A stretch of DNA of 64,000 nucleotides from positions 2,182,001-2,246,000 of the forward strand of contig QXCW01000002.1 in the NCBI GenBank assembly GCA_003550275.1. The letters run 5' to 3'. Numbering within the stretch: the stretch's first letter is position 1; each line of letters opens with the position of its first letter. A program made the position numbers and the translations under genes. The DNA comes from Flavobacteriaceae bacterium MAR_2010_72 (GTDB taxonomy: Bacteria; Bacteroidota; Bacteroidia; Flavobacteriales; Flavobacteriaceae). Below, piece after piece: positions 1 through 64,000 of this stretch. A model generated the notes under the pieces. The model ran no database searches, was not told the origin of the DNA, and saw only the letters and a program-made list of their open reading frames with translations.

Positions 1-121
1 ATTTTCCGGCACCATTTTTCCCCATTAAAGCAATCTTATCATTTTGATTAATGGTAAAAGACACATTGCTGAACAAGGTTTGACCACCAAACTCAACGGC
101 TAAATTATCAACTGAAATCAT
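1..121 (-). CDS. ABC-F family ATPase, N-terminal fragment (cut by window edge)
   Basis: The first 40 codons of a gene that leaves the window on the left, starting at the ATG complementary to 119-121. The peptide begins MISVDNLAVEFGG and ends in a Walker A motif, GKNGAGK at residues 34-40. This opening and the early Walker A are typical of ABC-F proteins, soluble twin-ATPase translation factors of the Uup/EttA type, rather than transporter ATPases. That assignment comes from family knowledge. The second nucleotide-binding domain and the linker that define ABC-F lie outside the window, so the subfamily cannot be confirmed. Confidence 0.75.
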   Translation of the reverse strand, partial: MISVDNLAVEFGGQTLFSNVSFTINQNDKIALMGKNGAGK

Positions 122-185
122 AGACTTATTTTAAGGCTGCAAAGCTATGAAAAAGAAGTGTTGTGCAAAGAAATAAATAAGGAGA

Positions 186-1418
186 TTAGCTATTCTTTTC
201 TTCTATCCATTTTGCAAGATATTTGGTGCTTTGCATACTGTGATGCAATAGCATTTGTCCTATAAAATTGTCTAGTCTCTTTTCGTGAAGGTGTTGAGTA
301 GTTTCTTCAATTGCCATATGCATTTTTTTTTGGAACCCTTCTTTTTGAAAACGCTCATTAACGATTTTGAAGCCATTGCATTGTTTTTCTTCCCAAACCG
401 AAGAATTGCTGTACAACTCAACAGCTTTTAGTGCAAAGTCTTCCGGATTGTCCATAATAAATCCGTTGGGTTCCAGTTTTCCGAACATTCCTTCTGCAGC
501 AATTGAAGTCATAACACAAGGCGTTCCGTTTAGCATGGCATCAATAAGTTTTCCTTTTAATCCAGCGCCAAAACGTAAAGGTGCCAAACACACTTTTGCT
601 TGTTTCATTACCACATGAACATCTTTAGCAAAGCCTTTTATTAAAAATCCTTCTTTTTCGTTATGTAATTGATTTACTTTTTGGGAACTATAAGCGCCAT
701 AAATATGAAGTTCAGCTTTAGGCAATTTCAACCTAATCAAGGGCCAAATAGTCTCCTTTAAGTAAAGTACGGCATTGTAATTGGGCTCATGTAAAAAATT
801 ACCTATAGAAATAAAATGGGTTCTTTTTTCAAAAGCATTTAGTTTTTCTATTTGCTCATCGTTTATTCGGTTAAGCATAAATGGCATATACAGCAGTAAA
901 GATTTAGGGACTTTAAAAAAAGTACTACATATCTCTATTTCGGCTTCCGAAATAATCAAGCTCAAATCACACCTGTAAATCGAGGCGATTTCGCGTTTGG
1001 CGATGTCATTTAATAAATATGAGTTTTCGAATACAACACCATCTTTAAGTGCCTTTGCCCTACCCTTTCGTAAGCCTTGGAGATCTTCGGTATCTAAAAT
1101 TCTAACTGCTTTTGGACAGTATTCAGCGACTCGCCAACCAAATTGTTCTTCGATCATAAATCGGTCAAACAACACAACATCTGGATTGAGTTGTTTTATA
1201 AACCTGTCAAAACTACTGTTATTAAGTTCAATGGAAATTTGAGCAACACCAATTGAGGGTAAATCAAAAGCATTGTCACTTTTGGCACAGGCACTGGCAA
1301 AAGTAATGCAATAGTCTTTTTCTAAAAAGCTGTAAATAAGTTGCATCATTCGCGATCCAGCGGCAGAACTTTTTGGTTCTGGCCAAACAAAGCCAATAAT
1401 TAGTAACTTTTTACTCAT
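186..1418 (-). CDS. Glycosyltransferase family 4 (group 1) protein
   Basis: A 410-residue cytoplasmic or membrane-associated glycosyltransferase of the GT-B fold. The N-terminal Rossmann half opens with LLIIGFVWPEP followed by a small-residue loop (SSAAGSRM), as in acceptor-binding domains. The C-terminal half has the GT4 donor-binding pattern: SIGNFLHEPNYNAV near residue 204, LHIYGAY near 236, and APLRFGAGLKGKLIDAMLNG near 280 where the nucleotide-sugar is normally held. It transfers a sugar from an activated donor to an unknown acceptor. It stands alone between the ABC-F gene and a haem-binding protein gene, so the context does not reveal the glycan. No transmembrane segment is evident. Confidence 0.85.
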   Translation of the reverse strand: MSKKLLIIGFVWPEPKSSAAGSRMMQLIYSFLEKDYCITFASACAKSDNAFDLPSIGVAQISIELNNSSFDRFIKQLNPDVVLFDRFMIEEQFGWRVAEYCPKAVRILDTEDLQGLRKGRAKALKDGVVFENSYLLNDIAKREIASIYRCDLSLIISEAEIEICSTFFKVPKSLLLYMPFMLNRINDEQIEKLNAFEKRTHFISIGNFLHEPNYNAVLYLKETIWPLIRLKLPKAELHIYGAYSSQKVNQLHNEKEGFLIKGFAKDVHVVMKQAKVCLAPLRFGAGLKGKLIDAMLNGTPCVMTSIAAEGMFGKLEPNGFIMDNPEDFALKAVELYSNSSVWEEKQCNGFKIVNERFQKEGFQKKMHMAIEETTQHLHEKRLDNFIGQMLLHHSMQSTKYLAKWIEEKNS

Positions 1419-1487
1419 AAAAGATTAAACTAAAATTGTAATTAACGGTCCTTTGAGCAGACCTTGAAACTGCTTTGAAAATTAAAT

Positions 1488-1961
1488 CTATTCAGCTTCA
1501 GATTCAATGCTGTATTTGATGCGAACCATTTTAGCCCAAGTCACAACACTATTGATTTGATCAGAGGTTAGTCGCGCTTCTTTATGAGCCCAAGTGTAAG
1601 ATTCCAAAGGCATTGTCTTGGCTTCTACCATCTCAATTAATTCTTCTAGTTTATGGTCCTTCTTTTTTGTAGAATATTCATTCCATTTTGAAACATCAAA
1701 ATGACCTTTACCATGTTTGATATGGTCCGCCAACCAATAATTTACCGGAGTAATATTATTATACCAAGGATAACGCGTCACACTACTGTGACAATCGAAA
1801 CAACTTTCTTTTAAAATCATTTTCACATCGTCTGGCGGAGCCGTTTCTGCTAAAAATGGTTCAATTGAAGTCATTTCACCTTCATTTTTTTCAGGACCAA
1901 AAAATTGTGCAACAACAAATACGATTAGCAAGAAAAGTAGAATTTTTTTGATAAGTTTCAT
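1488..1961 (-). CDS. Haem-binding domain protein (c-type CxxCH)
   Basis: A 157-residue exported protein. Residues 5-20 are a hydrophobic signal peptide or anchor. CFDCH at residues 54-58 is a single CxxCH haem c attachment site. A Met in the segment KTMPLESYTWAH (about 115-126) could be the distal ligand, as in the small haem-binding domain family common in Bacteroidota and often fused to or placed beside cytochromes. The length matches that stand-alone family. It probably acts in periplasmic electron transfer, but no partner oxidase or dehydrogenase is adjacent. Confidence 0.82.
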   Translation of the reverse strand: MKLIKKILLFLLIVFVVAQFFGPEKNEGEMTSIEPFLAETAPPDDVKMILKESCFDCHSSVTRYPWYNNITPVNYWLADHIKHGKGHFDVSKWNEYSTKKKDHKLEELIEMVEAKTMPLESYTWAHKEARLTSDQINSVVTWAKMVRIKYSIESEAE

Positions 1962-1998
1962 TTTGATTAATTTTAGAATTTAAAAATAAGAAAATCCA

Positions 1999-2571
1999 TT
2001 GACTACAGAACAACTCAACGATAAATTAAGTGTGATGTCTGCATTGCGAGAATATCGTTTGCAAAATGCACATTTAATTATAGCGCAGCCCGAACTTATC
2101 CCGAAACTATTAGATATTGTGTTTTTGGTTGACGACGACGTTTCTTACCGTGCCGCCTGGGTTTTGGAATTTGTTTGCACTATAGATCTTGAACTTATTT
2201 ATCCTCACTTAGATCGCTTTTTAGACGAATTGAGCCGTATTCATTTAGATTCTGCTGTACGCCCTGCGGCTAAAATTTGCGAATTATTGACAAAAGCTTA
2301 TTATTCTAAAAAAGAACATTCTGTAAAGAAGGTATTAACGAGGCAACACAAAGAAAAAATCGTCGAATCGTGTTTTGATTGGATGATTAATGATGAAAAA
2401 ATTGCACCCAAGGCCTTTGCAATGAGCTCACTTTATTTAATTGGTCAAGACATAGATTGGATACATCCAGAACTGGAACTGATTTTAGAACGGGATTTTC
2501 AAAAACAAAGTGCAGGATTTAAAGCTAGAGCCAAACAAATATTGAATAAGATCAGGAAAAACAGGGCTTAA
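1999..2571 (+). CDS. HEAT-like helical protein of unknown function
   Basis: A 190-residue soluble, all-helical protein lying just before purB. Segments such as LIPKLLDIVFLVDDDVSYRAAW and AAKICELLTKAY resemble degenerate HEAT/ARM helices, with one apparent repeat pair around residues 30-100 and another around 125-185. No catalytic motif or signal peptide is visible. The TTG at 1999 is the only start that keeps the N-terminal helix; ATG at 2035 (residue 13) is an alternative. Placement before purB recurs in Flavobacteriaceae as far as I recall, but purB has its own promoter-like box, so co-transcription is uncertain. Function unknown. Confidence 0.7.
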   Translation: MTTEQLNDKLSVMSALREYRLQNAHLIIAQPELIPKLLDIVFLVDDDVSYRAAWVLEFVCTIDLELIYPHLDRFLDELSRIHLDSAVRPAAKICELLTKAYYSKKEHSVKKVLTRQHKEKIVESCFDWMINDEKIAPKAFAMSSLYLIGQDIDWIHPELELILERDFQKQSAGFKARAKQILNKIRKNRA

Positions 2572-2648
2572 GTCATTATACCATTTCAAAATAGTTGTTG
2601 AAATCACAAAAACCTAAATTCTTAATCGACTATCGTCAATCAAATTCT

Positions 2649-2656
2649 TATCTTTG
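2649..2656 (+). promoter_or_regulatory. Bacteroidota -7 box upstream of purB
   Basis: TATCTTTG matches the flavobacterial -7 consensus TAnnTTTG exactly and lies 21 bases before the purB ATG. I see no good -33 TTG at the usual distance. A TTG inside this box (2654) is in frame with purB but would lie upstream of the transcript start, so it is unlikely to be the start codon. Confidence 0.6.
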
Positions 2657-2677
2657 CAACTTCAAAAAATACAACAC

Positions 2678-4021
2678 ATGTCGGTATCATCGCTCAATGC
2701 CATCTCACCAATTGATGGCCGTTATAGAAATAAAGTTGAAACATTAGCCCCTTATTTTTCAGAAGAAGCTTTGATTAAATATAGGGTTCTGGTTGAAATA
2801 GAATACTTTATTTCACTTTGTGAGCTTCCTTTACCACAAGTTTCAAATTTTAAAACTAATCGCTTTGATGATTTAAGAGCCATTTACAAAAACTTTTCTT
2901 CAGAAGACGCTTTAAAAATTAAAGCTATTGAAAGTATTACTAACCATGATGTTAAAGCGGTTGAATATTTTATAAAAGAACAATTTGATGCGCTTCAAAT
3001 TTCAGAATATAAGGAGTTTATTCACTTTGGATTAACTTCCCAAGACATCAATAATACCGCTATTCCTTTAAGCATCAAGGAAGCGATTAATGATGTCTAC
3101 ATCCCCGAATACCGTATACTTCTTAATAAATTAAAGGATTTATCGATTGAATGGGCAAATATCCCAATGTTGGCAAGAACACACGGCCAGCCAGCCTCTC
3201 CAACACGTTTAGGTAAAGAAATTGAAGTATTCGTTGTACGTATGGAAGAGCAATTTAATTTGCTTAATGACATCCCTAGTGCCGCTAAATTTGGTGGAGC
3301 TACTGGTAATTTTAATGCCCATAAAGTTGCTTACCCCAATATTGATTGGAAAGCTTTTGGAAGTGATTTTGTTCAAGGGAAATTAGGTTTACAACATTCT
3401 TTCCCAACAACACAAATTGAACACTATGACCATATGGCGGCGTTGTTTGATGCTCTTAAGCGTATCAATACCATTGTTTTAGATTTAGATCGCGATATAT
3501 GGACCTATGTCTCCATGGATTATTTTAAGCAAAAAATCAAAAAAGGAGAAGTAGGAAGTAGTGCCATGCCGCATAAAGTAAATCCTATTGATTTTGAAAA
3601 TTCTGAAGGAAATCTAGGTATAGCAAATGCATTGTTTGAGCATTTATCTGCTAAATTACCGATTTCGAGATTACAACGTGACCTGACTGATAGTACGGTG
3701 TTAAGAAATGTAGGAGTGCCTTTTGCACATACAATTATCGCCTTTAAATCCACTGTAAAGGGGTTGAATAAATTACTTTTGAACGAACCAAAATTTGCTG
3801 AAGATTTAGAACAAAATTGGGCCGTTGTAGCTGAAGCTATTCAAACTATATTGCGCCGTGAAGGTTATCCAAATCCCTATGAAGTTTTAAAAGGATTGAC
3901 CAGAACCAACGAAAAAATCACACAGCATTCCATTTCAAATTTTATTGATACATTAGAGGTCTCCAATCTAATTAAAGACGAACTTAAAGCTATTACACCA
4001 AGTAACTATACAGGGATATAA
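2678..4021 (+). CDS. purB: Adenylosuccinate lyase
   Basis: PurB performs two fumarate-releasing steps in purine synthesis: SAICAR to AICAR and adenylosuccinate to AMP. The 447-residue protein begins MSVSSLNAISPIDGRY, the standard opening of the longer PurB subfamily. The fumarase/aspartase superfamily signature GSSAMPHKVNPIDFEN is present in the C-terminal half and carries the mobile catalytic loop. HGLTSQDINNTA-like and RTHGQPASPT segments give the other active-site His and substrate residues. The ATG at 2678 is preferred over an upstream in-frame TTG because that TTG lies inside a -7 promoter box. purL, another purine gene, lies 44 kb downstream. Confidence 0.97.
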   Translation: MSVSSLNAISPIDGRYRNKVETLAPYFSEEALIKYRVLVEIEYFISLCELPLPQVSNFKTNRFDDLRAIYKNFSSEDALKIKAIESITNHDVKAVEYFIKEQFDALQISEYKEFIHFGLTSQDINNTAIPLSIKEAINDVYIPEYRILLNKLKDLSIEWANIPMLARTHGQPASPTRLGKEIEVFVVRMEEQFNLLNDIPSAAKFGGATGNFNAHKVAYPNIDWKAFGSDFVQGKLGLQHSFPTTQIEHYDHMAALFDALKRINTIVLDLDRDIWTYVSMDYFKQKIKKGEVGSSAMPHKVNPIDFENSEGNLGIANALFEHLSAKLPISRLQRDLTDSTVLRNVGVPFAHTIIAFKSTVKGLNKLLLNEPKFAEDLEQNWAVVAEAIQTILRREGYPNPYEVLKGLTRTNEKITQHSISNFIDTLEVSNLIKDELKAITPSNYTGI

Positions 4022-4031
4022 TAGTCTAAAG

Positions 4032-4214
4032 ATGAATAGAAACTCTATAGCACTCATGTATACAGGCATACTGACCTTGAGTTTTTTTGTATGTGGTATT
4101 ATTGGGGTTTTAGATTACTTTATTATTAAGATACTTTTATTTCTTGCGCTAGGGTTATTGCTACTTTATTGCATTTACATTGTGGTCGATAAAAACGAAA
4201 ATCACCCCGAATGA
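4032..4214 (+). CDS. Small two-helix membrane protein, unknown
   Basis: A 60-residue protein starting 10 bases after purB. It consists almost wholly of two hydrophobic segments (about residues 8-26 and 29-52) with a short charged tail, DKNENHPE. No family is recognised. The 3' end of the reading frame overlaps the terminator hairpin, so the last codons are part of the stem. It is probably the last gene of a purB transcript. Codon use and an ATG start support a real gene, but a spurious frame cannot be excluded at this length. Confidence 0.5.
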   Translation: MNRNSIALMYTGILTLSFFVCGIIGVLDYFIIKILLFLALGLLLLYCIYIVVDKNENHPE

Positions 4215-4227
4215 ACAAGGTGATTTT
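4198..4227. terminator. Bidirectional intrinsic terminator
   Basis: A perfect 9-bp stem, AAAATCACC with GGTGATTTT, and a 12-base loop. The A-run and T-run on either side allow it to serve both the purB unit and the converging DUF4252 operon. Confidence 0.7.
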
Positions 4228-4253
4228 CTATTAACATTTTAAATAAGAATCAG

Positions 4254-4796
4254 TTATTTAAAAAAATCTGCAAATTGACTTATTTGTGATTCGTCAATTT
4301 GAGCAGTATCTAAAGCATAATACAATTTCATGATTTTTTTGGCACTCATATCATCACCCAATACCCTGATGATAGCAAAACCTCTTTCGTTTGCATTTCC
4401 AAAAAGAATAAGTTCATCAATACTATCTTCTTCTCCAATAAACTTTATGATGAATTTGCCATCAGTAGAGTTACCACCTCTCATCAATTCCTCATATTTT
4501 TCATTATCCAAAATACCTTTTACTTTATTAAGTTCCAGTTGGTATTCTTCTTTATTCTTATCAGAAAGAACAAATGCCAACATATTAAGCTTATCAATGG
4601 ATTTATAGGCATCCTTTTGCTCTTCGGTTAGATTGGTTTGGTCAATATTGAGAAAACTTGTAGGTATATCAATTGATGTAAAACCTGGTTTTAACTCGTT
4701 ATCAACAAAATAGGTTTGTAATGATGGATTTTGGTTACAACTCAAAATTGTTGTAACCAAAATCATCATGATTAAATTTTTGATTGATGTAGTCAT
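4254..4796 (-). CDS. DUF4252 lipoprotein
   Basis: A 180-residue protein with a lipoprotein signal peptide (TTILSC, Cys at about residue 20), so probably anchored to a periplasm-facing membrane leaflet. The body resembles DUF4252, a Bacteroidota-specific domain of unknown function, with alternating helices and the strand pattern GKFIIKFIGEEDSIDELILFGN. It is the last gene of a four-gene ECF sigma operon and begins only 6 bases from the end of a second DUF4252 gene, so the two are probably paralogues. A role in envelope signalling or as an output of the sigma factor is inference from position only. Confidence 0.75.
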   Translation of the reverse strand: MTTSIKNLIMMILVTTILSCNQNPSLQTYFVDNELKPGFTSIDIPTSFLNIDQTNLTEEQKDAYKSIDKLNMLAFVLSDKNKEEYQLELNKVKGILDNEKYEELMRGGNSTDGKFIIKFIGEEDSIDELILFGNANERGFAIIRVLGDDMSAKKIMKLYYALDTAQIDESQISQFADFFK

Positions 4797-4802
4797 TATA
4801 AC

Positions 4803-5372
4803 TTATTTTTTATTCTTAACTTTTTTAAGTTGATCACCACCAGGAACATTCATTTTGTTGGTAAGTTTGGAAATTTGTCTTAAATCTATATCTCCAGTTA
4901 AAGATAATAATACCGTCTCTATCTCTCTTTTCTTTCCATTTATGGTAATGTCCTGCCCTTTGGTAACTTCTTTTAAACCATTAACAAACATTAAAAGTTC
5001 TTTTACGTGGTTGTCGTCTTTACCTTCTTTTACATAAAATTTTACGGTTTGCTCACCATCTTTAATACGCATTAACTCCTGCAAGTTTGAAGATTTAAGG
5101 TAACTATTAACGGTTGCATTCATTTCACTTGCAATTTTTTCATCGCCTGTGGTCAATACTTTTAAACCGGTAATTTTACCTACCATATCTATGAGTTCTT
5201 GAGCTTCTGGGTCATCTGTTTCGATTTGAAGATCCATAATCATCTTGAACATTTTTTGGTTGACTATAACCGAAGTTACGCCGGCTTTATCTTCAAATTT
5301 ATCGAAAACGCTTTGCGCCAAAGTTATCATTGGAATTAAAGCCATTACTAATATTACTGCTAATTTTTTCAT
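4803..5372 (-). CDS. DUF4252 secreted protein
   Basis: A 189-residue protein with a classical signal peptide ending in TLAQ near residue 20, then a DUF4252 domain (VFDKFEDKAGVTSVIVNQKMFKMI, followed by VKFYVKEGKDDNHVKELLMFV). It lacks a lipobox, unlike its downstream neighbour. Conserved placement behind an ECF sigma factor and its putative anti-sigma factor is typical of this family in flavobacteria. The product is predicted to be periplasmic. The biochemical role is unknown. Confidence 0.78.
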   Translation of the reverse strand: MKKLAVILVMALIPMITLAQSVFDKFEDKAGVTSVIVNQKMFKMIMDLQIETDDPEAQELIDMVGKITGLKVLTTGDEKIASEMNATVNSYLKSSNLQELMRIKDGEQTVKFYVKEGKDDNHVKELLMFVNGLKEVTKGQDITINGKKREIETVLLSLTGDIDLRQISKLTNKMNVPGGDQLKKVKNKK

Positions 5373-5393
5373 TTGTTTTTTGATTTTAATTAT

Positions 5394-5876
5394 TTACTTG
5401 TTTTTAAAAATTTTGTCTGTTGCTGTTGAAAATTCACTTATATAACCCACTTGTGTCACGCCTTTTTCAAATTGTGCTCCGGCCATATTTAAGGCATTTA
5501 AACTCGTTGCTCCTTGATTAAATTTTGAAGAGACGAGGCTTAAAGCTTCCATGGTTTGGTTATAGGCCAAAAGCGCTTCTCTTTCCTCCTCTTGGGTTGG
5601 ACCTGCAAATTGCGTAAAGACTGAAAGCATTAACAATGCTACTGCTGCGACAGAAATCCACTTGTACAATCTGTATGTTTTAGATTTTAATGGAACGTCT
5701 TTGGTAAACTGTTCTTGCTTTGTATTGTTGAAATACTGAAACATAACGCGATAAGACTCTAAATGTGGGGCAACGTTATTACTTGCAAAATAGGCTCGTA
5801 ATTGCTGCTCTTCTTTAAGCGAAGTCTCGCCATTATCATACTTTTCCAGTAATTTTTCTATACTATTTAATACCAT
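5394..5876 (-). CDS. Putative anti-sigma factor, single-pass membrane protein
   Basis: A 160-residue protein with a cytoplasmic N-terminal helical region of about 70 residues (LEKYDNGETSLKEEQQLRAYF is typical of Bacteroidota anti-sigma N-termini), one transmembrane helix at about residues 71-90, and a periplasmic C-terminal region. Its start overlaps the end of the ECF sigma gene by 14 bases, which suggests translational coupling. By position and topology it should hold the sigma factor at the membrane until a signal arrives. No zinc-binding HxxxCxxC motif is present. Confidence 0.72.
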   Translation of the reverse strand: MVLNSIEKLLEKYDNGETSLKEEQQLRAYFASNNVAPHLESYRVMFQYFNNTKQEQFTKDVPLKSKTYRLYKWISVAAVALLMLSVFTQFAGPTQEEEREALLAYNQTMEALSLVSSKFNQGATSLNALNMAGAQFEKGVTQVGYISEFSTATDKIFKNK

Positions 5877-6372
5877 AACTATGTGTATTAGTTAATTTTT
5901 CTCTTATTGTTTTCCTTGCTCTTGAGAGGGCGACTCGAATTGCTGTTTGGTTCATTTCTAAAACCTTGGCAATCTCTTCAAACTCATACTCCTCTATATC
6001 CCTCAATTGCAATATTATTTTTTGTTGCTCGGGTAACTCTTCAATGATTTTGGCTACCCAATCTATGCTGTCATTAGTTTCAACTTGCTTTTGTAATGAC
6101 ACATTATGATCTTGATAATTAGAATGAACAATTTTCAAGTTTTGAGCTTGTTTAGACTTTAATCGATCTAAACAAAAATTCTTTGTCATTGTCATTGAAA
6201 ATGCTTCAACATTTCTGTAATCTTCAATTTTCTGTTTATTGTTCCACAGTTTCAATAAAATCTCCTGCGTAGCATCTTCGGCTTCTTCATTCGAAACCAA
6301 CAATCGCTTTGCTAAACGAAAGACCTTATCCTTAAAAGGCATTACCAATGTTACAAAATCTGACTCTGTCAT
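5863..6372 (-). CDS. ECF-type RNA polymerase sigma factor
   Basis: A 169-residue sigma-70 family protein of ECF architecture. Region 2 spans about residues 12-75 (FRLAKRLLVSNEEAEDATQEILLKLW, the core-binding and -10 segment), and region 4 spans about 110-160 (LPEQQKIILQLRDIEEYEFEEIAKVLEMN, a helix-turn-helix for the -35 element). It is the first gene of a sigma, anti-sigma, DUF4252, DUF4252 operon. Such sets are usually autoregulated. The regulon is unknown. Confidence 0.92.
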   Translation of the reverse strand: MTESDFVTLVMPFKDKVFRLAKRLLVSNEEAEDATQEILLKLWNNKQKIEDYRNVEAFSMTMTKNFCLDRLKSKQAQNLKIVHSNYQDHNVSLQKQVETNDSIDWVAKIIEELPEQQKIILQLRDIEEYEFEEIAKVLEMNQTAIRVALSRARKTIREKLTNTHSYGIK

Positions 6373-6534
6373 TACTTGGCGGTTAGTATAAACAGGTTGT
6401 TATGCTGCTTATATTCTTACGACGATATACTATTATTTTTGTTACAAATTAATTTTTAAAATACAATATTGTATGTAAATTTAGAGTTTATTACTCGACA
6501 GAATACCCAATAACACTATATTCCGATAAAAAAA

Positions 6535-8004
6535 TTGAAAAAAGAAATGATGAACTTATTTAAAAAAAGTATCCTACTTTGCTTTGCCCTTATTTCATTA
6601 ACCAGCTGTTTTGAAGATAGAGATGATAATGCAATTCTTGTCAGCAGTGTCAATGATTTTGTATGGAAAGGAATGAATATCTTTTATTTATACAAAGATG
6701 AAATCCCAGATCTTGCTGATGATCGGTTTTCATCGAATGAATCGTATGGAAATTACTTAAACAGCTATACTACTCCAGAATCTCTTTTTGAAAGTTTGAT
6801 TTTTGACAGACAAGTTACTGATCGATTTAGTTTTATAACAGACGATTACATTGCTTTTAACCAATCGTTAAATGGTACCAATAAGAGTAATGGGCTTCGT
6901 TACTATTTCTTTCAAGACCCACAAAATGCTTCTAAAGTTATATTAGTTATTAGGCAAGTAGTTCCTGGAAGTTCTGGCGCGACAGCCAATTTAACTAGGG
7001 GACAGTTTATCAATCAAATTGATGGAACTGATTTAACAGCAGAAAATTTAAATACACTTTTAAGCCCAGACACATTTACCTTGCACTTTGCAAACCATAA
7101 CGATAATGGTACACCAGAAACTTCTGATGACAGTTTTACATCCAATGGAACTACAGTTTATCTAACCAAAACAGTTTTTACAGAAAATCCGGTCCATCAA
7201 GCGTCTATTATTGATGTCAACGGCACCAAAATTGGTTATTTGTTGTACAATAGATTTCTTGGCAATTTCAATCAACAACTAAACACTGCCTTTGGAACGT
7301 TTAAATCTGGCGGAGTTCAAGAATTGGTGATTGATTTAAGATATAATCCTGGTGGATCTGTTTATACGGCTAGTTTATTAGGAAGTATGGTTACAGGTCA
7401 GTTTACCAGTCAGGTGTTTTCAAAACTAGTTTATAATAGTACCTTACAAAGCGAAAATACCAACTTTGAATTCGTTTCAAATTTTGATGGCAATGCTATC
7501 AACAGCCTTAATTTAGACAAGGTTTATATTCTTACAACTGCTTCTTCTGCATCTGCCAGTGAATTGGTGATAAATAGTTTAAAGGAATATGTTAATGTCA
7601 TCCAAATTGGTGAAACAACAGTAGGTAAAACCCAAGCATCAATTACTATTTACGATTCTCCAAACTTTGATGACAATAATATTAACCCAAATCACACCTA
7701 TGCCATGCAGCCTTTGGTTGCTAATTCAATCAACGTTAATGACCAAGCAGTTCCAGGTACAGGATTGGTCCCTAACATTGCGCTAACAGAGCGCGCTTTG
7801 AATTTAGGAGCGTTTGGCAACGTTAATGAGCCATTGCTTGCTGCTGCCATTGCCAATATTACAGGATCGGGGCGATATAGACCTCAAGATCCATCAGATG
7901 CTATCCCTTTGCATATTCCTGTTGAAGAGTCAAAAATGCAGGATATGTATATAGATTCAGAGCATGCGCCTTTAATGGTAAGAAAACAATTCTTTAATCA
8001 ATAA
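6535..8004 (+). CDS. S41 family C-terminal processing-type peptidase, lipoprotein
   Basis: A 489-residue lipoprotein from the TTG at 6535 (lipobox SLTSC, Cys 25); ATG at 6547 or 6550 would still keep the signal. After an N-terminal cap, a PDZ-like region lies at about residues 135-215, and the S41 catalytic fold follows: DLRYNPGG near 268-274, the nucleophile region TASSASASELV at about 335-345, and a Lys in GKTQ near 365. S41 enzymes cleave exported proteins near their C-termini using a Ser/Lys dyad. It is divergent from the ECF operon, with 162 bases between. A substrate cannot be predicted from the context. Confidence 0.88.
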   Translation: MKKEMMNLFKKSILLCFALISLTSCFEDRDDNAILVSSVNDFVWKGMNIFYLYKDEIPDLADDRFSSNESYGNYLNSYTTPESLFESLIFDRQVTDRFSFITDDYIAFNQSLNGTNKSNGLRYYFFQDPQNASKVILVIRQVVPGSSGATANLTRGQFINQIDGTDLTAENLNTLLSPDTFTLHFANHNDNGTPETSDDSFTSNGTTVYLTKTVFTENPVHQASIIDVNGTKIGYLLYNRFLGNFNQQLNTAFGTFKSGGVQELVIDLRYNPGGSVYTASLLGSMVTGQFTSQVFSKLVYNSTLQSENTNFEFVSNFDGNAINSLNLDKVYILTTASSASASELVINSLKEYVNVIQIGETTVGKTQASITIYDSPNFDDNNINPNHTYAMQPLVANSINVNDQAVPGTGLVPNIALTERALNLGAFGNVNEPLLAAAIANITGSGRYRPQDPSDAIPLHIPVEESKMQDMYIDSEHAPLMVRKQFFNQ

Positions 8005-8007
8005 TAG

Positions 8008-8037
8008 AAAAGCCGCTCATTTTAGAGCGGCTTTTTT
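8008..8037. terminator. Bidirectional terminator between S41 peptidase and btuB
   Basis: An 11-bp perfect stem (AAAAGCCGCTC with GAGCGGCTTTT) with a 6-base loop, a T-run on + and an A-run that becomes a T-run on -. It separates two converging genes. Confidence 0.9.
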
Positions 8038-8040
8038 GTC

Positions 8041-9969
8041 TTACAAACTTAAATTAAAACCAAGGCTCACATTTCGCCCTCTGGTACTATAACCGAATAA
8101 CTCTTGATAATCTTCATTAAAAATATTGTTCACACTTCCGAACAATTTTAATTTATTGCTCAATAGATTATGACTTACATAAAAATCCAGTAAACTATAG
8201 CTTTCTAAAGTAACTTCATCATTCATAAAGGTAGTATTGTTAAAAACAGAATCGGTTCGATCATCATTAAATTGATAGGTCAAACTTAAAAAGGTTCTAT
8301 CGCAAACTTGATAATCCAGTCGTGCATTAGCCTTAAGTTGAGGAATACGCAAGTTTAAATCTTCTTCGACTTTGGTATAAGTGGCATTCGCATTGACTGT
8401 TAGTTTTTTGGTGGCCTTAAAATTGGCCGTAACTTCAAATCCGCTAGCCGTAAAATCTGTATCGATATTTCTATATTGAAAAACAAAACTTCCAAGATCT
8501 ACAAAGTCCATAAAATTTGTTTCCTTTCTATTAAAATAAACCAAACTAAAAATCGCTTTGTCCTTGATGTGCAATTCGGCGCCAGCTTCAATGGTTGTGT
8601 TTTCTTCAGGTTTTAATCCTGAATTACCATAGGTTGATTCAAATAATTGGTACAGCGAAGGTGTAATGTATGCTGTGCTATAACTCGCTAAACATTTGAT
8701 GTAGCCAAAACTTATATCCTTTTTAAAGGACGGATTTAAACTATACACCAAATGTGAACCATATTCCGAATGGTTATTAAATCGCGCTCCTGTATTGATT
8801 TGCAATCCAAAATCTGATACATAAACCACATTCGCATAAGGATCGAAAATATTAAAGGTTGCTGTTTCCGGATCAATGCTTCGCTCTAAACTAGTAGCGC
8901 CAAACGGAATTACAAAACTTTCCATCTCATTTTGTTGGGCATTGACACCCATAACCGTATAAAATTTATCATTAAAATTGTAACGATTGAAAACATCTGC
9001 AATAAAATTTTTCGCTTTATAGAGAGCAGAATAACTGGATGCAATGTTGCGTTCTATATTATTATAAGCCGCGTTTAGCGTAATACTCCCATTTGTATAG
9101 TTGAATTCTGGAGACAGACCTATCCGATATTGCTTGGTTTTTGAAATATCATCGGTATCAATACCTGAAAAAGCATCATCAAAATCTGCTTTAAAATTAT
9201 CAAAACTTGCATAAGCATTCATTTTAACTGCCTCACTAAACTCATAACCCAATTTAAAGTTACCATTAATGGCATTGTATACATCAGATTCCGTTCCGTT
9301 AGAAATCGCTGATAAACCATCGGTAAATTGATTTCCAAAGCTTGCCAGGTAATTAAATTTATTCAAGGTTCCGTTAACAGATACGTTATTTCTAAACTCT
9401 TCAATAGCGTAATTTGTGTCCTTTTGAGACTGATTGGTGCCAAAAACACTTTGAAAATTGGCTGAAACTGCATCTTTTGAAGCCTTTTTCAAAGTTACAT
9501 TAATCACTGCTGTTGCTGCTCCAGAACCATATAACGTACTTGAAGCACCTTTTAAAATTTCAATACTTTCCACTTGATCGGCATTCAGCAAACGTAAATC
9601 ATAATCGTTGGCAATTTGTGACGCATCTGTAACCGCAATTCCATCAATTAAAACCAAAACTTGTCGGTTGCGTCCACCACGAATGTAATAGGCCAAATTT
9701 TGCCCTGCATTGCTTTTAGTACCATTAATTTCAATCCCAGCAGTAGAATTGATTATTTCTGCTATTGATTTTCCTTGTAAATGCTGTAGCTCATTTTGGG
9801 TGATTTTAGTAATAACCTTACCAGAATGTTCACGTTTTATATTGAATTTAGAATCGGTCACCACCACTTCTTCCAAGTGTTGAACTTTTGTAGAATCGGT
9901 TTGTTGTTGTGCAAAACCAAACCATGATGTAGCACAAAGTGCTCCAAAAACCATTGTTTTTTTGTTCAT
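8041..9969 (-). CDS. btuB: TonB-dependent outer-membrane receptor, cobalamin (BtuB-type)
   Basis: A 642-residue outer-membrane receptor. A signal peptide (to about residue 20) is followed by a plug domain with the conserved EEVVVTDSKF start and YIRGGRNRQVLVLIDGIAV near residues 92-110, and then a 22-strand-type barrel ending in LGFNLSL with a terminal aromatic-like strand. The substrate is inferred from a cobalamin riboswitch directly upstream and from the divergent btuFCD genes. It imports B12 or a corrinoid across the outer membrane using TonB energy. Length and plug match small-substrate receptors rather than SusC proteins, which are near 1000 residues. Confidence 0.93.
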   Translation of the reverse strand: MNKKTMVFGALCATSWFGFAQQQTDSTKVQHLEEVVVTDSKFNIKREHSGKVITKITQNELQHLQGKSIAEIINSTAGIEINGTKSNAGQNLAYYIRGGRNRQVLVLIDGIAVTDASQIANDYDLRLLNADQVESIEILKGASSTLYGSGAATAVINVTLKKASKDAVSANFQSVFGTNQSQKDTNYAIEEFRNNVSVNGTLNKFNYLASFGNQFTDGLSAISNGTESDVYNAINGNFKLGYEFSEAVKMNAYASFDNFKADFDDAFSGIDTDDISKTKQYRIGLSPEFNYTNGSITLNAAYNNIERNIASSYSALYKAKNFIADVFNRYNFNDKFYTVMGVNAQQNEMESFVIPFGATSLERSIDPETATFNIFDPYANVVYVSDFGLQINTGARFNNHSEYGSHLVYSLNPSFKKDISFGYIKCLASYSTAYITPSLYQLFESTYGNSGLKPEENTTIEAGAELHIKDKAIFSLVYFNRKETNFMDFVDLGSFVFQYRNIDTDFTASGFEVTANFKATKKLTVNANATYTKVEEDLNLRIPQLKANARLDYQVCDRTFLSLTYQFNDDRTDSVFNNTTFMNDEVTLESYSLLDFYVSHNLLSNKLKLFGSVNNIFNEDYQELFGYSTRGRNVSLGFNLSL

Positions 9970-10045
9970 TTTAAATTAATTGCTCGAGAGTAGCATGAAA
10001 ATCACGCCTCAACTTTTATCCCGAAAGTTTGACTTATTTGTTTTG

Positions 10046-10255
10046 AATATGGCAGGTCTCCTGACTTGTTTTATGTTACCATACCTTCCCAGTTACTTAA
10101 CCAGTGGTAATTGAAGTTGACAACATCTCTTATTTTAAAGAGATACCCAATTAATTTGGGTATAAACTTTACAGTTGCGGGAACAGCTCTGGATTTGCAC
10201 CAGATTCCCTTTTAATTGGCGAAGCCATCCCGAACTTGTTTCGGGACCTTATTAA
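10046..10255 (-). promoter_or_regulatory. Cobalamin riboswitch upstream of btuB
   Basis: Read on the minus strand, the conserved blocks occur in the right order: TTAAAAGGGAA, GGTGCAAATCC, GCTGTTCCCGCAACTGTAA, the ACCACTGG box, and CAGGAGACCTGCC at the 3' end. These match the coenzyme-B12 riboswitch aptamer, which represses the downstream gene when cobalamin is plentiful. The 3' edge lies about 75 bases before the btuB ATG, leaving room for an expression platform. The 5' part contains an extra palindrome (10227-10245) discussed separately. Confidence 0.95.
10227..10245. repeat. REP-like palindrome within the riboswitch 5' region
   Basis: ATCCCGAACTTGTTTCGGG, a 6-bp stem (CCCGAA/TTCGGG) with a 5-base loop. 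It lies between the AATAAGGT start of the aptamer and the GGCTTCGCC hairpin before TTAAAAGGGAA. A degenerate relative lies at 12630-12647. Whether it is an insertion or part of the aptamer's peripheral helix needs an alignment. Confidence 0.5.
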
Positions 10256-10331
10256 TAAAACCCTCGAAATAATTACATGACGACTACATCAAACCAAAAT
10301 TCGATGCGAAATTAAACATTTTGTTTAATGT

Positions 10332-10363
10332 TTGAAGCAAAAGCCTAAATAATCTTACTTTTG
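10332..10363 (+). promoter_or_regulatory. Promoter of the btuFCD genes
   Basis: TTG at 10332-10334 and TACTTTTG at 10356-10363, 21 bases apart, fit the flavobacterial -33/-7 pattern. The btuF start follows 20 bases later, leaving no space for a riboswitch on this strand. Confidence 0.65.
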
Positions 10364-10383
10364 AAGTTGTAAAATTAAAGAAT

Positions 10384-11526
10384 TTGAAAAAGCGTTTTCT
10401 ATTGATATTATTAATTGTAAGTTTTTCATGTAAGAATGAAACCAAGGAACCTATTGACATTAAACATGATGTGGTCAATTCACAGTTTAATTATGCCAAA
10501 GGATTTTCGATTACCTATACTGAAAATTTCAACATATTAACCATCAAAAATCCATGGCCAAATTCTGAAAAAACTTATACATACGCATTGGTGCATAAAA
10601 CCATGTTGCCTTTTATCACTTTAAATGCTGATGAATTTGATGGCATCATTGCTACACCTGTTGAAAAACTGGTGGTAACTTCAACGACACATATTCCTTC
10701 TTTGGAACTGTTGGGTGTTGAACAATCGCTCGTGGGATTTCCAGGAACGGATTATATTTCTTCAGAAAACACAAGAACTTTAATTGATAGCGGACGTATT
10801 CGGGAGTTAGGTAAAAACGAAGGTATTAATACCGAAGTGCTTTTGGAACTTCAACCAGAAGTAGTGGTTGGGTTTGGCATTGACGGTAATAACAAAACTT
10901 TTGAAACCATTAAAAAATCTGGAATTCCAGTAATTTATAATGGCGATTGGGTGGAAACCTCACCTTTAGCAAAGGCTGAATGGATTAAGTTTTTTGGTGC
11001 GTTATTCAACAAACAAAAAGAAGCCGATTCTATTTTCAATGCCATTGAAAAAGACTATTTAGAAGCCAAAAAACTAGCCTCAACTGTTGAGAGCAAACCA
11101 ACAGTCTTAAGTGGTGCCATGCATAAAGATGTGTGGTATTTGCCGAGTGGCACAAGTCCGGAAGCGCAACTTTTAAAAGACGCTAATGTTGATTATTTAT
11201 GGCAAGAAGTATCGAGTGAAGGTAGTTTAGCCTTGAATTTCGAAGCTGTATTTACCAAAGCAAAAACCGCTAATATATGGATAAGTCCTTCGTACTATAA
11301 TTCTTTGGAAGCATTAGCAAAAGCAAACGAACACTATACCCAGTTTGATGCCTTTAAAAATAAAACCATCTATTCGTTTGTGAATTCAACTGGAGCAACC
11401 GCTGGTGTAACCTATTATGAAGAAGGTACCACTCGACCTGATTTGGTGTTAAAAGATTTAATTAAAATCTGCCACCCAGAATTATTAAATGATTACGAAC
11501 CCTATTTTTTCAAACCATTAGAGTAA
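10384..11526 (+). CDS. btuF: Cobalamin ABC transporter substrate-binding lipoprotein
   Basis: A 380-residue lipoprotein with a short signal peptide and Cys 16 in SFSCKNE. The body is a class III periplasmic binding fold: KLVVTSTTHIPSLELLGVEQSLVGF in the N-lobe, then LLELQPEVVVGFG, then the C-lobe with LPSGTSPEAQLLKDANVDYLW. This is the FecB/BtuF pattern. The B12 assignment rests on the adjacent permease, ATPase and riboswitch-controlled receptor. The TTG start at 10384 is required for the full signal peptide. It could also bind an iron chelate, but the neighbours argue for B12. Confidence 0.88.
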   Translation: MKKRFLLILLIVSFSCKNETKEPIDIKHDVVNSQFNYAKGFSITYTENFNILTIKNPWPNSEKTYTYALVHKTMLPFITLNADEFDGIIATPVEKLVVTSTTHIPSLELLGVEQSLVGFPGTDYISSENTRTLIDSGRIRELGKNEGINTEVLLELQPEVVVGFGIDGNNKTFETIKKSGIPVIYNGDWVETSPLAKAEWIKFFGALFNKQKEADSIFNAIEKDYLEAKKLASTVESKPTVLSGAMHKDVWYLPSGTSPEAQLLKDANVDYLWQEVSSEGSLALNFEAVFTKAKTANIWISPSYYNSLEALAKANEHYTQFDAFKNKTIYSFVNSTGATAGVTYYEEGTTRPDLVLKDLIKICHPELLNDYEPYFFKPLE

Positions 11527-12555
11527 TTGCCAAATACAAAAACATACAAACTTCCTTTTATACTTTTAAGCTTACTATTAGTAGTATGTTTTTTTGTGAA
11601 TATTAGTTTGGGCTCGGTATCGATTCCTACCAAAGAAATTTTTAAAAGTTTAGTCGGAACTATTGATAATGAATCTTGGCACTATATTATTCAAAATTAC
11701 CGCTTACCAAAAGCGTTTACAGCTATTTTAGTGGGTTCTGGTTTGGGAATTTCTGGGCTGTTAATGCAAACCTTATTTAGAAACCCTTTAGCAGGACCAT
11801 TTGTTCTTGGTATTAGTTCTGGAGCAAGTTTAGGCGTAGCCATGGTCATTCTTGGCTCTGGTGTTTTTGGTGGCATCTTCACCACTTTATTAGTATCTAA
11901 ATGGAGTGTGGTCATCGCTGCAAGTTTGGGTAGCTTTTTAGTATTATTGGCCGTATTGGCGGTGTCTTCAAAAGTTCGAGACACGATGGCTATTTTAATA
12001 ATCGGTCTCATGTTTGGCAGTATTACAGCAGCTGTGGTAAGTGTGCTCTCCTATTTCAGTTCAGCCGAAAAATTACAACAATACATTTTCTGGGGCTTTG
12101 GAAGTTTAGGGAATTTGTCTTGGTATGAACTAATGATATTCACCATTATTTATGGGTTAGGATTATTATTGAGTGTTGTTTCCATAAAAGCATTAAATAC
12201 CCTTTTACTTGGCGAAAACTATGCAAAAAGCCTTGGTTTAAATATAAAAAAGAATCGATTAATCATCATCATAGCAACCAGTCTATTGGCAGGAACAATT
12301 ACTGCCTTTGCAGGGCCAATTGCTTTTATTGGATTAGCCATTCCGCATATGGTAAGACAAATTTTCACAACATCCAATCATAAAACCCTATTACCAGCTG
12401 TATTTTTGTTTGGTGCTATAATAATGTTGATGTGTGACAGTATTGCCCAATTGCCAACAAGTGATTATACCTTGCCTATTAATGCTATTACATCCTTAAT
12501 TGGCGCTCCAGTTGTAATTTGGTTATTGGTCAGAAAACGCAAAATGATGTTTTAA
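11527..12555 (+). CDS. btuC: Cobalamin ABC transporter permease (FecCD family)
   Basis: A 342-residue inner-membrane permease with about ten hydrophobic helices and family motifs: LPKAFTAILVGSGLGISGLLMQ, NPLAGPFVLGISSGA and AGPIAFIGLAIPHMVRQ. The last precedes the cytoplasmic helix that couples to the ATPase. The TTG start follows the btuF stop codon directly, so the two genes are almost certainly co-translated. It forms the dimeric channel through which the BtuF-bound ligand crosses the inner membrane. Confidence 0.92.
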   Translation: MPNTKTYKLPFILLSLLLVVCFFVNISLGSVSIPTKEIFKSLVGTIDNESWHYIIQNYRLPKAFTAILVGSGLGISGLLMQTLFRNPLAGPFVLGISSGASLGVAMVILGSGVFGGIFTTLLVSKWSVVIAASLGSFLVLLAVLAVSSKVRDTMAILIIGLMFGSITAAVVSVLSYFSSAEKLQQYIFWGFGSLGNLSWYELMIFTIIYGLGLLLSVVSIKALNTLLLGENYAKSLGLNIKKNRLIIIIATSLLAGTITAFAGPIAFIGLAIPHMVRQIFTTSNHKTLLPAVFLFGAIIMLMCDSIAQLPTSDYTLPINAITSLIGAPVVIWLLVRKRKMMF

Positions 12556-12566
12556 TTTTGAGAATA

Positions 12567-12595
12567 AAGAACCAAGAATATAGATCCAAGACTTG
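12567..12595 (+). repeat. CAAGA-rich dispersed repeat between btuC and btuD
   Basis: The segment AAGAACCAAGAATATAGATC followed by CAAGACTTG resembles repeats at 59244-59316, 60516-60550 and 60901-60928 (shared AAGAACCAAGA or ATCAAGA units). It lies in a 114-base gap in an otherwise tight operon. Confidence 0.45.
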
Positions 12596-12629
12596 TAGTT
12601 CAATACTTCATGCGGAAACCAGTGAAAAA

Positions 12630-12647
12630 CTGAATCTAGTTCAGCAT
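12630..12647. repeat. Degenerate palindrome related to the riboswitch REP
   Basis: CTGAATCTAGTTCAGCAT has a 5-bp stem, CTGAA/TTCAG. Read on the opposite strand (ATGCTGAACTAGATTCAG) it shares about 13 of 19 positions with the palindrome at 10227-10245, including the central GAACT. Confidence 0.4.
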
Positions 12648-12669
12648 GGTACCATAACCTCTTGATTTA

Positions 12670-13464
12670 ATGGAAGCAGAAACTCAACATACTATTCTAA
12701 AAACTAATAATCTTTCTATTGGCTATGCTTCAAAAAAGGAGCTAAAAGTTATTGCTTCAAATATTAATATAGCATTGCAAAAAGGCGAACTCATTGGATT
12801 AGTCGGTGCCAATGGCATTGGAAAATCAACCTTATTACGAAGCTTGACCAAAGTTCAAAAACCTTTGAGCGGTACTATCATGCTCAATAATAAGGACCTT
12901 TCAGATTATCAGGCATTAGAACTTGCTAAAGGATTGAGTTTGGTTTTGACTGAACCTGTTGCCTCAAAAAACCTAACTGTCTTTGAGTTAGTGGCACTTG
13001 GCAGACAACCTTATACCAATTGGGTTGGGAATCTTTCTGAAAAGGATATCGAAAGCGTAAATTTAGCCTTATCGCAAACCAATATCAATGATTTAAAGCA
13101 TAAAAAATGTTACGAATTAAGCGATGGTCAACTTCAAAAAGTAATGATTGCGCGTGCATTAGCACAGGATACCGATGTGATTATATTAGATGAGCCTACA
13201 ACACATCTCGATATGTACCACAAGGCCTATATTCTTAAATTACTTCAAAAACTGGTAAAAGAAACCCAAAAAACTATTTTATTTTCTTCACATGAAATCG
13301 ATTTGGCTATCCAACTATGTGATACGATGATTGTGATGACAAACAATGAAGTGGTTTCAGATTCACCTTGTCAACTCATTACAAAAGGTACGTTTGAAAC
13401 CCTTTTCCCAAAAGACTTAATTGCTTTTGATAACAAAACAGGAAACTTTCGCGTAAAGAAATAA
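12670..13464 (+). CDS. btuD: Cobalamin ABC transporter ATPase
   Basis: A 264-residue ATPase of the FecE/BtuD type. Walker A is GANGIGKST at residues 46-54, the signature is LSDGQ at 150-154 (Asp in place of the usual Gly at position 3), and Walker B is IILDEPTTHLD at 171-181, followed by a switch His in SSHEID. It powers B12 import with BtuC. It is separated from btuC by 114 bases that hold two short repeats, so the operon may have been interrupted by repeat insertion, or btuD may have its own start signal, although no clear -7 box is visible there. Confidence 0.9.
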   Translation: MEAETQHTILKTNNLSIGYASKKELKVIASNINIALQKGELIGLVGANGIGKSTLLRSLTKVQKPLSGTIMLNNKDLSDYQALELAKGLSLVLTEPVASKNLTVFELVALGRQPYTNWVGNLSEKDIESVNLALSQTNINDLKHKKCYELSDGQLQKVMIARALAQDTDVIILDEPTTHLDMYHKAYILKLLQKLVKETQKTILFSSHEIDLAIQLCDTMIVMTNNEVVSDSPCQLITKGTFETLFPKDLIAFDNKTGNFRVKK

Positions 13465-13577
13465 TTTTTTACAACTCCTTAAAATTTCTTATTTTTACTA
13501 GACTTATTTCCAAGTCTTTACCACTACTTTTCTTAATTCGTTTGCTTATAACTGGATATTAATTAAACCTAATTATC

Positions 13578-15302
13578 ATGAAAACAAAATTAAGTCTTTT
13601 AGTATTTTCACTCTTAACACTGACCATTGCATTTGTCTTCTACAATAAAGAAGAAGCGTTTGATTATACAAGTAAGGTGGGCCTGAATTCAATTAGTTGT
13701 ACGCCTGCAAAATTCCTTTTGACTGATGTAGACACCACTAAACAAATAGCTCCATTATTTGAAAATCTTGGAACGCATAGCTATACCGTCAGCACTAAAA
13801 ATGGTTTAGCTCAACGGTTTTTTAATCAAGGATTGCGATTAACCTATGCTTTTAATCACGCTGAAGCACATCGCTCTTTTATGGAAGCTTCGAGATTAGA
13901 TCCCAATTTAGCAATGGCTTTTTGGGGGGAAGCTTATACGCTGGGACCAAACATTAACGATCCATTTCCTGATGATGAGCGCAAAACCAAAAGCAATGAA
14001 GCTGTTGAAAAAGCAATACAACTTTCTAAAAATGCCACTAAAAAAGAGCAAGCTCTAATAAATGCATTATCGCATAGATATTCAACTGATCTAACAAAAG
14101 ATGTTACCGAATTAAATCTCGCATATATGGAAGCGATGACCGATGTTGCTGCCAAATATCCAAATGATTCAGATATTCTCACCTTGTACGCAGCTTCAGT
14201 TATGAACACAGTTCCTTGGAATTATTGGGACAAAGAAGGTAAGCCTTCTCCAAATATTCCTGAAGCCAAATCAGCACTTGAAAAAGCAATAGTATTAAAC
14301 CCTGATCATCCTGGAGCGCATCACTATTACATTCATATGGTGGAACTTCCAAAACCAGATTTGGCAATTCCGAGTGCCGATAAATTAGGTAGCTTAATGC
14401 CAGCTGCTGGTCATATTGTTCATATGCCTTCGCATATTTACATTCGCGTTGGCCGTTATAAAGATGCAGTAAGGGTTAACCAGCAAGCCATTTTGGCCGA
14501 TGAAGATTATATTTCGCAATGTTATTCACAAGGCATGTATCCGTTAGGGTACTATCCGCATAACATCCATTTTTTATGGTCAGCTTCCAGTTTACTTGGA
14601 GATAGTAAAACAGCCATAGATGCGGCTAAAAAAACTGCCGAAAAAGTGCCTGTTGGTGAAATGGAAGAACTTCATTTTCTACAGAATTTTGCGGCTACAC
14701 CACTTTTAGCTTACACAAGATTTGGCAAGTGGAATGATATTTTGACGTATCCAAAACCAAATGACAACATCAAACATTTAAAACTCATTTGGCACTATGC
14801 ACGAGGCATTGCTTTTATCAGAAAACATAATGCCAAGGAAGTTCAAGAAGAACTTGAAGCTATTTCCCAACTTATAGCAGACCCAGATATGGAGTCCCTT
14901 ATTGCCACAGGTTTTGACAATGGTACAGCCATTGCAAAACTGGCCTATGAAGTTGTTGCAGGTGAATTGGCTGCCGAAAAAGGCGATTTAGAAACAGCAA
15001 TAGAACATTTGGAAAAAGCAGTTGAATTGGAAGACAATTTGATCTATAATGAGCCTTCGGCTTGGTATATTCCACCAAGACAGAATTTAGGCGCCGTTTT
15101 AATGAAAGCTCAAAAATACGCTGCAGCCGAAAAGGTCTATAAGAAAGATTTGGAAGATTTAAGACAAAACGGTTGGTCACTAATGGGATTATACCAAAGT
15201 TTAAAAGCCCAAGGAAAACAGAAGGATGCCGAAAAAATTAAAGCTGAATTTGATACCGCTTGGCAAGAATCAGATGTTGAAATTCAAACATCAATTCTAT
15301 AG
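13578..15302 (+). CDS. Secreted TPR protein with clustered histidines
   Basis: A 574-residue protein with an N-terminal signal or anchor (residues 4-22) and TPR helices throughout (for example 82-115, 228-250, 290-310 and 470-560). It has unusual conserved-looking His clusters: H94/H98 (AFNHAEAH), HPGAHHYYIH at 244-253, HIVHMPSHIY at 279-288 and YPHNIHF at 326-332. I recall this family as a widespread TPR protein without assigned function. The His clusters suggest a metal site, which is inference. It lies 113 bases after btuD and may be a separate unit. Predicted location is periplasmic. Confidence 0.75.
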   Translation: MKTKLSLLVFSLLTLTIAFVFYNKEEAFDYTSKVGLNSISCTPAKFLLTDVDTTKQIAPLFENLGTHSYTVSTKNGLAQRFFNQGLRLTYAFNHAEAHRSFMEASRLDPNLAMAFWGEAYTLGPNINDPFPDDERKTKSNEAVEKAIQLSKNATKKEQALINALSHRYSTDLTKDVTELNLAYMEAMTDVAAKYPNDSDILTLYAASVMNTVPWNYWDKEGKPSPNIPEAKSALEKAIVLNPDHPGAHHYYIHMVELPKPDLAIPSADKLGSLMPAAGHIVHMPSHIYIRVGRYKDAVRVNQQAILADEDYISQCYSQGMYPLGYYPHNIHFLWSASSLLGDSKTAIDAAKKTAEKVPVGEMEELHFLQNFAATPLLAYTRFGKWNDILTYPKPNDNIKHLKLIWHYARGIAFIRKHNAKEVQEELEAISQLIADPDMESLIATGFDNGTAIAKLAYEVVAGELAAEKGDLETAIEHLEKAVELEDNLIYNEPSAWYIPPRQNLGAVLMKAQKYAAAEKVYKKDLEDLRQNGWSLMGLYQSLKAQGKQKDAEKIKAEFDTAWQESDVEIQTSIL

Positions 15303-15356
15303 TAGGTTTTTATTATTTTAAATTCTATTTGGGTTATAATTTCCTGCTAAAAAATT

Positions 15357-15364
15357 TATCTTTG
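15357..15364 (+). promoter_or_regulatory. -7 box upstream of rmuC
   Basis: TATCTTTG fits TAnnTTTG and lies 18 bases before the rmuC ATG. A TTG at 15329-15331 is a possible -33 element with a rather long 25-base spacer. Confidence 0.5.
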
Positions 15365-15382
15365 ATAAAATTCAATTGATAA

Positions 15383-16702
15383 ATGAACGATAGTATTATT
15401 CTTATCCTCGCTATACTTATTTCTGGAAGTATCGGTGCCTATATGGGTATGACCATTTCCAATCTTAAATATAAAAGTAATAAAAGCGCTTTAGAAGAAC
15501 GACAACACCAATTGAACACAACTTTGGAAGATCTTAAGGCTAATTTGAATCGAACCGAAGGTGAGCGTGAAGATATTCGCAGAGAAAAAGAGTTTTTAAA
15601 TTCTGAATTAGTTCGTCGAACAACTGAATATGAAAATCTTCAAGAAAAAATTAAAGAGCAAAAAGCAGAAGTTGAGCAACTACAAGAAAAATTTTCGAAA
15701 GAGTTTGAGAACCTAGCTAATAAAATATTGGATGAAAAATCTAAAAAATTCACTTTACAGAACAAAGATAATTTAGACGCCATATTAAAACCCCTTCAGG
15801 AAAAGATTCTTCATTTTGAAAAAAGGGTTGAAGAAACCAACAAAGAAGATATTAACCGCAGTGCTGATTTACGCCGACAAATTCTTGGCCTTAAAGAGCT
15901 CAATGAACAAATGAGCAAAGAAACAACCAACTTAACCAAAGCACTTAAGGGAGACACGAAAATGCAAGGAAATTGGGGCGAATTGGTGTTGGAGCGTGTT
16001 TTAGAACGCAGTGGCTTGCAAAAGGATAGTGAATATTTTGTGCAACAAAGTTTTACCACAGATGATGGCAGAAGAGTTATGCCTGACATTATAATTCATT
16101 TACCTGGTGACAAAAAGTTGGTAGTCGATTCCAAAGTGTCGTTAGTGGCTTATGAACGTTATGTTAATGAAACCGATGAAGAAGATAGGCCAGCTCATCT
16201 CAAAAACCATATTATTTCCATTAGAAAACGAGTAAGCGAATTAGGCGAAAAAAATTACCATCAACTTTATGAGATGGAAAGTCCAGACTTTGTTTTGCTG
16301 TTCATTCCTATTGAATCGGCGTTTGCATTAGCGTCTATGGAATACCCAAACCTTTACTCTGATGCCTTTGAAAAAAACATTATAATTGTAACCCCTACTA
16401 CCCTGTTAGCTGTCTTAAAAACCATTGATAGCATGTGGCAAAATGAAAAACAAAAAGAAAACGCCATTGAAATTGCTACACAGGCTGGAAGACTTTATGA
16501 TTCGTTTGTGAATTTAACCGATGAATTGATTAAAGTAGGTAATCAAATCGGTACTGTCCAAAAATCATATGAAAACGCCATGATAAAGCTTACTGGTAAA
16601 GGCAATTTGATAAAACGTGTTGAAACTTTAAAAACTCTTGGCGCGAAGGCAAGTAAACAGCAGAACGAAAAGCTCCTTAAACGGTCAAATGAAGACGACT
16701 AA
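15383..16702 (+). CDS. rmuC: DNA recombination protein RmuC
   Basis: A 439-residue protein. Residues 4-22 are a transmembrane anchor. A long coiled coil follows (about 30-190, rich in E, K, L and Q), then the RmuC nuclease-like domain with QGNWGELVLERVLERSG near 195, MPDIIIHLPGDKKLVVDSKVSL near 233 (the D...D-S-K pattern of PD-(D/E)XK-like folds) and a C-terminal helical tail. RmuC limits sequence inversions at repeats and has been linked to genome maintenance. The thioesterase gene begins 5 bases after it, so the two are probably co-transcribed. Confidence 0.93.
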   Translation: MNDSIILILAILISGSIGAYMGMTISNLKYKSNKSALEERQHQLNTTLEDLKANLNRTEGEREDIRREKEFLNSELVRRTTEYENLQEKIKEQKAEVEQLQEKFSKEFENLANKILDEKSKKFTLQNKDNLDAILKPLQEKILHFEKRVEETNKEDINRSADLRRQILGLKELNEQMSKETTNLTKALKGDTKMQGNWGELVLERVLERSGLQKDSEYFVQQSFTTDDGRRVMPDIIIHLPGDKKLVVDSKVSLVAYERYVNETDEEDRPAHLKNHIISIRKRVSELGEKNYHQLYEMESPDFVLLFIPIESAFALASMEYPNLYSDAFEKNIIIVTPTTLLAVLKTIDSMWQNEKQKENAIEIATQAGRLYDSFVNLTDELIKVGNQIGTVQKSYENAMIKLTGKGNLIKRVETLKTLGAKASKQQNEKLLKRSNEDD

Positions 16703-16707
16703 ACAGT

Positions 16708-17253
16708 ATGAAAAAGTATAAAACCGTAGAGGCATCACGCATATCCATTTCAGAATTGATGCAGCCATCACATTCCAACTTTAATGGTAAAATTCACGGT
16801 GGTTATATTTTAAATCTCATGGATCAAATTGCGTTTGCCTGTGCTTCAAAACATTCTGAAAATTACTGTGTAACGGCTGCAGTTGATACGGTAAATTTTC
16901 GCAAGCCCATTGAAATTGGAGAACTTGTTACCATGAAGGCTTCCATAAACTATGTTGGAGGCACCTCTATGGTGGTTGGTATTCGAGTGGAATCCCAAAA
17001 TATCAGAACAGGAGAAGTCAAACACAGCAATTCATCCTACTTTACTATGGTTGCCAAAGATTCAGAAGGCAAATCGATTAAAGTTCCTGGGTTAATTTTA
17101 AATAGTGATATTCAAATCAAACGGTTTTTAAAGACCATAAAACGAATTGAATCTAAAAAAAATAGGCAGATTGAATTTGAAGGAAAAGAATTTTCTCGTG
17201 AAAATTATATTAGCATTTTAACTGAACACAATGTAAAACTGGAAACCAATTGA
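16708..17253 (+). CDS. Acyl-CoA thioesterase, hotdog fold (YciA-like)
   Basis: A 181-residue cytoplasmic protein with one hotdog domain: SHSNFNGKIHGGYILNLMDQIAFACA near residues 19-44 holds the helix and the catalytic Asp (in MDQ), followed by VTAAVDTVNFRKPIEIGELV and GGTSMVVGIRVE strands. It hydrolyses acyl-CoA to free acid and CoA. The tail after residue 135 is a charged extension seen in many flavobacterial members. It may buffer CoA pools during fatty-acid breakdown, for which the window has a full gene set, but it sits apart from that operon. Confidence 0.88.
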   Translation: MKKYKTVEASRISISELMQPSHSNFNGKIHGGYILNLMDQIAFACASKHSENYCVTAAVDTVNFRKPIEIGELVTMKASINYVGGTSMVVGIRVESQNIRTGEVKHSNSSYFTMVAKDSEGKSIKVPGLILNSDIQIKRFLKTIKRIESKKNRQIEFEGKEFSRENYISILTEHNVKLETN

Positions 17254-17274
17254 GTCTTTTGTTTCTATAAAATA

Positions 17275-17304
17275 AAAAACCATTAGCTACTACTGATGGT
17301 TTTT
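17275..17304 (+). terminator. Terminator after the rmuC-thioesterase unit
   Basis: A 12-bp stem (AAAAACCATTAG with CTGATGGTTTTT, one U-G wobble) and a 6-base loop ending in a T-run. The A-rich left arm could also serve the converging gene. Confidence 0.85.
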
Positions 17305-17325
17305 CTATATTAAAATAACTTTTGA

Positions 17326-17679
17326 TTATTGTTTAACAAACCGTTTGGTTTGGGTTGCCTTATCAGTTGAAATCTTAACTAAATAGACACCACTATTCCA
17401 TTTGGAAATATTTATAGAGGATTTCAAAGAATTCATTTCAACGTCATAAATTACTTTTCCCAACACATCAAAAACGGTAAGTTTTGCATTCTCAAATCCT
17501 GCAGGCAAATACACATTTAATGAGGAAGTTGCTGGATTAGGTGAAATAACAAAGTCTCTGTTGGCTTGTAAAAACAAAGTTTCAATTGAACCTGTAATTT
17601 TAGAATTTGTAGTCGAGCCAAAAGTACTTGAGATACCAAATACTAAAAGTGATAAAATTAAAAGTAGTTTTATTTTCAT
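17326..17679 (-). CDS. Short protein with T9SS type A sorting domain only
   Basis: A 117-residue protein: signal peptide (to about residue 22), a short linker, and a C-terminal type A sorting domain at about 43-117 (FVISPNPATSSLNVYLP, then LTVFDVLGKVIYDVEM, then WNSGVYLVKISTDKATQTKRFVKQ). In normal T9SS cargo this domain follows a large passenger and directs export through the outer membrane to the cell surface. Here almost no passenger exists. It could be a minimal surface peptide, a remnant of a larger gene, or a decoy. No frameshifted passenger remains upstream. Confidence 0.82.
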   Translation of the reverse strand: MKIKLLLILSLLVFGISSTFGSTTNSKITGSIETLFLQANRDFVISPNPATSSLNVYLPAGFENAKLTVFDVLGKVIYDVEMNSLKSSINISKWNSGVYLVKISTDKATQTKRFVKQ

Positions 17680-18030
17680 AAGCGTAGGTTTAGTCTTTAG
17701 CTAATTTAATGATTTTTAGCTAATAATGCCAAATCTCTTAACGAAAAATTATTAGTTTGAGAGCTTTCTATATACAAATTAAAATATTTTGAGTACTGCT
17801 CATTATGATGCTCCAAATGAAGTCATATAATCATTGAGTTATTAAACTTCTCAAATTAATTCGTGTGAATAAAATGTTGACACTTGAAGTAAAAAGCAAA
17901 TATAACAAGGTTAAGAACAGCACAATATGATTTTTTATAAGGATTTTTTGAGTCTAAATTGTTCTATTTATAAATAAAATACATTAACTTAATAATTGGT
18001 GATTAAAATAGAATTTTTAAATCGATAATT
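17680..18030. other. AT-rich intergenic region between divergent genes
   Basis: 351 bases without a convincing gene. A 10-base direct repeat, TTTAGCTAAT, occurs at 17696-17705 and 17715-17724 close to the start of the T9SS protein gene and could be a regulatory site. TAATTTTG at 18026-18033 fits the -7 consensus but overlaps the TTG start used for the next gene. Confidence 0.4.
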
Positions 18031-18939
18031 TTGACTACCCTTAAGACTATACTATACTTTTCGATATTCAATTACCCAGTAACAAAGGATCAAATCTTTG
18101 AATTTTCTACTTACGATGATTTAAGGATTATTGAAAAAGAAATTGATTTTCTAATGAGTAGAAAAATTATTTTCAAAATAAATGACTTCTATTTAAAGAC
18201 AAATTCGAATGATTTAGTAAAAAGGAGAATAAAAGCAAATAAGCGCGCAAAAACTATTATGCCAAAGGCTTTAAAAGTTAGTAAACTTATAGCCAGATTT
18301 CCTTTTGTAGAAGGTGTCGCACTTTCGGGCAGTTTATCTAAAGGAATTTTTCATAACAACGATGATGTTGACTTTTTCATTATAACATCAGCCAATAGGC
18401 TTTGGATTGCAAGAACTTTATTAATTCTGTATAAAAAAATATGCTTACTAAACTCAAAAAAATATTTCTGTATAAACTACTTTATAGGGATAGATGATCT
18501 TGAAATCGCGGAAAAAAATAAGTTTACTGCAATGGAAATTGCCACTCTTATGCCTACACAGGGAGAAATGGTTTTCAAAGAATTCATCAGACTAAATTAT
18601 TGGATAAAAAATTACTTTCCTAATAAGGAAATCGAAGAGAACTTTAGATTTGTGGCAAACATCCAAAAACCTATAATTACAAAGCTAATTGAAGCCTTAC
18701 TTAATAATAAGTTTGGTCATGTATTAGATGAATTTTTAAGGAAAATAACCTTACACAGATGGCGAACTAAATTCAAATTTCTACCAGAAAAAGACTTTAA
18801 AGTAGCCATGAAATCAACAAAAAACGTCTCAAAACATCACCCACAAAACTTCCAAAAAAAGGTCATAGAATCTTTAAATGAAAATTACTTTCAAGTAAAG
18901 AAAAAATATAAAATAACTTTAGAACCAGAACATGCTTGA
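18031..18939 (+). CDS. Nucleotidyltransferase-domain protein
   Basis: A 302-residue protein. Residues 1-70 look like a winged-helix-type domain (LKTILYFSIFNYPVTKDQI); the core is a pol-beta-type nucleotidyltransferase with GSLSKG at 100-105 and the acidic pair in DDVDFF at 111-116. The C-terminal part is basic and helical. No exact substrate can be assigned. Its stop codon overlaps the start of a radical SAM gene, and that gene overlaps a methyltransferase gene, so the three are likely one unit. The TTG start is chosen because the N-terminal strand seems conserved in the family; no other start lies before residue 42. AT content is higher than in neighbours. Confidence 0.75.
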   Translation: MTTLKTILYFSIFNYPVTKDQIFEFSTYDDLRIIEKEIDFLMSRKIIFKINDFYLKTNSNDLVKRRIKANKRAKTIMPKALKVSKLIARFPFVEGVALSGSLSKGIFHNNDDVDFFIITSANRLWIARTLLILYKKICLLNSKKYFCINYFIGIDDLEIAEKNKFTAMEIATLMPTQGEMVFKEFIRLNYWIKNYFPNKEIEENFRFVANIQKPIITKLIEALLNNKFGHVLDEFLRKITLHRWRTKFKFLPEKDFKVAMKSTKNVSKHHPQNFQKKVIESLNENYFQVKKKYKITLEPEHA

Positions 18940-20395
18940 CATTGTTTTTTCCCATTCTTATTATTATAAATTCGATCCAAAACAATGGAAGAATAAAACC
19001 CCGTACCCACCACTCGGAACCCTTTACGCTGCTTCATTTTTGAGAAAAAACAACTATACCGTTGGCGTATTTGACACTAATTTAATTAATGACCCAAAAA
19101 ATATTGAGACCTATCTAACGCAACATCAACCAAAGGTATTTGTAATTTATGATGACGGTTTTAATTATTTAACCAAAATGTGTTTGACTAAAATGCGTGA
19201 AGCTGCATTTGAAATGATAGGTATTGCTAAAAAATTTGGCTGCTACATTGCAGTCTCTAGTTCTGATGCTACAGACCATTACCAAAAGTATTTGGATGCA
19301 GGAGCTGATTTTATTATTCAGGGTGAAGGTGAAATAACACTTAAAGAATTAGCTGATTGCTTAACCAAAGGGCTTTCATTTTCTGATATTCAAGGCATAG
19401 TTTATAAAGATGATGAAGAAATTGTAATTAACCCAAAACGCCCAGTATTAAAAGATTTAGATATGCTACCACTACCTGCCTGGGATTTAGTCGATATTTC
19501 AGCTTATAGAGCAATTTGGAATTCGGGAGGGAAAGAATTTACGCTTAACATAGTGACGACTAGAGGTTGCCCATTTAAATGCAATTGGTGTGCAAAACCC
19601 ATTTATGGTAATCGGTACAACTCACATTCACCAGCTTATATTGCCAAGCATATTGAATTTTTAATTCAAAACTACGGTGTAAATCGATTTTGGATGTGTG
19701 ATGATATCTTTGGTTTAAAACCCAATTGGGTTCAAGAATTTAACGCAGAATTAAAAAAGAAATCTTTAGGCATTTCGTTTTATATACAAAGTCGAGTGGA
19801 TTTGCTATTAAAGGAGGACACGATAGACGCCTTATATGAAAGTGGACTGGAAGAAGTATGGGTAGGCGCCGAAAGTGGATCCCAATCCATTTTAGATGCC
19901 ATGGATAAAGGGACAACAGTTGACCAAATTTATAAAGCCACCAAACTTCTTAAGAAAAAAAATATTCGAGTGGCATTTTTCATCCAGTTTGGGTATTTAG
20001 GTGAAACCAAAACAGACATTGAAAAAACAATTGCTATGATCAAAGAACTCCAACCTGATAATCTAGGGGTTTCAATTTCGTACCCTCTTCCAGGGACAAA
20101 GTTCTATGAAAAGGTTAAGGCAGATTTAAAATATAAGGCAAATTGGGCAGATTCTGACGATCTTGATATGATGTTCGACGGCACCTATCATACAAGATAC
20201 TATAAAAAATTGCATCGCTATGTCCACAAAGAATATAGAAAGAGTCAAGCCATACTAAATTTTAAGAAAGCATTTATGGAGCCCTTTTCAATTAACAAGT
20301 CGCAAATACGATCGATGCTGCTTTTCTTTTATTATTTTCCTTCAGCTCTGTTAGATAGAATCCAGCTAAAAAACATGCAACACTCCCATGTCTAG
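18932..20395 (+). CDS. B12-binding domain radical SAM protein
   Basis: A 487-residue enzyme. The N-terminal 150 residues form a Rossmann-like B12-binding-type domain (PPLGTLYAASFLRKNNY, then GADFIIQGEGEITLKEL). The radical SAM core follows with TTRGCPFKCNWC, cysteines 213, 217 and 220 binding the 4Fe-4S cluster, and later GLEEVWVGAESGSQSILDAMDKG. The C-terminal 90 residues are family-specific. Such proteins methylate unactivated carbon or rearrange lipids and natural products. The substrate is unknown. It overlaps both flanking genes by 8 bases. It may depend on B12 taken up by the btu genes 8 kb upstream. Confidence 0.88.
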   Translation: MLDIVFSHSYYYKFDPKQWKNKTPYPPLGTLYAASFLRKNNYTVGVFDTNLINDPKNIETYLTQHQPKVFVIYDDGFNYLTKMCLTKMREAAFEMIGIAKKFGCYIAVSSSDATDHYQKYLDAGADFIIQGEGEITLKELADCLTKGLSFSDIQGIVYKDDEEIVINPKRPVLKDLDMLPLPAWDLVDISAYRAIWNSGGKEFTLNIVTTRGCPFKCNWCAKPIYGNRYNSHSPAYIAKHIEFLIQNYGVNRFWMCDDIFGLKPNWVQEFNAELKKKSLGISFYIQSRVDLLLKEDTIDALYESGLEEVWVGAESGSQSILDAMDKGTTVDQIYKATKLLKKKNIRVAFFIQFGYLGETKTDIEKTIAMIKELQPDNLGVSISYPLPGTKFYEKVKADLKYKANWADSDDLDMMFDGTYHTRYYKKLHRYVHKEYRKSQAILNFKKAFMEPFSINKSQIRSMLLFFYYFPSALLDRIQLKNMQHSHV

Positions 20396-21194
20396 ATTAG
20401 AAGAAAATGCCATAAATAAGGGGTTTTCAAAAATTTCTCATTACTATGAAGCCCTAGATAAAACATCCAGTTTAATTCATTGGATGAGAACGAGAGTAAG
20501 GACCCACATCACAAAAAATTTAACTGCCCAAAGTTCAATTCTTGAAATAAATTCTGGTTCAGGGATTGATGCTGTATATTTTACCAAAAAGGGTCATACC
20601 GTACATGCAATTGATCTTGCCGTAGGAATGATTGACCACGTAAAATCTAAAATTATTTCAGAAGGTTTGGAATCCAGGTTAAGCTGTGAAGTACTTTCCT
20701 TTGAGGAATTGGACAAACTATCACATAAAAAATATTCCTATCTTTTTTCAAATTTTGGCGGACTAAATTGTTGTTCCATAAAAACATTGGAAAAAGTTTT
20801 CAATTCGTTCCACCACATTTTGGATCCTCAAGCTGTCATTACATTGGTGATAATGCCAAAATTCTGCATCTGGGAATGTTTAAGACTGTTTAAAGGAAAC
20901 AAAAATGCCTTTAGACGACTAAAAAGAAATGGTGTAATGGCCAATATTGGAGGTGAAGAGGTGCGAGTTTATTATCATTCAGCCAAAAAAATCAAAGCAA
21001 TATTAGAACCTAACTTTACCGATTTCTACATTGAAAATATTGGCTTTATAGGTCCAACGGGGAATCAAGTTAATTTTCCTGAAAAGCATCCTATTTTATT
21101 TAACATTTTAAATAAGTTAGATAACATTTCCAATCAGATTCCTTTTTTAAAAGGCTACGGTGATTATTACATATTAAGTGCCCGAAAAAAATAG
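20388..21194 (+). CDS. Class I SAM-dependent methyltransferase
   Basis: A 268-residue enzyme with a Rossmann-type methyltransferase fold. Motif I is ILEINSGSGIDAVYF at about 51-65 (SAM-binding glycine loop), with acidic residue AIDLAVGMI at about 74-82. Later segments (SYLFSNFGGLNC, VITLVIMPKFCIWE) are the usual beta-strands near the active site. The last of three overlapping genes (nucleotidyltransferase, radical SAM, methyltransferase). It ends one base before the stop of the converging flippase gene. Substrate unknown. Confidence 0.85.
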   Translation: MSRLEENAINKGFSKISHYYEALDKTSSLIHWMRTRVRTHITKNLTAQSSILEINSGSGIDAVYFTKKGHTVHAIDLAVGMIDHVKSKIISEGLESRLSCEVLSFEELDKLSHKKYSYLFSNFGGLNCCSIKTLEKVFNSFHHILDPQAVITLVIMPKFCIWECLRLFKGNKNAFRRLKRNGVMANIGGEEVRVYYHSAKKIKAILEPNFTDFYIENIGFIGPTGNQVNFPEKHPILFNILNKLDNISNQIPFLKGYGDYYILSARKK

Positions 21195-21195
21195 A

Positions 21196-22434
21196 CTATC
21201 GCTTTGAGTTTAATGCTTCAGTCTGAACTCTTCTATACCAATAAAAGGCATAACATAAAACTATGGCGTATTCAGACACGACCAAACTTTGTGCAACGCC
21301 AATTATATTTTCATCAATCCAAATTAAAAGAAATCCAATAAAAAACACCAGTTGCACAATAGCAAAATATAAGATCACGTTCCATTTTTTCTTGTTCAAC
21401 ACGTAACTAAACAAAGGGATTATTAAAAAAAACAATGGAATAGATAAGGACATAATTTGTAAAGCAGAAGTTGCCAACTCACTAGGTTTAAAGTCGTTGA
21501 GAAAATAAACGATATGTGGACTTAAATACCAAAAGCAAACAATGAATAGAGCTGACAATATGAGCGTTGACATCAACACCTTAAGTGAGATAACTTTAAC
21601 TTTAATATCATTTTTATTGTACATCGGAAAGTAACTTACAAACAACATTCCCGAAATGCCCCTGATTGAGTTTATGACTTTTTCGGCGATAGCAAATAAG
21701 GCAACATAGGTATTTCCAAAAACATAACCAATAATGGGTAAAGTGGAATGAGGCTTTAAAAGAGAAACTATATTGACTAAAAATAGAGATCGCGTTTGCT
21801 TTAGAAACCGGATTAAATCAGAAAAAGATAAAAGTTGGAATTTAAAAAATCCGCTGTTTATTCTTTTTAGGTACCATAAAATGGCAACAATTTCTGAAAG
21901 CGCCAAAAAGGAATTAACGTAAATACTTTTGGTAGCAAAACTAATTAAAATTAAAAACAATAACTTGGAGCAGAACCCTATTTTGAACACAAAATGGTTA
22001 GTTTCCAATGCATTGCAAAACAGTGCTGGATTTATAATCTTTGGAATTAAAAGTGGTAAGCTTAATAACCAGAGCATAAAATAGTGCGGATAAAAAAAAT
22101 GAACTATGCCAATAGATAGGACTGCTAATAACAGCGACAATGATGTTCTTGTATACAGTACAACATTCCATAATTTTATGAAATAGGTCTGGTTTTCAGT
22201 GACCTTTTTAGAAACCGTAGGAATAAAATACACAAAGCTATAATTGGCAATTGATGCCATTCCAAAAATGAGTGCCTGCACCATAAATACCGCGCCAATC
22301 TCTTCAAGACCAAACTTGTGGATTAAAATTGGAAAGGTTATAAGCGAAAACGCATAACCTAAAGTATTGAAGAAAAACAACCATGAAAAATTGGTCATTA
22401 GACGATTAAAGCTTCTCTGATTAATTAAATGCAT
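21196..22434 (-). CDS. Oligosaccharide flippase, Wzx/MATE-type
   Basis: A 412-residue inner-membrane protein with about twelve hydrophobic helices and the Wzx-like opening NFSWLFFFNTLGYAFSLITFPILIHKFGLEEIGAVF. Members move lipid-linked oligosaccharides to the periplasmic side. It is downstream of a GT2 gene by 10 bases, in a three-gene unit with a nucleoside phosphorylase homologue. Polymerase and chain-length genes are absent, so this is not a complete O-antigen or capsule locus. Confidence 0.85.
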   Translation of the reverse strand: MHLINQRSFNRLMTNFSWLFFFNTLGYAFSLITFPILIHKFGLEEIGAVFMVQALIFGMASIANYSFVYFIPTVSKKVTENQTYFIKLWNVVLYTRTSLSLLLAVLSIGIVHFFYPHYFMLWLLSLPLLIPKIINPALFCNALETNHFVFKIGFCSKLLFLILISFATKSIYVNSFLALSEIVAILWYLKRINSGFFKFQLLSFSDLIRFLKQTRSLFLVNIVSLLKPHSTLPIIGYVFGNTYVALFAIAEKVINSIRGISGMLFVSYFPMYNKNDIKVKVISLKVLMSTLILSALFIVCFWYLSPHIVYFLNDFKPSELATSALQIMSLSIPLFFLIIPLFSYVLNKKKWNVILYFAIVQLVFFIGFLLIWIDENIIGVAQSLVVSEYAIVLCYAFYWYRRVQTEALNSKR

Positions 22435-22444
22435 CTACTTGAAA

Positions 22445-23494
22445 TCAACCTTTAAGTTGTTTTAAATATTTAAACTTTTTATTTTTTATAATATATAACA
22501 ATAAATAGGGTATTCTCCATCCAAGCGACCTTGGAGAACTCAATAGTATCAACAAAAGTTGGTTTTTAATAGGCAATTTTATTTGCATTTTAGCTGCTGC
22601 AGCCTTTACTTCTCCTATTGCTTGTAAATATGATTTCCTGATATTTGACTGATTAGGTCTTCTCAATTTCCTTTTGTCAATACTGTATAGAATAAAAGTG
22701 TCGAGCAATGCTCTGTACTGATTCTTGAATATAAGCTCCATTATTTTTTGTTGCTCTTTAAAGGACAGGACATATTCTTTCACGAGATCCAATTGTAAGA
22801 AAAAAGCCTTGTTAAGGTCGAGTATCCGTTTATCGGAAATAGTCCGTCGTGTAATGGATTCACTTCGAGAGTGGATTTTCAACAAGGGCTTATCTATAAA
22901 CCCTACACGCCGCGAGTTAAAAAGAAATTCCAATAAAAACGGGTTGTCTTCAAACCAAATTTTTTCAGGAAACCGATATTTTTTTACAATCGCTGTCTTA
23001 TATAACTTTCCCCATGCTGTTGGAACGATCTTATTATTATAAATGGCTTTTACACATTCCATGGCATTTTGGATTCTAGGCATTTCAATCCAACCCGAAA
23101 CTTTTAACAGTCTTTTACTGTCATCAAAAAGTTCAAATTTAGCAACAACCAAATCACATTGATCATCAATAATCTGCTTTACACAATTGTCCAGCATATC
23201 GGGATATAATTCATCGTCAGCATCCAAAAATGTGATATAGGAACCATTAGCCAAACTAACTCCTTTATTTCTAGCTGCACCCAAACTTTCATTTGGAGAA
23301 TTTATAATTTTTACATTGGAATAGCGATTACAGTATTCATCGGCGATTTGTTTAGAACCATCTGTCGAACCATCATTTACCAAAATGATTTCTGTACAAG
23401 GATAATTTTGGTTTATGACTGAATTCATGGCTCGTGAAAGATAAGCTTCCTCGTTATAAAATGGAATAATGATGCTTACCAATGGCTGCTGCAT
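22445..23494 (-). CDS. Glycosyltransferase family 2
   Basis: A 349-residue GT-A enzyme. It opens with PLVSIIIPFYNEEAYL and has the donor-binding acidic segment LVNDGSTDGS at about 37-46 and the metal-binding DADDE near 90-94. The C-terminal third is basic and hydrophobic and may sit on the membrane. It probably extends the glycan exported by the adjacent flippase. Acceptor and sugar are unknown. Confidence 0.9.
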   Translation of the reverse strand: MQQPLVSIIIPFYNEEAYLSRAMNSVINQNYPCTEIILVNDGSTDGSKQIADEYCNRYSNVKIINSPNESLGAARNKGVSLANGSYITFLDADDELYPDMLDNCVKQIIDDQCDLVVAKFELFDDSKRLLKVSGWIEMPRIQNAMECVKAIYNNKIVPTAWGKLYKTAIVKKYRFPEKIWFEDNPFLLEFLFNSRRVGFIDKPLLKIHSRSESITRRTISDKRILDLNKAFFLQLDLVKEYVLSFKEQQKIMELIFKNQYRALLDTFILYSIDKRKLRRPNQSNIRKSYLQAIGEVKAAAAKMQIKLPIKNQLLLILLSSPRSLGWRIPYLLLYIIKNKKFKYLKQLKG

Positions 23495-23497
23495 AAG

Positions 23498-24241
23498 TCA
23501 AGACTTTATAATTTTTGACACCAGATCCTGTTGTGACTTTAAAATCAAACTCATGTCTTTAGGTGACTCCCATGCATCAGAGTTCAATCGATCTGCACCC
23601 AGCAATATTGAAATTGATGGCAAATAATAAAATTGGGAAAACGCATAAAGAGCGGCACTTTCCATATCAACCAAACTACATGATTGGGAGGTGTAATAAT
23701 CAACCAATTCCTGTGTTTCCCTAAATGGGCAATCTGTACTCCAAGCTATTCTTCCACTTAAATCACACTTAAGTTTTAGTTTTTCATTCCACTTATGATC
23801 AAGAGCATCTATGCTTTCACCTTCAGAATAATAAAATGATGCACCACATGAAGAAAAAGCTTTTGAAATTAGGTATGCCTCATTCTCCTTAACCGAATTA
23901 TCCAATAAACCCGCAACGCCTATGAAAATAAATTGCTTAACTCCCAATGCTCTAAGTTCTTCCAAAAGGATAAGCATTGCTGGTGAACCTGAACCAAATT
24001 CAGAACACAGTAAATACTTTGAATTGTAACGATAGTGAAAACCAACGATTCCTTTGATTCGTTTTGTAAATAGCGAAACAACTTTTGAGAAGACATTCTT
24101 TTTGATTGAAATAATGGCCGTTGAGGGAAGGGAATCAAAGTTGTAAACCTTGTTCCTTCTCTTCCATAACACCAAATCTTCAGATTTTAAGATAGATTTC
24201 TCGTTATAAAATCTTGACTTTTTTTCAGCAAAAAATACCAT
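23498..24241 (-). CDS. Nucleoside phosphorylase-superfamily protein
   Basis: A 247-residue protein related to the purine/uridine phosphorylase fold. Recognisable pieces are the phosphate loop-like EFGSGSP at 81-87, the core strand FIFIGVAGLLDN at 105-115, the base-binding VDMESAALYAF at 191-201, and LLGADRLNSDAW near 213-224. Typical enzymes split nucleosides with phosphate to a base and sugar 1-phosphate. It is the first gene of a unit with a GT2 and a flippase, an unusual setting. The first 60 residues differ from standard phosphorylases, so the substrate may not be a normal nucleoside. Confidence 0.72.
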   Translation of the reverse strand: MVFFAEKKSRFYNEKSILKSEDLVLWKRRNKVYNFDSLPSTAIISIKKNVFSKVVSLFTKRIKGIVGFHYRYNSKYLLCSEFGSGSPAMLILLEELRALGVKQFIFIGVAGLLDNSVKENEAYLISKAFSSCGASFYYSEGESIDALDHKWNEKLKLKCDLSGRIAWSTDCPFRETQELVDYYTSQSCSLVDMESAALYAFSQFYYLPSISILLGADRLNSDAWESPKDMSLILKSQQDLVSKIIKS

Positions 24242-24306
24242 GACCTAATTTCAATCTCTAGTAAAATTAGGATAAAAAGTGTTGAATTCGTGGTGTTTGG
24301 CAAATT

Positions 24307-27159
24307 TTATTTACTCAAATACATCTTACGTCTTGAATACAAATTATAAAATTCGTCATCCTTCAAACTGTCGATAAATAAAATGCTTTCTCCAGTACTT
24401 TTCATTTCAGGGCCTAGTTTTTTATTCACTTTTGGAAACTTATTGAACGAGAAGACGGGTTGTTTTATAGCAAATCCTTCAAGTTGAGGGTTGAAGTTAA
24501 AATCTGTCACCTTATTATGACCAAGCATCACTTTAGTAGCATAATTCACATAAGGTTCTTTATACGCTTTTGCAATAAAAGGAACAGTTCGAGAAGCTCT
24601 CGGGTTTGCTTCAATAATATAAACCATATCATCTTTAATGGCAAACTGAATGTTAATTAGACCAACTGTGTTTAAAGCTAATGCAATCTTTTTAGTATGA
24701 TCTTTAATCTGTTGCATCACAAATTCTCCCAAATTAAATGGGGGCAATGTAGCGTTACTATCACCAGAATGGATACCACAGGGCTCGATATGTTCCATGA
24801 TGCCGATGATATATACATTTTCTCCATCACAAATGGCATCTGCTTCAGCTTCTATTGCACCATCCAAATAATGGTCAAGAAGCAACTTATTGTTAGGCAT
24901 TTTGCGGAGTAAGCCAACAACATGCTCTTCAAGTTCTTTTCTGTTAATGACAATCTTCATGCCCTGACCTCCAAGTACATACGACGGCCTAACCAAGATT
25001 GGGAAGTCTAATCGATCTGCAATTTCAAGGGCTTCATCAGCATTTGTAGCGACATCAAATTCTGGATAAGGAATATCGTTGTCCTTTAACAATTTTGAAA
25101 AACTTCCTCGGTCTTCGGCTAAATCCAACGACTTGAATGTTGTTCCAATAATCTTAATACCGTATCTGTCCAGCTTTTCAGCAAGTTTTAAAGCGGTTTG
25201 TCCACCTAACTGAACAATAACACCTTCAGGCTTTTCATGTTGAATGATGTCGTAAATATGCTCCCAGAATACAGGTTCAAAATATAACTTGTCCGATATA
25301 TCAAAATCAGTTGAAACGGTTTCAGGATTACAATTAATCATAATGGTTTCATACCCACATTCTGAAGCCGCCAAAACACCATGAACACAGCAGTAATCAA
25401 ATTCAATACCTTGACCAATTCTATTCGGTCCAGAACCTAGAACAATGATTTTCTTTTTATCACTCACTTCACTTTCATTATCAACATAACGTTCACCGTT
25501 TGCTGTTTCGATATCATTTTCAAAGGTTGAATAATAATAAGGTGTTTGTGCTTTAAATTCTGCTGCACAGGTATCAACCAATTTATAAACGCGTTTAATG
25601 TTCAGTTCGTCACGTTTTTTGTAGACCTGGCTTTCTAAACATTTCAACATATGGGCAATTTGGCGATCGCCATAACCTTTTTGCTTCGCTTCAAGTAATA
25701 AATCGCGATCAATGGTATCAATGTTATATTTTGAAATCTCTTTTTCAAGGTGGTATAATTCTTCATATTGCCTTAAAAACCACATATCAATTTTTGTGAT
25801 TTCATGTATCCTACTCAAAGGAATGCCCATTTGTATAGCATCATAGATGACAAACACCCGATCCCAACTTGCGAAAGTAAGTTTTTCAATAATCTGGTCA
25901 TAGTTTTTATACCCCTTACCGTCTGCACCCAAACCATTTCGTTTAATTTCTAAAGATTGTGTTGCTTTATGAAGCGCTTCCTGAAATGAACGGCCAATAG
26001 CCATAACTTCACCAACAGCCTTCATTTGCAGACCTAGAGTTCGGTCTGAACCCTCAAATTTATCAAAATTCCAACGTGGTATTTTAACCACAACATAATC
26101 TAAAGTTGGTTCAAATAAAGCCGAAGTAGATTTTGTGATTTGGTTGCTTAATTCATCCAAATTGTAGCCTATCGCTAACTTGGCCGCAATTTTTGCAATT
26201 GGATATCCAGTGGCTTTACTAGCCAAAGCTGAAGAACGCGATACACGTGGATTTATTTCAATGGCGATAATATCCTCATTTTCATCAGGACTCACCGCAA
26301 ACTGCACATTACAGCCACCTGCGAAATCACCAATACTTCGCATCATGTGGATGGCCATATCACGCATTCTTTGGAACGTTTTATCACTTAAGGTCATTGC
26401 GGGCGCAATGGTGATAGAATCTCCGGTATGGATACCCATTGGATCCATATTTTCTATGGTACAGATAATAACTACATTATCGTTTTTGTCGCGAAGCAAC
26501 TCTAATTCATACTCCTTCCATCCAATAAGTGCTTTATCAATCATCACTTCATGGATTGGAGAAACTTCAAGACCTCGGGTTAGCAACTCGTCAAATTGGT
26601 CTTCAGTATGAACAAAAGAAGCACCTTCTCCTCCTAGAGTATATGATGCTCTAATTACTAAAGGAAAGCCAAACTCTTGAGCAATTTCTTTTCCTTTTAA
26701 ATAGGAATTAGCCGTGGCTTGAGGTGCCATCGGAATTCCGATTTTCAGCATCAATTCTCTAAATTCTTCTCTATCTTCTGTGATGTTAATAGCATTAATA
26801 TCAACACCTATAAGTTTTACATTAAAGTCGTTCCAAATCCCCTTTTCATCAGCCTCAATACATAAATTAAGTGCTGTTTGACCACCCATTGTTGGTAAAA
26901 CGGCATCGATTTGAGGGTGTTCTTTCAAAATCTTTATAATAGACTTTGTCGTTAAGGGTAAAAGATAAACATGATCAGCCATTGTAGGATCAGTCATGAT
27001 GGTAGCCGGGTTGGAATTGATTAGTATGGTTTCAATCCCATCTTCACGTAACGAACGTAATGCTTGGGTACCTGAATAATCAAATTCACAAGCTTGACCG
27101 ATAATGATAGGACCTGAACCAATGATAAGAATCGACTTTAAATTTTTGTTTTTTGGCAT
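24307..27159 (-). CDS. carB: Carbamoyl-phosphate synthase large subunit
   Basis: CarB makes carbamoyl phosphate from bicarbonate, ATP and ammonia supplied by the CarA glutaminase, feeding pyrimidine and arginine synthesis. The 950-residue protein has both ATP-grasp halves: GSGPIIIGQACEFDYSGTQ near residue 13 and the duplicate GSGPNRIGQGIEFDYCCVH near 575. It ends shortly after the TGESILFID segment, so the MGS-like allosteric domain of about 120 residues found in E. coli CarB is missing. No carA is present in the window. rpmH lies upstream but is separated by a terminator. Confidence 0.97.
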   Translation of the reverse strand: MPKNKNLKSILIIGSGPIIIGQACEFDYSGTQALRSLREDGIETILINSNPATIMTDPTMADHVYLLPLTTKSIIKILKEHPQIDAVLPTMGGQTALNLCIEADEKGIWNDFNVKLIGVDINAINITEDREEFRELMLKIGIPMAPQATANSYLKGKEIAQEFGFPLVIRASYTLGGEGASFVHTEDQFDELLTRGLEVSPIHEVMIDKALIGWKEYELELLRDKNDNVVIICTIENMDPMGIHTGDSITIAPAMTLSDKTFQRMRDMAIHMMRSIGDFAGGCNVQFAVSPDENEDIIAIEINPRVSRSSALASKATGYPIAKIAAKLAIGYNLDELSNQITKSTSALFEPTLDYVVVKIPRWNFDKFEGSDRTLGLQMKAVGEVMAIGRSFQEALHKATQSLEIKRNGLGADGKGYKNYDQIIEKLTFASWDRVFVIYDAIQMGIPLSRIHEITKIDMWFLRQYEELYHLEKEISKYNIDTIDRDLLLEAKQKGYGDRQIAHMLKCLESQVYKKRDELNIKRVYKLVDTCAAEFKAQTPYYYSTFENDIETANGERYVDNESEVSDKKKIIVLGSGPNRIGQGIEFDYCCVHGVLAASECGYETIMINCNPETVSTDFDISDKLYFEPVFWEHIYDIIQHEKPEGVIVQLGGQTALKLAEKLDRYGIKIIGTTFKSLDLAEDRGSFSKLLKDNDIPYPEFDVATNADEALEIADRLDFPILVRPSYVLGGQGMKIVINRKELEEHVVGLLRKMPNNKLLLDHYLDGAIEAEADAICDGENVYIIGIMEHIEPCGIHSGDSNATLPPFNLGEFVMQQIKDHTKKIALALNTVGLINIQFAIKDDMVYIIEANPRASRTVPFIAKAYKEPYVNYATKVMLGHNKVTDFNFNPQLEGFAIKQPVFSFNKFPKVNKKLGPEMKSTGESILFIDSLKDDEFYNLYSRRKMYLSK

Positions 27160-27204
27160 TATATCAACTTTAAGTTTTCAAAAATAGGTATCAAATAGGT
27201 ATAA

Positions 27205-27234
27205 AAAAAGGCGTTACACCTAAGCAACACCTTT
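27205..27234 (-). terminator. Terminator after rpmH
   Basis: On the minus strand a 9-bp stem, AAAGGTGTT with AACGCCTTT (one wobble pair), loop of 10 bases, then a T-run. It lies between rpmH and carB and should stop rpmH transcription. Confidence 0.8.
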
Positions 27235-27256
27235 AAATATTAACAATTGTTAATCA

Positions 27257-27418
27257 TTATTTCTTATGTCTTGATTCAGTAGACACAGACAATTTTTTTC
27301 TTCCTTTCGCTCTTCTGCGTGCAAGAACTTTTCTACCATTAGCAGTAGCCATTCTTTCTCTGAAACCGTGTTTGTTTCTTCTCTTTCTTTTTGACGGTTG
27401 AAACGTTCTTTTACTCAT
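27257..27418 (-). CDS. rpmH: 50S ribosomal protein L34
   Basis: A 53-residue basic protein read from the ATG complementary to 27416-27418. The sequence begins [19 protein letters not shown] and continues with [20 protein letters not shown], an exact L34 pattern, followed by a short flavobacterial extension ([13 protein letters not shown]). L34 is an assembly protein of the large ribosomal subunit. A strong promoter lies upstream and a terminator follows. It is not next to dnaA or rnpA as in many bacteria, which is common in Bacteroidota. Confidence 0.98.
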
Positions 27419-27487
27419 TGTCTTATATCTTTAAAAAATCTTTGTCTTTTTACTATTGTATTGGATTAGCTTTTCCAAAACTGCGTG

Positions 27488-27517
27488 CAAATATACAAAG
27501 ACTTTTTACTTTCACAA
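27488..27517 (-). promoter_or_regulatory. Promoter of rpmH
   Basis: On the minus strand TTG (complement of 27515-27517) is followed after 19 bases by TATATTTG (complement of 27488-27495), a near-perfect flavobacterial -33/-7 pair. It lies about 70 bases upstream of the rpmH ATG. Confidence 0.8.
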
Positions 27518-27551
27518 ACCTAAAATTAAAAATATTTTTAATACTTTTTAT

Positions 27552-27559
27552 TACCTTTG
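27552..27559 (+). promoter_or_regulatory. -7 box upstream of the TPR membrane protein
   Basis: TACCTTTG fits TAnnTTTG and lies 19 bases before the ATG at 27579. It rules out the longer in-frame reading that begins at 27456. Confidence 0.6.
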
Positions 27560-27578
27560 CAGACCTTATTTAAGTACT

Positions 27579-28139
27579 ATGTATAATAAAATTATAAAAT
27601 TAATCATCGCTTTCCTCATTATTGGTTTCGCGATTTTTCAATTTACTGAAGGAAATATTGGAAACGGTATTATGTACATTTTACTGTCGACAATTTTTAT
27701 ATTTCTATATTTTAAAAATGAGTTTATCCTTCTAGCCTTTTTGCGCCTTAGGAAACAAGATTTTGAAGGTGCCAAAAAATGGTTGAATAAAATTAAAAAT
27801 CCATCAACTGCATTGGTGAAAAAACAAGAAGGCTATTACAACTTTCTTAATGGTATCATGGTTTCACAAACCAATATGAATGAAGCTGAAAAGTATTTTA
27901 AACGAGCGGTAGATTTAGGCTTGTCAATGGATCATGATCTTGCCATGGCTAAATTAAATTTAGCGGGCATTGCCTTTAGTAAAAGACGACCTCAAGAGGC
28001 AAAAAAACTATTAGTTGAAGCTCAAAAACTCGATAAACGTAATATGCTTGCTGAACAAATTAAAATGATGAAGCAACAAATGAAAAAAGCATCCATACCA
28101 AATCAGCATTATGGTAACCGTAACATGAGACGGCGTTAA
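27579..28139 (+). CDS. Membrane-anchored TPR-like protein
   Basis: A 186-residue protein. Two hydrophobic helices (about residues 7-21 and 27-45) are followed by a short cytosolic TPR-like domain: FEGAKKWLNKI, NEAEKYFKRAVDLG, KLNLAGIAFSKRRPQEAKKLLVEAQKLD. The tail is rich in Met, Gln and Arg. TPR modules bind partner proteins, but no partner is apparent. The ATG at 27579 follows a -7 box by 19 bases. An upstream in-frame extension would lie within or before the promoter and its sequence looks like translated non-coding DNA. It is transcribed divergently from rpmH. Confidence 0.78.
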   Translation: MYNKIIKLIIAFLIIGFAIFQFTEGNIGNGIMYILLSTIFIFLYFKNEFILLAFLRLRKQDFEGAKKWLNKIKNPSTALVKKQEGYYNFLNGIMVSQTNMNEAEKYFKRAVDLGLSMDHDLAMAKLNLAGIAFSKRRPQEAKKLLVEAQKLDKRNMLAEQIKMMKQQMKKASIPNQHYGNRNMRRR

Positions 28140-28157
28140 GCTTACAAACAACCTATT

Positions 28158-28183
28158 AAAGCACTGTATATCAGTGCTTTTTT
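28158..28183 (+). terminator. Terminator after the TPR membrane protein gene
   Basis: AAAGCACTG and CAGTGCTTT form a perfect 9-bp stem with a 5-base loop, followed by a T-run. Confidence 0.9.
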
Positions 28184-28306
28184 CATTACTAAAACAATGT
28201 TTTTGAAAGTTTATTCTTTCACATCTATGTGCTTCACCGAATATTTTTGTTCTTTATTGCCTTATTGGCTAAATTTAATTACCTAATTTTTACTAAATGT
28301 GTAAAC

Positions 28307-29011
28307 ATGAGACCCTTGTTTACAATACTTTCGTTTGGATATGCACTTTTAGCCTTCCCTCAAGATTCGAAAGTGTACTTTGATGATGCCCTAACCCAAC
28401 ATTTGCCATCATACAACATTCAAAGTAAAATAGCGATTAACAATTACGATTTTAAGCAAGCCGATTCCCTGTTCAGCTTGCTTCTTAAAAACCACCTAAA
28501 AAACACGTACATCCCAAACTTAAAATTAAACAAGATTTCTGGTGAAACTATTGAAACTGACAGCCTCAAAAACCCCTTCTTATTAATTACCAAAGCATCT
28601 TGGAATCTTCAGGATAAGCGAGAAATTCGGGCTATAAATGATATGGCTGAACTATATAAAGGTCAAATAGATGTTATTGTTTTGTATTGGGATTCCAAAA
28701 AAGTGGTGAAGTCTTTAGAAAAGCAGTACAACGACATTATTCATCTCGTTTATAGCGACGAATCAGAGAATAAAAGTAGTTATCTTATAAAGACCTTTAA
28801 ACATTCGTTTGGCGTACCAGCTTGCTTTTTTATTTCAGGCACCAAACAATTGGTTGACCTCAATAAAAAGTTTGAACTTTATCAAGAAATTTCCAATCCC
28901 AAAAGTTCAGGAATAGCCTCAACTTACAGAAATTTAGCTCTATTGTTATTTAAAAATGAAATGTCAAAAAAAGGAACAATAACTACATTAGATGAAGATA
29001 CCTCACATTAA
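28307..29011 (+). CDS. Secreted thioredoxin-fold protein lacking the CxxC motif
   Basis: A 234-residue protein from the ATG at 28307, whose start MRPLFTILSFGYALLAFPQ reads as a signal peptide. A -7 box (TATTTTTG, 28242-28249) lies between this ATG and an earlier in-frame GTG at 28229, so the later start is preferred. Residues 80-210 resemble a thioredoxin/TlpA-like fold (FLLITKASWNLQDKREIRAI, then IDVIVLYWD, then SFGVPACFFISGTKQLVD with a cis-Pro-type VP). The usual WCxxC position reads SWNLQ, so disulphide exchange is unlikely. The stop codon overlaps the stop of the converging cardiolipin synthase gene. Confidence 0.7.
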   Translation: MRPLFTILSFGYALLAFPQDSKVYFDDALTQHLPSYNIQSKIAINNYDFKQADSLFSLLLKNHLKNTYIPNLKLNKISGETIETDSLKNPFLLITKASWNLQDKREIRAINDMAELYKGQIDVIVLYWDSKKVVKSLEKQYNDIIHLVYSDESENKSSYLIKTFKHSFGVPACFFISGTKQLVDLNKKFELYQEISNPKSSGIASTYRNLALLLFKNEMSKKGTITTLDEDTSH

Positions 29012-30459
29012 AGTAATGGTGCCCAAAGTCTAGAAAATGATTCTTTTAACTTATCTAAACCTGGGCGTTCTTGCCATTGTTTATAGTTTACGAGTTCACA
29101 ATCCTTTATATCTTGTAGAAAGTGGGATTTAAGGACCTTACTTTGCTTCCTGTCATAGATAAGTGCATTGATTTCAAAATTGATATTAAAACTTCTATTG
29201 TCCATATTTGAAGTTCCAACAGTACTAAACAAATCGTCGACAACCATGGTTTTGGCATGTATAAACCCTTTATGATATCGATAAACCTTAACACCAGCTT
29301 CCAAAAGTGGTTCTAAAAAAGAATTGGTCGCATATTCAGCAGCCCAAGAATCTGAGTCCTTTGGAATGATTAAACGCACATCAATATCACTTTTTGATGC
29401 CACTTGTAATGCCGTAAAAATTTGTGGATTTGGTATAAAATAAGGCGTGGTGATATAGATATAGTCTTCGGCAGTAGTTATGGCAGTAAAAATAGCTTCC
29501 ATAATAGTAGCTCTGTTAGAGTCTGGACCACTTGCCGCAATTTGAAGTGCTAAATTGTCTTCAATTTCAAGTTCTGGAAAAAATCGTGATGTAATTTTCA
29601 GGGGTTCATCCGAAACGAAATCCCAGGTTGTGAGAAATTGGATTTGTAGCGATTTTACGGCATCACCCGAAATCCTTAAATGCGTGTCTCTCCAATAGTC
29701 TCTTTTAGTTTCACTATTAATATAATTATCCGAAATATTAATTCCACCTACATAAGCAATTTTTCCGTCTATTATAGCAATTTTTCTGTGATTTCGGTAG
29801 TTCATTTTTCCTGTAAAGCCAGAAAACAAAACAGGCATAAAGGGATAAAACTGTACGCCACTTTCTTTTAATTTCTTTTTAGAGGACGCTGATAAGCTAC
29901 TGCCAACATCGTCGTATGTTAATCTAACTTCTAAACCTTTGGAAGCCTTTTCACAAATAATATCCAGCACTCGACTACCAATGTGATCATCCTTAAGAAT
30001 ATAATACTCTAAATGAATATGGTGCTTTGCTGCTTTAAGGTCTTTTAGCAACTGTTTAAACTTAACTTCACCATTTTTCAAAACAGTCATTTGGTTTTTA
30101 AGTGTTAACGGCGCATCTTCACTGTTTTTGAGAAGTTTGACGAGTTTTATTTTTTCATCTAAAGCAGCATCAATTTTATCAAATTCTGCTTTTCCCAATT
30201 CAAAATCATCATTTACTTTTTTGATTATGGTGCGATTGAGCATGCCTTTTCTGTTGAAAATTTTGGTTTTTCGGTACTCCTGACCAAAAAGATAATATAC
30301 AAGGATGCCTAAAAAAGGAAAAAAAACCAAAACAATAATATAAGATATTGTTTTGGCTGGGTTAATGTTTTTTAAAAGAATGATTATGGCTGCAGATATT
30401 GCAACCAAATAATTGATTACAACAAGTATATTCCAGAAATTATCTCGAATAAATTCCAC
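29008..30459 (-). CDS. cls: Cardiolipin synthase (phospholipase D family)
   Basis: A 483-residue membrane enzyme that joins two phosphatidylglycerols to make cardiolipin and glycerol. Two N-terminal transmembrane helices (about 8-30 and 36-58) precede two phospholipase D HKD motifs: HRKIAIID (H224, K226, D231) and HAKTMVVD (H401, K403, D408), each followed by the GG/GTSNMDNRSF-type segment. Length and topology are standard for ClsA. The gene follows a lytic transglycosylase gene by 2 bases, so both belong to one envelope-related unit with the alpha/beta hydrolase upstream. Confidence 0.95.
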   Translation of the reverse strand: MEFIRDNFWNILVVINYLVAISAAIIILLKNINPAKTISYIIVLVFFPFLGILVYYLFGQEYRKTKIFNRKGMLNRTIIKKVNDDFELGKAEFDKIDAALDEKIKLVKLLKNSEDAPLTLKNQMTVLKNGEVKFKQLLKDLKAAKHHIHLEYYILKDDHIGSRVLDIICEKASKGLEVRLTYDDVGSSLSASSKKKLKESGVQFYPFMPVLFSGFTGKMNYRNHRKIAIIDGKIAYVGGINISDNYINSETKRDYWRDTHLRISGDAVKSLQIQFLTTWDFVSDEPLKITSRFFPELEIEDNLALQIAASGPDSNRATIMEAIFTAITTAEDYIYITTPYFIPNPQIFTALQVASKSDIDVRLIIPKDSDSWAAEYATNSFLEPLLEAGVKVYRYHKGFIHAKTMVVDDLFSTVGTSNMDNRSFNINFEINALIYDRKQSKVLKSHFLQDIKDCELVNYKQWQERPGLDKLKESFSRLWAPLL

Positions 30460-30461
30460 TA

Positions 30462-31397
30462 TTAAGGTGCTGATGAATAGTAGCCTTCTTTAGGGATTTC
30501 TAAGGTATACTTTTTTCTGGATTTGTTGTTAAGATGCGGTTCTCTTAACCAAGGATTATGGATTTTTAAAATTTTATAATTAATTCCAAGTCCTTTGGCA
30601 AAAGAAGCAAAATCGGTAACTGCTGTATCTATTTCAATTTTATAGGTCGGTACATCAGTATACAAATCTTTTTTAGTGAAATTAAAGCCATACTTTTGAG
30701 GATGATTCAGAATTTCCTTTAAAGCAATAATTCTAAACATATAGCGACCGGTTTCTTCACCTAATAACAAATCGTAATAGTTGTTCACTTGCTGCTCTTT
30801 TAACCGTCTTGAAACACCTGCATTTCCAGCATTGTATGCTGCGGCAGCCAATGTCCATGAACCTAGATCTTTTTTAGATTTCAATAAATATTTGCAAGCA
30901 ACTTCGGTAGATTTCTCCAAATTATAGCGTTCATCAACATTAGAGTTGACTTCAAGACCATTTTCTTTCCCTGTTTCCGGCATAATTTGCCAAACGCCTC
31001 TGGCTCCAGCGGGAGAAACAGCATTGGTTAAACCACTTTCGATAACCGCCAAATACTTAAAATCATCAGGGATTCCGTGTTTTTTCAAAATCGGCTCTAT
31101 AATTGGGAAGTATTTTTCCGCACGCTTAAACATTAATAAACCATTGGATTGCCAATAGGTGTTGACCAATAGTTCTCTATCCATACGCTCATAAACATCT
31201 GGATCTTTCAAGGGAACTGCTTCACCTGCAAAATCCAACTGATCGGGAACAGATAAGGCATAAACATTATAATCGTTAATTAATTTCGGGGTGTCATCAA
31301 TGTTTTCATCTGACGGGGCTTGTTGGGCCGCAAAAATAAATAGCCCAGACATACAAACTAAACCCACAACTGCTAAAATATTTTTAATGGTTTTCAT
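30462..31397 (-). CDS. Lytic transglycosylase (SLT domain)
   Basis: A 311-residue periplasmic enzyme that cleaves the MurNAc-GlcNAc bond of peptidoglycan, forming 1,6-anhydro ends. A signal peptide ends near FAAQQ at about residue 26. The SLT domain spans about 95-220: the catalytic Glu is E120 in YLAVIESG, followed by the family segments PAGARGVWQIMPETG and AAAAYNAGNAGVSRRL. The C-terminal 80 residues have no LysM domain, so it is a short MltD-like form. It probably shares a transcript with cls. Confidence 0.92.
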   Translation of the reverse strand: MKTIKNILAVVGLVCMSGLFIFAAQQAPSDENIDDTPKLINDYNVYALSVPDQLDFAGEAVPLKDPDVYERMDRELLVNTYWQSNGLLMFKRAEKYFPIIEPILKKHGIPDDFKYLAVIESGLTNAVSPAGARGVWQIMPETGKENGLEVNSNVDERYNLEKSTEVACKYLLKSKKDLGSWTLAAAAYNAGNAGVSRRLKEQQVNNYYDLLLGEETGRYMFRIIALKEILNHPQKYGFNFTKKDLYTDVPTYKIEIDTAVTDFASFAKGLGINYKILKIHNPWLREPHLNNKSRKKYTLEIPKEGYYSSAP

Positions 31398-31445
31398 AAT
31401 ATTATTTTTTTATAAATGTATATAATTTAAGTAAATCTTTCAAAA

Positions 31446-32108
31446 TTAGTTAAGTATAAGCTTTGGTAAATTTTCATTAAACCACTTGTACTTGTTAATA
31501 ACCATAATATGAGTTCCTCCTTTTACAACTATGCAATTTCCATTACATGAATGCGGAAATACCATATCCTTTTCACCGTGAATGTAAACGGCATTAGGGT
31601 TTGGATGTTGTTGATCCCAAAAAATAATTTGTTCTATGGCCCAATCTAAATACTGTTTGTCTCTTACCGATAAATATTTTTTGTAAAGGTCTAATCGCTT
31701 AACCACACTTTTACCAAAGGCATATTTTGCCAAAACTTCAATGTTGGCAAGCCATTGCGTTGGTAAAATCTTATACGCTTTGGTTACTTTTAAAATTTTT
31801 AACCGTTTTGGGAGTTCGTGCTTTGATTTAATACTCGACACCACAATTAGTTTTTTAAGATGGATAAACTTACTCATTTCCTGTACTAGAATCCCTCCAA
31901 ATGAAACCCCCAAAAGTACTATGTTGTCATGCTCTATAGTATCAACCAAACGCTTGGCATAATCCTGCAAGCTCTCATTTTTATGCGGCAGCACCCATTC
32001 CAACCAATGGATTTTAAATTGATCTTCAGGCAATTTTATATGCTCAAAAATAACTGGACTTGCGGCCATGCCTGGCATTAAATATACATGAATGATCTCC
32101 TGTTTCAT
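31446..32108 (-). CDS. Alpha/beta hydrolase
   Basis: A 220-residue cytoplasmic hydrolase. The nucleophile elbow is GVSFGG (S69), the oxyanion region is in YLMPGMAASPVIFEHI near residues 9-24, and the catalytic His is likely in GGTHIMVINKY near the C-terminus, with an Asp before it in HGEKDMVF. Many such short proteins are annotated only as esterase/lipase-like. It lies 48 bases upstream of the transglycosylase gene. The substrate is not predictable. Confidence 0.82.
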   Translation of the reverse strand: MKQEIIHVYLMPGMAASPVIFEHIKLPEDQFKIHWLEWVLPHKNESLQDYAKRLVDTIEHDNIVLLGVSFGGILVQEMSKFIHLKKLIVVSSIKSKHELPKRLKILKVTKAYKILPTQWLANIEVLAKYAFGKSVVKRLDLYKKYLSVRDKQYLDWAIEQIIFWDQQHPNPNAVYIHGEKDMVFPHSCNGNCIVVKGGTHIMVINKYKWFNENLPKLILN

Positions 32109-32214
32109 TGGTTTAATTACTTTCTCCCAATTCTAATTCAATTGTAATAAACTAATTATTTTTAGTTGTCTTAGTAGTAAATGTTTCCATTATAAGCATT
32201 TACAAACTTATAAC

Positions 32215-32247
32215 TTGGAGACATTCCGAAATTTTTTCGTACTTTTG
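32215..32247 (+). promoter_or_regulatory. Promoter of the small acetyltransferase-like gene
   Basis: TTG at 32215-32217 and TACTTTTG at 32240-32247, 22 bases apart, followed 65 bases later by the ATG. Confidence 0.6.
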
Positions 32248-32311
32248 CAAAAGCAAAGCTATATATTTTAGTTTTTATCCTTACCAATTTTTGAATTAAA
32301 TTATTTAAACC

Positions 32312-32608
32312 ATGATCGATGCAGCCGAACTTGTAGACAATGACTTTTTACGTCAATTTGAACTTAAAGTTGATGAACACCTTGCTAAAATTGAATATTC
32401 ACTTCAGGATCGAAAGATTTTTTTAACCAAATTAGTTATTCCAGAATCTATTAATTCTGAAAGTTTTGAAAAAGAATTTCTGACCTTGGTTTTTGAAAAT
32501 ATTGGTGAACGAAATATAAGTGTTGTACCTACAAGTCCTGAAATTGCCAAATTTATCAGGCGTCATAGAAAATACAAAAAATTATTGCCCGTTGGAATAA
32601 GAATATAA
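32312..32608 (+). CDS. Small GNAT-like protein (YjdJ type)
   Basis: A 98-residue protein. The sequence FLRQFELKVDEHLAKIEYSLQDRKIFLTKLVIP, with the C-terminal SPEIAKFIRRHRKYKKLLPVGIRI, matches the short Gcn5-related N-acetyltransferase proteins (YjdJ family) as I recall them in flavobacteria. These have a shortened acetyl-CoA fold with two beta-strands and a helix pair. No biochemical substrate is known. It has its own promoter and a terminator after it, so it is monocistronic. Confidence 0.72.
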   Translation: MIDAAELVDNDFLRQFELKVDEHLAKIEYSLQDRKIFLTKLVIPESINSESFEKEFLTLVFENIGERNISVVPTSPEIAKFIRRHRKYKKLLPVGIRI

Positions 32609-32610
32609 TA

Positions 32611-32645
32611 AAAAATCCGAAACAAATTGTTTCGGATTTTTTTTA
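32611..32645. terminator. Bidirectional terminator
   Basis: AAAATCCGAAACA and TGTTTCGGATTTT form a long stem with runs of A and T on the two sides. It serves the + gene ending at 32608 and the converging lipoprotein gene. Confidence 0.85.
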
Positions 32646-32646
32646 T

Positions 32647-33024
32647 TTAATAGTTTAATACAGTATCAGATACCTTTATATAAGGCATTTCATCTATGCT
32701 ACTCAACTTAAGTTCTTCTTCAGAATCTAATACGTAAGTTGCAAAAGGACTATTGTCTTCAGAACTTAGTACTACCGACTCGTCACTTAAATTCCATTTA
32801 AAGCTAGAAGCATTTGAAATAACTTCACCCGATTTATGATTAATGGTATTAATTTTAATCCCAGAATAATCTGATTTAAAAACCAATCTATCAACTGAAC
32901 TTGAAATTTCGGTCGAACTTGTTCGCTCCCAAATACCAATCAATAACGTAGCATCTTCCATTTCGCTTTTGGTACACGAAGTGGTAATTAACAATAATAC
33001 AAGGAAAAAAAGTGAATTCTTCAT
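32647..33024 (-). CDS. Lipocalin-like small lipoprotein
   Basis: A 125-residue lipoprotein. The signal peptide ends in LITTSC (Cys about residue 17), followed by ATLLIGIWERTSS, the tryptophan-containing first strand of lipocalin-like domains, and beta-rich segments to the end. The ATG at 33024 is preferred; an upstream ATG at 33033 adds only three residues. Lipocalin-like domains bind small hydrophobic ligands, but ligand and role are unknown. It is transcribed alone. Confidence 0.68.
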   Translation of the reverse strand: MKNSLFFLVLLLITTSCTKSEMEDATLLIGIWERTSSTEISSSVDRLVFKSDYSGIKINTINHKSGEVISNASSFKWNLSDESVVLSSEDNSPFATYVLDSEEELKLSSIDEMPYIKVSDTVLNY

Positions 33025-33130
33025 AAGGGGCAAATTACTGGCGAAAAGTATATTTTAATGCTTCAGTATTTAAATAAAATAGATAAATAGACTAAAAAAC
33101 AGTTAAAATGAACTATTTGGGATGTTTTAG

Positions 33131-34477
33131 CTAAACAACCAAGGCTTCCATAAACTCAAATCTCACCAAGCCGTCGTCATCAATTTTGGTCAATTCAACC
33201 TCGTGAAGTGTATTTACCAACTCGGGATTCCAGGGGGCTTTTACTTTTACGTAGTTTTCTGTAAAGCCATGAATATAGCCTTCCTTGTTCTCGCCTTCAA
33301 ATAAAACGGTAAGTTTTCGACCTATTTGGCTTTCGTAAAAAGCTCTTCTTTTTTTAGCGGATAAACCACGTAACATTTTACTTCGCTTTGCCCTTACATT
33401 TTTAGGTACTACATCTTCCATAACGGCAGCTTCGGTATTATCACGTTCAGAATAGGTAAAAACGTGTAAATACGAAATGTCCAGTGTGTTTAAAAAATTA
33501 TAAGTTTCTAAAAAATGCTCATCGGTTTCGCCAGGAAACCCAACAATAACATCAACACCAATGCACGCCTGTGGCATGACTTCTTTTATTTTAGAAACCC
33601 GATCCACATAAAGTTCTTTCATATACCGGCGCTTCATTTTTTTTAAAATGTCATTGCTCCCACTTTGTAAAGGAATATGAAAATGAGGCACAAAGGCTCG
33701 TGATTTTGAAACTAACTCGATAGTCTCGTTTTTTAAAAGATTAGGTTCTATAGACGAAATTCGAAGACGTTCAATACCTTCAACTTTATCTAATTCTTTT
33801 ACCAAATCTAAAAACGTGTGCTCATGTTTTTTATTCCCAAATTCACCTTTACCATAATCACCAATATTAACACCAGTAAGCACAATTTCCTTAATGTTTT
33901 GTTCTGAAATTTCTCTGGCATTGTTGAGTACATTTTCCATGGTGTCACTTCGTGAAATCCCACGGGCTAAAGGAATTGTACAATAGGTACATTTATAATC
34001 ACATCCGTCCTGAACTTTCAAAAAAGCTCGGGTTCGATCTCCAATAGAATAACTACCTACATAAAAATCAGCGTCGTCAATATCGCAAGAATGCACTTCA
34101 CCTGCACCTTTATTCCTAGTGGGCTGACTTAAAAGGTCATTGATATAACTCGTAACATTAAACTTTTCGGTCGCTCCCAATACAAGATCCACCCCGTTAA
34201 CATCGGCTAACTCATGTGGTTTTAACTGTGCATAACAACCCACAGCCACAACAAAAGCATCAGAATTCACTTTCTGGGATTGCTTCACTATGGATTTAAA
34301 TCGCTTATCCGCATTTTCAGTAACTGAACAAGTATTGATGACATAAATATCGGCGTGTTCAGAAAAGTCTACACGGTCAAAACCTTCTTCGGTAAAACTC
34401 CTTGCAATTGTAGAAGTTTCCGAAAAATTAAGCTTACAACCTAAAGTATAAAATGCGACTTTTTTTCTAGCGTTCAT
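33131..34477 (-). CDS. mtaB: tRNA t6A37 methylthiotransferase MtaB
   Basis: A 448-residue radical SAM enzyme that adds a methylthio group to t6A at tRNA position 37, forming ms2t6A. The N-terminal MTTase domain has cysteines C14, C50 and C81 for the auxiliary 4Fe-4S cluster. The radical SAM motif is CDYKCTYC (C159, C163, C166), and a TRAM domain follows near residue 385. The opening KKVAFYTLGCKLNFSETS is diagnostic for MtaB rather than MiaB. It is divergent from the oligopeptide-binding gene with a 45-base gap. Confidence 0.96.
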   Translation of the reverse strand: MNARKKVAFYTLGCKLNFSETSTIARSFTEEGFDRVDFSEHADIYVINTCSVTENADKRFKSIVKQSQKVNSDAFVVAVGCYAQLKPHELADVNGVDLVLGATEKFNVTSYINDLLSQPTRNKGAGEVHSCDIDDADFYVGSYSIGDRTRAFLKVQDGCDYKCTYCTIPLARGISRSDTMENVLNNAREISEQNIKEIVLTGVNIGDYGKGEFGNKKHEHTFLDLVKELDKVEGIERLRISSIEPNLLKNETIELVSKSRAFVPHFHIPLQSGSNDILKKMKRRYMKELYVDRVSKIKEVMPQACIGVDVIVGFPGETDEHFLETYNFLNTLDISYLHVFTYSERDNTEAAVMEDVVPKNVRAKRSKMLRGLSAKKRRAFYESQIGRKLTVLFEGENKEGYIHGFTENYVKVKAPWNPELVNTLHEVELTKIDDDGLVRFEFMEALVV

Positions 34478-34522
34478 TCTTGTATTTTTACCAAGGCTGC
34501 AAATTTACAATTAAAAAATTAT

Positions 34523-36151
34523 ATGATAAAACATGTTTCAAAGCATTTAACTTCAACAGTTTGCTATTTATCAATAAGTTACATGTTTATGATGTTCTTA
34601 TCCTGTGGAACAGACTCTAATCTAGATAGAGATAATTTAGTATTCAGATATAACGAACACGCGAACATAAACACCCTGGATCCAGCTTTTGCTAGAACTT
34701 TACAGGATAATTGGGTAGCCAATCAATTGTTTAATGGATTGGTGCAAACCGATAGTGACTTAAATATCATACCCTGTATTGCCAAAAGCTGGACTGTTTC
34801 TGATGACGGGATGACTTATTCATTTAACCTGCGAAACGACGTTTATTTTCACAAGCATAACTTATTCGGAAAGGATTCTACAAGAAGCGTAATAGCCGAA
34901 GACTTTGAATACAGTTTTAACCGTTTAAGGGATAAAAAGGTTGCTGCCCCTGGAAGTTGGGTTTTAAATAAAGTTGACGATTTTAAAGCTATAAATGACA
35001 CCCTATTTGAAATCAGATTGAAACAACCATTTCCGGCTTTTATAGGTCTGTTATCAATGAAATATTGCTCGGTTGTACCTAAAGAAATTGTAGAGCACTA
35101 CGGAAATGCCTTCAGAGCCAATCCCATCGGTACAGGCCCATTCAAATTTCAACGTTGGGAAGAAAACCTTAAACTCATTTTTAGAAGGAATCCCAATTAT
35201 TTTGAAAAGGATAGTACTGGTAACACGCTCCCCTATTTAGAGGCTATTGCCATTACCTTTTTACCCGATAAACAGAGTGAATTTTTGCAATTTGCCCAGG
35301 GCAAAATTGATTTTTTAAATAGTTTGGATGCCTCATACAAAGATGAACTTTTGACTGGAGATGGCGTTCTAAGAGAGTCCTATGCCGAAACGGTGAATAT
35401 GATTCGTGGTCCTTATTTAAATACGGAATATTTGGGATTCTATCTAGATTCAAAAACCCCAGAAATTCAATCAGAATTAATTAGGAAAGCGATCAATTAC
35501 GGCTTTGACAGAAAAAAAATGATGATCTATTTACGAAACGGTATTGGGAATCCCGCCAACGGTGGATTTATACCTATAGGAATTGCCGGTTATGATCCAT
35601 CAATTGGATTTTCTTATCAACCCGAAAAGGCGAAACAACTCATTGAACAGTTTAAAAAAGAAAGCGGAATATCCAATCCTAAAATCAACCTAACAACAAC
35701 GAGCAATTACTTAAGTTTTTGTGAGTTCATTCAACATGAACTTGAAAAACTAGGACTGAAAATATACGTAGACGTCATGCCCGAGGCCACATTACGGTCT
35801 GCTAGATCAAATGGAAAAGTGGATTTATTTAGAAGTTCTTGGATAGCCGATTATTTAGATGCCGAAAACTATCTATCCATTTTTTACAGCAAGAATTTTG
35901 CTCCAAACGGTTCTAATTATTTTCACTACAAAAGTGAAACATTCGATAGTTTATACAACAAAGCGTTTACCATAATTGATATTGAAGAACGCAAACACTT
36001 ATATACTCAAATGGATTCCATAGCTATGGCCAAAGCGATTATGGTGCCTCTCTATTATGATGAAGTGGTGCGTTTTACACAAAAAAATGTAAAGGGATTA
36101 GGGATAAACCCAATTAATTTATTGGATTTGAAACGCGTGAGGAAAGAGTAG
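34523..36151 (+). CDS. Oligopeptide-type ABC transporter substrate-binding lipoprotein
   Basis: A 542-residue SBP_bac_5 family protein (OppA/DppA). The signal peptide ends in MFLSC (Cys about residue 28), then NTLDPAFARTLQDNWVANQLFNGLVQTD is the standard first conserved region, with GMTYSFNLRNDVYFH and NPIGTGPFKFQRWEE following. It binds peptides or similar ligands outside the inner membrane. No permease or ATPase gene is nearby, so it is an orphan; partners may be elsewhere, or it may act as a sensor or chaperone. Confidence 0.9.
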   Translation: MIKHVSKHLTSTVCYLSISYMFMMFLSCGTDSNLDRDNLVFRYNEHANINTLDPAFARTLQDNWVANQLFNGLVQTDSDLNIIPCIAKSWTVSDDGMTYSFNLRNDVYFHKHNLFGKDSTRSVIAEDFEYSFNRLRDKKVAAPGSWVLNKVDDFKAINDTLFEIRLKQPFPAFIGLLSMKYCSVVPKEIVEHYGNAFRANPIGTGPFKFQRWEENLKLIFRRNPNYFEKDSTGNTLPYLEAIAITFLPDKQSEFLQFAQGKIDFLNSLDASYKDELLTGDGVLRESYAETVNMIRGPYLNTEYLGFYLDSKTPEIQSELIRKAINYGFDRKKMMIYLRNGIGNPANGGFIPIGIAGYDPSIGFSYQPEKAKQLIEQFKKESGISNPKINLTTTSNYLSFCEFIQHELEKLGLKIYVDVMPEATLRSARSNGKVDLFRSSWIADYLDAENYLSIFYSKNFAPNGSNYFHYKSETFDSLYNKAFTIIDIEERKHLYTQMDSIAMAKAIMVPLYYDEVVRFTQKNVKGLGINPINLLDLKRVRKE

Positions 36152-36480
36152 TCAGTCACCTAAAGGTTTTCCTATATCCTCAATTTCATTTTTAACTAAA
36201 ACTGTTGATTTTTCCCACCTCTTTTTCAATACATAGTAAAACCCCCAATCGGCTAATAAACCAACTGGAATGCCTAATAGATTAAGGCCAAAACTATTAT
36301 CCCAGTTGATTCCCCATTCAAAAATAAGGTCTAAAATAGCAAGAATAGATCCAAAAATAAAACCAGCTACATTATAAAGAACAACGCTCAAAATAGCATA
36401 AAGCCATTTATTCTTATTAAAATCCTCGGCAAGGGTATAAAACTCCTTCCTATAAAATAGATGAGTAAAATTCCTAACAT
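36152..36480 (-). pseudogene. Frameshifted small membrane protein gene
   Basis: An ATG at 36480-36478 opens a frame reading MLGILLIYFIGR. After the purine-rich run complementary to 36443-36450 the coding sense continues in the -1 frame: FYTLAEDFNKNKWLYAILSV, then LYNVAGFIFGSILAILDLIF, ending in a 79-residue readable tail. Adding one base in GGAAGGAG joins both parts into a protein of about 109 residues with two or three membrane helices. The pattern matches a small flavobacterial membrane protein family I recall. It is either a recent pseudogene or a sequencing error. A TTG at 36391 could start only the tail. Confidence 0.6.
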
Positions 36481-36495
36481 AAGACTCGTTTTAAA

Positions 36496-37671
36496 TTATT
36501 CTCGTCGGTACTTTTTGGTAAGTTCAAATACCTGTTCCAAGATTTTCGCATCCTGTTCTGAAAATTCAATGTTTCTTCGGGACATGACTACTTTAGCCAC
36601 TTCAAAAGCTTTTTTAGGAAGATAAGTGGTAAATCCGCCATGTCCTCCCCAACTAAAACTGGGTATAAAATTACGCGGAAAACCAGCTCCAAAAATATTG
36701 GCGTTCACTCCAACAACTGTTCCTGTATTGAACATGGTATTGATACCGCATTTACTATGATCACCCATCATAAGGCCACAAAACTGCAAACCCGTTCTTG
36801 CAAAACTATCAGTTTGGTAATCCCAAAGCCTTACTTGCGAATAATCATTTTTCAAATTAGACGTATTGGTATCTGCGCCTATATTACACCATTCGCCCAA
36901 AACGGAGTTACCTAAAAACCCTTCGTGCCCTTTGTTAGAGTAGGCAAACAAAACCGAATTATTGACTTCTCCGCCAACCTTGCAGAATGGTCCAACGGTA
37001 GTTGGTCCATAAATCTTGGCACCTAATTTCACGGTAGAGCCTTCACACAGGGCAAATGGTCCACGAATGATACTACCTTCCATGATTTCAGAATCTTTTC
37101 CAATATAGATGGGACCTGAACTGGCGTTTAGGGTTATAAATTCTAACTTTGCGCCTTCTTCAATAAAAATATACTCATGACCAATTACATTGTTGGATGA
37201 AGGTATTGGCTTGGATTTTCGGTTTTTGGTTAAAATCTCAAAATCTTCATGAATAGCTTGACCATTTTTTGAAAAAATATCCCAGGTATGTTCGATTTTT
37301 ATAAGCTCGTCATTGAACTCGATGGCTTCATAACGCTCAAAATCTATATCATCCTGACTATCTTTTGAAAAAAAAGCAATTACATCTTCATCTTTAAAAA
37401 TGGCCTGATTATCTTCAAGGCCTTTAATCATTTCGGCAAGTTCTGCGTTTGGTAAATATGAAGCATTGATCATAATGTTCTCATCCATCTCTACCATTGG
37501 GTATTTTTCAGATAAATAATCCTCTGTAAGTGTTGTGGTCCTAAATCCTAAATACAGTTCCCATTTTTCTCGAATGGTCAATATCCCAACTCTAAGGTCG
37601 GCCATTGGGCGCGTATAAGTAAAGGGCAATAAATTGTTTCGTGAGGGCCCGTCGAATAATATATAGTTCAT
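36496..37671 (-). CDS. GlmU-like sugar nucleotidyltransferase/acyltransferase
   Basis: A 391-residue protein starting at the ATG complementary to 37669-37671 (MNYILFDGPSRNNLLPFTYTRP). The N-terminal half resembles a nucleotidyltransferase fold but lacks the LAAGxGTRM loop of true GlmU. The C-terminal half is a left-handed beta-helix with hexapeptide-like turns (IYGPTTVGPFCKVGGEVNNSV, GNSVLGEWCNIGADTNTSNLK), as in acyltransferases. In Bacteroidota this family is annotated as GlmU-family protein. It could take part in amino-sugar activation for the envelope, but the missing loop makes the first activity doubtful. An upstream GTG/ATG-type extension of 11 residues is possible. Confidence 0.8.
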   Translation of the reverse strand: MNYILFDGPSRNNLLPFTYTRPMADLRVGILTIREKWELYLGFRTTTLTEDYLSEKYPMVEMDENIMINASYLPNAELAEMIKGLEDNQAIFKDEDVIAFFSKDSQDDIDFERYEAIEFNDELIKIEHTWDIFSKNGQAIHEDFEILTKNRKSKPIPSSNNVIGHEYIFIEEGAKLEFITLNASSGPIYIGKDSEIMEGSIIRGPFALCEGSTVKLGAKIYGPTTVGPFCKVGGEVNNSVLFAYSNKGHEGFLGNSVLGEWCNIGADTNTSNLKNDYSQVRLWDYQTDSFARTGLQFCGLMMGDHSKCGINTMFNTGTVVGVNANIFGAGFPRNFIPSFSWGGHGGFTTYLPKKAFEVAKVVMSRRNIEFSEQDAKILEQVFELTKKYRRE

Positions 37672-37751
37672 GTCAATCTTAGGAGTTAGAAGCGTTCTGC
37701 TCAATATTCAAACTAATGCATAATATCAAAAATAGCTTAATTACTGAAAAC

Positions 37752-37783
37752 AAAAAAGCCTTCAAGATAATTCCTGAAGGCTT
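37752..37783 (-). terminator. Terminator after rpmE2
   Basis: Minus strand AAGCCTTCA and TGAAGGCTT form a 9-bp stem with a 10-base loop, followed by a T-run. It separates rpmE2 from the GlmU-like gene. Confidence 0.85.
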
Positions 37784-37804
37784 ACTATAATTGAGTGGCT
37801 AAAC

Positions 37805-38056
37805 TTATTTTTTAAATTTAGCGTATTTGTTTTTGAATTTATCGATACGACCAGCTGTATCTACCAATTTAGATTTTCCAGTATAATATGGATGTGAGCT
37901 TCTTGAAATCTCAAGTTTAATTAATGGATACTCTACACCTTCAACCTCAAGAGTTTCATTAGTATCTGCTGTTGACTTTGTAATGAATACGTCGTCATTA
38001 GACATATCTTTAAATGCTACAAGTCTATAATTTTCTGGATGTATTCCTTTTTTCAT
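37805..38056 (-). CDS. rpmE2: 50S ribosomal protein L31 type B
   Basis: An 83-residue ribosomal protein starting [21 protein letters not shown]. The type B (zinc-free) form is identified by the absence of the CxxC pair found in type A and by [30 protein letters not shown]. The first in-frame codon, GTG at 38059, directly precedes this ATG and is less likely. A strong promoter lies upstream. In many bacteria type B L31 replaces the zinc form under zinc limitation; flavobacteria often carry only this form. Confidence 0.96.
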
Positions 38057-38093
38057 CACTAAAAGCTTTATATCGTTTCGTTTTTTCGAGCTG

Positions 38094-38123
38094 CAAATTT
38101 AGGCATTTTTTACAAATTACCAA
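38094..38123 (-). promoter_or_regulatory. Promoter of rpmE2
   Basis: On the minus strand TTG (complement of 38121-38123) is followed after exactly 19 bases by TAAATTTG (complement of 38094-38101), a perfect match to the flavobacterial promoter pattern, as also seen for rpmH. Confidence 0.8.
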
Positions 38124-38249
38124 TAATTTATTTTGTTTTTTAAAGCAACTTACTTTAAAAAGTGGTATTCGGCCTTTCTAACAGATATTTTGTAACATTT
38201 TTATCTAAATTTATACCAACTAACATAACATTAAACAAAACAAGAATTT

Positions 38250-38762
38250 ATGGAAACTCAAAAACCAACTGTTGGCAAATTTGCCATGAACTATGGGATT
38301 ATTCTAGGGGTAATCATGATATTAATATCAGTGATCATGTATGTGACAGGTATGTCACTAGACGGCGTACAATGGCCTCAATATTTATATTATATCATTT
38401 TCCCTGTTGTTATTTTTTATGCTATTGGACAATTTAAAAAACAAAACGCCAATGTATTAAGTCTTGGAGAAGCAATAAAAACGGGAATTGCAATTGCCGC
38501 TATTAGCGCAATTGTCTATATAATTTATGGACTTATATTCAATTATATTATAGACCCAGAATTTATGGGGCAAATGAAGGATGTGGTAAGAGATAAAATG
38601 CTTGAAGCTCCTAATGCCACCCAAGAAATGGTTGACCAACAAATGAAGGTCGTTGAAATGTTCATGAGCCCAGCTATTGGGTCTGCTTTCTGGATTGGCG
38701 CCAGTATGTTATTTGGTTTAATTTATTCGCTTATAGCGGGTTTAGTAATGAAAAAAGAATAA
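38250..38762 (+). CDS. DUF4199 membrane protein
   Basis: A 170-residue protein with four transmembrane helices (about 14-33, 39-58, 72-92 and 140-165) and a DUF4199-type layout, including GEAIKTGIAIAAISAIVYIIYG and the soluble segment DVVRDKMLEAPNATQEMVDQQMKVVEMF. The family is confined mainly to Bacteroidota and often precedes a GT2 gene, as here (57 bases to the next start). Function unknown. Confidence 0.82.
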   Translation: METQKPTVGKFAMNYGIILGVIMILISVIMYVTGMSLDGVQWPQYLYYIIFPVVIFYAIGQFKKQNANVLSLGEAIKTGIAIAAISAIVYIIYGLIFNYIIDPEFMGQMKDVVRDKMLEAPNATQEMVDQQMKVVEMFMSPAIGSAFWIGASMLFGLIYSLIAGLVMKKE

Positions 38763-38785
38763 TAGGCATGCTTAAATAATTTCTT

Positions 38786-38793
38786 TATTTTTG
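38786..38793 (+). promoter_or_regulatory. -7 box upstream of the GT2 gene
   Basis: TATTTTTG fits TAnnTTTG and lies 25 bases before the ATG at 38819. Confidence 0.5.
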
Positions 38794-38818
38794 AACATAG
38801 AATTTTGAAACTATTTAC

Positions 38819-39766
38819 ATGGATATATCAGTAGTCATACCGCTACTTAACGAAAAAGAGTCATTGACAGAACTACACGATTGGATTGCAGAAGTTATGC
38901 AATCCAATCGTTTTTCATATGAAATCATTTTTATTGATGACGGTAGTACTGATACGTCGTGGGACACTATCGTAAAATTATCTGAAAAAGATAAGCACAT
39001 CAAAGGCATTCATTTTTTAAAAAACTTTGGAAAATCACAAGCCTTGCATGCTGGTTTTAAAAAGGCGCAAGGGGATGTGGTCATCACCATGGATGCCGAT
39101 CTTCAGGATAACCCAAATGAGATTCCATACCTTTACAACATGATTACCAAAGAAGGCTACGACTTGGTCTCTGGCTGGAAAAAGAAACGTTTCGATGCTG
39201 TGGTATCTAAAAATCTACCTTCAAAACTCTTCAATTGGGCAGCAAGAAGAACTTCAGGTGTGAAATTACACGATTTCAATTGTGGCTTAAAAGCCTTTAG
39301 AAACGAGGTTATCAAAAATATTGATGTTAACGGTGAAATGCACCGCTATATTCCAGTTTTAGCCAAAAATGCTGGGTTTACAAAAATTGGCGAGAAAATA
39401 GTAAAACATCAAGCCAGAAAATATGGAGAAACCAAATTTGGTATGGAGCGTTTTATAAATGGCTTTTTAGATTTGATTACGATCTGGTTTTTATCAAGTT
39501 TTGGCAAGCGTCCAATGCATTTGTTTGGTGCTTTAGGCGTTATTATGTTTATGATTGGCTTTGGTTTTACCCTATATCTCGGTATTGATAAAGTATTCTT
39601 TAATCCGTATGGCCGGTTAATTAGCCAACGTCCTCAATTTTATATTGCATTGGCTACAATGATAATTGGGACGCAATTTTTTATCGCTGGGTTTTTAGGT
39701 GAGCTCATTTTAAGGAACAGTGCCAATAAGGAACGGTATTCTATTAAAGAAGAACTTAATTTCTAA
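38819..39766 (+). CDS. Glycosyltransferase family 2, GtrB/DPM1-like
   Basis: A 315-residue enzyme: GT-A domain at residues 1-225 with SVVIPLLNEKESL, FIDDGSTDTSW and the metal-binding DADLQD, then two transmembrane helices (about 232-255 and 268-290). This layout is that of polyprenyl-phosphate sugar synthases (GtrB/DPM1), which load a sugar onto undecaprenyl phosphate for use outside the membrane. It probably supplies sugar donors for envelope glycosylation. The neighbouring DUF4199 gene and phosphosugar mutase gene are often found with it. Confidence 0.9.
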   Translation: MDISVVIPLLNEKESLTELHDWIAEVMQSNRFSYEIIFIDDGSTDTSWDTIVKLSEKDKHIKGIHFLKNFGKSQALHAGFKKAQGDVVITMDADLQDNPNEIPYLYNMITKEGYDLVSGWKKKRFDAVVSKNLPSKLFNWAARRTSGVKLHDFNCGLKAFRNEVIKNIDVNGEMHRYIPVLAKNAGFTKIGEKIVKHQARKYGETKFGMERFINGFLDLITIWFLSSFGKRPMHLFGALGVIMFMIGFGFTLYLGIDKVFFNPYGRLISQRPQFYIALATMIIGTQFFIAGFLGELILRNSANKERYSIKEELNF

Positions 39767-39817
39767 ATTTAATCCCAAATTAACCTATTTAATTCCTTTA
39801 ACATTTTAGTAATTACG

Positions 39818-39825
39818 TATTTTTG
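39818..39825 (+). promoter_or_regulatory. -7 box upstream of the phosphosugar mutase
   Basis: TATTTTTG fits TAnnTTTG and lies 26 bases before the ATG at 39852. Confidence 0.5.
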
Positions 39826-39851
39826 CTAGATATTAAGCAAAGATCATTTTT

Positions 39852-41570
39852 ATGGAACCTGAACTTTTAGAACGTGTAAATTCTTGGTTAACTCCAACCT
39901 TCGATCAGGACACCCAAGCCAAGATTAAAAACTTACTAGCCAATAATCCAGCGGACCTGAAAGAAAGCTTTTATTGTGATTTGGATTTTGGTACAGGCGG
40001 TATGAGAGGAATTATGGGTGTTGGAACCAATCGAATTAACAAATATACACTTGGGAAAAACACTCAAGGGTTGAGTAATTATTTACACAAACAATTTCCA
40101 AATGAACCCATAAAAGCAGTGATTGCTTATGATTGCAGGCATAATAGTAAATCCTTGGCCAAGGTTGTTGCTGATGTATTTTCGGCTAACGGCATTGAAG
40201 TTTATCTGTTTGAAGATTTACGTCCTACGCCCGAACTGTCCTTTGCCCTAAAGCATTTAAATTGTCATTGTGGTATTGTTTTGACCGCTTCCCATAACCC
40301 GCCAGAATATAATGGGTACAAAGTATATTGGCAAGATGGTGGACAACTGGTTCCACCACAAGATGGTGAAATTATTGCTGAAATAAATAGTTTGGAGTAT
40401 TCTGAAATTAAATTTGAAGCTAATAGTTCGATAATAAATTTGATCGGAAAAGAGGTTGATGATGTATTCATAAAAGCTTCAGTGAATAATGCAAGTTTCA
40501 CCACAAAAGTTACTAAGGACGATTTAAACATTGTATTTACGTCACTACACGGCACCTCAATCACAACAGTTCCGGAAACCTTAAAACGTGCTGGTTACGA
40601 TAAGGTTCATATTGTTGAAGAACAACGAGAACCTAATGGTGATTTTCCAACCGTGAAGTCTCCTAACCCTGAAGAACCTGAAGCTCTTAAAATGGCTTTA
40701 GAATTGGCGAATAAGGTTATTGGGGATATAGTTATAGGAACAGATCCAGATTGTGATAGGTTAGGTATTGCAGTTAGAGATAATAATAACGAACTTATAT
40801 TGTTGAACGGTAACCAAACCATGCTGTTAATGACCGATTTTCTTCTGAAGCAATGGAAAAACCAAGGTAAGATTAAAGGGAAAGAATTTATTGCTTCCAC
40901 AATAGTATCAACGCCAATGATGCAGGTGTTAGGAAATGCTTATAAAGTTGAATACAAAGAAGGTCTTACTGGGTTTAAATGGATTGCCAAAATGATAAAA
41001 GATTTCCCAGAATTGAATTTTATTGGTGGTGGCGAAGAAAGTTTTGGGTATATGGTAGGTGATTTTGTTCGTGATAAGGATGCAGTGACCTCTACCCTTT
41101 TGGCCTGTGAAATCGCAGCGCAATCCAAAGCTAATGGAAGCTCATTGTATAAAGAACTTATTCAATTATATGTGAAGCATGGTTTTTATAAAGAACGATT
41201 GATATCCCTCACCAAAAAAGGGATTGAAGGCGCACAGGAGATCAAACAAATGATGGTCGATGCTCGTGAAAATCCACTAAAAATAGTTAATGGATCGAAA
41301 GTCGTGAAGGTTGAGGACTATCAGTTATCCATTACAAAACATATTGGTTCAGGAACTCAAGAGCCAATTAATATACCGAAATCCAATGTGCTGATTTACT
41401 ACACCGAAGATGGAAGTAAAATAGCCTTGAGACCTAGCGGTACTGAACCAAAAATTAAATTTTATATGAGTGTCAATGCACCTTTACGTTCAGCTTCAGA
41501 ATATTCTAAAGTTAATGCTGAATTAGAAGCTAAATTAGATGCTATTGTAAGCGAAATGAATCTTGTTTAA
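39852..41570 (+). CDS. Phospho-sugar mutase (phosphoglucomutase/phosphomannomutase)
   Basis: A 572-residue alpha-D-phosphohexomutase. The phosphoserine loop is [13 protein letters not shown] (S147), the metal loop is DPDCDRLG at about 298-305, the sugar-binding loop is GGEESFGY near 396, and the phosphate-binding loop is [12 protein letters not shown] near the C-terminus. It interconverts hexose 1- and 6-phosphates, linking central metabolism to sugar-nucleotide synthesis. Length is that of the longer PGM2-type subfamily. Its stop codon overlaps the ATG of the ABC transporter gene, so the two are co-translated. Confidence 0.93.
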
Positions 41571-43399
41571 TGGACTACTTAAAAAGACTTTCACATTTTA
41601 TTTCTCCCTATAAAAGGTATGCCTATTTAAACATTTGCTTTAATGTGCTTTACGCATTGTTCAGCACCTTGGCTATGGTTTCACTTATGCCAATGATCAA
41701 TGTGCTTTTTGGAGAAGGCAAAAAAGTGTATGATAAACCTATTTACAAAGGAATAAAACACCTCAAATCGTATGTCGAAGATAGCTTAAACTATTTTATC
41801 ACCTATACAACGGACAATGATGGGGCCCAGCAAACATTACTTTATATGATCATCTTGATTATTAGTTTGTTTTTGCTAAAAAACCTATTTAACTATTTAG
41901 CTTTATTTTCGATTACATTTTTAAGAAATGGCGTCTTAAAGGATTTACGAAATGCCATTTACGAAAAAGTAATCGCTTTGCCTATATCTTATTATTCAGA
42001 AAAGAAAAAAGGAGATATAATTGCTAGAATTTCAGGTGATGTGAATGAGGTGAAAAACTCTTTACTAGCAGTATTGGAATTGATTGTGAAGGAACCTTTG
42101 ACTATTCTCTTCGCCATCATAACCATGTTCACGATTTCAACCAAGCTCACCATATTCGTGTTTTTATTTATCCCAATCGCAGGGTTGATTATTTCTCGAA
42201 TAGGAAAAAGTTTAAAGCGTAAATCAGACCGAGTACAACGTGAGCAGGGCATTTTTCTTTCTACATTAGAAGAAACTCTAGGCGGACTAAAAGTCATTAA
42301 AGGCTTTAATGCCGAAAAGAAGTTCAATGATAAATTTCAACAATCAACCAATAGATTTTACGATTTTTCAAACACCCTATTAAACAGACAAAACCTAGCT
42401 TCACCTACCAGTGAATTTCTAGGTATAGTTACTATTGCCGCATTATTATGGTACGGTGGAAGTATGGTACTGATTGATAAAACTTTATCAGGCGGTGCTT
42501 TTATTGGGTATATGGCATTAGCCTACCAAATATTAACGCCAGCAAAAGAAATTAGTAAGGCAAGTTACAAGGTAAAAGCAGGAAATGCAGCAGCCGATAG
42601 AGTCCTAGAAATTCTAGACACGGTTTCAGTATTAGAGGACAAGCCCAATGCCATAAAAAAAACCGATTTCAAGTCAGAAATTGATCTCAATAACATTTCA
42701 TTTAAATATGATGATGATTTAGTGCTTAAAAACTTTAGCTTAAAAGTCCCGAAAGGTAAAAGCATTGCGTTAGTAGGTCAATCGGGAAGTGGCAAAAGTA
42801 CAATTGCCAATCTTGTCACCCGTTTTTATGATGTAAACACAGGAAGTATAAGTATTGACGGCATTGATATTAAAGATCTCAAGCAAGATTCGTTGCGAGG
42901 ACTAATGGGATTAGTAACCCAGGATTCTATATTATTTAATGATAGTATTAAAAATAATGTACTGCTTGGCAAGGAGAATGCTACAGACCAAGAAGTGGTT
43001 GAAGCTCTTAAAATTGCTAACGCATGGGAATTTGTAAAAGACCTTCCTAAAGGCATTGAAACCAATATTGGTGATTCAGGAAACAAACTTTCAGGTGGCC
43101 AAAAACAGCGCTTGAGCATTGCAAGGGCTGTATTAAAAAACCCGCCAATTATGATTTTGGATGAGGCCACATCGGCACTCGATACCGAAAGTGAGCGTCT
43201 CGTTCAAGTAGCGTTGGAAAACATGATGAAAAACAGAACGTCAATTGTTATCGCACACAGACTTTCAACCATTCAAAATGCCGACGAAATTGTGGTAATG
43301 CAAAAAGGTGAGATTGTTGAAAAAGGCACTCACAATCAATTATTAGCACATAACGGTATGTATAAAAAATTGGTTGAAATGCAAAGTTTCGAATCATAA
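41570..43399 (+). CDS. ABC exporter, fused membrane and ATPase domains (MsbA-like)
   Basis: A 609-residue half-transporter. Six transmembrane helices lie in residues 18-335, and the nucleotide-binding domain has Walker A GQSGSGKST at 403-411, signature LSGGQKQR near 514 and Walker B IMILDEATSALD. It works as a homodimer moving lipids or lipid-linked molecules, in the manner of MsbA, but MsbA identity is not proved by motif alone. The ATG overlaps the stop of the phosphosugar mutase by one base. Confidence 0.93.
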   Translation: MDYLKRLSHFISPYKRYAYLNICFNVLYALFSTLAMVSLMPMINVLFGEGKKVYDKPIYKGIKHLKSYVEDSLNYFITYTTDNDGAQQTLLYMIILIISLFLLKNLFNYLALFSITFLRNGVLKDLRNAIYEKVIALPISYYSEKKKGDIIARISGDVNEVKNSLLAVLELIVKEPLTILFAIITMFTISTKLTIFVFLFIPIAGLIISRIGKSLKRKSDRVQREQGIFLSTLEETLGGLKVIKGFNAEKKFNDKFQQSTNRFYDFSNTLLNRQNLASPTSEFLGIVTIAALLWYGGSMVLIDKTLSGGAFIGYMALAYQILTPAKEISKASYKVKAGNAAADRVLEILDTVSVLEDKPNAIKKTDFKSEIDLNNISFKYDDDLVLKNFSLKVPKGKSIALVGQSGSGKSTIANLVTRFYDVNTGSISIDGIDIKDLKQDSLRGLMGLVTQDSILFNDSIKNNVLLGKENATDQEVVEALKIANAWEFVKDLPKGIETNIGDSGNKLSGGQKQRLSIARAVLKNPPIMILDEATSALDTESERLVQVALENMMKNRTSIVIAHRLSTIQNADEIVVMQKGEIVEKGTHNQLLAHNGMYKKLVEMQSFES

Positions 43400-43683
43400 G
43401 TTGATATAAAAAAAAGAAAAGGACGCAACTTCTGTTACATCCCTTTCGTTGTATTACCAGATTTGGGGAGACTGGTAATAGTTTAGTAGGTTAGGCTGAT
43501 GTAAACATATAACAAAAAAATGTATCAAGCAAGAAAAAACTGTATTTAATCGTTGTTTTTTACTTTTAGTCGATATTTTTAATGACAAAACCCTGTTTTT
43601 CAATTAATTATAATTTCATAAAATTTAATGATAAATTCATTAAACTTTTAATACATTCTTAGGTCTTATATAAAAGTCATTTT
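43400..43683. other. Intergenic region with a strong hairpin
   Basis: 284 bases between the ABC exporter and the second ECF sigma gene. TATTACCAG (43452-43460) and CTGGTAATA (43472-43480) form a perfect 9-bp stem with the loop ATTTGGGGAGA. A weaker, mismatched hairpin precedes it at about 43418-43446. Neither ends in a T-run, so they are poor terminators. No clear -7 box is seen. The region could be a regulatory leader or a small RNA. Confidence 0.4.
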
Positions 43684-44235
43684 GTGGAAAACGAAACCGA
43701 TTTAATACTTCAATTACAATCCGAGAAAACAAAAGAGACCGCCTTTAAGGAGTTACTGACCCTCTATAAGGAGCGATTGTATTGGCACATCCGTCATATT
43801 GTAAAGTCACATGATGACACGGATGACGTTCTTCAAAATACATTTATCAAAATCTTTAGAAATATTGATAAGTTTAAAGGAGAAAGTAAATTGTTTTCGT
43901 GGATGTATCGCATCGCAACCAATGAAGCCATTACACATCTCAACCAAAATGCCAAAAGAAAACAGATCACAAGTGAAGAGCTGCAACATCAAACCATAAG
44001 GAATTTAAAAGCTGATGTATATTTTGAAGGTGATGACATCCAATTAAAGCTTCAGGAAGCTATTGCTAGGTTACCTGAAAAACAGCAACTCGTGTTTAAT
44101 ATGAGGTATTTTGAGGAAATAAAGTATAGTGATATGTCAGAAATTTTAGACACTAGTGAAGGCGCTCTAAAAGCATCGTACCATATTGCTACAAAAAAAA
44201 TTGAAGAGTATTTAACAAATTATGACGCTAATTAA
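43684..44235 (+). CDS. ECF-type RNA polymerase sigma factor
   Basis: A 183-residue sigma-70 family protein starting at GTG 43684. Region 2 includes DDTDDVLQNTFIKIFRNIDKFKGESKLFSWMYRIATNEA (about 42-82), and region 4 includes RLPEKQQLVFNMRYFEEIKYSDMSEIL (about 125-155). It heads a cassette of sigma, putative anti-sigma and a Spy-like periplasmic protein, typical of flavobacterial envelope-stress control. It is separate from the first ECF operon at 4-6 kb. Confidence 0.92.
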   Translation: MENETDLILQLQSEKTKETAFKELLTLYKERLYWHIRHIVKSHDDTDDVLQNTFIKIFRNIDKFKGESKLFSWMYRIATNEAITHLNQNAKRKQITSEELQHQTIRNLKADVYFEGDDIQLKLQEAIARLPEKQQLVFNMRYFEEIKYSDMSEILDTSEGALKASYHIATKKIEEYLTNYDAN

Positions 44236-44287
44236 ACCTTTTAAACAATTTGAAGTCAAATTAATATGAAAAATCCTAAATTGTAGG

Positions 44288-44803
44288 ATGGATATGAAGA
44301 AAAAAGATTTACATACTATCAAATCGTCAGGTTTTAAAATGCCTGAAAACTATCTCGAGTCTTTTGATGAGCGCATTCTCAAAACCTTGGAAACACCTAC
44401 CAGCATATCTAAAGTAAAAGAAACTGGCTTTAAAGTACCAAAAAATTATTTTGAAGCATTAGATGATCAGCTCATCCCAAAACTAGCAACTAAAGATCAA
44501 ACCAAAGTCATTTCCTTGATTTCATGGAAAAAAGCCTTGTATAGTTCTGCAATTGCAGCGAGTATTGTTCTTATGGTTGCCTTATTTAACACCTACAACG
44601 ATCAGCCAACTTTTGGCGATTTGGAAATTTCAAATATTGAAGATTATATTTCGGATGAAGACTTTAGCAATGAAGATTTTGCGTCTTTATTTTCGGAAGA
44701 CAACCTAACTTTAAATGCCTTTATGGACTCTAATTTGGAAGATTCCAATATTGAAGAGTATTTGTTAAACAATTCTAGTTTAGAAGATTTAATTGAAGAA
44801 TAG
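44288..44803 (+). CDS. Putative anti-sigma factor with a duplicated motif
   Basis: A 171-residue protein with a cytoplasmic N-terminus, one transmembrane helix at about 80-97 (ALYSSAIAASIVLMVALF) and an acidic periplasmic tail. The N-terminal part carries a repeated unit: SGFKMPENYLESFDERI and TGFKVPKNYFEALDDQL. The two copies share GFK-P-NY-E--D, so they are an internal duplication. By position after an ECF sigma gene it is the likely anti-sigma factor, and the repeat may be its sigma-binding part. ATG at 44288 or 44294 are both possible. Confidence 0.7.
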   Translation: MDMKKKDLHTIKSSGFKMPENYLESFDERILKTLETPTSISKVKETGFKVPKNYFEALDDQLIPKLATKDQTKVISLISWKKALYSSAIAASIVLMVALFNTYNDQPTFGDLEISNIEDYISDEDFSNEDFASLFSEDNLTLNAFMDSNLEDSNIEEYLLNNSSLEDLIEE

Positions 44804-44807
44804 CATC

Positions 44808-45254
44808 ATGAAAAAATTAATATTACTAACATGCTTTCTCGTCTTAACAGCTTTTGCAAATGCACAAGATAAAGACAGAGGAGAACGTATCAAAGCCCTG
44901 AAAGTTGCTTTTATTACAGAACGTTTAGAGCTTTCTGAAAGTGAAGCCCAAAAATTCTGGCCAATTTATAACACTTTTGAAGAGTCGTATCATAAGTTGA
45001 GAAAGCAGTCATACGAAAAACGTAAAAAAGAAAATCTGGAATCGCTTAGCGAGGAAGAAGCAAAAACATTACTCACTGAAATGAGTGTAATCGAAAATCA
45101 GAAGCATAAATTGCGTGAACAATTCACCAAAGATTTATTAAAAGCCATACCTGCTAAAAAAATAATTCTTTTAAAAGCTACTGAAGATGCGTTTAACAAA
45201 CGCATGTTTGAAGAGTATAAAAAAAGAAGGCAGAAAAAAGAAGAACGTCCTTAA
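44808..45254 (+). CDS. Spy/CpxP-like periplasmic protein, ECF-linked
   Basis: A 148-residue protein with a signal peptide ending near AFANAQ (about residue 19), then a long helical hairpin rich in charged residues: ITERLELSESEAQKFWPIYNTFEESYHKLRKQSYEKR, with MSVIENQKHKLREQFTKDLL. The pattern is that of LTXXQ-type CpxP/Spy proteins that sense or chaperone misfolded periplasmic proteins. The ATG at 44808, four bases after the preceding gene's stop codon, is preferred over a TTG at 44793. Third gene of the sigma cassette. Confidence 0.78.
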   Translation: MKKLILLTCFLVLTAFANAQDKDRGERIKALKVAFITERLELSESEAQKFWPIYNTFEESYHKLRKQSYEKRKKENLESLSEEEAKTLLTEMSVIENQKHKLREQFTKDLLKAIPAKKIILLKATEDAFNKRMFEEYKKRRQKKEERP

Positions 45255-45259
45255 ATAAA

Positions 45260-45393
45260 GAGGTCATCTAAAAAGTAATAAAAACTGGATTTTGTCAGGT
45301 TGAGCGCAGTCGAAACCTATTAATTTTCAGTAGTTGGTTAGTAGTTCTCGACTGCGCTCGAACTGACAGATAACAACCTTTTTAGACAACCTC
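45260..45393. repeat. Large imperfect palindrome with the TGAGCGCAGTCGA core
   Basis: Outer arms GAGGTCATCTAAAAAG (45260-45275) and CTTTTTAGACAACCTC (45378-45393) pair except at two central positions. Inner arms of 21 bases (45293-45313 and 45348-45368) pair at 19 of 21. A T-run follows on +. It lies between converging genes and may stop transcription, but its core recurs inside purL. Confidence 0.75.
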
Positions 45394-45399
45394 TTTTTT

Positions 45400-46443
45400 T
45401 TACTTAAACGTAAGTTTACTTATCCTTCCTTTTCCTGCAGCATAAGCCACACTATCGTTTAAAAAGCGGATGGTATAGAATCCTTCTTCACTTAAATGCT
45501 TCCAAGTTGAACCACTATCATTTGAATAGTCGACACCTTTAAAGCCAACTGCAATTAGCTCCGCTCCTTCTCTATTAGGCATATATTGCACACAACTTCT
45601 GTATCCCGGATTTTGATTCTGCGCCACCAACTCCCAAGTTTTTCCGCCATCATGAGTGCGTATTTTATTAGCCGAATTGCCTTCTGGTTTAGTATAATCA
45701 CCTCCAATGGCAAACCCATTAAGTTCATCATAAAAAGCAATAGAATAAATGCCTTCAGTTTCCTTTTCTTTTGTTATAGGCGTTTCAAACACTTCCCAAG
45801 TATGACCTTTATCAGGTGAATAATAAACTCTGCCTGCGGTTGTAGCTACCCAAGTTTTGTCTCCAACGATGGCAATATTAGTGTTACTAGCCGCAAAAGC
45901 GCCTTCATTTGCTTCTGCTTTTGGTAAATCGTTACAAGATAATTTAGCCCATGTTTGGCCTCCATTTCTGGTAACAATAACACTTAAACAACCATCTATG
46001 GAATCACCAATAGCAATGCCTTCTTGGTCGTTCCAAAAATCCATAGCATCGTAAAACACATTAGGGTGATGTTCTTCATAAACAAGACCCATCGTTCCAC
46101 TATCAGTAGTTTTAAATAGCAAAGCAGGATTCCCAACAGTCAGCATATAAAAATCACTTTTAGTATGTGCAACCGATCTAAATTCCAACGGTAATGAATC
46201 ATATTGATGTTCAGAGACTAACCATTTATCTGACTTAATATTATAAAGGCCATAGGTGTTATGGTTTGCGGCAAAAGCCAAACTATTACTATCTAACATA
46301 GTAATAGCCCTAATACTCAATATAGAATCTTCCAAGATGGTTTCGACCTCAATAGTATTAAAATCTCTTGGTTTAAATTCATTCTTCCTTCCGCAGGAAA
46401 AAAAACCAATAAAAATAACCAAAATGATAAGTAGCTGTTTCAT
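45400..46443 (-). CDS. BNR/Ycf48-like beta-propeller lipoprotein
   Basis: A 347-residue lipoprotein (IGFFSCG, Cys about residue 17) built of repeated Asp-box/BNR-like segments: TRNGGQTWAKL, SPDKGHTWEVF, THDGGKTWELV and SNDSGSTWKHL. These form a seven-bladed propeller like Ycf48 photosystem-assembly proteins and sialidase-type folds. In flavobacteria it is often annotated as oxidoreductase without evidence. The role is unknown; it is probably periplasmic or outer-membrane-attached. Confidence 0.82.
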   Translation of the reverse strand: MKQLLIILVIFIGFFSCGRKNEFKPRDFNTIEVETILEDSILSIRAITMLDSNSLAFAANHNTYGLYNIKSDKWLVSEHQYDSLPLEFRSVAHTKSDFYMLTVGNPALLFKTTDSGTMGLVYEEHHPNVFYDAMDFWNDQEGIAIGDSIDGCLSVIVTRNGGQTWAKLSCNDLPKAEANEGAFAASNTNIAIVGDKTWVATTAGRVYYSPDKGHTWEVFETPITKEKETEGIYSIAFYDELNGFAIGGDYTKPEGNSANKIRTHDGGKTWELVAQNQNPGYRSCVQYMPNREGAELIAVGFKGVDYSNDSGSTWKHLSEEGFYTIRFLNDSVAYAAGKGRISKLTFK

Positions 46444-46520
46444 GTATTAAATTTTGAATAAAAATAGAAAAGCTAAATGAATAAACAGATAAAGGCTTCA
46501 AGAAATCAACATTTTAAACC

Positions 46521-46528
46521 TATCTTTG
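46521..46528 (+). promoter_or_regulatory. -7 box upstream of the RsmB-type methyltransferase
   Basis: TATCTTTG fits TAnnTTTG and lies 17 bases before the ATG at 46546. Confidence 0.55.
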
Positions 46529-46545
46529 CCACCTAATTTTTTACA

Positions 46546-47760
46546 ATGCGCTTACACAGAAATTTATGTTTTTCGGTTATTGATGGCTTAACTTTGATCT
46601 TCAATGAAGGCAATTATGCCGATAAAGTGATACAGCAACTGCTAAAACGTGATAAGCGTTGGGGTAGCCGTGACCGTGCTTTTGTTGCAGAAACCACCTA
46701 CGACATTGTACGTTGGAAACGTTTGTATGCAGAAATTGCAGAAGTTAAGGAACCCTTTGATCGTGATAATCTTTGGCGAATATTTGCGGTTTGGGCTACC
46801 TTAAGAGGCATCAAATTACCAGACTGGAAATATTTTGAACAAACTCCCACACGTAAAATTAAAGGTCGCTTTGACGAACTTTCAAAAATCAGAAAATACA
46901 AAGAATCCATTCCAGACTGGATGGATGAATTGGGCGAAAAGGAACTTGGAAAAACCATTTGGGGTAAAGAAATTTCAGCACTTAACGAACAGGCTGAAGT
47001 GATCCTTCGGGTAAATACGCTTAAAACCACTAAAGAAAAATTACAATCCGAATTATTCGATCTGGATATTGAAACTGAATTTTTAAAGGATTATCCTAAT
47101 GCCCTAAAACTAAAAGAACGTGCCAATGTGTTTCAAACAGAGGCTTTTAAAAATGGTTTCTTTGAAGTACAGGATGCCTCATCGCAGCTTGTTGCCGAAT
47201 TTCTTAATGTGGAACCAGGAATGCGAGTGGTAGACGCTTGTGCTGGCGCCGGTGGAAAAACGCTTCATATTGCCTCATTAATGGAAAATAAGGGTCAAAT
47301 TATTGCGTTGGATATTTATGGAAATAAGCTTAATGAATTAAAACGCAGAGCGAAACGCAATGGTGCTTTTAATATTGAAACCCGGGCAATAGAGACTACA
47401 AAGGTTGTAAAAAAACTTTATGATAAAGCCGATCGTGTATTGATTGATGCGCCATGTTCTGGTTTAGGAGTTCTAAAAAGAAATCCTGATGCTAAATGGA
47501 AATTGTTACCGGAATTCATTACCGAGATCAAAACCACTCAACAAGAGATACTTCAGCAGTATTCAAAAATGGTAAAACCTGGAGGGCAATTAGTGTATGC
47601 AACCTGCTCCATATTACCCTCTGAAAATCAAAAGCAAGTTGAGCATTTTTTAAGTTCAGAATCGGGAAAAGATTTTAAATTTGTAAAAGAGAACAAGGTC
47701 TTATCCCATCAATCAGGTTTTGACGGTTTTTATATGGCTTTATTAGAACGTAATTCGTGA
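46546..47760 (+). CDS. RsmB/NOP-family RNA m5C methyltransferase
   Basis: A 404-residue enzyme with an N-terminal NusB-like helical domain (RRDKRWGSRDRAFVAETTYDI-type segment) and a SAM-dependent methyltransferase domain. Motif I is VVDACAGAGGKTLHIAS, the catalytic motif IV is DAPCSGLGVLKRNPDAKW, and motif VI is YATCSILPSENQKQ, supplying the two active-site cysteines of the m5C family. It probably methylates 16S rRNA or tRNA. The specific position cannot be told from sequence alone. Confidence 0.9.
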   Translation: MRLHRNLCFSVIDGLTLIFNEGNYADKVIQQLLKRDKRWGSRDRAFVAETTYDIVRWKRLYAEIAEVKEPFDRDNLWRIFAVWATLRGIKLPDWKYFEQTPTRKIKGRFDELSKIRKYKESIPDWMDELGEKELGKTIWGKEISALNEQAEVILRVNTLKTTKEKLQSELFDLDIETEFLKDYPNALKLKERANVFQTEAFKNGFFEVQDASSQLVAEFLNVEPGMRVVDACAGAGGKTLHIASLMENKGQIIALDIYGNKLNELKRRAKRNGAFNIETRAIETTKVVKKLYDKADRVLIDAPCSGLGVLKRNPDAKWKLLPEFITEIKTTQQEILQQYSKMVKPGGQLVYATCSILPSENQKQVEHFLSSESGKDFKFVKENKVLSHQSGFDGFYMALLERNS

Positions 47761-47855
47761 TATTAATAAAAAGTCTAAACTTATACCGTTAATAACAGCG
47801 TGAATAACTCAAAATTTTCGTTGAAATATTTAGATGTAGTTACCCCGAAAAAAAG

Positions 47856-47863
47856 TAAATTTG
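47856..47863 (+). promoter_or_regulatory. -7 box upstream of purL
   Basis: TAAATTTG matches the flavobacterial -7 consensus and lies 32 bases before the purL ATG. Confidence 0.55.
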
Positions 47864-47895
47864 CACTTTCAAAACACAACAAACTTTAAAACATA

Positions 47896-50800
47896 ATGAT
47901 TCATTTCTTTGGAAACGCAAACAGCAAAGTATTTGCTGTTCAAACAACAAAAGAATTATCAACCGAAACCATTTCAAAACTGACCTGGTTATTTGGCAAC
48001 CAGCCAAAAATAGAACAAGCATCTCTCGATGCTTTTTTTGTTGGTCCACGGGCTGCCATGATTACCCCTTGGAGTACCAATGCTGTTGAAATCACCCAGA
48101 ATATGGGCATTTCAGATATCATTCGTATTGAAGAATTTGAAGCCGTTTCGAAAGATTTCAAAGGCTACGATCCTATGATTTCAGAAAAATTCAACGGACT
48201 AAACCAGGAATCATTTACCATAAACATTCAACCAGAGCCCATATTAAACATTGAAGACATTGCCGCTTACAACCTTCAAGAAGGGTTATCCTTAAGTGAT
48301 GACGAAGTTGATTATTTAAAAGGTGTTTCCAAAAAAATAGGTCGCCCGTTAACGGATTCCGAAGTATTCGGGTTCTCACAGGTAAATAGCGAACACTGTC
48401 GACACAAAATTTTTAACGGAACCTTTGTTATTGATGGTGAAGAAAAACCCGTTTCATTATTTAAAATGATTCGTAAAACATCTGAAACGAATCCAAATGA
48501 TATCGTTTCAGCCTATAAGGATAATGTGGCATTTGTAAAAGGCCCTATAGTTGAGCAATTTGCTCCCAAAAGTGCCGACAAACCCGACTTTTACCAAACC
48601 AAACCTTTTGAATCTGTCATCTCTTTAAAAGCAGAAACACACAATTTCCCAACTACTGTTGAGCCTTTTAACGGTGCTGCTACAGGTTCTGGTGGTGAAA
48701 TCCGCGACCGTTTAGCTGGAGGAAAAGGATCTTTACCATTGGCAGGAACTGCCGTTTATATGACGTCCTACTCACGATTGGAAGACAACCGTCCTTGGGA
48801 AAAAGCTATGGACGAGCGCAAGTGGTTATACCAAACACCAATGGATATTTTAATTAAGGCCTCAAATGGGGCTTCAGATTTTGGCAACAAATTCGGCCAG
48901 CCGCTTATCTGTGGTTCTGTATTGACCTTTGAACATGATGAAGAAACAGATGTCACCCTGAGCGCAGTAGAAGGCTCTCCTCGTAAGTTGGGTTACGACA
49001 AAGTCATTATGCAAGCTGGTGGTATTGGTTATGGCAAGGCAGAACAAGCACTAAAAGACACCCCAAAAACGGGTGATAAAGTAGTGATTTTAGGTGGTGA
49101 AAACTACCGAATTGGTATGGGTGGCGCTGCGGTATCATCGGCAGATACTGGCGAGTTTTCATCAGGAATTGAATTGAATGCAGTACAACGTTCCAATCCA
49201 GAAATGCAAAAACGTGCTGCTAATGCCGTTCGCGGTATGGTAGAAAGTGATGAGAATTACATCGTTTCTATTCACGACCATGGTGCTGGAGGCCACTTAA
49301 ACTGTTTGTCAGAATTAGTTGAAGAAACTGGTGGACATATTGATTTGGATAAATTACCAGTTGGAGATCCAACACTTTCTGCAAAAGAAATCATAGGTAA
49401 TGAATCTCAAGAACGTATGGGATTAGTGATTGCCGAAAAACATATTGAAACCCTACAAAAAATTGCAGATCGTGAACGTTCTCCAATGTATACCGTTGGA
49501 GATGTTACTGGTAACCATCGCTTTACTTTTGAATCCAAAACCAATGGCAATAAGCCCATGGATTTAGCTATGGAGGATATGTTTGGGAGTTCGCCAAAAA
49601 CATTAATGTATGATAAAACTGTAACGCGTAACTATGGCGATGTTGCCTTTAATAAAAATAAGTTCTATGAGTATTTAGACCAACTATTACAACTAGAAGC
49701 CGTAGCGTGTAAAGATTGGTTAACTAATAAAGTAGACCGCTGTGTTGGTGGGAAAGTTGCCAAGCAGCAATGTGTTGGTCCATTACAGATTCCGTTAAAT
49801 AATGTTGGAGTAATGGCCTTGGATTATAAGGGACAAGAAGGTATTGCAACGTCTATTGGGCATGCACCTGTTTCAGGGTTAATCAACCCAGCAGCCGGTA
49901 GTAGAAATGCCATTACCGAAGCCTTGACCAATATCATTTGGGCTCCTTTAAAAGAAGGCTTAAAAAATGTATCCTTATCGGCCAACTGGATGTGGCCTTG
50001 TAAGAACGAAGGTGAAGATGCGCGTTTATATGAAGCCGTTCAGGCCATTTCTGAATTTGCAATCGATTTAGGAATTAACGTCCCAACGGGAAAGGATTCG
50101 CTTTCCATGAAGCAAAAATACCCAAATGAAGAGGTGATTTCTCCCGGAACCGTCATTATTTCGGCGGCAGCAAATTGCATCGATATCAATAAAGTTGTTG
50201 AGCCTGTTTTTCAAAAAAATGCAGGTGATGTTTACTACATCAATTTATCACAAGACAGCTTTAAATTAGGTGGCAGCTCCTTTGCACAAATCGTTAATAA
50301 AATTGGTAATGACACGCCAAACGTTCAAAATACACCGTATGTAAAAACGGTTTTCAACACCATTCAGCAACTTATTTTGGATGAACACATTGTCGCTGGA
50401 CATGATGTCGCTTCTGGTGGTTTGATCACTACCTTATTAGAATTGTGTTTTGCGGATACCAATTTAGGGGCTGAATTGGATATTACAGCTTTAGCCGAAA
50501 ACGATTCGTTTAAAGTATTATTTGCTGAAAATGCTGGAATTGTAATCCAGTCTAAAGATGCTTCAATTGAAGGTGTATTATCTGAAGCCAACATTGAATT
50601 CTTCAACATCGGGAAGGTAACTGAAAGCGATGTTTTAAGCATCATTAACGGCAGCGAGGTGTTTACTATGACCATTTCGCGTTTACGTGATATGTGGTAC
50701 AAAACCTCTTTACTATTCGACCAAAAACAAACCGCAAATGGGTTAGCCCAGGACCGTTTTGACAATTATAAACATCAGCCTTTACATTATACATTTCCAA

Positions 50801-51615
50801 AACACTTTACAGGCAAACTAGCAGACGTCACTTCGAGTGATTCCAATAAAAATCGGAATCGTATCGAGAAGCCAAAAGCCGCCATCCTCCGTGAAAAAGG
50901 AAGCAATTCCGAGCGTGAAATGGCAAACGCTATGTATTTGGCAGGTTTTGATGTGAAAGATGTGCATATGACCGATTTAATTTCGGGTCGCGAAACACTT
51001 GAAGATATTCAGTTTTTAGGTGCTGTGGGTGGGTTCTCAAACTCTGATGTTTTAGGCTCTGCAAAAGGATGGGCTGGCGCCATTAAATACAACGAAAAAG
51101 CCAATGAAGTCATTAAAAGCTTCTTCAAGCGTGAAGACACCTTATCGGTTGGTATTTGTAACGGCTGCCAGTTATGGATGGAATTAGACCTCATTAATCC
51201 AGAACATGACGTACATGGAAAACTAACCTATAACGATTCGCATAAACATGAAAGTGCCTTTACTTCGGTAAAAGTTCAAAAAAACAATTCGGTAATGTTG
51301 TCAACCTTGGCAGGTACTACCTTGGGCGTTTGGATTTCTCATGGTGAAGGCAAGTTTAAATTACCATATACTGAGGACCGCTATAATATTGTTGCCAAAT
51401 ATGGCTACTCCGAATATCCGCACAACCCAAACGGTTCCGACTTTAACACCGCCATGATGTGTGATAAAACAGGACGTCATTTAGTAACGATGCCACATAT
51501 TGAACGCTCCACTTTTCAATGGAATTGGGCACATTATCCTAAAAACAGAAAAGATGAAGTGTCACCTTGGTTAGAGGCCTTTGTGAATGCCAGAAAATGG
51601 ATTGAAAATCGGTAG
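47896..51615 (+). CDS. purL: Phosphoribosylformylglycinamidine synthase, large single-chain form
   Basis: A 1239-residue PurL that converts FGAR, ATP and glutamine to FGAM in purine synthesis. The N-terminal domain leads into two ATP-binding halves (SQVNSEHCRHKIFNGTF near residue 163, then AETHNFPTTVEPFNGAATG near 252), and a C-terminal glutaminase has its nucleophile in VGICNGCQLW (C1088). A short stretch at about 350-362 (DVTLSAVEGSP) is encoded by a palindromic-repeat arm and seems to be an insertion relative to homologues I recall, where the segment reads roughly TFEH...RKLGYDKVIM. The reading frame is intact. Confidence 0.97.
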   Translation: MIHFFGNANSKVFAVQTTKELSTETISKLTWLFGNQPKIEQASLDAFFVGPRAAMITPWSTNAVEITQNMGISDIIRIEEFEAVSKDFKGYDPMISEKFNGLNQESFTINIQPEPILNIEDIAAYNLQEGLSLSDDEVDYLKGVSKKIGRPLTDSEVFGFSQVNSEHCRHKIFNGTFVIDGEEKPVSLFKMIRKTSETNPNDIVSAYKDNVAFVKGPIVEQFAPKSADKPDFYQTKPFESVISLKAETHNFPTTVEPFNGAATGSGGEIRDRLAGGKGSLPLAGTAVYMTSYSRLEDNRPWEKAMDERKWLYQTPMDILIKASNGASDFGNKFGQPLICGSVLTFEHDEETDVTLSAVEGSPRKLGYDKVIMQAGGIGYGKAEQALKDTPKTGDKVVILGGENYRIGMGGAAVSSADTGEFSSGIELNAVQRSNPEMQKRAANAVRGMVESDENYIVSIHDHGAGGHLNCLSELVEETGGHIDLDKLPVGDPTLSAKEIIGNESQERMGLVIAEKHIETLQKIADRERSPMYTVGDVTGNHRFTFESKTNGNKPMDLAMEDMFGSSPKTLMYDKTVTRNYGDVAFNKNKFYEYLDQLLQLEAVACKDWLTNKVDRCVGGKVAKQQCVGPLQIPLNNVGVMALDYKGQEGIATSIGHAPVSGLINPAAGSRNAITEALTNIIWAPLKEGLKNVSLSANWMWPCKNEGEDARLYEAVQAISEFAIDLGINVPTGKDSLSMKQKYPNEEVISPGTVIISAAANCIDINKVVEPVFQKNAGDVYYINLSQDSFKLGGSSFAQIVNKIGNDTPNVQNTPYVKTVFNTIQQLILDEHIVAGHDVASGGLITTLLELCFADTNLGAELDITALAENDSFKVLFAENAGIVIQSKDASIEGVLSEANIEFFNIGKVTESDVLSIINGSEVFTMTISRLRDMWYKTSLLFDQKQTANGLAQDRFDNYKHQPLHYTFPKHFTGKLADVTSSDSNKNRNRIEKPKAAILREKGSNSEREMANAMYLAGFDVKDVHMTDLISGRETLEDIQFLGAVGGFSNSDVLGSAKGWAGAIKYNEKANEVIKSFFKREDTLSVGICNGCQLWMELDLINPEHDVHGKLTYNDSHKHESAFTSVKVQKNNSVMLSTLAGTTLGVWISHGEGKFKLPYTEDRYNIVAKYGYSEYPHNPNGSDFNTAMMCDKTGRHLVTMPHIERSTFQWNWAHYPKNRKDEVSPWLEAFVNARKWIENR
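48951..48974 (+). repeat. Repeat arm inside the purL reading frame
   Basis: The bases TGTCACCCTG followed by AGCGCAGTAGAAGG share TGTCA, TGAGCGCAGT and GAA with the left inner arm of the palindrome at 45293-45313. Only one arm is present. It encodes DVTLSAVEG in purL. Confidence 0.65.
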
Positions 51616-51630
51616 GATTTTCCGACCTTG

Positions 51631-51667
51631 TTTACCGAAGCTTTAGCGAAGCTTTAGCGAAGGTAAA
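51631..51667. repeat. Palindrome with a tandem 11-mer downstream of purL
   Basis: Arms TTTACC (51631-51636) and GGTAAA (51662-51667) enclose two adjacent copies of GAAGCTTTAGC (51637-51647 and 51648-51658). This resembles a second family of short flavobacterial palindromes. No T-run follows, so it is not a standard terminator. Confidence 0.6.
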
Positions 51668-51751
51668 TGAAAATCAGAAGCAATGCGTGTTACAGGGTGT
51701 TTTTAGCATTTTTAATCAATATAAATAACTATTTGATTTCGAATAAGATAT

Positions 51752-53284
51752 TTACATTTTGTTTTTTAAATATTTCGATAGTCTAAGTGATAATGCTGTC
51801 AATGTAAGCGTAGGATTTGGTGCCCCAGAAGTTGGATAGCAAGCAGCACCAGCAATATACAAATTTGAAATTCCGTGAACCTGACAATTGGAATTGACAA
51901 CTCCTCTCTTCGGATCATCGGCCATCCTGGTTGTTCCCATGTGATGCCAGCCACCATTAGTACTATCAGGGAAAGTGTCATCATTTTCGTCCCTTAAGAA
52001 TTCATTAAGTCTTATCCTGCCAATTCCCGCAATGCCAAACTGCTGACCCAGAATTTGATAAATTTTACGGACGCTATATTTGTCAAGTGATGATAATTCC
52101 CAATGAAGATTCGCTCTTGGCACTCCCAGTTCATCCTTTTCCTCTCCGAGAGTTATTCTGGAATTTGGATTGGGTGTCTGTTCAATTCGAGTATTGAGTT
52201 GATAGGCTCTTTCAATATTTCCTTTTTCTCCTTTAGCTTTTTTTGCCGCCTCACCCCAGTTGGCGAACATGTTATCAGCACTTTTTCTTGGGTCCCCGTC
52301 TTGCCAGGTTTCCATTCTCGGTTTTTGATGTATGCCAACACTAAGGGGTAATAGTGATACTGTCCCGTTTAATATTTTTTCTTTGGCCTGCACTTCTTCA
52401 GTAAGAGCGAGTTCAGCACTTGCTTTAGTTACTCCGTACTCCCATGAGTACAAATCTGTAGGAAATGGTTTTGCCAACCATAATTCGGCAGAAGCAACTT
52501 CTAAATGTTCCTGAAAATACCTTCCAACTAAATCGTTTTCATTACCCAGGCCTTGTGGTGCTTGGGAATTTGCCGCAAGGAGCAACCTAGCATTCTGAAT
52601 TGTTCCGCAAGCCATGACAAAATATTTTGCTTTTACAGTATGCATTTTTCCTGCATAATTTTTGACAACTACTTCTTTTACGTTGGATATGTTGTCATCA
52701 GTTTTGATGTCAACAGCATTTGCATAAGTAAAGAGATGAATGTTTTTTGCTTCAATAATGGTTTTCTTATACAAGTCGCCATATCGCGCCTGACTAAATT
52801 GCCACATTTTGTTCCACACCACTTTATTATCAAGGGGGAAAGGGGTTAAGTTTGGTAGTTCATTATTCCAATATTCGTATTCATAATTATAAGGCCCAAG
52901 TTTCAGAACTTTATTCGCTTTTACGTAAAAAGGGGCAAGATCAGTTTTGGAGATTGGCCAACCACTATTCGGAACCCAATCCCGTTTCTTAAAATCAATA
53001 GGATCAAAGGGTGAGCACATGCCGGCCCAATGACCAGTTGTTCCACCGAAATAATGAAGACGAGCAGATTTTAGTGGAAAGTACTTTTGCCCCGTTGTTT
53101 TACCGGCATATAGATCCTGCACTTTATCATCGTATTCAAATCCACCTCCTTCAAGTAAGATTACTTTATAAGGAGTATCCATCCAATCTAAAGCTATACT
53201 GATTCCTGCAGCTCCTGCACCTATAATGCAGATGTCTCCTTCAATTATCGAATTGTTCTCTAATTCCCTGGCGTCAATATGCAT
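51752..53284 (-). CDS. GMC-family oxidoreductase
   Basis: A 510-residue FAD enzyme starting at the ATG complementary to 53282-53284, three bases after the stop of the preceding gene. The dinucleotide fold is CIIGAGAAGISIALD near residues 19-33; the C-terminal substrate domain holds the active-site His in NGGWHHMGTTRM and the closing AGAACYPTSGAPNPTLT. GMC enzymes oxidise alcohols or sugars. It has no signal peptide, but its partner gene does, so the complex may be exported folded with FAD bound. The substrate is unknown. Confidence 0.92.
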   Translation of the reverse strand: MHIDARELENNSIIEGDICIIGAGAAGISIALDWMDTPYKVILLEGGGFEYDDKVQDLYAGKTTGQKYFPLKSARLHYFGGTTGHWAGMCSPFDPIDFKKRDWVPNSGWPISKTDLAPFYVKANKVLKLGPYNYEYEYWNNELPNLTPFPLDNKVVWNKMWQFSQARYGDLYKKTIIEAKNIHLFTYANAVDIKTDDNISNVKEVVVKNYAGKMHTVKAKYFVMACGTIQNARLLLAANSQAPQGLGNENDLVGRYFQEHLEVASAELWLAKPFPTDLYSWEYGVTKASAELALTEEVQAKEKILNGTVSLLPLSVGIHQKPRMETWQDGDPRKSADNMFANWGEAAKKAKGEKGNIERAYQLNTRIEQTPNPNSRITLGEEKDELGVPRANLHWELSSLDKYSVRKIYQILGQQFGIAGIGRIRLNEFLRDENDDTFPDSTNGGWHHMGTTRMADDPKRGVVNSNCQVHGISNLYIAGAACYPTSGAPNPTLTLTALSLRLSKYLKNKM

Positions 53285-53286
53285 AA

Positions 53287-53670
53287 TTAGTTGGTTTGAG
53301 TTAATGAAAAAAGTGCACACTGACGTGCTTCAGTCCTCGACAAAATCCATCCATCAACCATTACAGTATTACCTAAATTATAATCATCTATAATTTGTTG
53401 CCGTAACATTTTAGTGATATTGGTTGTTTCAATTGATTTATACTTTGATAGATGTTTCATCAATTCACTTTCACTATTTTCATCTGAAAATTGTTTCCTG
53501 TAGATATCACCTATTTCGCTAATTGTAGTGCCATCCCAGATGTGAGATAACAATTCCGGCTCCGTTAATAGTTGATCGTATTTTAGACCACGATATTTAT
53601 AATACCACGTTGGAATTGCGATAGCCGAAATCCCGACTCCTGTCAATAAAATAAAATTTCTTCTTTTCAT
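53287..53670 (-). CDS. Small Tat-type subunit of the GMC dehydrogenase
   Basis: A 127-residue protein opening MKRRNFILLTGVGISAIAIP, a twin-arginine-like signal (RR followed by a hydrophobic stretch). The C-terminal segment GWILSRTEARQCALFSL is typical of the small/gamma subunits of membrane-linked GMC and gluconate-type dehydrogenases. It probably carries the large FAD subunit through the Tat pathway as a hitch-hiker and anchors or positions it. A cytochrome c subunit, common in such complexes, is not adjacent. Confidence 0.8.
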   Translation of the reverse strand: MKRRNFILLTGVGISAIAIPTWYYKYRGLKYDQLLTEPELLSHIWDGTTISEIGDIYRKQFSDENSESELMKHLSKYKSIETTNITKMLRQQIIDDYNLGNTVMVDGWILSRTEARQCALFSLTQTN

Positions 53671-53688
53671 TTAAAGGTGTTTTTAGTT

Positions 53689-53721
53689 AACTCATTTTCC
53701 TCTTAATAAGGACAATGAGTT
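53689..53721. promoter_or_regulatory. Inverted repeat upstream of the GMC genes
   Basis: AACTCATT (53689-53696) and AATGAGTT (53714-53721) pair perfectly, with TCCT and AGGA pairing further inside. It lies 19 bases before the small-subunit start codon on the minus strand. It could be an operator or an mRNA hairpin; no regulator gene is adjacent. Confidence 0.4.
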
Positions 53722-53938
53722 ACAACTCGTTTCATCCAATCTAATATACACACAATCCACTAAATTTTTCTGGTTATCAAAACATTTTTTAATGTATCGC
53801 CAAAACCAATACTTATTCGGGCTTCGCAAGACAAGCAAAAAAAAGGCTTAATACCACAATTTTCAACCTTTTTAAATATCATATTTGAAAATCCTATACA
53901 ATTCCCTAATTTGCAGGTCTTCTAATACGACAAGACTG

Positions 53939-55708
53939 ATGGCAGACATTACAAGACTATTTGATATTCCTTATTATCAATTAGAAACCTATAATTTAAA
54001 TAAAGCATTTACCACAAAATATAAAGGTGAATGGAAATCAATTTCTACCCAAGAATTCATTAACCAATTTAATAGTGTTAGTGGTGGATTATTGCGATTA
54101 GGTGTGCAACCAAACGATAAAATAGCAGTTATATCCTCAACCAATAGAACGGAATGGAATATCATGGATATGGGAATCCTTCAAATTGGTGCGCAAAATG
54201 TGCCTATTTATCCAACCATATCACATGAGGATTATGAGTACATCCTTAACCACGCAGAAGCCAAATATTGTTTTGTATCAGATGCTGAAGTATTGGAAAA
54301 ATTGAATGCCATAAAGCAAAACACAAAGCTAGAAAAGGTTTTTACCTTTAATCAAATCCCTAATGAACTCCATTGGACTGAAGTTCTTGAATTAGGCAAA
54401 GATGCTTCCAATCAAAATGATGTTGAAACCCGAAAAGCAAATGTTAGTCCTAACGATTTAGCCACACTTATTTACACATCAGGAACCACAGGCACTCCCA
54501 AAGGCGTCATGCTTTCGCACAATAACTTGGTTTCAAATGTATTGGACAGCGAAAAACGTGTCCCTTTTGATTATGGAAAATCCAAAGCCTTGAGTTTTCT
54601 TCCTATTTGCCATGTGTTTGAGCGCATGATCCTTTACCTCTATCAATTTTGTGGCGTCGAAATCCATTTTGCTGAATCGATCGAAAAAATGAGTGATAAT
54701 ATAAAGGAAGTGAAACCAAACGTGATGACTGCCGTCCCTAGACTTTATGAAAAAGTATATGACAAGATCATTGCTAAAGGGGAAGAATTATCAGGAATAA
54801 AAAAGAAATTATTTTTTTGGGCTGTTGATCTAGGGATCAGATATGAACCCTATGGCGCCAATGGTTGGTGGTATGAATTTCAATTAAAATGGGCTCGAAA
54901 ACTTATTTTCAGTAAATGGAAGGAAGGATTAGGTGGTAATTTAGACCTTATGGTGTCTGGTAGTGCAGCACTGCAACCCAGATTGACCAGAACATTTGCA
55001 GCGGCCAATATGCCTATTATGGAAGGCTACGGTTTAACCGAAACATCTCCAGTAATTTCTGTAAACGATCAACGTAATCGAGGCTTTAAAATTAGCACGG
55101 TAGGCAAAATAATAGATAATGTAGAGGTCAAAATTGCCGAAGACGGTGAAATTTTGGTGAAAGGGCCAAATGTAATGCTTGGCTATCATAAAGACCCTGT
55201 GAAAACAGCCGAAGTTATGACGGGTGATTATTTTCATACAGGTGATATTGGCGAAATTGATGAAGAAGGATTTTTAAAAATTACCGATCGTAAAAAGGAA
55301 ATGTTTAAAACCTCTGGCGGAAAATATGTAGCGCCTGCCATTATTGAAAATCAACTCAAACAATCCCGATTTATTGAACAGGTCATGGTAATTGGTGAAG
55401 GCGAAAAAATGCCTGCTGCGCTTATCCAACCTAATTTTGAATTTATCAAAGAATGGATTAGTAAAAAACATATGGATCTAAAATCGGATATGGTTTCTAT
55501 TGCTTCTTCTGAAGTTATTAAGAACAGAATACAAAAAGAAGTAGATGCGACCAACAAAAACTTTGGCCATTGGGAGCAAATTAAAGCTTTTGAATTAACT
55601 CCAGAGCTTTGGAGCATTGAGAAAGGCCACCTTACCCCTACCATGAAAATGAAACGTAAATTTATAAAGGAAAAATATATTGAGCTTTATAACAAAATTT
55701 ATGCATAA
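53939..55708 (+). CDS. Long-chain fatty-acid-CoA ligase (AMP-forming)
   Basis: A 589-residue acyl-activating enzyme starting at ATG 53939 (MADITRLFDIPYYQLE). The P-loop-like motif is LIYTSGTTGTPKGVMLSH, the adenylate region is MEGYGLTETSPVIS, and the hinge region is FHTGDIGEIDEEGFLKITDRKKEMFKTSGGKYVAP. It joins a fatty acid to CoA via an acyl-AMP intermediate, the entry step to the beta-oxidation genes downstream. An upstream in-frame extension of 18 residues overlaps a TAATTTG promoter-like stretch and is unlikely to be translated. Confidence 0.92.
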   Translation: MADITRLFDIPYYQLETYNLNKAFTTKYKGEWKSISTQEFINQFNSVSGGLLRLGVQPNDKIAVISSTNRTEWNIMDMGILQIGAQNVPIYPTISHEDYEYILNHAEAKYCFVSDAEVLEKLNAIKQNTKLEKVFTFNQIPNELHWTEVLELGKDASNQNDVETRKANVSPNDLATLIYTSGTTGTPKGVMLSHNNLVSNVLDSEKRVPFDYGKSKALSFLPICHVFERMILYLYQFCGVEIHFAESIEKMSDNIKEVKPNVMTAVPRLYEKVYDKIIAKGEELSGIKKKLFFWAVDLGIRYEPYGANGWWYEFQLKWARKLIFSKWKEGLGGNLDLMVSGSAALQPRLTRTFAAANMPIMEGYGLTETSPVISVNDQRNRGFKISTVGKIIDNVEVKIAEDGEILVKGPNVMLGYHKDPVKTAEVMTGDYFHTGDIGEIDEEGFLKITDRKKEMFKTSGGKYVAPAIIENQLKQSRFIEQVMVIGEGEKMPAALIQPNFEFIKEWISKKHMDLKSDMVSIASSEVIKNRIQKEVDATNKNFGHWEQIKAFELTPELWSIEKGHLTPTMKMKRKFIKEKYIELYNKIYA

Positions 55709-55863
55709 CATGGCTCATTATATAGATTAATCGATCTACCCATATTAAATTTTATTTAATGTAATTAACCAAACCTATCAATTTGATATTTTTTTAGCCA
55801 TAATTTTAACACTTTCATAATTTTTTAATACTTTTAGCGCACTAACTAATAATTTTAAAACTT

Positions 55864-56256
55864 ATGAAAACAAAAAACTTTTTGGTTTCCGGTATATCCG
55901 GTGGTATTGCTGACTTTTTATTGGGTTGGCTTTTTTATGGAATTATTTTTATAGATACATTCCCTCAACCTGAAGAAAGCTCAAACGCTATGCTTATGAT
56001 ATTTTTAGGCTGCCTTACTTTCGGACTCTTTGTAGCCTACATTTTTACGAAATGGGCTAATATCACCACAGCCGGAGCAGGCTTAAAAGCTGGTGCTACC
56101 ATTGGTCTATTTATAGGCTTGTTTTACAACTTTTTTGGATTGGCAATGACGCCAGACATAACCATGCAATTAGCGGCATTAGACGTTGGAATCTCTATAG
56201 TCATGTCAGCAATCGTTGGCGCTGTTATTGGAGCCGTAAATGGTAAATTGGGATAG
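55864..56256 (+). CDS. Four-helix membrane protein, unknown
   Basis: A 130-residue protein with four hydrophobic segments (about 8-30, 43-62, 70-92 and 106-127), rich in Gly and Ala (AGAGLKAGATIGLFIGLFYNFFG, IVGAVIGAVNGKLG). It resembles DUF1761-like small membrane proteins but I do not recognise it firmly. It lies between the acyl-CoA ligase and the MarR operon and is closed by a terminator, so it is monocistronic or ends the ligase transcript. Confidence 0.62.
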   Translation: MKTKNFLVSGISGGIADFLLGWLFYGIIFIDTFPQPEESSNAMLMIFLGCLTFGLFVAYIFTKWANITTAGAGLKAGATIGLFIGLFYNFFGLAMTPDITMQLAALDVGISIVMSAIVGAVIGAVNGKLG

Positions 56257-56277
56257 TAACATTAATAAAGCATAATC

Positions 56278-56307
56278 AAAACCACCTCAAATCGGGGTGG
56301 TTTTTTT
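56278..56307 (+). terminator. Terminator before the MarR operon
   Basis: AAAACCACC and GGTGGTTTT form a 9-bp stem with a loop of about 9 bases, followed by a T-run. Confidence 0.9.
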
Positions 56308-56343
56308 GTACAGTCATAAATTCCAAAAAATTTCTTAATTTAT

Positions 56344-56374
56344 TATGCGTGCATAGTATTTTTTCATATATTTG
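56344..56374 (+). promoter_or_regulatory. Promoter and candidate MarR operator
   Basis: TATATTTG at 56367-56374 is a -7 box 20 bases before the marR ATG. Just upstream, TATGCGTGCATA (56344-56355) is a palindrome with 5-bp arms that extends to TA on both sides. It lies where a repressor would block the polymerase, so it is a plausible MarR autoregulatory site. Confidence 0.5.
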
Positions 56375-56393
56375 AAATTCTAAATAATTCCAA

Positions 56394-56849
56394 ATGAAGG
56401 AAAAAACCATTGACTATATTTTCAGAACCACGTGGTTAGCCATAAACAAAATGTACAATGAAGAAGCCGCACAGTTTGAAACTACGATGGCTACCGGATT
56501 TGCACTTTTAAGTATCGATCAAGAACAAGGCACGCCTTCAACCTCGCTTGGTCCTAAAATGGGCATGGAAGCAACTAGTCTTTCTAGAACCCTAAAAACC
56601 ATGGAAGAGAAAGGATTGATTGAGCGCAGGCCTAATCCTGATGATGGTCGTGGTGTCATCATTCATTTAACCGATTTTGGAAAAGAAAAAAGAGCCTATT
56701 CTAGAGAAAAAGTGCTCATGTTCAATGAGGCCGTTAAAAAAAATGTTAGCGCTGAAGAATTGGAAAGTTTTTATAAAGTAGCCGAAGTCATTAACAATAT
56801 GATTTCCAATAAACAAATTTATAATCAAAAAGAAAATAGCTTAAAATAA
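56394..56849 (+). CDS. MarR-family transcriptional regulator
   Basis: A 151-residue winged-helix dimeric regulator. The DNA-binding region includes TSLGPKMGMEATSLSRTLKTMEEKGLIERRPNPDDGRGVIIHLTDFG (about 55-102), with the wing in RRPNPDDGRG. It starts the beta-oxidation operon: fadN-like gene 3 bases after its stop, then thiolase and acyl-CoA dehydrogenase. It may respond to fatty acyl-CoA or a related ligand, as TetR/MarR regulators of fatty-acid genes do elsewhere. That is inference from position and the palindrome upstream. Confidence 0.88.
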   Translation: MKEKTIDYIFRTTWLAINKMYNEEAAQFETTMATGFALLSIDQEQGTPSTSLGPKMGMEATSLSRTLKTMEEKGLIERRPNPDDGRGVIIHLTDFGKEKRAYSREKVLMFNEAVKKNVSAEELESFYKVAEVINNMISNKQIYNQKENSLK

Positions 56850-56851
56850 TT

Positions 56852-59245
56852 ATGAGCAAACGAATAATAAAAAAAGTAGCAGTTATTGGTTCAGGTATCA
56901 TGGGTAGCGGAATTGCTTGCCACTTCGCCAACATTGGCGTTGACGTAGTATTACTTGATATCGTACCAAGAGAACTTAATGATGCCGAAAAGGCAAAAGG
57001 CTTAACTCTAGAGGACAAAGCTGTTAGAAACAGATTAGTAAACGATTCTTTACAATCCGCATTAAAATCAAAACCTTCGCCTATTTATCATCAAAAATTT
57101 GCAAGTCGTATTACCACAGGAAATCTTGAAGATGATATTGCAAAAGTTTCTAAAGTGGATTGGATCATAGAAGTTGTTGTGGAGCGATTGGACATTAAAA
57201 AGAAGGTTTTTGAAAATTTAGAAAAGCATAGAACACATGGAACCTTAATCACGTCAAACACTTCAGGAATCCCAATTCATTTTATGAGTGAAGGGCGAAG
57301 TGACGATTTTCAGAAGCATTTCTGTGGTACCCATTTTTTCAATCCAGCGCGTTACTTAAAATTATTTGAAATCATTCCGGGTCCAAAAACATCGCCAGAG
57401 GTTTTGAGTTTCTTAAATGAATATGGTGAAAAATACCTCGGAAAAACGTCGGTAGTGGCTAAAGACACACCTGCTTTTATAGGAAATAGAATAGGAATAT
57501 TCGGCATTCAATCCTTGTTCCACCAAGTAAAAGCAATGGATCTTACAGTTGAAGAAGTCGATAAATTAACAGGCCCAGTTATTGGTCGACCAAAGTCAGC
57601 AACCTTTAGAACGGTTGATGTGGTTGGTCTTGACACCTTGGTTCATGTAGCAAACGGTATTTACGAAAATTGTCCTAATGATGAAGCCCACAAGCTTTTC
57701 AAACTGCCAGATTTCATCAATACAATGCTAGAAAACAATTGGCTTGGAAGCAAAACGGGAAAAGGGTTTTATAAAAAAGAAGGCAAAGATATTAGAACCC
57801 TCGATCTTAATACTTTAGAATACCGAGATCGAAAGTCGGCTAAATTTGCTACACTAGAGCTAACTAAAACCGTCGATAAAGTTATCGATCGTTTTCCAAT
57901 TTTAGTAAATGGAAAAGACAAGGCTGGGGAATTCTATCGTAAAAACTTTGCCGCCATGTTTGCTTATGTTTCCAACAGAATTCCTGAAATAACAGACGAG
58001 CTTTATAAAATTGATGATGCCATGAAAGCTGGATTTGGTTGGGAACATGGACCCTTTCAAATTTGGGATGCCATTGGAGTAGAAAAGGGAATTGAGTTAA
58101 TGAAAGCTGAAGGTTTAAAACCTGCATCTTGGATTACTGACATGCTTACTTCGGGAAGTAAATCGTTTTACACGGTAAAAGAGGGTGCAACGTACTTTTA
58201 TGACATTCCTAAAAAAGCACAAGAGAAAAAACCGGGACAGGACGCATTCATCATTCTTGACAATATTAGAACATCAAACCAAGTATTTAAAAATTCTGGC
58301 GTTGTAGTTGAAGATTTAGGAGATGGCATTTTAAACTGCGAATTCCAAAGCAAGATGAATACCATTGGAGGTGATGTTTTGGCCGGACTTAATAAAGCTG
58401 TGGATTTAGCCGAAAAAGATTTTCAAGGCCTAGTAATAGGCAATCAAGCGGCAAACTTTTCAGTAGGCGCAAATATTGGTATGATCTTTATGATGGCTGT
58501 AGAGCAAGAATACGACGAGCTAAATGCCGCTATTAAGTATTTCCAAGATACCATGATGCGTATGCGTTATTCGGCCATTCCAACTATTGCAGCGCCACAC
58601 GGCATGGCTTTAGGCGGCGGCTGTGAATTGTCTATGCATGCCGATAAAGTAGTTGCCGCAGCCGAAACCTATATTGGTTTAGTAGAATTTGGTGTTGGCG
58701 TTATTCCAGGTGGTGGCGGATCAAAAGAAATGGCGCTTCGTGCTCAAGACACCTTTAAAAAAGGGGATGTTCAATTAAATACATTACAAGAATACTTCTT
58801 AACTGTTGGTATGGCCAAAGTGTCAACTTCGGCTTACGAGGCTTTTGATTTAGGAATTCTTCAAAAAGGAAAGGACGTTATCGTAGTAAATAAAGATCGT
58901 CAAATTGCCACCGCAAAAGCCTATGCCAAACTAATGGCAGAACAAGGCTACACGCAACCTGTTAAACGAACTGATATAAAGGTGTTAGGTAAACAGGCTT
59001 TAGGGATGTTCTTGGTGGGCACAGATTCGATGGAAGCCAGCCATTATATCAGTGAACATGACCAAAAGATTGCCAATAAACTGGCTTATGTCATGGCAGG
59101 CGGTGATTTATCAGAACCTACTCAGGTTAGTGAGCAATACTTGTTGGATTTGGAACGTGAAGCATTTTTATCGCTTTGTACAGAAAGAAAAACTTTAGAA
59201 CGTATTCAACATATGTTAAAAACTGGGAAACCGCTGAGAAACTAG
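56852..59245 (+). CDS. Bifunctional 3-hydroxyacyl-CoA dehydrogenase/enoyl-CoA hydratase
   Basis: A 797-residue fusion of the FadN type with the dehydrogenase first: NAD-binding GSGIMGSGIACHFANIG near residue 13, the substrate region HFFNPARYLKLFEIIPG near 160, then a helical domain, then a crotonase domain at about 500-700 with MALGGGCELSMHADKVVAAAE and LVEFGVGVIPGGGGSKEM. It performs the hydration and oxidation steps of beta-oxidation. It overlaps the end of a CAAGA-rich repeat by its stop codon and is followed by a thiolase gene. Confidence 0.95.
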   Translation: MSKRIIKKVAVIGSGIMGSGIACHFANIGVDVVLLDIVPRELNDAEKAKGLTLEDKAVRNRLVNDSLQSALKSKPSPIYHQKFASRITTGNLEDDIAKVSKVDWIIEVVVERLDIKKKVFENLEKHRTHGTLITSNTSGIPIHFMSEGRSDDFQKHFCGTHFFNPARYLKLFEIIPGPKTSPEVLSFLNEYGEKYLGKTSVVAKDTPAFIGNRIGIFGIQSLFHQVKAMDLTVEEVDKLTGPVIGRPKSATFRTVDVVGLDTLVHVANGIYENCPNDEAHKLFKLPDFINTMLENNWLGSKTGKGFYKKEGKDIRTLDLNTLEYRDRKSAKFATLELTKTVDKVIDRFPILVNGKDKAGEFYRKNFAAMFAYVSNRIPEITDELYKIDDAMKAGFGWEHGPFQIWDAIGVEKGIELMKAEGLKPASWITDMLTSGSKSFYTVKEGATYFYDIPKKAQEKKPGQDAFIILDNIRTSNQVFKNSGVVVEDLGDGILNCEFQSKMNTIGGDVLAGLNKAVDLAEKDFQGLVIGNQAANFSVGANIGMIFMMAVEQEYDELNAAIKYFQDTMMRMRYSAIPTIAAPHGMALGGGCELSMHADKVVAAAETYIGLVEFGVGVIPGGGGSKEMALRAQDTFKKGDVQLNTLQEYFLTVGMAKVSTSAYEAFDLGILQKGKDVIVVNKDRQIATAKAYAKLMAEQGYTQPVKRTDIKVLGKQALGMFLVGTDSMEASHYISEHDQKIANKLAYVMAGGDLSEPTQVSEQYLLDLEREAFLSLCTERKTLERIQHMLKTGKPLRN

Positions 59246-59316
59246 AACCAAGAACTAAGAGCAAAAGATTTAAGATAAAAATGTCTTGATTCTTGACTCT
59301 TGATTCTATTAATCTT
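59244..59316. repeat. CAAGA-rich inverted repeat between hydratase and thiolase genes
   Basis: The stretch begins AGAACCAAGAACTAAGAG and, after a short AT spacer, has TCTTGATTCTTGACTCTTGA in the opposite sense, so the two halves are loosely complementary. The same units flank the S23-type pseudogene at 60516-60550 and 60901-60928. Confidence 0.5.
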
Positions 59317-59326
59317 AAAAAAAATA

Positions 59327-60517
59327 ATGAAACAAGCATATATCGTAAAAGCATATAGAACAGCAGTTGGCAAAGCTCCAAAAGGTCTGTTCCGATTTAA
59401 AAGAACTGATGAACTGGCAGCAGAGACCATCAAGTTTATGATGAAAGAATTGCCTAATTTGGATACAAAACGCATTGATGATGTTATCGTTGGAAACGCT
59501 ATGCCTGAGGGCTCTCAAGGACTTAACATGGCTAGATTTATCTCACTTATTGGATTAGACAGTGTAGATGTTCCGGGTGTAACGGTGAATCGCTTTTGCG
59601 CTTCAGGTATTGAAACCATTGGTTTAGCCACTGCAAAAATTCAAGCCGGAATGGCCGATTGTATTATTGCAGGTGGTGCAGAAAGTATGAGTGCCGTACC
59701 CATGACCGGGTTTAAACCTGAATTGAATTACGATACGGTTAAAGCTGGTCATCCCGATTATTATTGGGGTATGGGAAATACTGCTGAAGCCGTTGCAAAA
59801 CAATTTAAAGTATCTCGTGAAGATCAGGATGAGTTTGCTTTTAATTCGCACATGAAAGCTCTAAAAGCACAAGCAGAAAAGCGTTTTCAGGATCAGATTG
59901 TTCCTATTGAAGTGGAGCAAACCTTTATTGATGATAATGGTAAAAAAGCTACCAAATCCTATATAGTTTCTAAAGATGAAGGCCCAAGAGCTGGAACGAG
60001 TTTAGAGGCGCTTGCAAAACTACGGCCGGTTTTTGCTGCCAACGGAAGTGTTACCGCAGGAAACTCATCACAGATGAGTGATGGTGCAGCTTTTGTGATG
60101 GTTATGAGTGAAGCAATGGTTAAAGAACTAGGTCTAGAGCCAATTGCGCGTTTAGTAAATTATGCCGCCGCAGGTGTAGAGCCACGAATCATGGGAATTG
60201 GCCCTGTTAAAGCGATTCCTAAAGCACTAAAACAAGCAGGTTTACAGCAATCCGATTTAGAATTGATTGAATTAAATGAAGCATTTGCTTCACAATCTTT
60301 GGCGGTAATTCGTGAGCTAAATTTAAATCCTGATATTATCAACGTCAATGGTGGGGCTATCGCTTTAGGTCATCCCCTTGGTTGCACTGGAGCAAAATTG
60401 TCGGTACAACTCTTTGATGAAATGAGAAAGCGCAATATGAAAGGTAAATATGGAGCCGTGACCATGTGTGTTGGAACGGGACAAGGTGCTTGTGGTATTT
60501 TTGAATTTTTGAATTAA
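59327..60517 (+). CDS. Acetyl-CoA acyltransferase (thiolase)
   Basis: A 396-residue thiolase, starting at the ATG 59327 (MKQAYIVKAYRTAVGKAPKG). The acylated Cys is C91 in VNRFCASGIETIG, the His is in GGAIALGHPLGCTGA, and the second Cys is in CVGTGQGACG near the C-terminus. It splits 3-ketoacyl-CoA with CoA in the last beta-oxidation step. Degradative FadA type is favoured by the operon context. A longer in-frame start at 59300 falls within the repeat. Confidence 0.95.
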   Translation: MKQAYIVKAYRTAVGKAPKGLFRFKRTDELAAETIKFMMKELPNLDTKRIDDVIVGNAMPEGSQGLNMARFISLIGLDSVDVPGVTVNRFCASGIETIGLATAKIQAGMADCIIAGGAESMSAVPMTGFKPELNYDTVKAGHPDYYWGMGNTAEAVAKQFKVSREDQDEFAFNSHMKALKAQAEKRFQDQIVPIEVEQTFIDDNGKKATKSYIVSKDEGPRAGTSLEALAKLRPVFAANGSVTAGNSSQMSDGAAFVMVMSEAMVKELGLEPIARLVNYAAAGVEPRIMGIGPVKAIPKALKQAGLQQSDLELIELNEAFASQSLAVIRELNLNPDIINVNGGAIALGHPLGCTGAKLSVQLFDEMRKRNMKGKYGAVTMCVGTGQGACGIFEFLN

Positions 60518-60550
60518 GAATCAAGATTATTAGAGCCAAGAACCAAGACA
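60516..60550 (+). repeat. CAAGA-rich repeat 5' of the four-helix-bundle pseudogene
   Basis: The segment AAGAATCAAGATTATTAGAG followed by CCAAGAACCAAGACA ends just before the ATG at 60552. Units AAGAATCAAGA and AAGAACCAAGA match those at 12567-12595 and 59244-59316. Confidence 0.5.
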
Positions 60551-60551
60551 T

Positions 60552-60907
60552 ATGCACAACTTTAAAAAATTAAAAATTTGGCAAGCAGCAAAAAGTTGGT
60601 TCAGGAAAATTATCGATTGACCCGAACTTTTCCAGATTTTGAAAAATTTGCTTTGGTAACCCAAATGAATAGATGTGCTGTTTCAATTCCCTCAAATATC
60701 TCTGAAGGTTCAAGTAAAAGTTCAGACAGGCATTTTAAGAAATATCTCGAAGATAGTTTAGGTTCTGCATTTGAGTGGGAAACGCAATTGATTATTGCCT
60801 TTAACGAGAACTATTTGTCAGAAGAAAAATTTAAAGAATTAGAACAAAAAATAAAACAAATGCAAAAAATGATTTCAAGTTTTAAATCTGGGCTACAAGC
60901 GTCTTGA
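60552..60907 (+). pseudogene. Four-helix-bundle (S23-type) protein gene broken by a frameshift
   Basis: The ATG at 60552 reads MHNFKKLKIWQAAKSWFRKIID and stops at 60618. After the A5 run near 60590-60594, the -1 frame continues as KLVQENYRLTRTFPDFEKFAL, ALVTQMNRCAVSIPSNISEG and FKKYLEDSLGSAFEWETQL. Together they give the S23/four-helix-bundle family, proteins first found in 23S rRNA intervening sequences and now widely scattered in Bacteroidota genomes. One extra A restores a protein of about 118 residues. It is either a pseudogene or, less likely, a sequencing error or slippage site. It sits within the beta-oxidation operon. Confidence 0.75.
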
Positions 60908-60928
60908 TTCCTGAATCTTGAGTCTAAA
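60901..60928 (-). repeat. CAAGA-rich repeat 3' of the pseudogene, inverted
   Basis: Read on -, the segment carries ACTCAAGATTCAGGAATCAA and ends GACGC, matching the AATCAAGA unit of the 5' copy in opposite orientation. It overlaps the pseudogene's stop codon, so the gene is bounded by inverted copies. Confidence 0.45.
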
Positions 60929-60940
60929 AATCTATAAAAA

Positions 60941-62749
60941 ATGGAAACAACAGAAAAAGACATTTTACGTGGAGGCCAGTTTTTGGTTAAGGAAACCAAC
61001 TGCGAAGACGTATTTACTCCCGAAGACTTTTCGGAAGAACAAAAAATGATGAAGGAAGCGGTGATGGAATTCAATGAACGTGAAATCATCGCGCACAAAC
61101 CGCGATTTGAGGCTAAAGATTATGCCTTAACTGAAGAGGTGATGCGCAAAGCGGGTGAATTAGGCTTTTTAGGAGTCGCTGTCCCTGAAGAGTACGGTGG
61201 TTTGGGTATGGGTTTCGTCTCAACCTTATTGACCTGTGATTACATTTCAAGTGGAACTGGATCTTTCAGTACAGCATTTGGTGCACATACAGGAATTGGA
61301 ACCATGCCTATTACACTTTATGGAACTAAAGAACAAAAACAAAAATATGTTCCAAAGTTAGCAACTGGTGAGTGGTTTGGCGCCTACGCACTGACGGAGC
61401 CTGGAGCTGGATCTGATGCCAATTCTGGTAAAACTACTGCTACCCTATCTAATGATGGTAAATCGTATAAAATCAACGGACAAAAAATGTGGATTTCAAA
61501 CGCAGGCTTTTGTCGTTTAATGATTGTTTTTGCCCGTATTGAAAATGACAAGAACATTACAGGGTTTATTGTAGAATATGACAAAGACAACCCAAATGGT
61601 ATTACTTTAGGTGAAGAAGAGCACAAATTAGGAATTCGTGCCTCATCTACACGTCAAGTATTTTTTAGTGACACCGTTGTGCCTGTTGAAAATATGTTGG
61701 CAGGTCGCGGTGAAGGCTTTAAAATTGCCATGAATGCCCTTAACGTTGGACGTATCAAATTAGCAGGCGCTTGTTTAGATTCGCAACGCCGAATTACTAC
61801 AACAGCTGTTCAATATGCTAATGAACGTAAACAATTTAATACGCCAATATCAGAGTTTGGTGCTATTAAAGTGAAGTTAGCCGAAATGGCAGCAAGTGCT
61901 TATGCTGGAGAATCTGCCACCTATCGTGCGGCCAAAAATATTGAAGACCGTATTGCTTTAAGACAAGCTGCAGGTAATTCACATCAAGAAGCAGAGCTTA
62001 AAGGTGTTGAAGAATATGCCATTGAGTGCTCTATTTTGAAGGTCGCTGTTTCTGAAGATGTTCAAAATTGTGCAGACGAAGGCATACAAATCTTTGGTGG
62101 TATGGGATTCTCTGAAGAAACCCCAATGGAAGCCGCTTGGAGAGATGCTCGTATTGCTCGTATTTATGAAGGCACGAACGAAATCAACCGTATGTTGGCT
62201 GTGGGTATGTTGGTTAAAAAAGCCATGAAAGGCCATGTCGATTTATTAGGGCCTGCACAAGCTGTTCAGGAGGAGTTAATGGGTATTCCTTCTTTTGATA
62301 CTCCAGATTATTCTGAATTGTTTTCCGAAGAAAAGGAAATGATTAAGAAGTTGAAGAAAACCTTTTTAATGGTTGCTGGTGGTGCAGTTCAAAAATATGG
62401 TCAAGATTTGGAAGAGCACCAACAATTATTGATAGCAGCCGCCGATATTTTAATAGAAATTTATCTTGCAGAATCTGCTATTTTAAGAACTGAAAAAAAT
62501 GTCAAGCGTTTTGGAGAAAAAGAGCAATCGACCCAAATAGCCATGGCAAAATTATATCTATATCACGCCGTTGATATTGTAGAAGAAAAAGGCAAGGAAA
62601 GCATTATTTCGTTTGCTGAAGGTGATGAACAACGCATGATGCTTATGGGATTAAAACGTTATACCAAATACGCGAACTATCCTGATATTGTTGACTTGCG
62701 CAAAGAAATTGCCGAAAAAGTAAAAACAGAGAACAAGTACTGTTTTTAA
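60941..62749 (+). CDS. Acyl-CoA dehydrogenase, long form
   Basis: A 602-residue flavoenzyme that oxidises acyl-CoA to enoyl-CoA. The acyl-CoA dehydrogenase core spans about residues 30-430: YALTEPGAGSDANSGKTTA (FAD/substrate loop near 145), WISNAGFCRLMIVFARI near 178, and the catalytic Glu in ARIYEGTNEINRM near 405. The last 170 residues are a helical C-terminal extension as in VLCAD-like enzymes. Last gene of the beta-oxidation operon, followed by a strong terminator. Confidence 0.95.
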   Translation: METTEKDILRGGQFLVKETNCEDVFTPEDFSEEQKMMKEAVMEFNEREIIAHKPRFEAKDYALTEEVMRKAGELGFLGVAVPEEYGGLGMGFVSTLLTCDYISSGTGSFSTAFGAHTGIGTMPITLYGTKEQKQKYVPKLATGEWFGAYALTEPGAGSDANSGKTTATLSNDGKSYKINGQKMWISNAGFCRLMIVFARIENDKNITGFIVEYDKDNPNGITLGEEEHKLGIRASSTRQVFFSDTVVPVENMLAGRGEGFKIAMNALNVGRIKLAGACLDSQRRITTTAVQYANERKQFNTPISEFGAIKVKLAEMAASAYAGESATYRAAKNIEDRIALRQAAGNSHQEAELKGVEEYAIECSILKVAVSEDVQNCADEGIQIFGGMGFSEETPMEAAWRDARIARIYEGTNEINRMLAVGMLVKKAMKGHVDLLGPAQAVQEELMGIPSFDTPDYSELFSEEKEMIKKLKKTFLMVAGGAVQKYGQDLEEHQQLLIAAADILIEIYLAESAILRTEKNVKRFGEKEQSTQIAMAKLYLYHAVDIVEEKGKESIISFAEGDEQRMMLMGLKRYTKYANYPDIVDLRKEIAEKVKTENKYCF

Positions 62750-62775
62750 ACATCTAGACTAATTCAAATGATGGA

Positions 62776-62810
62776 AAAGTCAATTCTTTAATTAGAATTG
62801 GCTTTTTTTT
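62776..62810 (+). terminator. Terminator of the beta-oxidation operon
   Basis: AAAGTCAATTCT and AGAATTGGCTTT form a 12-bp stem (one U-G pair) with a 6-base loop, followed by eight T residues. Confidence 0.92.
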
Positions 62811-62845
62811 ATTGTTGGTATCTTTAAAAAAATTAATTTTAGCAT

Positions 62846-64000
62846 ATGAAAAACCTCTTCCTTTTGCTATGTCATGTACTTCCGTTGCTTCTTTTTGCGC
62901 AGCCAAACACCGAAGTATTTCTATTTGATATAAGTCAAGACCATCAAACCTTAAAACTTTCAAATTTCAAAAACGTATCCAACAATGAAGGATACGACAA
63001 CCAACCGTCATTTTTAGATGATCATACACTTTTATATGCGGCAACCCGAAATGGGCAAACTGATATTCTCGAGTATAATTTGAGCAACAACTCCAAACGT
63101 TGGGTAAATACCAGTGAAGGCAGTGAATATTCGCCCTTAAAAATCCCCGGACAAAATGCGCTTTCTGCTATTCGATTGGATAAGGATGGCACTCAAGTAT
63201 TACGTCGATACGATTTAAAAACAGGCGAATCAAATGTTTTAGTTGCTGACATTGTGATTGGGTATCAGGTTTGGTTTAATGAAAATACACTGCTGTCTTC
63301 AGTTTTGGAAAACAATGGACTATCATTGTATTCCACCCATTTACCAAACCACCAAAATCATCGCATTCAAGAAAAAGTGGGACGTTCGTTACATTCTATT
63401 CCAAACACCAATTTGGTAAGCTATATTTCAAAGGAAAAGGATAGTATTTGGGAAATCAAATCGGTAAATCCTAGTTCTGGAGTCACAACCTTTATCGTCC
63501 ATACACTACCTCAAAGTGAAGACCTATGCTGGTTAAATGACGGCACGATCCTAATGGCGCATGAGGGCATTTTATACCAATTCAATTCAAAAACTCATAC
63601 CAATTGGGTCAAAGTATTATCGTTTTCAGATTATGGCATTGACAATATGACGCGTTTAGCAGTGAGTAGCGATGGTAAAAAACTCGCAGTAGTTGGCGAA
63701 CTTGTCGATCAAAATCTAGAACCTAAACTAGAAAATATTTCTTGGATAGCTGGTTATTGGAAAGGTGAAGCCTTTGGCGGCCAAGTTGAAGAAAATTGGA
63801 GCGAAGCTTCTGGCGGTTCAATGATGGCAACATTCAAATTAATCAATAACGGAAAAGTCTCTTTTTATGAGATTGAAATTATACGGGAAGTTGAAAACAC
63901 TTTAATTCTTCAGTTAAAACATTTTGACAACGATTTAAAAGGTTGGGAGGAAAAAGACCAAACCATTGATTTTCCTTTAAAAGAAATCACTCCTAATAAA
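62846..64000 (+). CDS. Beta-propeller protein fused to a DUF6265-like domain (cut by window edge)
   Basis: A 385-codon partial gene from ATG 62846 open to the right edge. The signal peptide is MKNLFLLLCHVLPLLLFAQ. Residues 25-285 are TolB/WD40-like blades (NQPSFLDDHTLLYAATRNGQTDILEY, then LAVSSDGKKLAVVGE). Residues 290-385 match the DUF6265 pattern: ISWIAGYWKGEAFGGQVEENWSE followed by GGSMMATFKLINNGKVSFYE and LKHFDNDLKGWEEKD. DUF6265 normally stands alone as a short secreted protein, so the fusion is uncommon. It is predicted to be periplasmic or extracellular. Function unknown. Confidence 0.78.
   Translation, partial: MKNLFLLLCHVLPLLLFAQPNTEVFLFDISQDHQTLKLSNFKNVSNNEGYDNQPSFLDDHTLLYAATRNGQTDILEYNLSNNSKRWVNTSEGSEYSPLKIPGQNALSAIRLDKDGTQVLRRYDLKTGESNVLVADIVIGYQVWFNENTLLSSVLENNGLSLYSTHLPNHQNHRIQEKVGRSLHSIPNTNLVSYISKEKDSIWEIKSVNPSSGVTTFIVHTLPQSEDLCWLNDGTILMAHEGILYQFNSKTHTNWVKVLSFSDYGIDNMTRLAVSSDGKKLAVVGELVDQNLEPKLENISWIAGYWKGEAFGGQVEENWSEASGGSMMATFKLINNGKVSFYEIEIIREVENTLILQLKHFDNDLKGWEEKDQTIDFPLKEITPNK

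Follow-up and report, generated by a model that had tools for sequence, protein, structure and literature searches.

GTAG-tagged REPs and REPINs, which go with RAYT transposases, are short multicopy palindromic units that are often paired in opposite orientation. Palindromes of several families have also been described in Rickettsia and Wolbachia, where published accounts place them inside the frames of conserved genes without breaking these, with examples from solvent-exposed areas and with ATGAC motifs (PMC3767692, PMC2229807), and where the account of shared sites leaves undecided whether such a site is a hotspot that took up inserts of separate origins or holds one old insert that has diverged (PMC3767692). 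CGTC-tagged REPs (Di Nocera and others 2013) are described from five phyla including Bacteroidetes, apparently with no dedicated transposase, and are defined by CGTC at one end (TGTC or CCTC in many copies) and by an 8-9 bp stem starting with complementary A/T; some are intragenic, and recB of two Xanthomonas species was struck at about the same site (PMC3733652). The main text of that paper makes no mention of purL, and our literature search, whose scope left many subscription papers and supplements outside, found no account of palindromes in purL nor, for Bacteroidetes or Flavobacteriaceae, of genes that capture them recurrently. Because in-frame palindromes (Rickettsia, Wolbachia) and intragenic REPs have already been described, the inserts that we report here belong to a known kind; what appears to be unreported in the literature searched is that, across the Flavobacteriaceae, the same loops in PurL and in other core enzymes repeatedly capture palindromes of several families.

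We analysed a window of 64,000 nucleotides (C2:2182001-2246000) from the marine Flavobacteriaceae bacterium MAR_2010_72, whose genome (3.41 Mb, two contigs) is 99.98% complete; the compared relatives are Flavobacteriaceae. The window's purL (Table 1) encodes a large-type FGAR amidotransferase of purine synthesis (PRK05297, 1480.8 bits against a cut-off of 783), which we aligned with the proteins of 29 relatives with located loci (n=30 with the window). The nearest of these (G114, G039, G027) are 91-92% identical to the window's protein, which has 1239 residues against 1220 in the nearest relative, a difference that two inserts (+11 and +8) account for together.

Table 1. Features of the window discussed in the text, numbered from its first base.
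Feature	Position	Strand	Basis
Cobalamin riboswitch RF00174	10034-10266	-	Rfam, 92.7 bits
MITE-like element, terminal inverted repeats, intergenic; strong palindrome centre 45293-45368	45253-45400	.	Fold z -6.86; ends; copies
purL, FGAR amidotransferase (phosphoribosylformylglycinamidine synthase), 1239 aa	47896-51615	+	ORF; PRK05297; Pfam domains
Insert 1: family-A repeat remnant, TGTC tag, DVTLSAVEG (residues 352-360), net +11 residues	48951-48974	+	
Insert 2: family-D palindrome remnant, CGTC tag, linker before glutaminase domain, residues 977-992, net +8 residues	50824-50871	+	

The original prediction had seen in the purL frame a 24-base repeat arm encoding an extra peptide, DVTLSAVEG, and translation of the open reading frame confirmed this. 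Where the nearest three relatives read TFEHEEDARKLGFDKV the window reads TFEHDEETDVTLSAVEGSPRKLGYDKV, such that the gap of 10-12 residues expected in relatives is found as a net 11, with the extra columns empty in 23 of the 29 aligned relatives and occupied by inserts of other sequence in the other 6. Homologues had been taken to join TFEH straight to about RKLGYDKV, which they do not, the relatives having a short turn there (TFEH-EEDA-RKLGFDKV). Nor is this a stretch that all close relatives share and a repeat that occurs nowhere else, as the nearest relatives are without it. Compared with the family-A unit TGTCACCCTGAGCGCAGTCGAAGGGTCT, insert 1 has two base differences, both silent (GTC to GTA, GGG to GGC), and its 24-mer is present as a single copy in the window at ≤3 mismatches and in none of 100 shuffles. 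The TGTC at 48951-48954 is a variant form of the tag of CGTC-tagged REPs. The insert folds no better than shuffles (z +0.97), which rules out an intact hairpin and makes it a remnant rather than an intact palindrome, and it keeps the purL reading frame open. An AlphaFold2 model of residues 1-1200, of low confidence (mean pLDDT 59.2; residues 246-378 below 50, with a poor region around the insert), has this stretch as coil between two strands and is of too poor a quality to prove solvent exposure. Of the surface loop tolerating insertion that had been proposed, the tolerance is borne out by inserts in many lineages, while the surface position is weakly suggested by this coil.

A likeness had also been noted to one arm (45293-45313) of an intergenic palindrome upstream. 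The two share the 12-base core GAGCGCAGTCGA, which is found 3 times in the window (≤1 mismatch) against 0.05 expected, twice in this palindrome and once in purL; their flanks differ (CACCCT..AGG in insert 1, CAGGTT..AACC in the palindrome), and judged by sequence the palindrome is another subfamily. It sits at the centre of a MITE-like element (~135 bp, at least 6 copies in the own genome) whose ends resemble AGAGGCTGTCTAAAAAG; the copies beyond the window lie near C2:971.7k, 1006.3k, 1659.2k, 1947.2k and 2875.3k (L119, L124, L125, L120 and L121). With its other flanks and its place in this element, the palindrome was rejected as the direct donor of insert 1. An Rfam family at the insert was likewise rejected, the cobalamin riboswitch, which lies elsewhere, being the sole Rfam match in the window at the gathering score.

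The second insert lies in a linker, where the window reads FTGKLADVTSSDSNKNRNRIEKPKA and the nearest relatives FTGKLPVIDASKPRPKA, and ends at residue 992, where the GATase_5 domain starts (Pfam). Its CGTC tag is at 50826-50829, its arms are those of the family-D palindrome (TTCGAGTG..GTATCGAGAA) and its hairpin is weak (z -0.99); by sequence, its palindrome family differs from that of insert 1.

Evaluating 118 genomes for these repeats, we found 17 copies of the family-A unit (25 bases, ≤1 mismatch; reversed control 0) in 11 genomes, with copies in intergenic DNA of other Flavobacteriaceae, and the family-D arms in 17 genomes. The own genome has no copy of family A at ≤1 mismatch over 25 bases and none of family D at the strictness of the two-arm pattern, and therefore no obvious living donor for either purL insert; the wider core YYGAGCGNAGTCGARR has 18 copies there and is present in 54 of the 118 genomes (reversed control 1 in the whole table). 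The original prediction of a mobile palindrome of this genome that entered the gene and was kept in frame thus holds for the repeat origin, the frame and the absence from the nearest relatives, but not for the donor.

A related core, CCTGAGCGMAGTCGAAGG, lies in the own genome at C2:426.8k and 426.9k (L003, L006), 483.5k and 483.6k (L004, L005) and 2522.1k (L002). Its units contain a tRNA-3'-end-like sequence, GAGTCTCCCCGCCTGTAC, repeated ~118 bases apart and matched by the outer palindrome arm, and according to ARAGORN L003 has a tRNA-Leu upstream, L002 has four tRNA genes and L004 has none.

Adding 80 loci (the best 80 of 588 encoding a relative) to the 30 aligned ones, we assessed 110 purL genes at the site of insert 1 (loop 1) and that of insert 2 (the linker before the glutaminase domain). 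Over the full length of these genes the core (≤2 mismatches) matched 22 times, 7 times in loop 1, 15 times in the linker and never elsewhere, against 1 match, outside the loops, for the reversed core. The family C, C-variant and D-left patterns matched in the linker only (control 0), and the short D-right pattern was noisy (4 linker rows, 1 match elsewhere, 15 control matches); with D-right excluded, 27 of the 110 rows have an in-frame match to a palindrome-family pattern in these two loops. Loop 1 has family A or a related repeat in the window (L008), L041, L045, L066 and L087, with L056 added by eye and L049 borderline. The linker has family B in L018 = L046, L022, L052 and L073 (by core also in L084, L086 and L087), family C, its variant or remnants in L020, L038, L040, L043, L044, L056, L057, L069, L077, L090 and L097, and family D in L008, L029, L051 and L085, and repeats are nested in L022, L056 and L097. 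L018 and L046, whose PurL proteins do not differ, are probably one species.

Loop 1 exceeds its commonest length by at least 6 residues in 47 of the 110 rows, many of them without a recognisable repeat, and this repeat-free length variation fits a generally tolerant site. Perfect inverted repeats with arms of at least 8 bases were found in 12 whole loops, with a mixed result against control windows: clear of these are L051, L074 and L097 and, at about 0.01, loop 1 of L084 and L087, while the remainder lie at 0.045-0.10. Many copies consist of one arm or look eroded. Further runs of minority columns are present in the 110-row alignment at columns 7-59, 321-335 and 849-853. To summarize, loops of this enzyme seem to be repeated landing places for parasitic repeats.

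The independence of these events was evaluated using a quick maximum-likelihood tree that covers 109 of the 110 rows (L108 was left out for one internal stop), built with the loop columns removed, in which 38 of 105 inner branches are unresolved. On this tree, parsimony gives a minimum of 6 changes for the 6 loop 1 rows, 4 for the 5 rows of family B, 11 for 11 of family C and 4 for 4 of family D, changes that may include losses and that refer to 24 rows assigned after the sequences were seen (L049, L084 and L086 excluded despite a core match; L056 placed in loop 1 by eye). L041 has a repeat where its 95.7% identical sister L021 has none, and within the window's eight-row clade (SH-aLRT 100) the linker holds family D in the window, C in L038, the C-variant in L040 and no repeat in five rows. 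A tree constrained to keep the five family-A rows together as a clade was worse by 902 log-likelihood units (p-AU 4.8e-79), which rejects a single exclusive clade and is compatible with an old gain followed by many losses. At the linker the repeat takes the place of some host bases rather than being a clean addition, and no target duplication is visible.

The same phenomenon was seen in other genes. In the own genome the core (≤2 mismatches) gave 32 matches and the reversed pattern 7, which means that some of the 32 are chance matches, and we assessed the context of 26, the other six being in the window or in L003-L006. Most (18 of 26) lie in no open frame of at least 150 aa, four matches in open frames are chance-like (1414729, 1793581, 2247700 and 2850413, the last reading LVLERGRM) and two lie right where an open frame begins (2774864, 2875270). 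Repeat-like stretches inside long open frames were found in a PaaH-type 3-hydroxyacyl-CoA dehydrogenase (GSIVTSSTVERF) and in IcmF (ANVSSSAVETSF), in both cases at variable loops (29 relatives each) where many relatives have no repeat-like peptide and some have another one (NVTLSAVEES in L159 and HSELxSES in L160 and L169 for PaaH; DVTLSAVEKS in L188 and NVTLSTVQRS in L189 for IcmF). The PaaH-type gene has, besides an intragenic second copy at 2773962, a repeat-like copy at C2:2774864 (L007), between an upstream stop and the likely start codon (ATG). In IcmF of L185-L189, the sequence downstream of VSSSAVET is variable once more (DDEIRKQVQDD, DEILNQVQDD and similar), and its QVQDD-type peptides may be another repeat frame. 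Four of the family-A copies found in relatives (17 in all) lie inside long open frames, and each is translated as VTLSAVEG or differs from it by one residue; they are in an A2M-like protein (L142, L146), HsdM (L143) and leucyl-tRNA synthetase (L153). Not counted among these are L140, which stands where an open frame begins, and L148, whose frame has 129 aa, and the remaining 11 lie in no long open frame. Two genera (G013, G060) share the repeat unit of the A2M-like protein and its position, near residue ~499 of 917-aa frames; the label of the protein in L146, which has no NCBIfam match, comes from likeness to L142.

Compared with the described systems, the purL inserts resemble the palindromes of Rickettsia and Wolbachia (RPEs and WPEs) as these are published in sitting in frame in conserved genes, in belonging to several families and in occurring at the same site in orthologues (PMC3767692, PMC2229807), and family C runs GTCAT..AATGAC where the published examples contain ATGAC. 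They differ in unit size (24-85 bases against the 100-150 given for classic RPEs), in phylum, and in the empty relatives and different families found at one loop among close relatives. The TGTC and CGTC end tags and the lack of PF01797 in the own genome are shared with CGTC-tagged REPs as described, but the family-A consensus has a stem of just 5 bp rather than the A/T-starting 8-9 bp of that definition (PMC3733652), and in the own genome 18 copies were seen of the wider core but none of families A and D at the strictness applied. Like GTAG-tagged REPs and REPINs, the repeats are short, multicopy and palindromic; unlike them, they have no GTAG tag at the purL inserts. Terminal inverted repeats make the intergenic element MITE-like, whereas at the purL inserts, the ends of which cannot be fixed, neither these nor a target duplication was seen by eye.

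As to mobilisation, PF01797 (Y1/RAYT transposase), the only transposase profile searched, gave no hit at E ≤0.001 when run against the own genome. Across 72 family genomes it is present in 7 of 17 with at least 10 repeat copies and in 23 of 55 with fewer, and repeat number did not differ with its presence (Mann-Whitney p 0.18; strong matches only, p 0.61). Mobilisation by a RAYT was rejected on both counts, and the lack of a link fits the view, put forward for CGTC-tagged repeats, that these have no dedicated transposase (PMC3733652).

We consider it very likely that the extra PurL peptides are translated remnants of small non-autonomous REP-like palindromes of two families, lodged in a variable loop and a linker that tolerate them. 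The repeat identity, the open frame, the absence from the nearest relatives and the recurrence of several families in these two loops are what was observed; weighing against this reading are the lack of a living donor in the own genome at the strictness searched, the linker repeat that takes the place of host bases with no target duplication visible, the unresolved branches of the quick tree, the poor model at loop 1 and the noisy D-right pattern. Under this reading, trans-acting or since-lost machinery would have copied the repeats into purL, and selection would retain in-frame copies in loops of little importance. A tolerance filter, rather than DNA targeting, would then explain the recurrence, the same loops recurring because an in-frame insert there presumably leaves the enzyme working, and the peptides themselves may be near-neutral and erode over time. 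A bolder proposal, which we regard as improbable, makes the palindrome pool a moving supply of loop peptides for the Flavobacteriaceae, placed or swapped by non-RAYT machinery, mostly in one orientation and frame (with the tag as a GTC codon). The permissive loops of core enzymes that receive them would be fixed (two in PurL, others in PaaH, IcmF, LeuRS and further proteins), such that loops would change between lineages as modules and some would be kept for function.

The apparent capture could instead be differential loss, in which a single old insert, or a loop that was long in the ancestor, was inherited and then repeatedly shortened, lost or diverged, which we judge unlikely. It would accommodate the many repeat-free rows among the 47 with a long loop 1, possibly eroded forms in L028, L053, L054 and L058, and the inserts at the same loci that are described for Rickettsia orthologues (PMC3767692). 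It has to contend with a single clade of eight rows whose linkers hold D, C, the C-variant or nothing, with copies that remain near consensus, and with the rejection of an exclusive family-A clade, a test that does not cover an old gain with many losses. Horizontal exchange of insert-bearing purL alleles or loop segments by recombination, such that one event would show in many places, seems to us distinctly unlikely: family-C and variant linkers are very alike in distant rows (L040/L077; L018/L052) and host bases beside the insert are replaced too, yet the several families and the nested copies require several events regardless.

That the peptides are functional parts of the loops, under selection for stability or interdomain movement for example, is very improbable. 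Both differences of insert 1 from its unit are silent, and one frame and orientation is kept in 4/4 in-gene family-A copies found by DNA pattern in relatives and in the three of the own genome, observations that amount to very few cases; against them stand nearest relatives with no insert, other lineages with unrelated sequences and copies that look eroded. Chance resemblance to a repeat, finally, we hold to be next to impossible. Some of the own-genome core matches in open frames do look like chance, 2850413 for instance, and the reversed control gave 7, but a chance match for insert 1 is rejected by the shuffles, by the core count of the window and by the scan of 110 genes, in which the matches coincide with an indel and stay within loops.

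The question left between hotspot and old insert in Rickettsia and Wolbachia becomes a countable one in the Flavobacteriaceae, because different families and empty loops occur among close relatives and very many genomes are to hand. In alignments and trees, peptides of repeat origin exaggerate how much loops differ, and the inserts provide a natural map of where PurL and other core enzymes tolerate insertion.
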